Origin: an uncultured Clostridium sp.
Lineage (GTDB): Bacteria; Bacillota; Clostridia; TANB77; CAG-465
DNA length: 36,033 bases
Assembly (NCBI GenBank): GCA_948470565.1
Contig: CAOKPF010000010.1
Coordinates: 1 to 36,033, forward strand
Reading direction: 5' to 3'
This document shows positions 1 to 36,033 of this stretch, in pieces. Each line of letters begins with the position of its first letter. Positions within the stretch are counted from its first letter, which is position 1. A model generated the notes under the pieces. It searched no databases, was not told the origin of the DNA, and saw only the letters and a program-made list of their open reading frames with translations. The position numbers and the translations under genes are program-made.

Positions 1-147
1 AACAATTATACCACATGACAATTAAATTGTCTCCTAGTTCTAAAGAATTTCTGCAATTAAGGTGCAGGGCTTCATACCAAGGACTAGCAAAGTGAAAAAA
101 AAGCAAATAAATTACAATATTTTTCTTTACAAATGTTTTTTACGAAC
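1..147 (-). other. Structured leader or small RNA running off the left edge (unidentified)
   Basis: Read on the minus strand, this AT-rich stretch follows a good promoter and can form several hairpins. One is a TGCA...TGCA-type hairpin at about 49-66 (CTGCA/TGCAG arms). Another is a GACAAT/ATTGTC hairpin at 17-31. A longer-range CTAGT/ACTAG pairing could close the middle part. An AGGAGA ribosome-binding-like stretch at about 29-35 precedes possible ATG or TTG starts within the last 25 bases, so a gene probably begins beyond the window. It may be a 5' leader, a regulatory RNA or a small stable RNA. I cannot match it to a named class. Confidence 0.3.
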
Positions 148-153
148 ATTTGT
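129..153. promoter_or_regulatory. Inverted repeat over the start site of the left-edge promoter
   Basis: The arms ACAAATGTT (129-137) and AACATTTGT (145-153) are a perfect 9-bp inverted repeat with a 7-bp spacer. It abuts the -10 box and covers the expected transcription start. The right part, CGAACATTTGTA, partly resembles a Gram-positive LexA box (GAAC-N4-GTTC) but lacks the second half-site consensus. A repressor site is plausible; the factor is unknown. Confidence 0.35.
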
Positions 154-182
154 ATTGTATCATATATAAATATAATAATCAA
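154..182 (-). promoter_or_regulatory. Promoter firing out of the left edge
   Basis: On the minus strand there is a TTGATT -35 box (177-182), a 17-bp spacer and a TACAAT -10 box (154-159). Transcription would run towards position 1, away from the mobile elements. Its gene lies outside the window. Confidence 0.5.
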
Positions 183-190
183 TCTTTTTA

Positions 191-199
191 TGAAAATTA
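191..199. repeat. First copy of 9-bp target duplication TGAAAATTA
   Basis: TGAAAATTA lies directly outside the left end of the 410-bp element. The same nine bases recur at 610-618, between that element and the ISLre2 copy, and at 2152-2160, directly outside the other end of ISLre2. The three copies mark two insertions into the same target. Confidence 0.75.
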
Positions 200-609
200 C
201 AGGGAATTTTAATCAAATTTATTGTTTTGTAACACAAATGAAATATTATAAAAAAATGTAAAATATACATTGAGTTTGCAGAATACTAGGAAATTTTTGA
301 GTTTTATTACATTATAACAGTCTATTTATAAAAGTAGAGGTATACATAATTTATATTATAGTGAGACAAATTTAATAGTATAATACGTATAGTTTATCCA
401 TACTTATGTAAATAATTTTGGTAACATCTTTATTTTATGTAAATCATACTTATGTAAATTCCTAATAGATGTTTCTTACATGTTTATCTGAATTTATGTA
501 ATATATGTTATTAAAATATATTTTTTTATTAATATATATAATTAAAAAAATCATATTTTTATATTATTTCATTTGTGTTACAATCTGCACAATTTGTTAA
601 ATTCCCCTG
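200..609 (-). mobile_element. 410-bp transposase-less inverted-repeat element (MITE-like), left copy
   Basis: The element begins CAGGG at 200 and ends CCCCTG at 609. About 55-60 bp at each end form imperfect terminal inverted repeats that share the 19-bp block TTGTAACACAAATGAAATA. It is flanked by the 9-bp duplication TGAAAATTA (191-199, 610-618), which shows it moved as a unit. No reading frame of useful length is present, so it would need a transposase in trans. Inside, CATACTTATGTAAAT occurs twice (399-413, 445-459). A second, nearly identical copy in opposite orientation lies at 33874-34234. Both it and ISLre2 give 9-bp duplications and have AGGG-type ends, so an ISLre2-like enzyme could mobilise it; that is only a guess. 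Confidence 0.75.
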
Positions 610-618
610 TGAAAATTA
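610..618. repeat. Middle copy of TGAAAATTA, shared by two elements
   Basis: This single copy serves as the right target duplication of the 410-bp element and the left target duplication of the ISLre2 element, with no base between them. Confidence 0.75.
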
Positions 619-2151
619 GGGTGCAATTTTTTTCGTTGGCAAAAACAACACCGCTAAAGGGGAAAGATACTAAGCAACAGTAGTATGCTCCTTTAAATAA
701 TCTTCTTCTATTTTATTATATATTATAGGCATTACATCGTTCTATCTCTTACTTTCTGCTTTTGATCTCAACGATACTATAGTTTGTGATTTTTCAACAC
801 TCCATCTTATTCCCGCCTGTTTTAATCTTCTTTGAACTAATACTTTATTTGCTGATTCCATTGCACCTGAACCAATATAATATCCTTTTTTATGTACCCT
901 GGATAATCTATATTGTCATAGTTATTTTTTATATAGTTCTTTATATTCACTATTCCTGTTGGTAATTTTTCTTCTGGCTCTTTTATCTTTTTTAAGACCT
1001 TATCTTTTTTCCATGTTCTATATAATTTATCAGTGTCTCTGCATATTTTGTATACTCTCTTTGAACTGGATATAGATATTTAGCATACGAATATACATTT
1101 TCTTTTAAATGAAATAAATCTAATATTTGTAATGCATCTGGAAATATCTCATTACATATATTTCTTATCCATGTAGCTCCATCTGATAATATTACTGTTT
1201 TTCCTACTGTTTCATATCCATTAAGAATAACTATCATTAGCAAGTTTTTCTTTAATTCTTCTGCCTTACAAACTATTGATATGCATTCTTTCTTTAAGAT
1301 AATACTACTTCTATCTTTTCTTTTTAGTGTATCCTTATTTGTAAATGCTATTGCACTCTTACATTCTCTCCATGTTGAACCATTTTCATCTTCTACTCTA
1401 GTATTTATTACCGCACCATCTACCATTACATATAGTTTACATCTTCTCTTTGTCTCTTTATATTTAAATTTACTATATCATCGTATTTCTTATCTGCTTC
1501 CATTGTATCTGTTTTATATATTGCTTTTCCCACATATTCTGTGACTTTCCTTACATTACTTGCACTTATTTCTATTCCCAATAATTTCTCCAATAGCTCG
1601 CTTGATGCTCTAAAAGATATTTTATTTTGCCCTATAAATGAAACTTGTTCTATTGCTTGTACTGTCATTTTATATGGCAATTCATGTATCTCTAAATATT
1701 CATCTTTTGTTATTACTGTTACCTTTTTTTCCTCGTCGTATAACTTTATCCTTTTTATTTCGAGACTTCCATTTAATGTAACTATTTTTCTTTTTGAACT
1801 ATTATTATGCTTATACAAGGTTATTCCTTTTTCTTCAAATTCTCTTTTTTTATTAATTTCTAATTGCTCATCTATTTCATTTACTATTCCTTCTGTTAAG
1901 TTATGTATTATTATTTTGATATCTTCTATTAATTCTCCCCACATTGTTTCTATCTGACTAATTGATATACATCTTTATTTGATTCCTTATCCATTTTTAC
2001 ATATATTCATTTACTCTTTTTGCGAACTCTTCTATCACCATTTGTTTTAATTCTTCCTTTTTGTTTTCATTTATCATTTTTTCACTTCCTGCCTCAATTA
2101 TATCATATTTTTTCCATCTTGCCACTATTCCAACAAAAAAAAATTACACCC
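619..2151 (-). mobile_element. ISLre2-family insertion sequence, complete ends, decayed transposase
   Basis: The 1,533-bp unit begins GGGTGCAATTTTTTT at 619, and its other end, read inwards, begins GGGTGTAATTTTTTTTT. These ends form inverted repeats of about 21 bp with one length difference and two mismatches. The flanking 9-bp direct repeats TGAAAATTA (610-618, 2152-2160) fit the 9-bp duplication known for ISLre2 elements. The interior holds one minus-strand gene of the UPF0236/ISLre2 transposase type. The element is therefore structurally complete but cannot move itself. Confidence 0.85.
670..2077 (-). pseudogene. ISLre2-type transposase, broken by stops and frameshifts
   Basis: Joined across frames, the gene would be about 465-470 residues, the normal length for the ISLre2 (UPF0236) transposase family. 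The start is taken as ATG at 2077 behind an AGGAAGTG ribosome-binding site. The largest open pieces lie at 1426-1944 and 992-1426, and the C-terminal part continues in a shifted frame to about 670. Recognisable family features include the segment containing SDGATWIRN and, near the end, YYIGSGAMESANK followed by RRLKQAGIRW. At least two early stops, two frameshifts (near 1430 and 1005) and a probable Trp-to-TAG change near the C-terminus inactivate it. It belongs to the IS at 619-2151. Confidence 0.85.
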
Positions 2152-2160
2152 TGAAAATTA
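2152..2160. repeat. Third copy of TGAAAATTA, containing the integrase stop codon
   Basis: This copy flanks the right end of ISLre2. On the minus strand its first three bases (2158-2160) are the TAA that ends the restored integrase frame, so the original insertion target was the 3' tip of the integrase gene. Confidence 0.7.
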
Positions 2161-3385
2161 TCTAAATTTTATAATTTCATTTATAACATCTGATTCAATT
2201 ATGTTCCCTGCAATTATGCTTATTATTTCCTTGTTTCTTTTATACTTGATATATAATAATTCTATGTTGTTTTTACCTTACTATGCCCAAGTAAATCTGC
2301 AACATCTCTAATTCCAACGCAACTTTGCATTATTTTAGTTGTATAAGTTACTCTTAAATCATAAAATCTACAATTTTTTAATCCAATCTCATTATGAATT
2401 ATCTTAAATGGATATCTTATACTTCTGTCCCAGAATACTTCCATATCTATTAGTAAAAACTTATTTTATTAGCTAATCTTTTGTTACCTTTAACTTCAAT
2501 TATTCTATATTCTATTATTTTTCCATATTTATTTTTTACTTCTTCTAAACAATAACTATAATATTCCTTTTTATATTGCTTCTTTTTATAACTCTTCAAT
2601 GATTTTAATAATGTATCGTAAATATAAACTTGTCTTTCTCCTGTTTCTGTTTTTATATCTCCTATAAACCATTTGCCCTTATCATCTTTATTTTTAGCAT
2701 ATACATTATGCTTCACACTTATTATTTTATTTACAAAATCTATATAATCCCATGTTAATGCAAATATCTCTCTAGCCCTAAGTTCTATATAACAAGCTGT
2801 TATAAAAGCATATGTAAAAACATCATTTTTCTTGAACCTTGTTAAAATTTTGTCTATTTCTTGTTGAGTATATAAATGCTTTCTTATTAGATTTTTTTAC
2901 ATATTTATTTGGCACTTTTAAAGTTAATGTCGGATTAAGTTTATAAAACCTTATAAATCTGTTGCATCTCTAAAAGTAACATTTAATACTTTTAAGATAT
3001 TTTTTATATAATCTCTTGAATAATTATATTTATTGCATATCTGAATTATAAAATTATTTAATTGGTAACTTGTTAAACTAGATAATCTATATTGATCCAA
3101 ATTTGGTTTTAAATATTTCACCATTATACTTTTGTATGTTCTTATTGTGTTATAATTTGTATTTTACTTATAGTTTTCAATCAATAAATCTAAATAATCA
3201 CTATAAGATATTTTATCATTATTTGTATTGCAATTCATAGTAAAATAATTATTATACTCTATAATTCCTGCTTACAGTGCTTCCTTTTTCGTTTTAAAAC
3301 CTGATTTACTTTTTCTTTATCCATCAACCTTTGCTATTTCAAATAAGTATTAATATACTTCTCCCCTTTTCTTAATGCTTACCAT
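2158..3385 (-). pseudogene. Tn916-type tyrosine integrase, heavily decayed
   Basis: Read across frames, the minus strand encodes an almost full-length (about 405 residues) phage/Tn916-type integrase. It starts at ATG 3385 behind an AAGGAG site. The N-terminal arm-binding part contains GFKTKKEAL, followed by a SAM-like core-binding domain (YSDYLDLLIENYK, then the NTIRTYKSIM region). The catalytic domain has the first arginine in ELRARE, the H-x-x-R box altered to YDLR, then ADLLGHSKVKTT and NYY carrying the tyrosine. The frame ends NEIIKFR-stop at 2158. Stops (the first at codon 12) and several frameshifts make it non-functional. It marks an old integrative element whose other genes are not visible here. 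Confidence 0.85.
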
Positions 3386-3414
3386 ACATCTATCTCCTTC
3401 TATATAATAGTATA

Positions 3415-3456
3415 ATTAAAGAATCAGTACATATTAGTGAGTACTAACTCTTTAAT
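3415..3456. promoter_or_regulatory. 42-bp imperfect palindrome upstream of the decayed integrase
   Basis: The arms ATTAAAGA (3415-3422) and TCTTTAAT (3449-3456) are perfect, and AGTAC/GTACT pair inside them. The element lies about 30 bp upstream of the old integrase start and downstream of secA. There is no T-run after it, so an operator or recombination site is more likely than a terminator. Confidence 0.35.
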
Positions 3457-3469
3457 TCTTTTATAATAC

Positions 3470-3489
3470 AATTTTCAAGGTTGAAAATT
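3470..3489. repeat. Perfect 20-bp palindrome-like dyad after secA
   Basis: AATTTTCAA and TTGAAAATT are separated by GG. It follows the secA stop by about 50 bases on the minus strand. It could form a hairpin, but the following sequence is not U-rich, so terminator function is uncertain. Confidence 0.3.
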
Positions 3490-3541
3490 CGTTGACAAAA
3501 TATAAAATATAATCATTTGAAAAATCTTGTAATTGCTTATT

Positions 3542-6307
3542 TTACTCATTTTTACCACAGCATTGCTTATATTTCTTCCCACTTCCACAAGGACAAGGCT
3601 CATTTCTACCAATTTTTTTATCAGTTCTTACAGGCTCTCTTTTAACACTACCATCTCCGCCAGAACTAGCCCTAATATTTGAAATATTAGATTTATTTTC
3701 CATTCTTTGAATAGCTTGAATATCTTTACTATTTGCAGGACGTATAGCAAATACAGCCTTTGTAGCTTCTTCCTGTATATTGCTTACCAATTCTTCAAAC
3801 ATGTTATAACTCTCTATTTTATATGCCTCAAGTGGATTTGTTTGTCCATATGCTCTAAGTCCAATTCCATCCTTTAACTGTGAAATAGCATCAATATGAT
3901 CCATCCATTTTTCATTTACAACATTTAAAATTAGATATCTTTCTAATCCATCAAGTACATTTTCTGAATTAAGCTCTTTTGCCTCTTTATGATGTCCCTC
4001 ATAAATACTTGCAACTTTTCCTTCAATAATTCTATTTATTTCTTCTACTTCCATAACTTCAATTTCATCTTTAGTTATAATATTTTCTTTACTAAATAAA
4101 TTAAACAACACTGCATTTAAAGAATTAAAATCAACAGAATCTATTGATTCAGCGTTTGCAAAATATGAAACCACAATATTATTTATCTTAGCTTTAGCTA
4201 ACTTCATAACAATATCTGAAATATTATCTGAATTTAGAACTTCTCTTCTTTGCTCATAAATAATTTCTCTTTGCTTATTCATAACATCATCATATTCAAG
4301 TACATTTTTTCTTATAGTATAGTTTACGCCCTCAACTTTCTTTTGAGCAGTTTCAATTGCGGAATTTAGCATTTTTTGCTCAATAGGTATATCATCAGGC
4401 AGTCCCATAGCGTCTACAATAGAAGCCATCTTACCATTTCCAAATAATTTCATCAAATCATCTTCTAATGCAATATAAAATTTACTTTCACCAACATCAC
4501 CTTGACGACCAGAACGTCCCCTTAACTGATTATCAATTCTCCTTGATTCATGTCTCTCACTACCAATTATTTTAAGTCCGCCTACTTCAATTACTTTTCT
4601 TCTTTCTTCCTCTATTTCTGGTTTCAATTTCTTCTCAATCTTTGTAATTTCAGCTTTAGCTTTTTTTACCTCTTCATTATCATAATTTATAGGAGTTATT
4701 GCCATTTCTATTACTTCATTAGTAAATCCCTTTTTCTCCAACTCATTTTTTACTAAATATTCTAAATTTCCGCCTAGCATAATATCAGTTCCACGACCTG
4801 CCATATTAGTTGCAATAGTAACACTTTTATATTTTCCAGCCTGTGCAATAATTTCAGCTTCTTTTTCATGATATTTTGCATTTAATACTTGATGTGGAAT
4901 TTTTGCTTTTTTTAATAAATTACTAATAATTTCAGACTTATCTATTGAAGCAGTACCAACTAGTACAGGCTGACCTTTTTCATAACTTTCTTTAACATCT
5001 TCAACAATAGCATTAAACTTAGCCGCTTCCGTTTTATAGATTACATCGTTTAAATCTTTTCTAGCTATTTGTTTATTTGTAGGTATCTCAATAACATCTA
5101 ATTTATATATACCTTTAAACTCATCTTCTTCAGTTTTTGCAGTACCTGTCATACCTGCAAGTTTATTATATAATCTAAAGTAATTTTGGAATGTAATAGT
5201 TGCAAGTGTTTGACTCTCTGATGCAATTTTAACTCCCTCTTTTGCTTCAATAGCCTGATGTAATCCATCACTATATCTTCTACCTTCCATAATACGCCCA
5301 GTAAACTCATCAACTATTAATACTTGATTATCTTTTACAATATAGTCAACGTCTTTTTTCATTAAACCATATGCACGAATAGCCTGATTTACATGGTGAG
5401 ATATTGAAAGATTATCTAAATCCGATAAAGAATCAATTCCAAAATATTTTTCAACTTTTTTAGTTCCATTCTCTGTAAGTCCAACAGTTTTAGCTTTTAA
5501 ATCCACAATATAATCATATTCTTCATCTGTTTCATCATACTCTTTATCATTCTTTTCTATAATTACACGTGCTTTTAATGTCTTAACAATACTATTTGCC
5601 TTTTGATACAAATCACTTTGCTTATTAACCATACCAGAAATAATAAGTGGAGTACGAGCCTCATCAATCAATATACTATCAATTTCATCGACTATAGCAT
5701 AATTAAGCTCTCTTTGAACCATCATATCCTTACTCATTGCCATATTATCTCTTAAATAATCAAACCCAAACTCGTTATTAGTACCATAAGTTATATCAGC
5801 ATTATATGCCCTCTTCTTCTCGTCTTGATCCATTCCTGAAATTACAAGTCCAACAGACAGTCCTAAAAACTTATACAATTTACCCATCCAAACACTATCA
5901 CGTTTTGCCAAATAATCATTAACTGTAACAACATGTACTCCTTTTCCAGAAAGCGCATTTAAATAAACAGGTAAAGTTGCAACAAGTGTCTTTCCTTCAC
6001 CAGTTTTCATTTCTGCAATTCTTCCTTGGTGTAAAATAATTCCGCCAATTAATTGAACTCTAAAATGTCTCATTGACAAGACTCTACTACTAGCTTCACA
6101 AACCACAGCATATGCTTCTGGCAAAATATCATCTAAAGTTTCACCATTTTTTAGTCTTTCCTTAAACTCCACTGTTTTATTTTTTAACTCTTCATCACTC
6201 AAATTACCTAGTGTCTTCTCTATATTTTCTATACTATCAATTACAGATTCAATTTTTTTAATTTCTCTTTTACTATATGAACCAAATATTTTCTCTATTA
6301 AACTCAT
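3542..6307 (-). CDS. secA: Preprotein translocase ATPase SecA
   Basis: SecA is the cytosolic motor ATPase that drives secretory proteins through the SecYEG channel. The 921-residue frame has Walker A MKTGEGKT at 100-107, the DEAD-box-like DEID at 207-210 followed by DEART, and the helicase-like AGRGTD motif in the second nucleotide-binding fold. It ends in a complete SEC-C zinc motif (CPCGSGKKYKQCC), which in known SecA proteins contacts SecB or phospholipid. The ATG start follows a perfect AGGAGG site. The length fits clostridial SecA1, and no second secA is visible here. The gene stands alone with its own promoter; its 3' neighbour is the mobile region. Confidence 0.98.
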   Translation of the reverse strand: MSLIEKIFGSYSKREIKKIESVIDSIENIEKTLGNLSDEELKNKTVEFKERLKNGETLDDILPEAYAVVCEASSRVLSMRHFRVQLIGGIILHQGRIAEMKTGEGKTLVATLPVYLNALSGKGVHVVTVNDYLAKRDSVWMGKLYKFLGLSVGLVISGMDQDEKKRAYNADITYGTNNEFGFDYLRDNMAMSKDMMVQRELNYAIVDEIDSILIDEARTPLIISGMVNKQSDLYQKANSIVKTLKARVIIEKNDKEYDETDEEYDYIVDLKAKTVGLTENGTKKVEKYFGIDSLSDLDNLSISHHVNQAIRAYGLMKKDVDYIVKDNQVLIVDEFTGRIMEGRRYSDGLHQAIEAKEGVKIASESQTLATITFQNYFRLYNKLAGMTGTAKTEEDEFKGIYKLDVIEIPTNKQIARKDLNDVIYKTEAAKFNAIVEDVKESYEKGQPVLVGTASIDKSEIISNLLKKAKIPHQVLNAKYHEKEAEIIAQAGKYKSVTIATNMAGRGTDIMLGGNLEYLVKNELEKKGFTNEVIEMAITPINYDNEEVKKAKAEITKIEKKLKPEIEEERRKVIEVGGLKIIGSERHESRRIDNQLRGRSGRQGDVGESKFYIALEDDLMKLFGNGKMASIVDAMGLPDDIPIEQKMLNSAIETAQKKVEGVNYTIRKNVLEYDDVMNKQREIIYEQRREVLNSDNISDIVMKLAKAKINNIVVSYFANAESIDSVDFNSLNAVLFNLFSKENIITKDEIEVMEVEEINRIIEGKVASIYEGHHKEAKELNSENVLDGLERYLILNVVNEKWMDHIDAISQLKDGIGLRAYGQTNPLEAYKIESYNMFEELVSNIQEEATKAVFAIRPANSKDIQAIQRMENKSNISNIRASSGGDGSVKREPVRTDKKIGRNEPCPCGSGKKYKQCCGKNE

Positions 6308-6332
6308 AATTTCCTCCTATTTTGCTACAATT

Positions 6333-6360
6333 ATTATACCATAAAAAAATATAATTGCAA
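6333..6360 (-). promoter_or_regulatory. Promoter of secA
   Basis: Minus-strand TTGCAA (6355-6360), a 16-bp spacer and TATAAT (6333-6338) lie about 25 bp before the secA start. This fits sigma-A. Confidence 0.6.
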
Positions 6361-6448
6361 TATATAGTGATTTTAAGGTTTAAAATTACAAGAATTTTTC
6401 ACATTAAACAACATATTGATACTAGTTACATTAATAAACATCAATAAT

Positions 6449-6481
6449 TAAAAAATAGACTAGCTTACAAAAGCTAATCTA
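6449..6481 (-). terminator. Rho-independent terminator of the XRE regulator gene
   Basis: On the minus strand TAGATTAGCTT, loop TTGT and AAGCTAGTCTA form an 11-bp stem with one mismatch, followed by TTTTTTAATT. It starts ten bases after the stop codon. Confidence 0.8.
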
Positions 6482-6490
6482 AAAATTATA

Positions 6491-7657
6491 CTATATATCA
6501 AATATATCTTTAAAAATATTTTCAACAAACTCTGGATCATTCATTTTATATTCAACATATATCTCAAAATTTTTTATATTCATTTTGTCATCACTCTTTA
6601 ATTCTAAATAACTAGGATATTTTTCTTCTACTAACTTTCTACTGATAGTATACGAATTACCTGTAAAATTGTATTTAATAAATTCAACATTCTCTATTAG
6701 TGAAAATATTGATATAGAGTTATATATCAAACATTTTTGCATATACAAATTATCACTAATATACCAATCAGTAATATGATAATCTATAATCACACCAAGA
6801 TTATTTGAATCTATCTCAAACTCATACCCATATTCTGAAAGTGGTAATTTGTTTATTAAGTTTCCTATATTACTGTTATTTCCTACATATTTATTTTGAT
6901 ATTTTAAAATATTTTCCATTCCACTTTTATTATGATTAAATGGTGAAATAGGCACTGTATCTTTAGAATATTCATTCTTAGTATCAATAATATAGTATTC
7001 ATTTGAGGTATTTGTATTTATTCTATATACTTTATAAAATGGTGCATTATATACTATCATTTTATCAAGTGTTTCAGTTAAGTATGAAAATCTTGGTGGT
7101 TGATTATTATTTACTACACTAATAAAGTCTATTGTTATTAACAGTGATACTAAAATTACAAAAATACTAATACAAAGTATTATTCTTTTTAAACATTTTA
7201 ACTTTTGAAGTAATCTTGAAAAACCCATTAACGAAATTATTACACCTATTATAGAGTAAATAGAATTCCAACTACTCTCTGATGGAAATATAGAAAGGGC
7301 AGTTAATGTAATAAAAAAACCAAATAACATCAGAACTATTCCAATAATTTTATTATTTTGCTTTTTTTGTTCTTCTTTTTGCTCTTCTGAATATTCTATT
7401 GTATTAATCATATTTTCCTCCAATTTGTTAATGTAATTTTTATCTTCAAGTTTTTCTCCACTTAATAATTCATTAATTGTTATATCAAGTGCTTCACTTA
7501 GCGGTCTAAGCAGTGATAAATCTGGCATTCCTCTCCCTGTTTCCCATTTAGAAATTGTTTTGTAACTAACCCCTATTTTTTCTGCCAATTCCTGTTGTGT
7601 CATACTTTTTTCTTTACGAAGTGTTGCTATAAACTTCCCTATTTTTATTTGATCCAT
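6491..7657 (-). CDS. XRE-family helix-turn-helix regulator with membrane segments
   Basis: Residues 1-65 are a classic XRE/Cro helix-turn-helix domain, containing TQQELAEKIGVSYKTISKWE at 20-39. An acidic and lysine-rich linker leads to three predicted membrane helices (about 104-123, 133-150 and 159-180). The remaining roughly 205 residues are probably outside the cell and match no family I know. The arrangement suggests a membrane-bound regulator that senses an external or envelope signal; its targets are unknown. The ATG has a strong AAGGAGG site. The gene is monocistronic with its own terminator. A dyad at 7731-7756 upstream may be its own operator. Confidence 0.8.
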   Translation of the reverse strand: MDQIKIGKFIATLRKEKSMTQQELAEKIGVSYKTISKWETGRGMPDLSLLRPLSEALDITINELLSGEKLEDKNYINKLEENMINTIEYSEEQKEEQKKQNNKIIGIVLMLFGFFITLTALSIFPSESSWNSIYSIIGVIISLMGFSRLLQKLKCLKRIILCISIFVILVSLLITIDFISVVNNNQPPRFSYLTETLDKMIVYNAPFYKVYRINTNTSNEYYIIDTKNEYSKDTVPISPFNHNKSGMENILKYQNKYVGNNSNIGNLINKLPLSEYGYEFEIDSNNLGVIIDYHITDWYISDNLYMQKCLIYNSISIFSLIENVEFIKYNFTGNSYTISRKLVEEKYPSYLELKSDDKMNIKNFEIYVEYKMNDPEFVENIFKDIFDI

Positions 7658-7730
7658 AAATTTTTTCCTCCTTACAAAAAATATAACATTTTTTTGAAAT
7701 TATAGCAACAACTACATCACAGAATTATCT

Positions 7731-7756
7731 AATTCTACGATTCATAGAGTAGAATT
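7731..7756. promoter_or_regulatory. Dyad upstream of the XRE regulator, possible operator
   Basis: AATTCTAC (7731-7738) and GTAGAATT (7749-7756) form a perfect 8-bp inverted repeat with a 10-bp spacer, about 75 bp before the regulator start. XRE proteins often bind such dyads at their own promoters, but binding here is inference. Confidence 0.35.
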
Positions 7757-7858
7757 TATTATAAATTATATGATATTTTTTAATTCTCTAAAAAATAATA
7801 CAAATATTCAATTACACTACTCCTATTTATTAGTTGATATGATGACATTATAAGTACT

Positions 7859-8908
7859 TTAGTTTTTTAGAAAGTTACTGCTAATATATGAACTGCGCAT
7901 TAACATTTCGCAACATACCACTGTAATAATAAAGCTACCTAATATTATAATTATAACTTGTAATAGTAAATTATCAACAACACATAAAATACAGTAACTT
8001 AATATAACTAATATAGGTTGATGCAATATATAAATAAAAAATGAATTATTTTTAAAATATTTTGTAAACTTAGTTTCATAATTATAGTAACTTTTTCCAA
8101 TAGCAAGGCATACTAAACAGCCTAACCAACCAACAAAATTTACTAAAAAATCACCATAGTAACAAAAATTATAGTATAATATTACTAAAATAGTTTCAAA
8201 TATTAAAAATAAACTAATAATCACTTTTTTATTTTCTATTATCTTATCTATAATCTTCTCATTACTAAATATATAGTAACCAATTAAATAAAGTACAAAG
8301 TACTTTCCAAGACTATATCCCCCAAAATTACCTACATAGTATAAAAGCCATACAGGAATAAATAGCAAAATTATTTCAAATATATTTATTTTCTCAAATT
8401 TAGAAAAAACTCTTTCAAAATTTACATATTTTATAACTATTAATGACAGAACTGATATAACAAATAAATATAGTATAAACCATAAATGACCTGGAGTAAA
8501 ACAGCCATCATATCCACTTAAATCAGTAAAATTAGTAAAAAAGTATTTATAATTTTCTAGTACACTACCATTATACCCAAAAAAGTATTTTCTTGCATAT
8601 AATGTTTGTATTGGTATTAGTAGCACAGTTCCGAAAACAAATGGAACAAATAATTTAGTAAATCGCTCTTTTAAAAACTTCTTTGTTCTGCGTTTTTCTA
8701 ATGAATATTTTGCACACATACCAGCAATAACGAACAATACTGCCATAAACCAAGGATTAACAAACACGATTAATGAACTTAAAATTTCATTTTCTCCACT
8801 CCATATATAAAATTTTGAACCAAAATTATTCCATATCATAAAAGTATGAACAGGAAAAAGCAATAAAATCATTATAGTTCTTAAATTATCCAAATAGTAT
8901 TTTCTCAT
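7859..8908 (-). CDS. Acyltransferase-3 family membrane protein
   Basis: The protein (349 residues) has about ten hydrophobic helices and the family signature near the N-terminus, with YLDNLRTIMILL and a conserved His at 21. GHLWFILYLF in the middle and HQPILVIL near the end are also typical of the acyltransferase-3 (OafA/YrhL) family. These integral membrane enzymes transfer acetyl or other acyl groups to surface sugars or to antibiotics; the substrate cannot be told here. The start is taken as ATG 8908, because GGAG sits six bases before it and a GTG twelve bases upstream would overlap that site. It is followed only by the XRE gene in the same direction. Confidence 0.85.
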   Translation of the reverse strand: MRKYYLDNLRTIMILLLFPVHTFMIWNNFGSKFYIWSGENEILSSLIVFVNPWFMAVLFVIAGMCAKYSLEKRRTKKFLKERFTKLFVPFVFGTVLLIPIQTLYARKYFFGYNGSVLENYKYFFTNFTDLSGYDGCFTPGHLWFILYLFVISVLSLIVIKYVNFERVFSKFEKINIFEIILLFIPVWLLYYVGNFGGYSLGKYFVLYLIGYYIFSNEKIIDKIIENKKVIISLFLIFETILVILYYNFCYYGDFLVNFVGWLGCLVCLAIGKSYYNYETKFTKYFKNNSFFIYILHQPILVILSYCILCVVDNLLLQVIIIILGSFIITVVCCEMLMRSSYISSNFLKN

Positions 8909-8954
8909 AACTAACTCCACAATAAATTAAAAATTTCTTATCTATGTAATTTTT

Positions 8955-9980
8955 TTATATTATAAGCATACAATCACCAAAACTAAAAAATCTATATTTT
9001 TGCTCTACTGCATGATTATACGCAAACAAGATATTCTCTCTTCCTGCCAAAGCAGATACTAACATTATTAGTGTTGACTCAGGTAAATGAAAATTAGTAA
9101 GAAGACCATCTACCATTTTAAAATTATAACCAGGGTATATAAATATATCAGTCTCATTTGCCATAGGACAAATAATACCATCATTATTTGTTGAGCTCTC
9201 TAAAACTCTACAAGAAGTAGTACCAACTGCAAATACTTTATTACCACGTTTTTTTGTTTCATTAATTATATTACATGCCTCTTCTGTTATAACAAAATAC
9301 TCACTATGCATTTTATGTTCCTCTATTTTATCTACTTTAACAGGCCTAAATGTACCAATTCCAACATGTAGTGTTACATATACAACATTAACATTTTTTT
9401 TCTTTAATTTATCAATTATTTCATTAGTAAAATGAAGCCCTGCAGTAGGAGCTGCAGCCGAACCTAAATTTTTGCTATAAACAGTTTGATATCTATCTTT
9501 ATCATCTAGTTTTTCTGTAATATATGGTGGTAATGGCATAGAACCGATTTTATCTAATATTTCATTAAAAATTCCGTTATATTCAAATTTCACAATACGC
9601 TCACCATCTTCTAAAATATCAATAACTTCACATTTTAATATATCATCTTGAAAAAATATTTTCGTACCAATTTTTGCCTTTTTGCCAGGCTTTACAAGTA
9701 CACACCAAATATCTTTTTCAATTTGTTTTAATAGCAATAACTCTATACTTTCCTGTTTTCCTTCTCTAAAACCAAAAATTCTTGCAGGCAATACTTTTGT
9801 ATCATTTAACACAATAGTATCTCCCGAATTTATATAATTTAGTATAGCCTTAAAATTACTATCAAGAATCTCTCCTGTCATTTTATTTAAAATCATCATT
9901 CTTGACTTTTGTCTATCTTTTAATGGAGTTTGCGCTATAAGTTCTTGGGGTAGATTATAATAAAAATCACTTGTATTCAC
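8955..9980 (-). CDS. queA: tRNA ribosyltransferase-isomerase QueA
   Basis: QueA transfers the ribose moiety of S-adenosylmethionine to preQ1 in tRNA, forming epoxyqueuosine, the penultimate step of queuosine synthesis. The 341-residue frame shows family signatures: FYYNLPQELIAQTP at the N-terminus, TAGLHFT near the middle, THVGIGTFRPV-like TLHVGIGTFRPV, and LLTNFHLPESTLIMLVSA close to the end. The start is GTG at 9980, preceded by AAAGGATG. Full length matches the family. No tgt or preQ1 genes are nearby, and there is no preQ1 riboswitch in the upstream gap. Confidence 0.97.
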   Translation of the reverse strand: MNTSDFYYNLPQELIAQTPLKDRQKSRMMILNKMTGEILDSNFKAILNYINSGDTIVLNDTKVLPARIFGFREGKQESIELLLLKQIEKDIWCVLVKPGKKAKIGTKIFFQDDILKCEVIDILEDGERIVKFEYNGIFNEILDKIGSMPLPPYITEKLDDKDRYQTVYSKNLGSAAAPTAGLHFTNEIIDKLKKKNVNVVYVTLHVGIGTFRPVKVDKIEEHKMHSEYFVITEEACNIINETKKRGNKVFAVGTTSCRVLESSTNNDGIICPMANETDIFIYPGYNFKMVDGLLTNFHLPESTLIMLVSALAGRENILFAYNHAVEQKYRFFSFGDCMLII

Positions 9981-10054
9981 TATATTTCATCCTTTCATTA
10001 TGTAACGTATATTATATCATAAATATGTAATTTTTACATCATAATTCACAAAAT

Positions 10055-10083
10055 TTGTAAAATATTGTAACAATTATTACAAT
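10055..10083 (+). promoter_or_regulatory. Promoter of ytaF with overlapping dyad
   Basis: TTGTAA (10055-10060), a 17-bp spacer and TACAAT (10078-10083) lie about 55 bp upstream of the proposed start. The inverted repeat ATTGTAA/TTACAAT (10064-10070 and 10077-10083) overlaps the -10 box and could bind a repressor. Confidence 0.45.
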
Positions 10084-10138
10084 ATATTCATTGTATGTAA
10101 TAAAAGTACAAGTATATAAAAAGAAAGGAGAAACTAAT

Positions 10139-10678
10139 TTGATACAAATATTTTTAGCACTATTATTCAGTATATCAGCCAATATTGATAATATTGCAAT
10201 AGGATTATCCTACGGCATAAAAAAAATACATATTTCCTATTATCAAAAACTAATAATATCACTAGTTACATCTCTAGTAACATTATTATCAATGATATTT
10301 GGAAACATATTAACAAATATTATTAATACTAATATAACAAGTTATATAGGTGCAATTTGCCTTATTATCATTGGTATATATTCATATTTTAAAACTAATG
10401 ACTTAAATGAGAAAAATACAATAAGTAATTACAACAATATACTTTTAATTATATTAATACTCTCAACAAATAATATAGTCACAGGCATTCTTGCAAGCTC
10501 TATGGGAATAAACATATTAGCCACATTTATTTTTACTATTATATTTTGCTATTTATTTTTAAATATAGGAATAAAATTTGGAAATAGTATAAAAAATAGG
10601 AGAATAGAAGTATATTCCAACGCTCTATCCTCACTAATATTAATATTTTTAGGTATTATTGAAATTCTAATAAAGTAA
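10139..10678 (+). CDS. ytaF: YtaF/MntP-type sporulation membrane protein
   Basis: The 179-residue integral membrane protein has about six helices. It begins with the motif ANIDNIAIGLSYGIKKIHI, close to the DNxxxGxxYGxxKI pattern of YtaF. YtaF is a sporulation-associated relative of the manganese exporter MntP; its transported substrate is not established. The start is TTG at 10139, eight bases after AAAGGAG; the longer in-frame start at 10091 has no ribosome-binding site and adds a basic stretch foreign to the family. It is transcribed against its neighbours and ends in a shared terminator. MntP proper is the alternative name. Confidence 0.75.
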   Translation: MIQIFLALLFSISANIDNIAIGLSYGIKKIHISYYQKLIISLVTSLVTLLSMIFGNILTNIINTNITSYIGAICLIIIGIYSYFKTNDLNEKNTISNYNNILLIILILSTNNIVTGILASSMGINILATFIFTIIFCYLFLNIGIKFGNSIKNRRIEVYSNALSSLILIFLGIIEILIK

Positions 10679-10710
10679 ATTCTATAAAAAATTACTAGAA
10701 TTTACTTTTT
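10672..10710. terminator. Bidirectional terminator overlapping two stop codons
   Basis: AAAGTAAATTCTA (10672-10684) pairs perfectly with TAGAATTTACTTT (10696-10708) around an 11-base loop, with A- and T-runs outside. The stem contains the ytaF stop codon and reaches the edge of the stop codon of the convergent gene, so one hairpin serves both. Confidence 0.8.
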
Positions 10711-11392
10711 ATTTAACTGAAAATAAAAATTTTCCAACATCTTTTCTATCAATAACTGTACCATTATCAATTAATTCCTGTGATGGCATATCAAACTTAA
10801 ACTTGCATGTACTTACCTTGCCTGTACTTTCAACAATATTTAAATTAAATCCTATTTCAAATTGTATATCTGATATCCCTATATTTAATAACTTTAATAT
10901 TTTACCATCAAATGTTAATGCATCTAAATCAGTAGCAACATTTGCTGATTTTAACATTTCTATATTATCAACTTTTAATTCAACTAAATATTGCTCATCA
11001 CTAACTACAGGATTTAATTCTAATTTATCTAAGCCATCTACATTATGTTCATCTGCATTTTTTTGTGAAATTACAAAATTACCTTTAGTACTAGGTTGTT
11101 TAACATAAATATTGTCCAGATACATACTTTGTGCATCATTTTGTTTTTCAACTAAAATTGAAATTGTATTAGTCTGCGAAGCATCAAATTTTATTTGTGA
11201 AATACTAGTTATATTCTCCCCCTCACTATTATTTTCATTTACTTCAAGTCTTGATGTAACAACAACGTCATTTATCCTGTAATTTCCCTCATTTGTCTTT
11301 CCAATGGTTCTAAATAGATACCAACATATTCCAACTACTATTAATATAGATACTATTATTATTAAAAAAAATATTAGAATTTTTTTCTTCAT
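10709..11392 (-). CDS. Membrane-anchored extracytoplasmic protein of unknown function
   Basis: I do not recognise this 227-residue protein. It starts with MKKK and one strongly hydrophobic helix (about 4-28), with no lipobox cysteine in the right place, so it is probably anchored by its uncleaved N-terminus with the rest outside. The outer part is rich in Asn, Asp, Ile and Val and alternates polar and hydrophobic residues, which suggests a beta-rich fold. A weak GGGG stretch precedes the ATG. It converges on ytaF and shares its terminator. The base composition resembles that of the core genes. Confidence 0.65.
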   Translation of the reverse strand: MKKKILIFFLIIIVSILIVVGICWYLFRTIGKTNEGNYRINDVVVTSRLEVNENNSEGENITSISQIKFDASQTNTISILVEKQNDAQSMYLDNIYVKQPSTKGNFVISQKNADEHNVDGLDKLELNPVVSDEQYLVELKVDNIEMLKSANVATDLDALTFDGKILKLLNIGISDIQFEIGFNLNIVESTGKVSTCKFKFDMPSQELIDNGTVIDRKDVGKFLFSVK

Positions 11393-11478
11393 CTTCTTAC
11401 CCCACTTTATACATATTATTCATCATTACTCATAAAATCACAACTCAAAAAATATATTTAAAATAAGAGGTGATTTTG

Positions 11479-11655
11479 TTGAATAATTTATTTGGTTTTA
11501 ATAGTGATATTTTTTGTAATTGCAATCTAAATAATATTGATATTAACAAACTACTAGTAATACTACTTTTACTTACTGATCAGTTAAACATAGAAGCAAT
11601 TCATGTATATAGAAACAACTTTATTGTATCACTTGGTACATTTACAGATGAGTAA
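11479..11655 (+). CDS. Small protein of unknown function (58 residues)
   Basis: A short frame starts at TTG 11479, five bases after an AGAGGTGA ribosome-binding site, and runs to a TAA at 11653-11655. The predicted product begins MNNLFGFNSDIFCNCNLN, with a CNC pair, then a hydrophobic leucine-rich helix and a polar tail ending in GTFTDE. The upstream GTG (11470) overlaps the ribosome-binding site and is less likely. It diverges from the gene at 10709 and converges on the coupling-protein gene. No family is recognised; the site and composition argue for a real gene, but this is not certain. Confidence 0.45.
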   Translation: MNNLFGFNSDIFCNCNLNNIDINKLLVILLLLTDQLNIEAIHVYRNNFIVSLGTFTDE

Positions 11656-11667
11656 AACCAAAATAAA

Positions 11668-13620
11668 TTAGTGTTCTGATGTATCACCAAAAAGTTCGTC
11701 AAATTTCTTCTCCAATTCTTTTTGTAAATCATATTCAACATTATTAGTACTTTCTTTTTTTACTTCATTATTATTCAAATCAATTTTTATTTCATCTTTT
11801 TTATCATTAGCAATTTCAATATCAGGCATATTTTGCATTCTTTCTTTTGCAGCACTCATTCTTCTATCAAGGTGTGCCTTTACGTCCATTATTTTTACTG
11901 GTACATCTTCTGTTCTTGGCATTTCAGTAATATCATGTATTTCATACTTACTTACTTCATTTTTCATTGGATGATATTTAAAATACCAAGCTTTTTTAGC
12001 TTTAATTGGCTTTAAAGTTCTAACTAGTAAAATTTCATCATTTGGATCAAGTCTTTTTAACTCATCAATAGTCATAAGGTCTCTTCCTTGACGTTGCTCA
12101 CTAAATGATACACCCTGTTTTGCCCATTCATCTTTATCCTTACTTACTGATTTACTTTGAAATTTTATTGTTTTTTGCCCTAAACTCTTTTGAAAGTATT
12201 CACATGTTTTTATTGACTGACTTCCTAAAAAAATATGTGTGTCACAGTTACCAAGTATTGTTTCATATTGCTCTTTGTATAGTGATTCTAATTGATCTAA
12301 TGCCTGTACAACTATTGATATACTAATTCCCATACTTCTTGTTACACTTAATTTTTTATGAAAATCAGGTATTTGACCAATATTTGCAAACTCATCAAGT
12401 AAGAAATATACTTGATTTCTTAAAGTACCACCGTTTTTATCAGCTTGTAAAAATAATTTTTGTAACATCTGACTAAAAAACATGGTTGATATAAAGTCAT
12501 AGGTACTATCAGATGTAGAAGTAATTACATATATAGCCATTTTCTTTTTACCTAAATCATCAAAATTAAAATTATTTGATGTAGTAATTCTTTGCATTGC
12601 TGGTGTATCAAATAAGCTAATTTTTGATATTGTAGATATTATAATGCTTTGCATTGTTTTATCTGCTGATGTACTAAAGTTTTCATATTCCTTTCTTCCT
12701 GGATGTTCAGGTTTTAATTCATCAAGGAATAGCTTTTTAAATACTTTATCGTCAGCACCACCTGCTCTTATTATATTAAGACAACTTGATATATTTTGTT
12801 CGTCTTCTGGTAAAACTGAAATTACATAGTAAATACATGCTTTTAACAACATCTTAGCAGTATCGTCCCAAAATGGATCATTACTTCCTGTTGTTCCTTT
12901 TTTTGCACCTTGAACTATAGTTTCAGCTAAAACATCAACACTTTGATGGTCAACTATATGCATTAATGGATTATATCTATCACTAAATTCTGGATTAACT
13001 AAATTAAATGCTTTTATTTCGTAACCATGAGCTTTTAAAAAACCTGATGTTTCTCTATATAATTCACCCTTAGGATCTGTTATTACATATGAACCAAGCA
13101 TCTGTAAAATATTAGGCTTTATATAACATGCTGATTTACCAGCACCAGAACCACCGACAACTAAAACATTTTTATTTACTAATACTTTTTTTAAATGAGT
13201 TCCTAAATAATGATTTTTACTAAGTATAAACCCCTCTTTTTTATTTAATATTTCTCTACCATCTGATGTTTTTCTAAATTCTTCTCCACCTTTGCTCCAA
13301 TCACTTGAACCATTTTCAATTCCCTGATATTCGTAAGAGTTACTAAACTTAAGCTCCCAAAACAAAAACATTACAAAAAAAGCAATAAGGGTATACCATG
13401 AAAATGTAAGAAATTGATTAGTATTTACAAATATTGCTCTTAAAAAGCTAAAATTAGTTATATTATTAAAAATTGCACCAATAGCATCAATTCCCGTTGC
13501 AGTTCCCTCTTCTGGATTTAGCCCTATAATTAAAGCCCCAACTATAATTACATCAAATAGTAAAAATCCAACTATAAAGGGAAGTGCATCTTTTTTTAGC
13601 TTTGCTAATTTATCTCTCAT
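11668..13620 (-). CDS. VirD4/TraG-type coupling ATPase (T4CP), orphan
   Basis: VirD4/TraG proteins are inner-membrane hexameric ATPases that hand DNA or proteins to a type IV secretion channel. This 650-residue copy has two N-terminal membrane helices (about 15-35 and 68-88), Walker A GGSGAGKS at 156-163, TDPKGELY after it and Walker B FLLDEFANIG at 406-415. It ends in a charged, flexible tail of about 80 residues, and nothing in it looks broken. No relaxase, VirB4 ATPase or channel gene lies in this window. It is the last gene of a three-gene operon, 36 bases after its neighbour. It may be a conjugation relic or part of an unrecognised system. Confidence 0.88.
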   Translation of the reverse strand: MRDKLAKLKKDALPFIVGFLLFDVIIVGALIIGLNPEEGTATGIDAIGAIFNNITNFSFLRAIFVNTNQFLTFSWYTLIAFFVMFLFWELKFSNSYEYQGIENGSSDWSKGGEEFRKTSDGREILNKKEGFILSKNHYLGTHLKKVLVNKNVLVVGGSGAGKSACYIKPNILQMLGSYVITDPKGELYRETSGFLKAHGYEIKAFNLVNPEFSDRYNPLMHIVDHQSVDVLAETIVQGAKKGTTGSNDPFWDDTAKMLLKACIYYVISVLPEDEQNISSCLNIIRAGGADDKVFKKLFLDELKPEHPGRKEYENFSTSADKTMQSIIISTISKISLFDTPAMQRITTSNNFNFDDLGKKKMAIYVITSTSDSTYDFISTMFFSQMLQKLFLQADKNGGTLRNQVYFLLDEFANIGQIPDFHKKLSVTRSMGISISIVVQALDQLESLYKEQYETILGNCDTHIFLGSQSIKTCEYFQKSLGQKTIKFQSKSVSKDKDEWAKQGVSFSEQRQGRDLMTIDELKRLDPNDEILLVRTLKPIKAKKAWYFKYHPMKNEVSKYEIHDITEMPRTEDVPVKIMDVKAHLDRRMSAAKERMQNMPDIEIANDKKDEIKIDLNNNEVKKESTNNVEYDLQKELEKKFDELFGDTSEH

Positions 13621-13656
13621 AAAATAATTCCACCTCTTAATACAAAAACAAGGAAA

Positions 13657-13950
13657 TTACCACCTTAGTGGTTCATTTCCGCGTTCTTCTAAATCATCTT
13701 TTTCCTCTTCTTTTTCTGCATTATTTTCCAAATAATCTGATATTGCCTTATTTTGCATTTCTATATTCTTTGATAGTTCATCAAAATCATTATGTTTAAC
13801 ATTATCTCCCTTTTCAATATCATCTGCTACTCTTTGCTTAGCCTTTCTATTAACTGGAATGTCAACAGGAGAAAACAACTCTAAATTTTTTCCATCTTTT
13901 AAAACACAACCTCTTACACTTACAATTATTTTTCTATCGTTTATTTCCAT
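13657..13950 (-). CDS. Small charged protein in the coupling-ATPase operon
   Basis: This 97-residue protein is not recognised. The first 35 residues look like a small beta structure (IIVSVRGCVLKDGKNLELFSP is the hydrophobic part). The remainder is strongly charged and probably helical, with runs of Glu, Lys and Asp and a likely coiled coil around 60-85. The start is taken as ATG 13950, about eight bases after AGGAGGAG; a TTG six bases upstream is also possible. It lies between the 174-residue gene and the coupling ATPase, with short gaps on both sides, so the three are probably one transcript. An adaptor or regulator of the ATPase is a reasonable guess. Confidence 0.7.
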   Translation of the reverse strand: MEINDRKIIVSVRGCVLKDGKNLELFSPVDIPVNRKAKQRVADDIEKGDNVKHNDFDELSKNIEMQNKAISDYLENNAEKEEEKDDLEERGNEPLRW

Positions 13951-13980
13951 AGACAAAACTCCTCCTTAGCCCAAACGTGT

Positions 13981-14505
13981 CTATTCTTCTTCAAAACCTA
14001 GCTCTAAAACAATATATGGCTTATGTGGCAACAATTTGCATTTTCCTTTTAACTGACCTGTGGTTTCATCTGTATATATTGTAGGTCTAACTTCCTCACC
14101 ACTTTGAGTATCAATAATCGCAAAGTGCCTTTTCATACTAGGTGTATATTCTACTTCTTTATACTCAATTCCTTCTTGATTATATATTGTACCATAACTA
14201 AGTGGTACATTAGATTCTGTTGCAACAAAACCATTCTCATCAAGTTCTCCTGTACTTATTATGGCTTTTGAATTAGTTAGTGTAAGAAGTACAATTAGTT
14301 GTTTACTTTCACCATTTTTTAAAACATTAAACACTTTCTTTATTCTACCGTTTTCCTCAGTATCTATACATTCAATTTTCTGAAGACTTAAAAGCGCATT
14401 TCCTTTACTATATGCTTCCTCATTCTTCTCAACCACAAATGCAATTGTATTCATTCCTGGCATATCTACAATTTCAAATCTGTTCATTTGTAATAAAGGT
14501 TCCAT
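13981..14505 (-). CDS. First gene of the coupling-ATPase operon, unknown function
   Basis: The 174-residue soluble protein has no signal peptide or membrane helix. It alternates beta-type stretches (IVLLTLTNSKAIISTG, then YIVLELGFEEE at the end) with acidic segments and matches no family I know. The ATG follows AGAGGTAG at a good distance, and a consensus promoter lies 40-68 bp upstream. It is followed 30 bp later by the small charged protein and then the VirD4-like ATPase, which suggests a joint role. The compact, acidic, beta-rich character would fit a cytosolic partner protein, but this is inference only. Confidence 0.7.
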   Translation of the reverse strand: MEPLLQMNRFEIVDMPGMNTIAFVVEKNEEAYSKGNALLSLQKIECIDTEENGRIKKVFNVLKNGESKQLIVLLTLTNSKAIISTGELDENGFVATESNVPLSYGTIYNQEGIEYKEVEYTPSMKRHFAIIDTQSGEEVRPTIYTDETTGQLKGKCKLLPHKPYIVLELGFEEE

Positions 14506-14544
14506 AATTCTACCTCTTTCTTAGGTTATTACCTAGCTATCCAT

Positions 14545-14573
14545 ATTATACAATATTATCTTTTATATTGCAA
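14545..14573 (-). promoter_or_regulatory. Promoter of the coupling-ATPase operon
   Basis: TTGCAA (14568-14573), a 17-bp spacer and TATAAT (14545-14550) on the minus strand lie just before the first gene. A small dyad, TAGGT/ACCTA (14522-14535), sits between the start point and the ribosome-binding site and could be regulatory. Confidence 0.65.
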
Positions 14574-14676
14574 TACCTTTTTTTCAAAACATTAAAATAT
14601 TGGTTACCATATTAATTACCATTCACTGATATAAATTTATATTTTTATTGTATATATTAACTCCATATAATTCTAA

Positions 14677-14833
14677 GGGATGTCCCATAAATAAATGTTA
14701 CAAATTGGGTAGATAAAAATAAATTGTAAAATTCACTATATATTAGTAGTAATACTCTGTTTCATACACAAAAGAACAATTATATTTTATAACGTTGCAT
14801 AAAAGTTGTAACATTTATTTACGGAATATACCT
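14677..14833. mobile_element. 157-bp inverted-repeat element (MITE-like), diverged copy
   Basis: The left end GGGATGTCCC and the inward-read right end GGTATATTCC lead into a shared block TAAATAAATGTTACAA on both sides, which makes terminal inverted repeats of about 25 bp. The ends resemble those of the 383-bp element at 33491-33873. There is no coding frame and no clear target duplication. The rest of the gap between genes (14834-14950) is plain AT-rich sequence. Confidence 0.65.
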
Positions 14834-14950
14834 TATAGAAAATGCAAATATTAATAATATAGTTTGTCTAATATTACAATTTTCTATTTACAATATTCGA
14901 CTTTACACTGTAATTAAACTCATTATAATTCTATAATTTGCCTTTTATTA

Positions 14951-15618
14951 TTAATTTTCATCTATAAAATATAAATTAAAATTCGTATATCGTTTCAAAG
15001 AATTATTTCCTTGTTTTATAAAATTCCATGTTTCTTCGTATTCTTTATTTATTGCAAATTCTCCATTAGTAATAAATTCTACAAAGTCTATGGGTTTATT
15101 ATAAAATTTATCTTCAAATTCTTGTGCTAATCTATTTTTTTCTTCTCTAGTAGCATTCTGAACATTATGTAATACATGTTCAAGATTGGTAGAAAAAAAG
15201 AAAACTTTATATGGAATTCCATTAATTACTCTTGTCGAACTTAATTTATTTAGAATTCCAGCTTTACAACTATTCCTATTTATAATAGCTTGAACATATT
15301 TAGTCTTAATACAATACGAGCAATACTGTAATTCTTCATTATTATGATATACTATATTTTCATGATCAATGTATGTTCCATCTAAATCTACAATATGAAT
15401 AATTTGTACAATGTCACTCTTCTTAAAATATTTTTTATTTCATCATTAATTTTTTTTAATATATTTGTAGTATTACTTGAAAAATCAGATGTAATATCAG
15501 CATTTACTAGATGAAAATATATTTTTTTATCATCACTTATTTTCTTTAAAATCCTTGATAACGAAGTTTCTTCAGTTGCTCCCTCTACAATAAATAATAT
15601 AACTTTCTTAGATGACAT
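14951..15618 (-). pseudogene. TOPRIM-like partner of the AAA ATPase, frameshifted
   Basis: The frame starts at ATG 15618, overlapping the ATPase stop by 11 bases, and reads MSSKKVILFIVEGATEETSL. VEGATEE resembles the first acidic motif of TOPRIM/RloB-type nucleases. After about 65 residues the frame shifts near 15415-15425. The next frame continues HIVDLDGTYIDHENI, with the second acidic motif DLD, and runs to 14951, for about 221 residues in all. Restoring one lost A in an AAGAAG stretch joins the two halves. Known two-gene systems of this layout (AbiL-like and OLD-like ATPase-nuclease pairs) act in phage defence. The nuclease half therefore looks inactivated, unless the shift is programmed or a sequencing error. 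Confidence 0.65.
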
Positions 15619-16996
15619 TATATTTTTCACCTGCCAATCTAAATGCTCTACGTATTTCATCGTTATCAGTTTCGTTATATAATTCTTCCTTTTGACCACC
15701 TAAATTAATACTTCTTATATATAAAGATCTTAAGTTATTATTATTTTTTACATTATTAAATCTAATATATCTGTTTTTTAAATTTGTAGTTGTAAAATAT
15801 AGTGCATCTTTATTCAATAATTCTAAAGGTCTTAAATTATGAGAAGTAAATATCAATTGACCCTTTCCACCTTTTTCTATTACAGATAAAATTTCACCAA
15901 GCAAAAATTCATATATTCCTGAATCCAATTCATCAACAACCATACAAATTGATCTATTGTTATACATAGCTATTAATGCACTTAGTATAGATATTATTTT
16001 TTTAATACCCTCTGATTCGTATTTAATTGGAAATTTAAAATCTTTCTTTATTGATAAAAGTTCTACCTTAAGTGTTTCTTTTCCATGTTCATTAATTTGT
16101 TTTCCATAATTACACAATTCTACTTTAAGCTCAGGGACAATTTTATTTAAAACAATATTCATTTGTTTAACTACTTTAGTTATAATAGAATATACAGATT
16201 TATCAATACACGTTGGACCATTTAACCCTATTGCAATATCTCCTGATGCAATACTTTCATTTTCTTCTATTCTAAAACTAAATGGCATAAGATAATCTAG
16301 ACTTATAATCCCAGAATACTCATTTTTTATGACAAAAAAATTACATCTTGAAAAATATGTTAGTACATCAATTATTGTCAGTATTTCTTTATCCTTTAAT
16401 GATTTTCTTAAAATTTCTTTAACATCTTCATTAAATATAAAAGACTTATTTTTTTCAACTGCTAACTTTTGTGCAACTTTTATATTTACTAGATTTTCTT
16501 TGTCTTGTAATATAATTTCATTAAATTTAGATTTAGGTGTTAAAAACTCCTCCATATTATTACTATCATAACTTATTGAAGGAACTTTATTAGTCCATTT
16601 TTCTTTTTTAATGGAATATGATATTACTTCTTTACTTATTTTTGCATCTTTTTCAGAAACTTTTTCTAATTCAATTTTATAATTTACTAGGAATTTATTT
16701 TTATTGGTTTCAATATAAAAATCAATACTTATAGATGATGTTCTAGAAAATGTATTTATATAGTTAACTGCATCATTAGGAAGACTAAAGCCACTCATAA
16801 TTTTTTTTACAAAATCACAAGCATTAACTAAAGCTGTTTTTCCTGAACCATTTTGACCATATATTCCAAGAATTTCTCCTCCAGGGTTATAATTTTTTTC
16901 ATCTTTAGGATTACTCTTAAACTCTACAATTCCATTTTCAACATTTTTAAAATTCTGCAATTCTATTTTTTGAATTCTAACAATTGAATTGTTCAT
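15608..16996 (-). CDS. ABC-type AAA ATPase of a two-gene defence-like module
   Basis: The 462-residue protein carries IxLQNFKNVxxG-type SMC/RecF start residues and Walker A GIYGQNGSGKT at 44-54. It also has an ABC-like signature SEGIKK at about 328-333, Walker B ICMVVDELDS at about 350-359, and a switch histidine in TSHN at about 384. This is the AAA15/AAA21 architecture of OLD, RloA and AbiLi ATPases, which hold a nuclease partner in check and release it during infection. The start is ATG 16996 with GGAGG seven bases before it; an upstream ATG at 17020 lies on the transcription start. The TOPRIM-like partner follows with an 11-base overlap. Confidence 0.8.
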   Translation of the reverse strand: MNNSIVRIQKIELQNFKNVENGIVEFKSNPKDEKNYNPGGEILGIYGQNGSGKTALVNACDFVKKIMSGFSLPNDAVNYINTFSRTSSISIDFYIETNKNKFLVNYKIELEKVSEKDAKISKEVISYSIKKEKWTNKVPSISYDSNNMEEFLTPKSKFNEIILQDKENLVNIKVAQKLAVEKNKSFIFNEDVKEILRKSLKDKEILTIIDVLTYFSRCNFFVIKNEYSGIISLDYLMPFSFRIEENESIASGDIAIGLNGPTCIDKSVYSIITKVVKQMNIVLNKIVPELKVELCNYGKQINEHGKETLKVELLSIKKDFKFPIKYESEGIKKIISILSALIAMYNNRSICMVVDELDSGIYEFLLGEILSVIEKGGKGQLIFTSHNLRPLELLNKDALYFTTTNLKNRYIRFNNVKNNNNLRSLYIRSINLGGQKEELYNETDNDEIRRAFRLAGEKYNVI

Positions 16997-17018
16997 GATA
17001 ATTCCTCCATTTATTGTC

Positions 17019-17048
17019 ATTATACCATATAATGATTACATCTGTCAA
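17019..17048 (-). promoter_or_regulatory. Consensus promoter of the ATPase/TOPRIM module
   Basis: TTGACA (17043-17048), an 18-bp spacer and TATAAT (17019-17024) on the minus strand are perfect sigma-A hexamers. Such strength suggests that the unit is held down by a regulator rather than being weakly transcribed. Confidence 0.8.
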
Positions 17049-17079
17049 CAATTTGTTTTTAAAAACGAAACAAATTGTT
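17047..17079. promoter_or_regulatory. Perfect 12-bp inverted repeat at the -35 box
   Basis: AACAATTTGTTT (17047-17058) and AAACAAATTGTT (17068-17079) are separated by 9 bp. The near arm overlaps the first bases of the TTGACA box. A bound protein here would block or contact RNA polymerase. No regulator gene adjoins it. Confidence 0.6.
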
Positions 17080-17248
17080 CTGTTTTTGAAATATTATATG
17101 TAAAATATAAAATTATATTCCTATTTTGAATTATTTTTACAATTTTTTATCAATTTTTAAGTTATTTTTTATTGTTAACTATTATGATAATGTATTTTTA
17201 TTTAACAATGTATTTTTTTATCCAACCCATTAATTAATTTGATATGAC

Positions 17249-17443
17249 TTGCAAGAAAAGTATATTAAAAAGCCAAAAACTATACCAGAAGTTAAAAAGT
17301 GCTCTAAACAGTATGTTTTTTTAGAAAATCTTTTAAATTTTCTAAATTTACTAAAATATAAAAAAGGAACTATTGCACAAAACGATGAAATTGAATATAT
17401 AAGAGCATTAAAGAAAAAATATAATATTGGTATATATCAGTAA
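17249..17443 (+). CDS. Short lysine-rich frame of uncertain status
   Basis: This 64-codon frame starts with TTG and lacks a clear ribosome-binding site. The product is basic, with leucine-rich helical parts (FLENLLNFLNLLKYKK), and matches no family I know. A strong hairpin terminator begins 13 bases after its stop, which supports transcription through it; the hairpin also serves ftsH from the other side, so the argument is weak. It could be a real small gene, the remnant of a longer one, or chance. Confidence 0.3.
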   Translation: MQEKYIKKPKTIPEVKKCSKQYVFLENLLNFLNLLKYKKGTIAQNDEIEYIRALKKKYNIGIYQ

Positions 17444-17455
17444 AAATTATAAAAT

Positions 17456-17497
17456 AAAAAATCATTGAATTTACATATATATTTTCAATGATTTTTT
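17456..17497. terminator. Bidirectional terminator after ftsH
   Basis: AAAAAATCATTGAA (17456-17469) pairs with TTCAATGATTTTTT (17483-17496) around a 13-base loop, with A- and T-rich runs on both sides. It ends the ftsH operon on the minus strand and anything transcribed from the plus strand. Confidence 0.8.
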
Positions 17498-17549
17498 ATT
17501 TACAATAATACTCTTTAATATTAATTAATATCACTTTTTATAATATAAT

Positions 17550-19367
17550 TTATGCATTAAACACAGCGTCAAATTCTTCTCCTGTAATTTTCTCCTTTTC
17601 TAGCAATATTTGTGCAATAATATGCAATTTATCTAAATTATCTTTTAATAACTTTTCAGCATATTTATATGCTCTCATTATTATTTCTTTTACTTCATCA
17701 TCAATTGCAGATGCAACTGTTTCACTATAATTTCTTTGATTATTCATATCTTTTCCCAAAAATACTTCATCTTGATTTGCACCAAAAGTAATTGGTCCAA
17801 GTTTATCAGACATACCATATTTTGTAACCATTTGCCTTGCTATTTTACTTGCTCTTTCTATATCATTAGAAGCACCTGTACTAACATCATTTAACACTAA
17901 TTCTTCAGCAACTCTTCCACCAAGTAAAGACACAATATGTTCTTGCATCTCTGATTTTGACATATAACTTTTATCTTCATTTGGTTTATACATAGTATAT
18001 CCACCAGCCATACCTCTTGGTATAATTGAAATTTCATGTACTGTATCATGTGTTGGTAAAAATCTTGATACTACTGCATGACCTGCTTCATGATATGCTG
18101 TAAGTTTCTTTTCCTTATCAGATATTACTTTACTACGCTTTTCAGGTCCCATCATAACTTTTACCATTGCTTCTTCTACATCTGTAATATCTACTTGTTT
18201 TTTATCTTTTCTAGCTGCAAGTAATGTAGCTTCATTTATCATATTTTCCAAATCTGCACCGCTAAATCCTGCGGTATTTTTTGCAATTATTTTAAAGTCA
18301 ATTCCAGGAACAAAAGGTTTATTCTTTGCATATAAGTTTAACATTTCTTCTCTTGCTGCAATATCTGGTTCACCTACAACTATTTGCCTATCAAATCTTC
18401 CTGGTCTAAGTAATGCAGGATCTAGTATGTCAGGTCTATTAGTAGCAGCCATTACTATAATACTCTCATGTGTTGCAAAACCGTCCATTTCAACTAATAA
18501 TTGGTTAAGAGTTTGTTCACGTTCATCATGTCCTCCACCAACACCAGCACCTCTATGACGACCAACTGCATCTATTTCATCTATAAATATTATACATGGT
18601 GAATTAGCTTTTGCCTCAGCAAATAGATCTCTTACACGAGAAGCACCAACACCAACAAACATTTCAACAAAGTCTGAACCACTTATAGAGAAAAATGGAA
18701 CACCAGCCTCACCAGCAACTGCCTTAGCGAGTAATGTTTTACCTGTTCCAGGCTTACCTACAAGCAATATTCCCTTTGGAATTCTTGCTCCCATTTCTTG
18801 ATACTTTTTAGGATTTTTTAAAAATTCCACTTCTTCTTTTAATTCTTCTTTTTCCTCTTTTAGTCCTGCTACTTTATCAAAAGTTATTTTATTTTTATCA
18901 TTTTTATCGAACTTTCTAGCTCTATTTCTACCAAAATTCATAGCCTTGTTATTACCATCACCAGTTTTTCTAAGCATATATATAAATATGAAAAATGTAC
19001 CAGCAAGTAATAAAATATTAGGTATAAGTGGTGCTATAACTTCCATAGCAGATTCTTTTTTTACAACAAGTTCAAACTTTCCTTCTATAACTTTAGGCTG
19101 AATTGATTCCATAAAAGTAGACGTTGATGGTAATTTTACATACCAAGAAACATTATCTTCATTTTTTAATGTAACACTTGCTGTTGTTCTATCACTGCTA
19201 AGTTCAACTTTAGATATTGAATCTTCATCAATTTTTTGCATCAATTCTGTATAGGACATATCTTTAGTAGCTGTTGAACTAAGCATAGTTATAAGATACA
19301 TTGTAATAAAAATTATACAAATATATGTAATTAACGTACTAAATAAGCCCTTTTGTTTTTTCCCCAT
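17550..19367 (-). CDS. ftsH: ATP-dependent zinc metalloprotease FtsH
   Basis: FtsH is a membrane-anchored hexameric AAA+ protease that degrades misfolded membrane proteins and short-lived regulators. The 605 residues comprise two membrane helices (about 9-29 and 112-132) flanking an outside domain. Walker A GKPGTGKT is at 204-211, Walker B FIDEID at 261-266, the second region of homology ends RPGRFDR at 321-327, and the zinc site is HEAGH at 426-430. The Lys in the Walker A loop (GKPG rather than GPPG) is a mild variation. The ATG follows AGGAGG, 14 bp after tilS. It is the last gene of the gdpP-rplI-dnaB-tilS-ftsH run. The hpt gene often found between tilS and ftsH is absent. Confidence 0.98.
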
Positions 19368-19381
19368 AGATTCCTCCTTTA

Positions 19382-20413
19382 TTAATAAATAATTGCATGA
19401 TATTTTGAAACTATTTCCAACTCAAATTTATTGCCAATTATATATTTTTTCCCTTTTATATTTTTTTCTAATAATTTCACTATATCATATACGTGAATAC
19501 TTTCAATTCCATCCAAATTTCCAAGCTTAAATTCAATTATTTTTCTAACAAATCTATTCTTTATAGCTTCGTGTTCTTTTAGAACAAGTGAATAATCAAA
19601 TTTTATAACATTATTAGTATTTTCAATTATTGAGTTATTTATTATATTATTAGTATATTCTGCTAAAAAATTTTCATCTTGAGATAAAAGCTTACTCATT
19701 CTAATAATATTATTACTAAAATTATTATTATAATTTTCTTTTAATTCAGGTATTAAATTATGCCTTACTTTATTCCTGCTATAAATATCTAAATCATTTG
19801 TACTATCATGACATGAATTTAAGTTACACATTTCATTATACAACAAAATGTCTTTTTTTTCAATAGTAAGAAGTGGTCTTATTAGATAATTAAATTTATA
19901 TTCCATTCCTATTAAACCTTTTAAACCACAACCACGTATAATATTTAATAATATAGTTTCTACATTATCATCTAAATTATGTGCAACTGCTATACTATTT
20001 GCTTTTTCTTCCTGTCTTAATTTTTCAAAAAATTCATATCTTACTTTTCTGCCACAAGTTTCTTCTGAAATTTTTAACTGTTTTGAAAGCTTTGGGATAT
20101 CTTCTTTTAGATAACAAAACTTTATATTTCTATCATCGCAAAATTTTTTTACATACACCTTCTCATCTTCAGCTTCCGCCCTTATCATATGGTTAACATG
20201 TGCTGTTATTAGTGCATATGTTAAATTGTACTTATTTTTTATATAATCTTGCATAGTATATAAGATATTTAAAAGGCACATAGAATCAGGTCCACCTGAA
20301 ACTGCAACAATAATTTTATCATTATTATTTATTAAATTATTGCTTACTATAACATCTATTACACTTTCTTCTATATATTTACAAATATTCTCACTTTTTT
20401 CTATTTTTCTCAT
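19382..20413 (-). CDS. tilS: tRNA(Ile)-lysidine synthetase TilS
   Basis: TilS attaches lysine to C34 of tRNA-Ile(CAU), changing its decoding from AUG to AUA. The PP-loop ATP-binding motif is VSGGPDS at 38-44, followed by AHVNHMIR and HNLDDNVETILLNIIRG, all typical of the N-terminal ATPase domain. The 343-residue length matches the short form, with a reduced C-terminal domain. The start ATG overlaps the dnaB stop (ATGA, 20410-20413), which indicates translational coupling. AUA codons are very common in this AT-rich genome, so the enzyme must be important. Confidence 0.96.
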   Translation of the reverse strand: MRKIEKSENICKYIEESVIDVIVSNNLINNNDKIIVAVSGGPDSMCLLNILYTMQDYIKNKYNLTYALITAHVNHMIRAEAEDEKVYVKKFCDDRNIKFCYLKEDIPKLSKQLKISEETCGRKVRYEFFEKLRQEEKANSIAVAHNLDDNVETILLNIIRGCGLKGLIGMEYKFNYLIRPLLTIEKKDILLYNEMCNLNSCHDSTNDLDIYSRNKVRHNLIPELKENYNNNFSNNIIRMSKLLSQDENFLAEYTNNIINNSIIENTNNVIKFDYSLVLKEHEAIKNRFVRKIIEFKLGNLDGIESIHVYDIVKLLEKNIKGKKYIIGNKFELEIVSKYHAIIY

Positions 20414-21759
20414 ACTCCCTCAATCTCAGGTCCTCTATATATATTAGCAAATCTAGTATATTGACCTGACCATGCAAGTTCAACAGTACCAGTCGAACCA
20501 CTTCTATTTTTTGCAAGTATTACTTCTGCTATATTCTTTTTTTCTGTATCAGGGTTATAATAATCTTCTCTATGTAAAAACATAACTATATCAGCATCCT
20601 GCTCAATTGCTCCTGATTCACGAAGATCGCTTAGCAATGGTTTATGATCTGTTCTTGCCTCACTAGCACGGCTAAGCTGCGATAGTGCAATAACTGGAAT
20701 ATTTAATTCTTTAGCCAGAATTTTTAATGATCTACTAATTTCAGTTATTTCTTGTTGTCTTGATGAACTCTTATTCTTAGATTCCATAAGCTGCAAATAA
20801 TCAATTATTATTAATCCTATATTTTTTTCTAACTTTGCTTTTCTGCACTTTGCTCTAAGCTCTGATGCAGACAATCCTGGTGTATCTTCAATATACAAAG
20901 GAATTTCTGATATTTTTCCACTAGCTTGACCTAATTTTAACCATTCATCTGAAGATAAATCTGCATTTTTTAATTTCATATTATCTACTTCAGCCTCACA
21001 AGCTATTATTCTTTTAGCCATTTGTTCAGCAGACATTTCAAGGCTAAACATCATAACCGGTACTTTCATACGCATAGCAACATAAGTTGCTATATTTAAT
21101 ACAAATGCTGTTTTACCCATTGCTGGCCTTGCAGCTATAATTATTAAATCTGATGGATTAAGTCCTGATATTTTAGCATCTAGATCTATAAATCCACTCT
21201 CAATTCCTGATATTTTTCTTTTATTTTGGTACATATCTTCTAAATCATCAAATACATTTACCAAAACTTCTTTTAAACTCGAATAGCCCTTTGTATTTCT
21301 ATCTTGCAATACATCAAAAACATTTTTCTCGGTTTGCTCTATAATTGTATCTACATCTTCAGATTGCGAATAACCTACTTTCAAAATTCCATTTGCTACA
21401 TTTATAAGTTTTCTTATAACTGACTTTTCTTCTACAATTTTTACATAGCTTTCTACATTAGATACTACTGGCACATTATCTATTAATGTGGCAAGATACG
21501 CAAGACCACCTATTTGTTCAACTGTTCCCCTAAGTGTTAATTGATCCTTTACAGTTATCATATCTATCTGTTTTCCTAAACTATATAGTTCTAACATAGC
21601 AGAATATATTTCTCTATTATCTTCTCTATAAAAATCTTCCGGTCTTAATTTTTCAACAGCTGATGTAACAGCTTCTGTATTAACCATCATTGAACCAATT
21701 ATTGCCTGTTCTGCTATAGTATCACTAGGTAAAACTCGGTTTGCAATCTCATTTTCCAC
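20410..21759 (-). CDS. dnaB: Replicative DNA helicase DnaB
   Basis: This is the hexameric 5'-3' helicase that unwinds DNA ahead of the replication fork. Of the 449 residues, 1-105 form the N-terminal dimerising domain (DTIAEQAIIGSMM). The RecA-like domain contains Walker A ARPAMGKT at 210-217, Walker B IIIDYLQL and the C-terminal QLSRASEAR plus DLRESGAIEQDAD motifs. The start is taken as GTG 21759, because AGGTGG lies five bases before it; the in-frame GTG at 21768 would overlap that site. It lies directly behind rplI and overlaps tilS by four bases. Confidence 0.97.
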   Translation of the reverse strand: MENEIANRVLPSDTIAEQAIIGSMMVNTEAVTSAVEKLRPEDFYREDNREIYSAMLELYSLGKQIDMITVKDQLTLRGTVEQIGGLAYLATLIDNVPVVSNVESYVKIVEEKSVIRKLINVANGILKVGYSQSEDVDTIIEQTEKNVFDVLQDRNTKGYSSLKEVLVNVFDDLEDMYQNKRKISGIESGFIDLDAKISGLNPSDLIIIAARPAMGKTAFVLNIATYVAMRMKVPVMMFSLEMSAEQMAKRIIACEAEVDNMKLKNADLSSDEWLKLGQASGKISEIPLYIEDTPGLSASELRAKCRKAKLEKNIGLIIIDYLQLMESKNKSSSRQQEITEISRSLKILAKELNIPVIALSQLSRASEARTDHKPLLSDLRESGAIEQDADIVMFLHREDYYNPDTEKKNIAEVILAKNRSGSTGTVELAWSGQYTRFANIYRGPEIEGV

Positions 21760-21768
21760 ATTTACCAC

Positions 21769-22215
21769 CTACAATCCAATTACTACTATTTTTAATTTTG
21801 CAATTACTCCCTCATATAATTTTACATCCACTGTATATGAACCTGTTTGTTTTATACCATTTTTTAGTACTATTTTCTTTTTATTAACATCTATATCATA
21901 TTTTTTCTTTATCTCTTCAGATATTTCTTTTTCTGTCACACTTCCAAAAAGTTTTCCGCCATCACCAATTTTATGTTTAAATTCTATATATCCCTGTTCT
22001 AATATAGCCTTTTGTTTATTTGCAGTTTCTAGTTCAGTAGATTTTTTATATTTTAACGCTTCAGTTTTATTCTTAGCTTCATTCAAATTCTTGTTATCTG
22101 CTAAAGAAGCAAATCCTTTAGGCAACAAAAAATTTCTTGCATAGCCTTCACTAACCTCTACTATCTGTAATTTTTTTCCTATACCTTTTATATCTTTATT
22201 TAATACAACTCTCAC
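21769..22215 (-). CDS. rplI: Ribosomal protein bL9
   Basis: bL9 binds 23S rRNA at the base of the L1 stalk and helps keep the reading frame. The 148 residues have the N-terminal RNA-binding domain (VVLNKDIKGIGKKLQIVEVSEGYARNFLLP region), the long connecting helix and the C-terminal domain with LFGSVT. The start is GTG 22215 behind GGAGGGTG. It sits between gdpP and dnaB, the usual order in Bacillota. Confidence 0.98.
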   Translation of the reverse strand: MRVVLNKDIKGIGKKLQIVEVSEGYARNFLLPKGFASLADNKNLNEAKNKTEALKYKKSTELETANKQKAILEQGYIEFKHKIGDGGKLFGSVTEKEISEEIKKKYDIDVNKKKIVLKNGIKQTGSYTVDVKLYEGVIAKLKIVVIGL

Positions 22216-22233
22216 TATCCACCCTCCTAAAAT

Positions 22234-24207
22234 TTATACCTCTTTATCTAAGTAATCATCTATACTTAAAATAAGCTTTTCTTTTGCCTCTTCTAATGTA
22301 ACATTACTAATCTGTGCACCAGCAAATGTCAAATGACCTCCACCACCAATTTTTTCCATTATACTTTGTACATTTATATCGCCAAGTGATCTACCAGATA
22401 TCATTACAACATCGTCAACTCGGCTTAACACAAATGATGCTAGAATTCCAGATATAGATAAAAGTTCATCTGCAGCCTGAGCGGCAATTATTGGCATATC
22501 ATCAGATTGCTGCTCAGTTACTGAAATTGCAATTCTTCCTTTTATAATTTCAGCATTCCTTACAATATCAACTTTAGATATATATGTATTAAAGTCGTTT
22601 TGAAATAATTGTTTTACTTCAGTCAAATCAATACCAAATTTTTTCAAATATGCTGCAACTTCGAAAGTTCTAACTCCAGTCTTAAACAAGAAGTTTTTTG
22701 TATCTATTACAATACCTGCATATATACATTCCGCCTCATTTGGTGTTAATTCAACATTCTCTGAGTACATTAAAAGCTCTGTAACAAGTTCACAAGCAGA
22801 TGAAGCATAAAGTTCATGATAAGTAAGTAGTGCGTTATCAATAAATTCTGCTCCTCTTCTATGATGATCTATTACTACTATTTTTTCAAATTCGTCAACT
22901 AATTCTGGATATGATACATATGACTTTTTATGAGTGTCTACAATTATTAATAATGAATCTGAAAAATCTTGCTTCTTCAAATCATCTTTGCTCACAAAAA
23001 CATCTTTATATTCCTCTTGAACTAGCAATTTTTCTATTAAGTTTTGTGTACTACTATTACATTTTGAATCTATTATAATAGTAGTCTGTTTTTGACAAGA
23101 TTTCGCAATTTTATATACACCAACAGCTGCTCCTATACAATCTATGTCCGTATTGTTATGTCCCATTATATATACTTTATCAGATTTTTGGATTAGTTCA
23201 TTTAATGCTTGAGAAATAGTTCTAGCTCTAACTCTACTAGTTTTCTCTAGTCCTAAATTTGCACCACCATAAAATACATATTCATTTCCCTTTTTAATGA
23301 CTACCTGATCTCCGCCTCTTCCCAGTGCAATATCCAATGCTGATGAACTTGCCATATATTTTCCATCAAGTATTTCCTCTTGATAGGATATTCCAACTGA
23401 AATTGTAACAGGTAATTTTGTCTTATCTGTGATATTTCTTATATTCTCCAAAATATAAAAATTTTCATCTTCCATTTTATCTAGATACTTTTTCTCTATA
23501 AATATAATAAATCTGTCTTTTTCTACTTTTATAGCAATTCCTTCATGTTCCTTTATGTAATTTGAAATTTCCTTACCAATCCTTGAGGAAATATCAGCCT
23601 TCTCAATATCATCTAACCCCTGCATTGTTTCCTCATAATTATCTACAAATACAATTCCTACTGCAAGTTTAGTGTCCTTTAATATATTCTTTAATTTACT
23701 TTCCTCACTTGTATTTATATATGAAATTAATATACCTTCTATATCTGACAATGTTATTTTATTTCCTATAACAGTATAACTTCTATCCCCGTTTTCAAAA
23801 AAGTCTTTCATCTCTAAATTTTGATTACTTTTGCTTTGTATTTTTAATATGCTCTCTTGTACTTCATCATCAGAAATTTCATATTTTAATACATTATTTT
23901 TCCACAAGATTTTTCCATTATCTGCTACAATTAGCATTGGGATTTTTATTAATTCAAAACTGTTTGTTAATGTACTAGTTAGACTATTAGACATTTCCAT
24001 TATTCTGGTATTTTTGTACTTTACCTCTCTTATACACATACAAATACAAATTATAACTATAGCAAGAATTAACAGTAAATCGATATATAAAGTGGTCGGC
24101 TTTACTACTAATACTACAATTAATACTATAATAGCTAACATAAAATATATTAATCTTACAGAAAATGCACTAAAATTTAACCATTTATTACTATTTAATT
24201 TCTTCAT
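22234..24207 (-). CDS. gdpP: Cyclic-di-AMP phosphodiesterase GdpP (DHH family)
   Basis: GdpP hydrolyses c-di-AMP to 5'-pApA and so controls potassium and cell-wall homeostasis. The protein is membrane-bound. Two helices lie at the N-terminus (about 12-30 and 33-50), then a PAS-like segment, a degenerate GGDEF domain (roughly 165-300; no GGDEF motif) and a DHH-DHHA1 catalytic unit. The latter has GHNNTDIDCIGAA, VIDHHRRGAEF and a C-terminal GGGGHLTFAGA. The start is ATG 24207 with AAGGAAG five bases before it; the upstream in-frame ATG has no such site. It heads the gdpP-rplI-dnaB-tilS-ftsH unit and has its own consensus promoter. Confidence 0.95.
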   Translation of the reverse strand: MKKLNSNKWLNFSAFSVRLIYFMLAIIVLIVVLVVKPTTLYIDLLLILAIVIICICMCIREVKYKNTRIMEMSNSLTSTLTNSFELIKIPMLIVADNGKILWKNNVLKYEISDDEVQESILKIQSKSNQNLEMKDFFENGDRSYTVIGNKITLSDIEGILISYINTSEESKLKNILKDTKLAVGIVFVDNYEETMQGLDDIEKADISSRIGKEISNYIKEHEGIAIKVEKDRFIIFIEKKYLDKMEDENFYILENIRNITDKTKLPVTISVGISYQEEILDGKYMASSSALDIALGRGGDQVVIKKGNEYVFYGGANLGLEKTSRVRARTISQALNELIQKSDKVYIMGHNNTDIDCIGAAVGVYKIAKSCQKQTTIIIDSKCNSSTQNLIEKLLVQEEYKDVFVSKDDLKKQDFSDSLLIIVDTHKKSYVSYPELVDEFEKIVVIDHHRRGAEFIDNALLTYHELYASSACELVTELLMYSENVELTPNEAECIYAGIVIDTKNFLFKTGVRTFEVAAYLKKFGIDLTEVKQLFQNDFNTYISKVDIVRNAEIIKGRIAISVTEQQSDDMPIIAAQAADELLSISGILASFVLSRVDDVVMISGRSLGDINVQSIMEKIGGGGHLTFAGAQISNVTLEEAKEKLILSIDDYLDKEV

Positions 24208-24242
24208 CTTAACTTCCTTTTTTACTACATTTTGCATTATAC

Positions 24243-24271
24243 ATTGTACTATTTTTTTTACTATTTGTCAA
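24243..24271 (-). promoter_or_regulatory. Promoter of the gdpP operon
   Basis: TTGACA (24266-24271), a 17-bp spacer and TACAAT (24243-24248) on the minus strand lie 36 bp before the gdpP start. It is a strong sigma-A match. Confidence 0.75.
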
Positions 24272-24330
24272 GCATAACAAAATTTATTGAAGTTATGATA
24301 ATTACACTACTTTTTATTATTATTTACATA

Positions 24331-24355
24331 AAAAGAGAAGAATTTACGCTTCTTC
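24331..24355 (-). terminator. Terminator of the gpsA/O-methyltransferase unit
   Basis: Minus-strand GAAGAA, loop GCGTAAA and TTCTTC, followed by TCTTTTT, form a short hairpin that includes the stop codon of the O-methyltransferase. Confidence 0.6.
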
Positions 24356-24964
24356 CCTTAATACACTAACAGCTATTCCATCACCTATATCAAATATTCT
24401 TGAATCTAACCTTTTATCTTCTAAAATTACACTTATATAATTCCTAAGCCTATTTACCGCTGTTCTATTTCTATGTTCATTATAATCAGACATAACCCTT
24501 CCTTTAAACAAAACATTATCCGCTATTATAATCCCATTTTTATTTATAAGTCTTAAGGCATTATCTAAAAATTTAGGATATTGCCCCTTTGCTGCATCTA
24601 TAAAAATTACATCATATTTTTCAATATTTTCATCAATTGTAGGCAAATACTCAGTTGCATCAGCATGTATTACTTCTATTTTTTCCTCAAGTCCAAACAG
24701 AGTTATATTTGATATAGCTTGATTATACATTTCTTCCTTTATTTCGATAGTTTTTATTTTTGCATTTTGTCCTGACAAATATTTAGAAAAATTTATTGCT
24801 GAATATCCTACTGCTGTTCCAAGTTCTAATATTTTATTAGGTCTTTTTATACTAAGTATCATCATTATAAATTCTAGTGATACATCTTGAAGTATAGGAA
24901 TGTAGTTTTTTCTTGCTTCTATTTTGATCTTTTCTAAATTTTCTTTAAACTCGTTTTCTTCCAT
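24344..24964 (-). CDS. SAM-dependent O-methyltransferase, TrmR (YrrM)-like
   Basis: The 206-residue enzyme shows the class I SAM-binding motif LELGTAVGYS at 46-55 and the metal-binding region VIFIDAAKGQYP at 119-130. It ends with the catechol/caffeoyl-CoA-type methyltransferase pattern IIADNVLFKGRV and a short C-terminal RIFDIGDGIAVS. In Bacillus the closest family member (TrmR/YrrM) methylates 5-hydroxyuridine at tRNA wobble position 34, and this is my preferred role; a small-molecule substrate is possible. It follows gpsA by 12 bases in the same direction, with GGGATAATAA before the ATG, so the two are probably co-transcribed. Confidence 0.85.
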   Translation of the reverse strand: MEENEFKENLEKIKIEARKNYIPILQDVSLEFIMMILSIKRPNKILELGTAVGYSAINFSKYLSGQNAKIKTIEIKEEMYNQAISNITLFGLEEKIEVIHADATEYLPTIDENIEKYDVIFIDAAKGQYPKFLDNALRLINKNGIIIADNVLFKGRVMSDYNEHRNRTAVNRLRNYISVILEDKRLDSRIFDIGDGIAVSVLREEA

Positions 24965-24976
24965 TTATTATCCCTA

Positions 24977-25951
24977 CTAACTATTTTTTATCTCCCTTAA
25001 TATATTAACTACTTTTAAATTATGATATATAATATTATACAATAAAGATATTGATTTTACATTTACTTCCTTTTCAGCTAAAATATGATATATTGAGCTT
25101 AATGTTGATATTCCCTCAATTGTTGATACATTCATACTTTTTTTAGCCTCATCTGACGATAGCCCTTTTCCTAAAAATTTACCATATGTATAATTTCTAC
25201 TTTTATTACTCATACAGGTAAGAAGTAAATCTCCAATTCCCGCATATGATAAAACTGTTGTAAGTTTTCCACCTAACAACTCTACTATTAATCTTATATC
25301 TTGAACAACGCAGGTCAAAATTGCAGCTCTCGTTGATTCACTAAGTTTCATACCATCACAAATTCCAAGCAATATTGCATAGACATTTTTTATTGCTGAT
25401 AGGTATTCAACACCTACTATATCTTTAATATCATTTACTACCACTCTATCATTTTCAAGTGCTATTTTTACTGTAATAGCTGCTATTTTTTCTGAAGATG
25501 CAACAACAAATCCTTGTTCATTTCTATTTGCCAAATCAGTAGCAAATGATGGACCAGCTAAAAAGCATATATTTTTATTATTTGTTTCTTCATAAACAAC
25601 TTCACTCATTCTTTTATTAGTTTCTTTTTCAAGTCCTTTTGAACAAATACAAATTACTTGTTCTGATTTTAAATACTTTGCTATCTCCCCTGCTACTTCT
25701 CTTACTGCAAGTGTTGGTACTGCTATTATTATTATTTTTGAATTTTCAATAGCTTCTTTTATATCAGATGTTAAAATTATATCCTTTGGTATTTTTACCT
25801 TAGGCAACAAAGCTTTATTCTCTCTATGTAATTTTACACTGTCAACTTCTTCTTGATACTTACTCCATATCACAATTTTATTATCATTGTCATGTAATAC
25901 CTTAGAGAGTGCTATTCCATAAGCACCCATTCCTAAAACTGAAATTTTCAT
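24977..25951 (-). CDS. gpsA: Glycerol-3-phosphate dehydrogenase (NAD(P)+) GpsA
   Basis: GpsA reduces dihydroxyacetone phosphate to sn-glycerol-3-phosphate for phospholipid synthesis. The protein (324 residues) starts with a Rossmann motif MKISVLGMGAYGIALSKVL, where GMGAYG replaces the usual GAGSWG. It continues with the family motifs CSKGLE, AGPSFA, the catalytic-lysine region AIKNVYAI and a C-terminal AGIGDLLLTCMS. The start is ATG 25951, directly behind GGGAGGATAT; a longer frame upstream has no site. Downstream lies the O-methyltransferase. Confidence 0.97.
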   Translation of the reverse strand: MKISVLGMGAYGIALSKVLHDNDNKIVIWSKYQEEVDSVKLHRENKALLPKVKIPKDIILTSDIKEAIENSKIIIIAVPTLAVREVAGEIAKYLKSEQVICICSKGLEKETNKRMSEVVYEETNNKNICFLAGPSFATDLANRNEQGFVVASSEKIAAITVKIALENDRVVVNDIKDIVGVEYLSAIKNVYAILLGICDGMKLSESTRAAILTCVVQDIRLIVELLGGKLTTVLSYAGIGDLLLTCMSNKSRNYTYGKFLGKGLSSDEAKKSMNVSTIEGISTLSSIYHILAEKEVNVKSISLLYNIIYHNLKVVNILREIKNS

Positions 25952-26083
25952 ATATCCTCCCTTTATATTATTAATAAAAATTATTTTCTTAATACAAATA
26001 ACCATTAATTGATAAATACATTAATAATTTTGAAAATATTTTAATACTATTTTTTTAACTTTATTTCTTACTCAAAATGGTAA

Positions 26084-26761
26084 CTACTCTCCACCATTTT
26101 CACATTGTTGCATAAACAATTTTTGATATTCATTCGCCTTTTCATCATTCCCAATATCCTCATATAATATAGCTAGCTTTTCCAATAATATTATTTTATT
26201 AATTAAATCATTTTTCTTTAAAGTCCTTTCTATAACATCAATTGCCTCTTTATAATCAGGATTTTCTCCCCTACTATATATATTCGATTTTATTAAAATA
26301 GCTTCTACACTTGTCGGATTATCCATTATATATTTATCTACAAGCTTAATCGCCTTATCTTTCTCAGATAAATCACAATATGCTTCCGTTAATCTTTTAA
26401 CTATAATTTCCTTTGAATAATTACCTATTTCAACTATATTTTGAGCCTCATTAAAGATTTCTATTCTTTCATTTGCATATTTATTTTCATGTATATTATA
26501 AAAGTTTAATATTTCATGTAGAATATTACAATATATATATTCACCGTCTACACAATGATTGTATTCATTTTCAGTTTTTATTCCATTAATATTTATAAAT
26601 TCTTTTACTGATTGCCATAATTTTTCAATTAATTTAACATTAGGTAATTCAACATCAAAGTATTTTTCTAGTGCATATTCATAACATATTTCTATTTTGA
26701 ATACTCCAATTTCTCTATCTTGTCCAAACTTTTTAATATATTTTTCAATTGGTTCTAGCAC
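26084..26761 (-). CDS. TPR-like helical protein, unknown function
   Basis: The 225-residue protein is helical. Its C-terminal half (about 100-220) shows tetratricopeptide-like helix pairs (LTEAYCDLSEKDKAIKLVDKYI, then AIDVIERTLKKNDL and LAILYEDIGNDEKANEYQKLF), typical of protein-protein interaction scaffolds. It begins at GTG 26761, six bases after the frameshifted SEC-C gene. The two were probably made together, perhaps as one pathway or once as parts of one larger protein. No catalytic motif is seen. Confidence 0.65.
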   Translation of the reverse strand: MLEPIEKYIKKFGQDREIGVFKIEICYEYALEKYFDVELPNVKLIEKLWQSVKEFININGIKTENEYNHCVDGEYIYCNILHEILNFYNIHENKYANERIEIFNEAQNIVEIGNYSKEIIVKRLTEAYCDLSEKDKAIKLVDKYIMDNPTSVEAILIKSNIYSRGENPDYKEAIDVIERTLKKNDLINKIILLEKLAILYEDIGNDEKANEYQKLFMQQCENGGE

Positions 26762-26766
26762 TACTT

Positions 26767-28258
26767 CTATTTTTCACCCTTATCAATAAACATTTGTGAT
26801 TGCTTTATACAAAGGAACTTATTCAACTCTGGTAACCTTTCAAAAAACATATCTAATGTTCTTTTAGCATATGTATATTTATCATATTGTAAATAACTAT
26901 CTAAAATATTTTCTATATACATCCTCTTATATGTCTCTGGCAAATCAAATGCTTTAGCTGACCACATTAAAAAGTTAATTTTCTTTTCTTGTACATTTTC
27001 ATATTCTATGCCCATTCTTTTATCTAATAAATCTAAATATCCTTTCATTATTTCAAAAAAATCATAATGTATCAAAACCTTATTATTTAACTCTTCTAAC
27101 GTGGTTATTTTATCATCATTACACTTTTTATGAATTAATTCTATCGCCTCTTCTATAATTTTTAAATTACGCTTTGTTTCTTCTAAATAATCTCTTTTTA
27201 CCCACATAGGAACTGTTTTATGCTTTAAAACTCTATATAGTTTTTCATCAATAAAAATTTTTTCTTCATCGTAAAATTCCATTAATTCCTTCTTAGGATA
27301 GCCTTTTAATGCCTCTTCTATATATTTATCTGCTGGTGTTGTAATAACTCCTTCATCTTTATTAATACAACATTTCTTATACTTTTTTCCGCTTCCGGCA
27401 TGGACATAAATCATTTCTACCTATTTTTTTTCGTTTATTATCTAATTTATTATCTAAAATATCTTCTTTTATTAATTCTTTAAGAAAATTATCAAAGTCT
27501 AAATCCTCTTTATCATCATTATCCTCATTTTCTTTGTCGAAACAAGCCCACCACGACATTTCTTTTATAACATCATCTATCATTAATTTGTTATCAAAAT
27601 ATCCATCTGAACCATATATATTATCTATAAAATCATCATACCCACCAATTACTCCCTCATTTATCCTGCCAGTGTCATAAAGCTTCCTTACTAATGGTAT
27701 TTTATCATATAATTTATTCCCAGCTATATATTCTACTATACTTGTAATTACAAGTATATCATCTTCTCCTAATTTATTTTGTAACATTTCTTCTATTTTA
27801 GAAATAATTTGGTCTTTTTCTATTATTTTGTATTTTTGCAAAATCACCAATGCACAAAATGCTGAATTCCTTATCCATTCATCTAATTCTAAATTAGTAA
27901 TTAATTTATATAACGTATCCATATCACCATCATATGTACTTGCTAATATTTTATCTAAATCATTAATTAATATTTCTCCACCTAAATCTTCTATATGAGC
28001 TTTATTTTCAGTTATTAATTTTACTATAATTGGAAATGCCCTTTTTTCTCTAAATTCAGATAATAAAAACATTGCATATATATGTAAAAAATATCTATCT
28101 AAGCTTGCATAATAGCTACTATTATCTGCTACATTTTGCAATTCATTTAAAAGTTCTTCTACTATTTTTTCTTTATTTTTTCTTGCCTCAATAATACATT
28201 TTTCTTGGAAAACTCCATCATTATACCTTAATTTTTCTACTATTTCATTAGCTCCCAT
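26767..28258 (-). pseudogene. HEAT-like/SEC-C protein (DUF1186-like), split by a frameshift in the zinc motif
   Basis: The first frame (27377-28258, 293 residues) begins MGANEIVEKLRYNDGVFQEKCI and has HEAT/armadillo-like repeats (RAFPIIVKLI, DLDKILASTYDGD). It reaches KIGRNDLCPC, the start of a SEC-C zinc motif, and then runs out of frame. The next frame (26767-27414) begins GSGKKYKKCC, the second half of that motif, followed by about 200 helical residues. One surplus base near 27395-27398 explains the break; removing it restores a single protein of about 496 residues. Such DUF1186-like HEAT/SEC-C proteins are known from clostridia, with unknown function. It has its own promoter. It may be a real mutation, a phase-variable site or a sequencing error. 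Confidence 0.75.
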
Positions 28259-28312
28259 AAAATACTCTCCTTTTTGTTGTTTACAAAATTTTTAAAACAA
28301 CTACTGTAATTT

Positions 28313-28341
28313 ATTATATAATATATCATTGCCTTTGTCTA
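28313..28341 (-). promoter_or_regulatory. Promoter of the HEAT/SEC-C gene
   Basis: TAGACA (28336-28341), a 17-bp spacer and TATAAT (28313-28318) on the minus strand. Between it and the start, GTTGTTT (28276-28282) and AAACAAC (28295-28301) form an inverted repeat that may be regulatory. Confidence 0.6.
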
Positions 28342-28393
28342 TATATTTCAAAAAAAATTGCATATAAATTTACAGTATAAAATTCTTACATAT

Positions 28394-28446
28394 AAAATCA
28401 AAAAAGCATAGATATAATTTATTTACACTCTATACTTTTTGATTTT
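28394..28446. terminator. Strong hairpin terminator after the small membrane-protein genes
   Basis: AAAATCAAAAAAGCATAGA (28394-28412) pairs with TCTATACTTTTTGATTTT (28429-28446), about 18 bp with one bulge and one G-T pair. It lies about 50 bp after the stop at 28493. A- and T-runs on both sides allow use in either direction. Confidence 0.7.
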
Positions 28447-28492
28447 TTCTTAATTTTAAAATTATTCTATTAAAGTTTTTAAAAATATATAC

Positions 28493-28960
28493 TTAAATAC
28501 TCTCATTTTCCAACTGTTTTTTTAGTCTTGCAAATAATATAAAATTAATTATTGGAATAAGTAATAGTATATTATATATAACTATTTTCCATGAGGTTTT
28601 ATTCATGTACTTTAACACTTTTGTATTTTTATATACAAAAGATATATAGTATTTTATTAAACTCAAACAAAACAAAATTGCAGTAATAATCATAATTATA
28701 GTATTTAAATTAAAAACTAAACTAACAATATTAGTTATTAATTTAATTACAAGACTTATACATGCAAATCCTAACATTAATGGCAACATAAATATTGCAA
28801 GTGGAAATATAACTATTGTTATCAAAACAAAACTTACTATCCCTGTACCTAGTAAGAATGTAGTTTTTAAAATATAGTAAAATACTACTAAAACATATAT
28901 CATAATAACCATAATTACTATAATTGTTAGAAATGTTGTTATAGCCCGACATTTACTCAT
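28493..28960 (-). CDS. Small integral membrane protein, unknown function
   Basis: The protein (155 residues) has about five hydrophobic helices (near 8-30, 38-56, 58-80, 86-107 and 126-143) and a charged C-terminus (ARLKKQLENESI). It resembles no family I can name. The start is taken as ATG 28960, two bases after the stop of the preceding frameshifted membrane gene, so translation is probably coupled; no good ribosome-binding site is seen. It ends the acpS-metG-membrane-protein run, followed by a terminator. Confidence 0.6.
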   Translation of the reverse strand: MSKCRAITTFLTIIVIMVIMIYVLVVFYYILKTTFLLGTGIVSFVLITIVIFPLAIFMLPLMLGFACISLVIKLITNIVSLVFNLNTIIMIITAILFCLSLIKYYISFVYKNTKVLKYMNKTSWKIVIYNILLLIPIINFILFARLKKQLENESI

Positions 28961-28962
28961 AT

Positions 28963-29273
28963 TTAGCAATTCTTTTGTATTAATGTACTTGCTACATATA
29001 CTAAAACTTCCAATATTAATAAGTATAGTGTCTGAGGCATAAATTCTACATGTTCATCAAAAGTAGCTCCTCCCAGTAGTGTCATAATAATTAATGAACC
29101 AAGACCACTAGCAAAATAAAATTTGATAGCATACAAAAGTTATAAGTCTTGTATAACTTTACTCCATCTTTCCTATTCTTATATATGACTACTAACAATA
29201 ATGGAACTGTTATAAAAGCAATAACACCAATAAATGCAATTAAACCTATTGAAGCATTAATAAATGTTTCCAT
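28963..29273 (-). pseudogene. Small membrane protein with a frameshift
   Basis: It starts at ATG 29273 behind AAGGGGG, 21 bases after metG, with a hydrophobic helix at about 9-31 followed by NRKDGVKLYK. The frame shifts after about 45 codons: adding one T to the TTTT run near 29127-29130 continues it in phase as YAIKFYFASGLGSLIIMTL. It then continues with EFMPQTLYLLILEVLVYVAS and the stop at 28963, with two more hydrophobic segments. The restored protein is about 104 residues. As written it yields only a 60-residue product. The downstream membrane gene starts right after it, so the two look like a pair of interacting or related proteins. Confidence 0.55.
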
Positions 29274-29293
29274 ATTTTTTAATCCCCCTTGTA

Positions 29294-31231
29294 TTAATGA
29301 ATATTAGCGCCATTTTCCAAAATTCCATTATTACTATCTAATACTAATAATTTTACTACATCATCATCTCCAGCTGCAAGTAACATTCCATTAGATTCTA
29401 CTCCCCTAAGTTTTGCAGGTTTTAAATTAGCTACTACAACTACTTGCTTATTAATTAGTTCATCTTCTTTATAGAACGGTACTAAACCTGACACTATAGT
29501 TCTAATCTCTGTTCCCATATCAACACTAAGTTTATATAGTTTATCTGATTTTTCCACTCTTTCCACACTTTTTATTTGACCAACTTTTAACTTTACTTTA
29601 TCTAGTTCATCAATTGTTATATAACTTTTTTCTTCAACTTTTTCTTGCTTATCTTCAAGTTCTTTCTCGTTCACTTCTACTTTCTCCTTTTTTATATCTA
29701 TTCTTGGGAATAAATTTTCACGTTTATTTACTATTTGCCCTTGTTCTACAATTCCAAATTTTTTTCCACTTTCCCACTCCTGATTTTGAACATTTTTTAT
29801 ACCAATTTGTTCAAATATTTTTGATGGTGTTTCTACCATGTAAACTCTTAGTGCAATTGCCACAATTCTTATTGTTTCAATTAAATTATATAATACTGTA
29901 TTTAATCTTTGCTTGTTATTAGCATCTTTTACAAGTATCCATGGTGTTGATAAGTCAATGTATTTATTTGCTTTATGTATAGTATCCCATATTCTAAAAA
30001 TTGCATCATTAATTTTTAGTTTATCCATGTAATTTTCAACATCACTTATCAATGATTTTGTACTATCTAATATATAATTATCAATTTCCGGTACAATAAC
30101 ACTATCATTTTGTACTACACTATTGTTATACTTCTGAACCATTGCAACTACTCTACTTACTAAATTACCTAAATCGTTTGATAAATCAGAATTACATTTT
30201 TCCAAAAATAACTCCTCAGAGAAATTACCATCACTACCAAAATTTACTTCATTTAACAAATAATATCTAACTGCATCTGCTGATGTTTGATTGATATATA
30301 CTCTTGGATCCTTATAGTTTCCAAAAGATTTTGAAATTTTTGCACCATCTACAACTAACCAACCATGTCCAAATATTTTCTTTGGAATTGGCAAGTTTAG
30401 TGCCATTAAAAGTGCAGGCCAAATTATTGAGTGGAACCTAAATATTTCTTTTCCAACTAAATGTATGTCCGCTGGCCAAAACTTTTTAAAGTTGGTTTCA
30501 TCTTTACTCGTATATCCAAGTGCTGTAATATAATTTGATAAAGCATCTATCCATACATATACTGTATGTTTAGGATCAAATGGTACTTTTATTCCCCAAT
30601 CTATTGTTGTTCTTGATACACACAAATCACTTAACCCCTTATCTAAGAAATTCTTTATCATCTCATTTTTTCTAGAAATTGGTTCTAATAACTCAGGATT
30701 TTGTTCGTATAATTTAATTAATTTATCCTGATATTTTGATAATCTAAAAAAATAGCTTTCTTCTTTTACTAATTCTACATCTCTTCCGCAATCAGGACAT
30801 TTACCATTAACTAATTGTGTTTCTGTCCAAAATGATTCACAAGGAGTACAATATTTTCCCTCATAAGTGTCAAGATAAATATCACCCTGTTTATATAATT
30901 TTTCAAATATTTTTTGAACACATTTTATATGTTCTTCATCTGTTGTCCTTATATATTTATCATATGTTATTCCTAATTTTTGCCATAAATCCTTAGTATC
31001 TGTAACTATTTCATCAACATATTGTTTAGGTGAAACTCCATTTTCCTTTGCTTTTCTCTCAATTTTTTGACCATGTTCGTCTGTACCTGTTAGGAAAAAT
31101 ACATCATACCCCCTAAGTCTTTTATATCTTGCAATTGCATCTGCTACAACAGTACAATAACAATGCCCTATATGAAAGCTACTACTAGGGTAATATATTG
31201 GCGTTGTTATATAATATTTTTTATTTTCCAT
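29294..31231 (-). CDS. metG: Methionyl-tRNA synthetase MetG
   Basis: MetG charges tRNA-Met. The 645 residues include HIGH at 20-23, LTGTDEHGQK at 47-56, a zinc knuckle with Cys 128, 131, 145 and 148, and KISKS at 298-302. A C-terminal EMAP/Arc1p-type tRNA-binding domain (KVGQIKSVERVEKSDKLYKL, then NLKPAKLRGVESNGMLLA) is preceded by a Lys/Glu-rich linker. This is the usual class I bacterial form with the fused tRNA-binding domain. The start follows GGAAGTGATTTT, which overlaps the end of acpS. No T-box precedes it. Confidence 0.98.
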   Translation of the reverse strand: MENKKYYITTPIYYPSSSFHIGHCYCTVVADAIARYKRLRGYDVFFLTGTDEHGQKIERKAKENGVSPKQYVDEIVTDTKDLWQKLGITYDKYIRTTDEEHIKCVQKIFEKLYKQGDIYLDTYEGKYCTPCESFWTETQLVNGKCPDCGRDVELVKEESYFFRLSKYQDKLIKLYEQNPELLEPISRKNEMIKNFLDKGLSDLCVSRTTIDWGIKVPFDPKHTVYVWIDALSNYITALGYTSKDETNFKKFWPADIHLVGKEIFRFHSIIWPALLMALNLPIPKKIFGHGWLVVDGAKISKSFGNYKDPRVYINQTSADAVRYYLLNEVNFGSDGNFSEELFLEKCNSDLSNDLGNLVSRVVAMVQKYNNSVVQNDSVIVPEIDNYILDSTKSLISDVENYMDKLKINDAIFRIWDTIHKANKYIDLSTPWILVKDANNKQRLNTVLYNLIETIRIVAIALRVYMVETPSKIFEQIGIKNVQNQEWESGKKFGIVEQGQIVNKRENLFPRIDIKKEKVEVNEKELEDKQEKVEEKSYITIDELDKVKLKVGQIKSVERVEKSDKLYKLSVDMGTEIRTIVSGLVPFYKEDELINKQVVVVANLKPAKLRGVESNGMLLAAGDDDVVKLLVLDSNNGILENGANIH

Positions 31232-31242
31232 AAAATCACTTC

Positions 31243-31647
31243 CTATTCTTCGTTTTGCTTTACTACTGCCATTGCAATAGCATTTTCATTTATGTGTGAT
31301 ATACTTACATCTATTTCTATATTTAATTTTTCACACAGTTGTTTTACATTTTCATTAAGTATTATTACCACAGGACGATTTTTTAATTCCTCTTCATTGA
31401 TTATTTCTACATCTAAAAAATCCATATTAACATTATTTTCTATCAATATTTTTGACATAGCTTTATACAGTGCCTCTTTTACTGCAAATCTTCCTGCATA
31501 TCTTTGATATTTTATTTTACTTCTTATTTTATCTATATTATGAATTTCATTTTTTGTATATATATTTTCCTTAAAACCTTTAGTATTTTCTACTGCATCT
31601 TCTATTCTTGATACCTCTATTATATCCGTTCCACAATAAATCTTCAT
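31243..31647 (-). CDS. acpS: Holo-acyl-carrier-protein synthase AcpS
   Basis: AcpS moves the 4'-phosphopantetheine arm of CoA onto acyl carrier protein. The 134-residue enzyme has the two magnesium-binding motifs GTDIIEVSRI (Asp at 8) and GRFAVKEALYKAMS (Glu at 58), as in the family, and the C-terminal SISHINENAIAMAVV. The start is ATG 31647; an in-frame GTG nine bases upstream lacks support. It sits 17 bases behind the unknown protein and its 3' end contains the metG ribosome-binding site, so the three are probably co-transcribed. Confidence 0.95.
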   Translation of the reverse strand: MKIYCGTDIIEVSRIEDAVENTKGFKENIYTKNEIHNIDKIRSKIKYQRYAGRFAVKEALYKAMSKILIENNVNMDFLDVEIINEEELKNRPVVIILNENVKQLCEKLNIEIDVSISHINENAIAMAVVKQNEE

Positions 31648-31664
31648 TAACAACACTACCTTTT

Positions 31665-33041
31665 TTAATACTTATCTTTTATTTTATCCTTATCTTTTAA
31701 CCATACATTTAAAATATATAATGGATAACTTAATATTCCAACTATCATTAATATTATTATTATTGGTCTTAACCAATAATACCTAAAATCAAATATACTA
31801 GCTAAAAGTGATATACCAGAAAATGATATATTAACCATATATGTAAACATTAATACTATATTAAATTTTTCTTGGTTTGACACCCTAATTAAATCATAAT
31901 ATTCTATGTATTGTTTATGAACTTCATCAAATAATTGTTGTAATTTAAAAGCTTTTTGCCACTTTTCCCAAATATTCATTCCATTTTCTGAATTTGTTAT
32001 TTGGCTAAACCAGCTAAAATGTGTAAATTGCGTAAATCTTCTGTTTAACCTTCTTGCTGTATTTCTATCAGTTTTTAGCAAATCCTGAGAAAAGTTAATT
32101 AAACTTATACGTTGGTATAACGCAAGTAACAATACATAAAAGTATTTTTTTTCAAAATTATATGGCATTTTTGTTATATTGTATTTTTCTTTATCTGATA
32201 CAAATACAACACCACTTTCTACAGTAAAACCAAACATTGAGTAATTCCACATCGAATATATATTGTCTTTTAATTTCTGGTTATCATCATTAAAAATTGC
32301 ACTACTTTTTGTACTCATTACATACTGAAATTTCAAAAAATCATTTTTATACTTATTGAAATCATCTACTACATTCCAACCATCTACACATACATATGAA
32401 TATGTAAACATTTTATCATAATAGATTTTTTCCACATCATCAGTTTCAAATCCATCAATAATTGATTTTATAAGTAATGCTATATCTTCTATTTTATCTA
32501 TATTCTTTCCTTTTAACTCTGATACATTATTTTTGTTACTTACTGCTCTTGGTGTTAGATTTCTAAAACTAAAATTAAAATCTAGTATCTGATTAAAATC
32601 AATTAACCCTTCGTTATTATCTACCTCAGCTCTTATATCCAAAAAACATATTCCTGATTTAAAACAAAATAATTTTATTTCGCTTATATCAAAATGTATT
32701 ATACCTGCTTGCTTTCCATATACTATATCACCTGTTTTAATACTTTCTAATCTATATTCAAATGTTGTACATGATAAACTAGCTACATTTATTGCTTTTT
32801 TTTGCTCATTCATAATTTTATATTTTCTTTCCATATTTTTATCCCAAAATAATGTTGGAAACAAAAATTTTCTCATATATGGCAAGAAAAAATCATATGA
32901 TTGTTTATCTTCATAATAATTATGTATTTTTAATTTCCAATCTTTTTCTTTACATACAAGAGATTTTATAAAGTTAAAATATTTTCCCTCTTCTACTACA
33001 AATGGATATATAAAATGCGTATATTGGTATTTTGCTTTCAT
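31665..33041 (-). CDS. Large unknown protein with two C-terminal membrane helices
   Basis: The 458-residue protein has a long soluble N-terminal part (1-395) with many aromatic residues (YQYTHFIYPFVVEEGKYFNFI at the start). Two closely spaced hydrophobic helices follow (about 394-415 and 424-446) and a short lysine-rich tail ends it. The layout recalls CorA-type channels, which also have two C-terminal helices, but no GMN motif is present. I do not recognise the family. The start is ATG 33041 behind AAGGAGATGG; an earlier start would overlap that site. It is the first gene of the acpS-metG run and lies divergent to tRNA-Pro. Confidence 0.7.
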   Translation of the reverse strand: MKAKYQYTHFIYPFVVEEGKYFNFIKSLVCKEKDWKLKIHNYYEDKQSYDFFLPYMRKFLFPTLFWDKNMERKYKIMNEQKKAINVASLSCTTFEYRLESIKTGDIVYGKQAGIIHFDISEIKLFCFKSGICFLDIRAEVDNNEGLIDFNQILDFNFSFRNLTPRAVSNKNNVSELKGKNIDKIEDIALLIKSIIDGFETDDVEKIYYDKMFTYSYVCVDGWNVVDDFNKYKNDFLKFQYVMSTKSSAIFNDDNQKLKDNIYSMWNYSMFGFTVESGVVFVSDKEKYNITKMPYNFEKKYFYVLLLALYQRISLINFSQDLLKTDRNTARRLNRRFTQFTHFSWFSQITNSENGMNIWEKWQKAFKLQQLFDEVHKQYIEYYDLIRVSNQEKFNIVLMFTYMVNISFSGISLLASIFDFRYYWLRPIIIILMIVGILSYPLYILNVWLKDKDKIKDKY

Positions 33042-33076
33042 ATTACCATCTCCTTGCATCAATTATACACATATAT

Positions 33077-33103
33077 ATTATACTTTTTTTTATATAAAGT
33101 CAA
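33077..33103 (-). promoter_or_regulatory. Probable promoter of the unknown-protein/acpS/metG run
   Basis: TTGACT (33098-33103) and TATAAT (33077-33082) on the minus strand have good hexamers but only a 15-bp spacer, so it is possibly weak or activator-dependent. Confidence 0.45.
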
Positions 33104-33132
33104 TATTTTTACAAAAAAATGGAATAAAAGTA

Positions 33133-33161
33133 TTGCATTAAAATATATTTAGTGTTATAAT
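33133..33161 (+). promoter_or_regulatory. Promoter of tRNA-Pro
   Basis: TTGCAT (33133-33138), a 17-bp spacer and TATAAT (33156-33161) lie about 50 bp before the tRNA. Confidence 0.75.
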
Positions 33162-33212
33162 AATTATCGTGAAAGCAAACTATTCATTAAACTTGCTTTT
33201 ATTGTTATAAAT

Positions 33213-33288
33213 CGGGGTGTAGCGCAATTGGTAGCGTACGTGGTTTGGGACCATGGGGTTGCAGGTTCGAGTCCTGTCACTCCGACCA
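33213..33288 (+). tRNA. tRNA-Pro (anticodon UGG)
   Basis: A 76-nt cloverleaf with an encoded CCA end. The acceptor stem CGGGGTG/CACTCCG pairs fully with one G-T pair, the D stem is GCGC/GCGT, the anticodon stem is CGTGG/CCATG around TTTGGGA (anticodon TGG), and the T arm is GCAGG-TTCGAGT-CCTGT. UGG can read all four proline codons if the wobble base is modified. It has its own promoter and terminator. It is the last core gene before the right-hand mobile region, but no second copy of its 3' end is seen in the window. Confidence 0.97.
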
Positions 33289-33323
33289 GTTTTTAAGATA
33301 TAATTAATCAGTATATTAACTCA

Positions 33324-33350
33324 AAAAAAGCCTATTTTGTAGGCTTTTTT
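33324..33350 (+). terminator. Terminator of tRNA-Pro
   Basis: AAAAAAGCCTA, loop TTTTG and TAGGCTTTTTT form an 11-bp hairpin with a T-run, 36 bases after the tRNA. Confidence 0.9.
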
Positions 33351-33423
33351 GTTATTTATACTTTTTTCATTTTTTCATAAAATCTCTCTAAAACTCTATA
33401 TATCTTTCTCAATTTTTATATTT

Positions 33424-33486
33424 TAGCATTCCATTAGCATTCCACTTTAGCATTCCACTTTAGCATTCCACTTTAGCATTCCATTT
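33424..33486. repeat. Five short tandem repeats (about 13 bp)
   Basis: TAGCATTCCA recurs at 33424, 33435, 33448, 33461 and 33474. The inner units read TAGCATTCCACTT and are exact; the first is 11 bp. The array lies between the tRNA terminator and the 383-bp element. The function is unknown; protein-binding sites, iterons or simple slippage are all possible. Confidence 0.75.
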
Positions 33487-33490
33487 ATTA

Positions 33491-33873
33491 GGGACGTTCC
33501 ATAAATAAATGTTACAATTTTTATGTAGATTTAAAATTTACCACTAAATAAATTTTAAATTCATTTATTTAGTAGTGAATTTTGAATATGTAAAAAAGTT
33601 TATATTAAATAGCATGAAAAAACAGCACATTATAATCAATTCATTAACTTAAGAGCACATTGGTTTAACATGCTTAATTGTATAAAAATCAAATTTATTT
33701 TTTTACAATCTAATATTTTAAATTATTCTGTTAAGTGTGAAGGTAAACAGTACTTCCAATATACTATTTACAAGTATTATAGCTTAAGTTAGTGACACTA
33801 AAATTTATTCCATTTTATTACTAAGCAAAAAACTTTACATAAAAATTGTAACATTTATTTGTGGAACGTCCCT
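33491..33873. mobile_element. 383-bp inverted-repeat element (MITE-like)
   Basis: Both ends begin GGGACGTTCC, and the inverted repeats match over about 37 bp with one difference. No useful coding frame is present. An internal 21-bp near-perfect hairpin (33533-33553 with 33563-33583) lies near the left end. The right end abuts and truncates the second copy of the 410-bp element. No target duplication is visible, so a deletion may have followed insertion. A diverged relative is at 14677-14833. The matching transposase is not in the window, and I cannot assign the family with confidence. Confidence 0.75.
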
Positions 33874-34234
33874 AAAAATATGATTTTTTTTATTATATAT
33901 ATTAATAAAAAAATATATTTTAATAACATATATTACATAAATTCAGATAAACATGTAAGAAACATCTATTAGGAATTTACATAAGTATGATTTACATAAA
34001 ATAAAGATGTTACCAAAATTATTTACATAAGTATGGATAAACTATACGTATTATACTATTAAATTTGTCTCACTATAATATAAATTATGTATACCTCTAC
34101 TTTTATAAATAGACTGTTATAATGTAATAAAACTCAAAAATTTCCTAGTATTCTGCAAACTCAATGTATATTTTACATTTTTTTATAATATTTCATTTTT
34201 GTTACAAAACAATAAATTTGATTAAATTCCCCTG
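33874..34234 (+). mobile_element. 410-bp inverted-repeat element, right copy, 5' end lost
   Basis: This is the reverse complement of about 200-555, with only a few differences over roughly 360 bp, and it ends in CCCCTG at 34234 exactly as the left copy does. Its other end, about 50 bp including one terminal repeat, is missing at the border with the 383-bp element. CATACTTATGTAAAT is present twice, on the complementary strand (33975-33989, 34021-34035). It ends directly in front of the excisionase-like gene. Confidence 0.75.
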
Positions 34235-34243
34235 GTGATATTT

Positions 34244-34444
34244 ATGGAAAAGACTGAACTAGAAATTAAATTATATTCAACAGATGATGTATGCAAATTA
34301 CTTCATATAGGTAAAGAAAAGTGCTTAAAGCTATTTCATCTTAAAGATTTTCCTAGTATTAAGATAGGAAGAAAGTTTTGGGTTAAAGCAGATTGCTTAA
34401 ATGAATTTTTAAGTCATAAGGTTATTTTTAAACCAGATGAATAA
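34244..34444 (+). CDS. Excisionase-like small helix-turn-helix protein
   Basis: The 66-residue protein has one winged helix-turn-helix of the excisionase/MerR type, reading STDDVCKLLHIGKEKCLKLF, then FPSIKIGRKFWV and LNEFLSHK. Such proteins bend DNA at att sites and direct the partner integrase towards excision. It lies upstream of a tyrosine integrase remnant in the usual order. No ribosome-binding site precedes ATG 34244 or the in-frame GTG 34235, because the 410-bp element ends at 34234, so it may be badly translated or silent. Confidence 0.75.
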   Translation: MEKTELEIKLYSTDDVCKLLHIGKEKCLKLFHLKDFPSIKIGRKFWVKADCLNEFLSHKVIFKPDE

Positions 34445-34452
34445 AAAAATGA

Positions 34453-34479
34453 GAGACTTAATAATGCCTATTAAATCTC
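34453..34479 (+). repeat. Hairpin after the excisionase-like gene
   Basis: GAGACTTAATA and TATTAAATCTC pair with one mismatch around ATGCC. There is no clear T-run, so terminator activity is doubtful. Confidence 0.4.
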
Positions 34480-34491
34480 CCTAGAGTTTAA

Positions 34492-34556
34492 GAAATACCT
34501 TTCCAAAACACATAAATGAATTATATAACAAATTAATTCATTTGGCAAGGTATTTC
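34492..34556. repeat. Long two-part palindrome between excisionase and integrase genes
   Basis: The outer arms GAAATACCTT/AAGGTATTTC (34492-34501, 34547-34556) and inner arms AATGAATTA/TAATTCATT (34515-34523, 34534-34542) nest in one hairpin. It directly precedes the integrase ribosome-binding site. It could be a translation-control hairpin or an arm-type recombination site. Confidence 0.5.
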
Positions 34557-34585
34557 CATATATTTATAAAAGGAGGAAATACAAA

Positions 34586-35896
34586 TTGAAATTAAAAGGA
34601 TATACACTGTGAACTTACTCAAACAAACAGAAAAGAAAGAACTCTAATTTACCAATTTGTCCAACTTGTAAGAAATGTACAAATAGAAATGTATGTAATA
34701 ATAGAAAAAATTTAAAGGCTTGTGATAAATGTAAAAAAATGCAAAGATGCCCAAAATTGTGATAAATTCTATTTTAACATACAAGCTAAAGCAATACTTA
34801 CTATTGGTAAAGATCCTAAAACTAAAAGAAAAGTTACAAAAACATTTACAGCCCCTACCGAAGAAGAATCTGTCGAAAAACTATTTAAGTATAAGATATA
34901 TGCTAAAGAAAATGGTATTCCTTTAAATATAACAGATGAAAAAGTAACTATTTCTGGAATAGCACAGGAACTAATAGAATCTAAATATAGAAAAGGAAAA
35001 ATATGTGGAAATACATATAATACTCATCTATGTACTTTAAAGAGAATAAAAGCATATAAATTTTCAAATATTCCAATAGAAAAAGTAAAAAAATAACATA
35101 TTGAAACCTTTTTAGAAAATGAAAGAATAAAATCTAATTCATTAATAAAAAAAGACTATATGATGTTAAGGAGTGTATTTGATTATGCACTAGATAATAT
35201 GTATATAACTAAAAACTTCTTTTATGGCACAAATTCAATAGAGAAAACTAAAAGTAAAAAATCGGATAAAAAAGTAGATGCACTAACGTTAAAAGAACAG
35301 CAGTTACTTGAAAATTATCTAAAAGAAAATAATTTTAAGTTTAAAAATATAATTTTATTGTTACTTCAAACAGGTATAAGAGTTGCAGAAGCCCTTGCAT
35401 TAAGTTATGAAGATGTTGATTTTGATAGTAAGCAAATTAAAATCTATAAAATACTAACTAAAAATAAAGATGGGAGTATCGATATACACCTGTCTAGCAG
35501 TTCTGCAACTAAAGATGGAACTAGAACTGTTGATATAAATAGTCTATTTGAAGAATCATTAAAACAAGCAGTAGAAAATGCTAAAACTATAAAACATAAT
35601 AAAAGAAGGTTACTTTTTTGTAAAGATGATGGCAATTTAATTTCAAATACTACAATTAATTCAGCATTTAGAAGACTATGTGAAAAAGTAGGACTAAAAG
35701 AAAAAAATACACATTGTTTAAGACATACTTTTGCTACTAGATGTATAGAAGCAGGTATTTCACTTACTGTACTACAAACATTAATGGGACACGACAAAAT
35801 AAGACTACTATTGATACTTATAGCAATATTTATAACTATTATCAAGAAAAAGAAAAGAAGAAATATATAGAATACTTAACATCAGAAAATAGTTAA
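34586..35896 (+). pseudogene. Tyrosine integrase with duplicated cysteine motif, broken by four lesions
   Basis: It starts with TTG 34586, nine bases after AGGAGG. Restored, it encodes about 436 residues. A Cys-rich N-terminus has two CX2CX2CX5C motifs (CPTCKKCTNRNVC, then CDKCKKCKDAQNC), followed by a core-binding domain and a tyrosine recombinase domain (QTGIRVAEALAL with Arg, HCLRHTFATR, LMGHDKI, then DTYSNIYNYY with the nucleophile in a shifted frame). The lesions are a TGA at codon 9, one surplus A in a run of seven A (34731-34739), an in-frame TAA at 35094-35096 and a lost base near 35797. Open stretches remain at 34722-35096 and 35160-35870. The excisionase-like gene upstream is probably its former partner. 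Confidence 0.85.
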
Positions 35897-35900
35897 AAAT

Positions 35901-35921
35901 TTCTAGAAAATATTTCTAGAA
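35901..35921 (+). terminator. Perfect hairpin after the integrase remnant
   Basis: TTCTAGAAA, loop ATA and TTTCTAGAA form a perfect 9-bp stem five bases after the restored stop. The following sequence is only moderately T-rich. The remaining 110 bases of the window hold no gene that I can support. Confidence 0.45.
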
Positions 35922-36033
35922 TTAAAATAAAATAGAAAAAACATTGAAATAAAGCCAAAACTTTTAAGTTTGAGCGTGATGTAAATGTCAAGTAAAAAGT
36001 TAATAAAAAGTGGAAAATAAAAAAGTCATAAAA

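What the first reader, a model, noticed from the sequence alone, without database searches (positions are those of the whole stretch)
11668..14573. Orphan VirD4/TraG-like ATPase in a three-gene operon with its own promoter
The coupling ATPase is full length with intact Walker motifs. It sits among core genes with two unknown soluble proteins and a good promoter, but with no relaxase, VirB4 or channel gene. All three frames are intact while nearby mobile genes are decayed, so selection seems to keep the operon. It may serve a distant secretion channel, mobilise elements in trans, or be a separate system.
Basis: partly seen in the sequence, partly recalled or inferred. Interest (0 to 1): 0.6.

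Follow-up and report, generated by a model that had tools for sequence, protein, structure and literature searches.

The report
Core-chromosome secretion ATPase with conserved partners
A VirD4-type secretion motor that looks stranded in this piece of genome is part of a three-gene unit kept by nearly every species of one order of uncultured Clostridia, which encode the matching secretion channel elsewhere on the chromosome, and in at least 206 of these species its gene carries a one-base insertion exactly in its ATP-binding motif that ribosomes must apparently skip to make the protein.

Summary
The three genes are real: a 174-aa all-beta protein, a 97-aa protein and a 650-aa VirD4/TraG-type ATPase of the CD1115 family. 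They are not a stranded remnant. Among 57 genomes of the order, the VirD4 orthologue and the 174-aa protein are both present in 53 and both absent in the same 4; the 174-aa marker occurs in 16 of 18 sampled order genomes and 1 of 373 other Clostridia. The ATPase is an orphan only within this contig. The same genome encodes two VirB4-type loci elsewhere, neither with a VirD4 gene. One is a complete monoderm type IV channel. No MOBP-type relaxase gene was found in the genome. Best reading: the coupling ATPase of a vertically inherited, relaxase-less chromosomal T4SS, as described in Patescibacteria, most likely for protein export. Which of the two channels it serves is unsettled. Unexpected: in at least 206 of 385 order genomes the VirD4 gene contains an extra C in the Walker A motif (GGA_CGG_A), which requires +1 frameshifting at a codon that is almost unused and has no detected cognate tRNA. 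The same kind of site is known in glass-sponge mitochondria. The window's own copy is unshifted; its closest relative is shifted.

The parts
11668..13620 (-). VirD4/TraG-type coupling ATPase (CD1115 family), 650 aa, two N-terminal hydrophobic segments, intact Walker A and B
13132..13155 (-). Walker A codons GGT GGT TCT GGT GCT GGT AAA TCA; the position at which relatives carry the extra C (GGA C GGA/GGT); the window copy is unshifted
13657..13950 (-). small middle gene, 97 aa, not conserved in sequence; a small frame of 62-202 aa lies in this gap in most relatives inspected
13981..14505 (-). 174-aa all-beta soluble protein, order-specific marker of the unit; AlphaFold model mean pLDDT 78; Ig-like sandwich resemblance only weak
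14545..14573 (-). promoter-like site TTGCAA-17-TATAAT, 40 nt upstream of the first start codon
   Evidence: consensus match only
10709..11392 (-). fourth conserved gene downstream, 227 aa: one N-terminal membrane helix and a beta-rich extracytoplasmic domain; found downstream of the trio in many genomes of the genus

Best explanation
The trio encodes the substrate-receptor (coupling) ATPase module of a chromosomal type IV secretion system that is a core, vertically inherited feature of this order of Clostridia. The VirD4-type ATPase is anchored in the membrane by its N-terminal helices, recruits substrates, and feeds them to a VirB4-energised channel encoded at a different chromosomal locus. 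The 174-aa protein always occurs with it and is most likely its dedicated adaptor or accessory subunit. Without a conserved relaxase the natural cargo is most likely protein, possibly aimed at the cell surface or a neighbouring cell. Shown: conservation, co-occurrence, purifying selection, presence of channel loci without their own VirD4, absence of a PF03432 relaxase. Inferred: physical pairing with the channel, adaptor role, protein cargo. In at least 206 species the ATPase can only be made by +1 frameshifting in the Walker A codons, which couples its synthesis to how the ribosome handles the almost unused CGG codon; this step is inferred from sequence.
For: VirD4 orthologue and 174-aa protein: 53 of 57 order genomes have both, and the same 4 (G026, G031, G043, G052) have neither orthologue. 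The units lie side by side next to different housekeeping genes (dnaJ, sbcCD-like, recN, dnaX, gyrA, ftsH) in five families. Post-Walker dN/dS is 0.04-0.18. Outside the order the 174-aa marker is in 1 of 373 genomes and the class-1 VirB4 orthologue in 0 of 373. The own genome has a VirB locus on contig C11: TrbC/VirB2 and T4SS_pilin proteins, a PrgI-like protein, split VirB4 (NF045971, 223 bits), VirB6-like, and an M23/3D/NlpC/Hydrolase_2 wall hydrolase; homologues of its PrgI-like, VirB4N, VirB4 and VirB6-like proteins recur in all 12 other fetched class-1 loci, VirB4 at 62-82% identity. No VirD4, 174-aa or PF03432 relaxase gene was found in the 13 class-1 or 4 class-2 loci. The only other VirD4-like gene in the own genome (contig C61) has a broken frame. 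The only PDB sequence relative at E <= 0.001 is Cag5, the VirD4 of a protein-exporting system. Precedent: relaxase-less chromosomal T4SS with a distant coupling protein in Patescibacteria (PMC12102498).
Against: Co-occurrence with the class-1 channel is incomplete: G043, G031 and G026 have class-1 VirB4 but no VirD4 orthologue, and several genomes with the trio (for example G005, G008, G011, G047, G048) showed only a class-2 VirB4. G052 lacks both. A second VirB4 locus with TadZ/ParA-like, T2SSE and T2SSF genes is more widespread and could be the partner instead. No interaction was tested. Relaxase families other than PF03432 were not searched. Most genomes are draft assemblies of uncultured organisms.
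Confidence: 0.62

Rival explanations
1. The trio's partner is the class-2 locus, a VirB4 + TadZ/ParA-like + TadA/VirB11-like + GspF-like cassette (next to gyrA in two of the relatives fetched), so that VirD4 works in a hybrid T4SS/Tad machine rather than in the classical VirB channel.
For: Judged from the truncated match list, class-2 VirB4 occurs in nearly all relatives, including trio-positive genomes without class 1. The cassette is in the own genome (contig C17). In G048 VirB2-, VirB6- and small PrgI-like genes lie a few kb away.
Against: All four genomes that lack the trio keep class 2. In G052 the trio and class 1 are both missing. The cassette has its own VirB11-type ATPase, and Tad-type machines do not need a VirD4.
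Confidence: 0.2
2. The unit mobilises DNA: it is a coupling protein used by integrated elements or by an unrecognised relaxase in trans.
For: The ATPase belongs to a family named for conjugation. ICE-like VirD4, VirB4 and relaxase genes occur in some relatives.
Against: No PF03432 relaxase in the own genome and only 18 of 57 relatives have one, sporadically. The trio is vertically inherited and sits among housekeeping genes, and ICEs in these genomes can bring their own VirD4.
Confidence: 0.1
3. The ATPase has left secretion and has another cellular role, for example a DNA- or protein-handling motor in the envelope.
For: It occurs without its class-1 channel in several genomes. In 'Ca. S. epibionticum' the distant coupling protein was not essential while other T4SS genes were (PMC12102498).
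Against: Channel loci without a VirD4 are present in the same genomes; full VirD4 architecture with transmembrane N-terminus is kept; class-1 VirB4 is confined to the same order.
Confidence: 0.08

Closest known systems
Chromosomal MPF_FATA-type T4SS of Patescibacteria (PMC12102498)
   Same: Chromosomal, lineage-wide, monoderm-type VirB4/VirB6/VirB2 set, mostly no relaxase, VirD4-type coupling protein usually far from virB4, some loci near the replication origin
   Different: Here in an order of Clostridia; VirB4 is split into two genes; VirD4 is locked to an order-specific 174-aa partner; frameshifted Walker A in many species
CD1115 family VirD4-like conjugal transfer proteins (NCBIfam NF045973) of Tn1549-like elements
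   Same: Sequence family (431.7 bits, cut-off 250) and domain layout
   Different: Not in a mobile element, no neighbouring VirB4 or relaxase, vertically inherited
Glass-sponge mitochondrial +1 frameshifting at CGG_A / UGG_A, and yeast Ty3 GCG_AGU_U (review PMC5009743)
   Same: An inserted base 5' of a GGA codon creates an extremely rare CGG codon and the next codon in the +1 frame is read instead; little or no re-pairing slippage is possible
   Different: A bacterial chromosomal gene, at one fixed site in the ATP-binding motif of one protein, present in 206 species and repeatedly gained or lost

Membership tests
VirD4/TraG-type T4SS coupling protein | T4SS-DNA_transf / CD1115 profile above curated cut-off | tested here: met
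   270.6 bits (cut-off 20.1); 431.7 bits (cut-off 250)
VirD4/TraG-type T4SS coupling protein | Intact Walker A and Walker B | tested here: met
   GGSGAGKS and FLLDEFANIG read from the sequence; conserved in relatives
VirD4/TraG-type T4SS coupling protein | Hexameric ATPase that contacts a VirB channel | not testable with these tools
   needs biochemistry
Conjugative element (ICE/plasmid) | Relaxase encoded with the system | tested here: inconclusive
   no PF03432 match in the own genome and none in the channel loci; other relaxase families not searched
Conjugative element (ICE/plasmid) | Mobile, patchy distribution | tested here: not met
   53 of 57 order genomes have VirD4 and the 174-aa protein; 1 of 373 outside for the 174-aa marker; housekeeping neighbours
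Relaxase-less chromosomal monoderm T4SS (Patescibacteria type) | VirB4, VirB6-like, VirB3/PrgI-like and VirB2-like genes on the chromosome | tested here: met
   contig C11 locus, homologous loci in 12 other genomes
Relaxase-less chromosomal monoderm T4SS (Patescibacteria type) | Coupling protein encoded away from virB4 | tested here: met
   no VirD4 match in 17 VirB4 loci
Programmed +1 frameshift gene (relatives, not the window) | Frame break at one fixed position in many species with both frames under selection | tested here: met
   206 of 385 genomes, reversed-pattern control 0; dN/dS below 0.2 after the site
Programmed +1 frameshift gene (relatives, not the window) | Slow or undecodable A-site codon | tested here: met
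   CGG 1 in 36,378 codons in shifted f3 genomes; tRNA-Arg(CCG) found in none of the 13 shifted genomes screened, scaffold sensitivity 49 of 54
Programmed +1 frameshift gene (relatives, not the window) | Full-length product made in vivo | not testable with these tools
   needs proteomics or a reporter

The most novel reading that the evidence does not exclude
Across at least 206 species, synthesis of the coupling ATPase depends on programmed +1 ribosomal frameshifting at GGA_CGG_A inside the Walker A codons, with a practically unassigned CGG codon as the stall signal, so that the cell makes a membrane-only fragment and full ATPase from one gene. This would be a sense-codon, tRNA-scarcity frameshift in a bacterial cellular gene, of the kind known from glass-sponge mitochondria and yeast Ty3, controlling a secretion motor.
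Probability: 0.7. Interest if true: 0.85.

Novelty: new variant of a known kind. Interest (0 to 1): 0.7.

Why it matters
It shows a secretion system that is core chromosome equipment in a whole order of uncultured Clostridia, with its substrate receptor separated from its channel, so ordinary locus-based annotation would call it an orphan and miss it. The frameshift found in relatives ties the ATP-binding motif of the motor to decoding of an almost unused codon. It gives a naturally replicated, testable case of sense-codon +1 frameshifting in bacteria, and a caution that hundreds of such genes may be annotated as broken.

Tried and rejected
1) Broken pseudogene in the frameshifted relatives: rejected; identical site in 206 genomes, reversed-pattern control 0, dN/dS below 0.2 after the site. 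2) Separate second protein started at TTG (TTG GAC GG): rejected as a general explanation; in a quarter of distinct sites (10 of 40) the codon is GTA, which puts TAG directly before GAC, and the Walker A glycine would be lost. 3) Transcript slippage: no homopolymer at the site. 4) Assembly error: the same insertion recurs across many independent assemblies. 5) Shift site outside the order: 0 of 373 other Clostridia. 6) Fold match for the 174-aa protein: Foldseek gave no match at E <= 0.001; VIA-align best Z 6.5, below the level that means anything; no PDB sequence relative. 7) Sequence conservation of the middle gene: none found by BLAST among relatives. 8) Literature on VirD4 frameshifting: none found in the held library; one TANB77 query (a guess at the order) gave nothing.

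Full report
Observation. The three frames are present and intact. The ATPase is a full VirD4/TraG-type coupling protein. The 97- and 174-aa proteins match no Pfam or NCBIfam family. A consensus-like promoter precedes the first gene, but such sites are not above chance in this AT-rich stretch. The window is a whole contig (C10) of a 2.1-Mb, 126-contig draft genome. Close relatives in named collections are titled uncultured Clostridia MAGs.

Conservation. A search of 57 genomes of the order found the VirD4 orthologue and the 174-aa protein together in 53. The same four genomes (G026, G031, G043, G052) lack both orthologues. They lie in one unit, beside different housekeeping genes in different families: dnaJ and sbcCD-like genes in f5, recN in f2, dnaX and gyrA or ftsH in f1. 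A small frame usually fills the gap between them, but its sequence is not conserved. A profile of the 174-aa protein finds 16 of 18 order genomes and 1 of 373 other Clostridia. The single outsider (G688) carries a related stretch inside a TIR plus Sel1-repeat protein, a few kb from another VirD4-like gene. dN/dS in the ATPase domain is 0.04-0.18.

The channel is elsewhere. A VirB4 profile hits all 57 genomes. In the own genome, contig C11 holds a complete monoderm-type VirB locus: two TrbC/VirB2-type pilin-like proteins, a PrgI-like protein, a VirB4 split into an N-terminal-domain protein and an ATPase, a VirB6-like protein, two further membrane-anchored proteins, and a 1708-aa wall hydrolase with M23, 3D, NlpC/P60 and Hydrolase_2 domains. 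Twelve other fetched loci share this class-1 layout in part or whole; the VirB4 is 62-82% identical and PrgI-, VirB4N-, VirB4- and VirB6-like homologues recur in all of them. Its VirB4 orthologue occurs in 15 of 18 order genomes and 0 of 373 others at E <= 1e-120. None of the 13 class-1 loci contains a VirD4, 174-aa or PF03432 relaxase match. The own genome has no PF03432 relaxase; 18 of 57 relatives have one, sporadically. The second VirD4-like gene of the own genome, on contig C61, has its C-terminus in another frame.

Which channel. A second VirB4 class lies in a cassette with ParA/TadZ-like, T2SSE (TadA/VirB11-like) and T2SSF genes; it is next to gyrA in two relatives. Class 2 appears in nearly all relatives, class 1 in fewer. 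This comes from reading frame lengths and scores in a truncated table and is approximate. G052 lacks both trio and class 1; G043, G031 and G026 have class 1 without trio; G047 and G048 have the trio without class 1. I favour class 1 as the partner because it is a complete channel with no coupling protein of its own, but I cannot exclude class 2 or both.

Mechanism. Shown: a conserved, selected VirD4 with a constant partner, in genomes that encode VirB channels without a VirD4. Inferred: the ATPase selects substrates and hands them to the VirB4 channel; the 174-aa protein, predicted to be all-beta (pLDDT 78), acts as adaptor; the cargo is protein because no relaxase is conserved. The only solved sequence relative is Cag5 of Helicobacter, itself a protein-export coupling ATPase; that is suggestive only. 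The arrangement matches what was reported for Patescibacteria: chromosomal relaxase-less T4SS, coupling protein usually distant from virB4 (PMC12102498).

The frameshift in relatives. Protein searches returned the VirD4 gene in two pieces in 13 relatives; all 13 break at the same place with the same bases...GT[T/A] GGA C GG[A/T] TC..., where unshifted genes read GGN GGN TCN. Six further named contigs (L098-L102, L104) show the same. The 24-base pattern occurs in 206 of 385 order genomes (once each, twice in one), 0 for the reversed control, and in no genome outside the order. The zero frame stops five codons later, so without a shift only the membrane segment and half a Walker motif are made. 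Reading GGA, skipping C and reading GGA/GGT restores GGSG(A/S)GKS exactly. Re-initiation cannot explain it: in 10 of 40 distinct sites a TAG stands directly before GAC in the second frame. CGG is the rarest of the arginine codons: 1 of 36,378 codons in shifted f3 genomes and 6 of 30,113 in shifted f1 genomes, but 42 of 14,146 in family f2. A scaffold search found genuine tRNA-Arg(CCG) genes only in three f2 genomes and one unshifted f1 genome, none in the shifted ones; the scaffold catches 49 of 54 known tRNAs. Glass-sponge mitochondria use +1 shifts at CGG_A made by an inserted base 5' of GGA, interpreted like Ty3 (PMC5009743), and lineages with CGG that rare and no decoding tRNA are documented (PMC8629427). 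On the ATPase tree the trait changes at least seven times; the window gene groups with the shifted G015 gene (81% identity, support 88), so its lineage probably lost or the other gained the shift recently. All this is sequence inference; no product has been observed.

Verdict. The finding is real and more interesting than a stray ATPase. It is a new variant of a known kind: a dispersed, relaxase-less chromosomal T4SS. The frameshift is the most novel element and lies in the relatives rather than in the window.

Noticed in passing
L073-L079, L052-L057, L098-L102, L104 (orthologous VirD4 genes); 206 of 385 order genomes: Extra C in the Walker A codons (GGA_CGG_A) of the VirD4 gene that demands a +1 ribosomal frameshift; CGG nearly unused and without a detected cognate tRNA.
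   Followed up: yes
L106:9380-15752 (own genome, contig C17:13380-19755); L117, L119: A second chromosomal VirB4 locus combined with Tad-type genes (ParA/TadZ-like, T2SSE, T2SSF), beside gyrA in two relatives; a possible T4SS/Tad hybrid.
   Followed up: partly
L200:6664-9123 (G688): A TIR plus Sel1-repeat protein outside the order contains a stretch related to the 174-aa protein, a few kb from a different VirD4-like gene.
   Followed up: partly
L084 (own genome, contig C61): ICE-like remnant with a second VirD4 gene whose C-terminus lies in another frame.
   Followed up: partly
window 14951-17020, minus strand: AAA_21 ATPase gene followed by a frame-broken OLD/RloB-like TOPRIM gene, apparently a decaying defence pair upstream of the trio.
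   Followed up: no
unshifted VirD4 genes, e.g. L058, L059, L103, window 13156-13158: Unshifted alleles often have the rare valine codon GTC directly before the Walker A glycines (GTCGGTGG or GTCGGAGG), which shifted alleles do not; unexplained, perhaps a trace of how the shift is gained or lost.
   Followed up: no
L052:10159-11544, L070:13046-14863, L060:10948-12171: Large proteins with type IV prepilin-like N-termini (GI(T/S)LI/VALxxTI...) recur near the trio in several families.
   Followed up: no
L105 and homologous loci: VirB4 of the class-1 channel is split into a separate N-terminal-domain gene and an ATPase gene in all loci fetched.
   Followed up: partly
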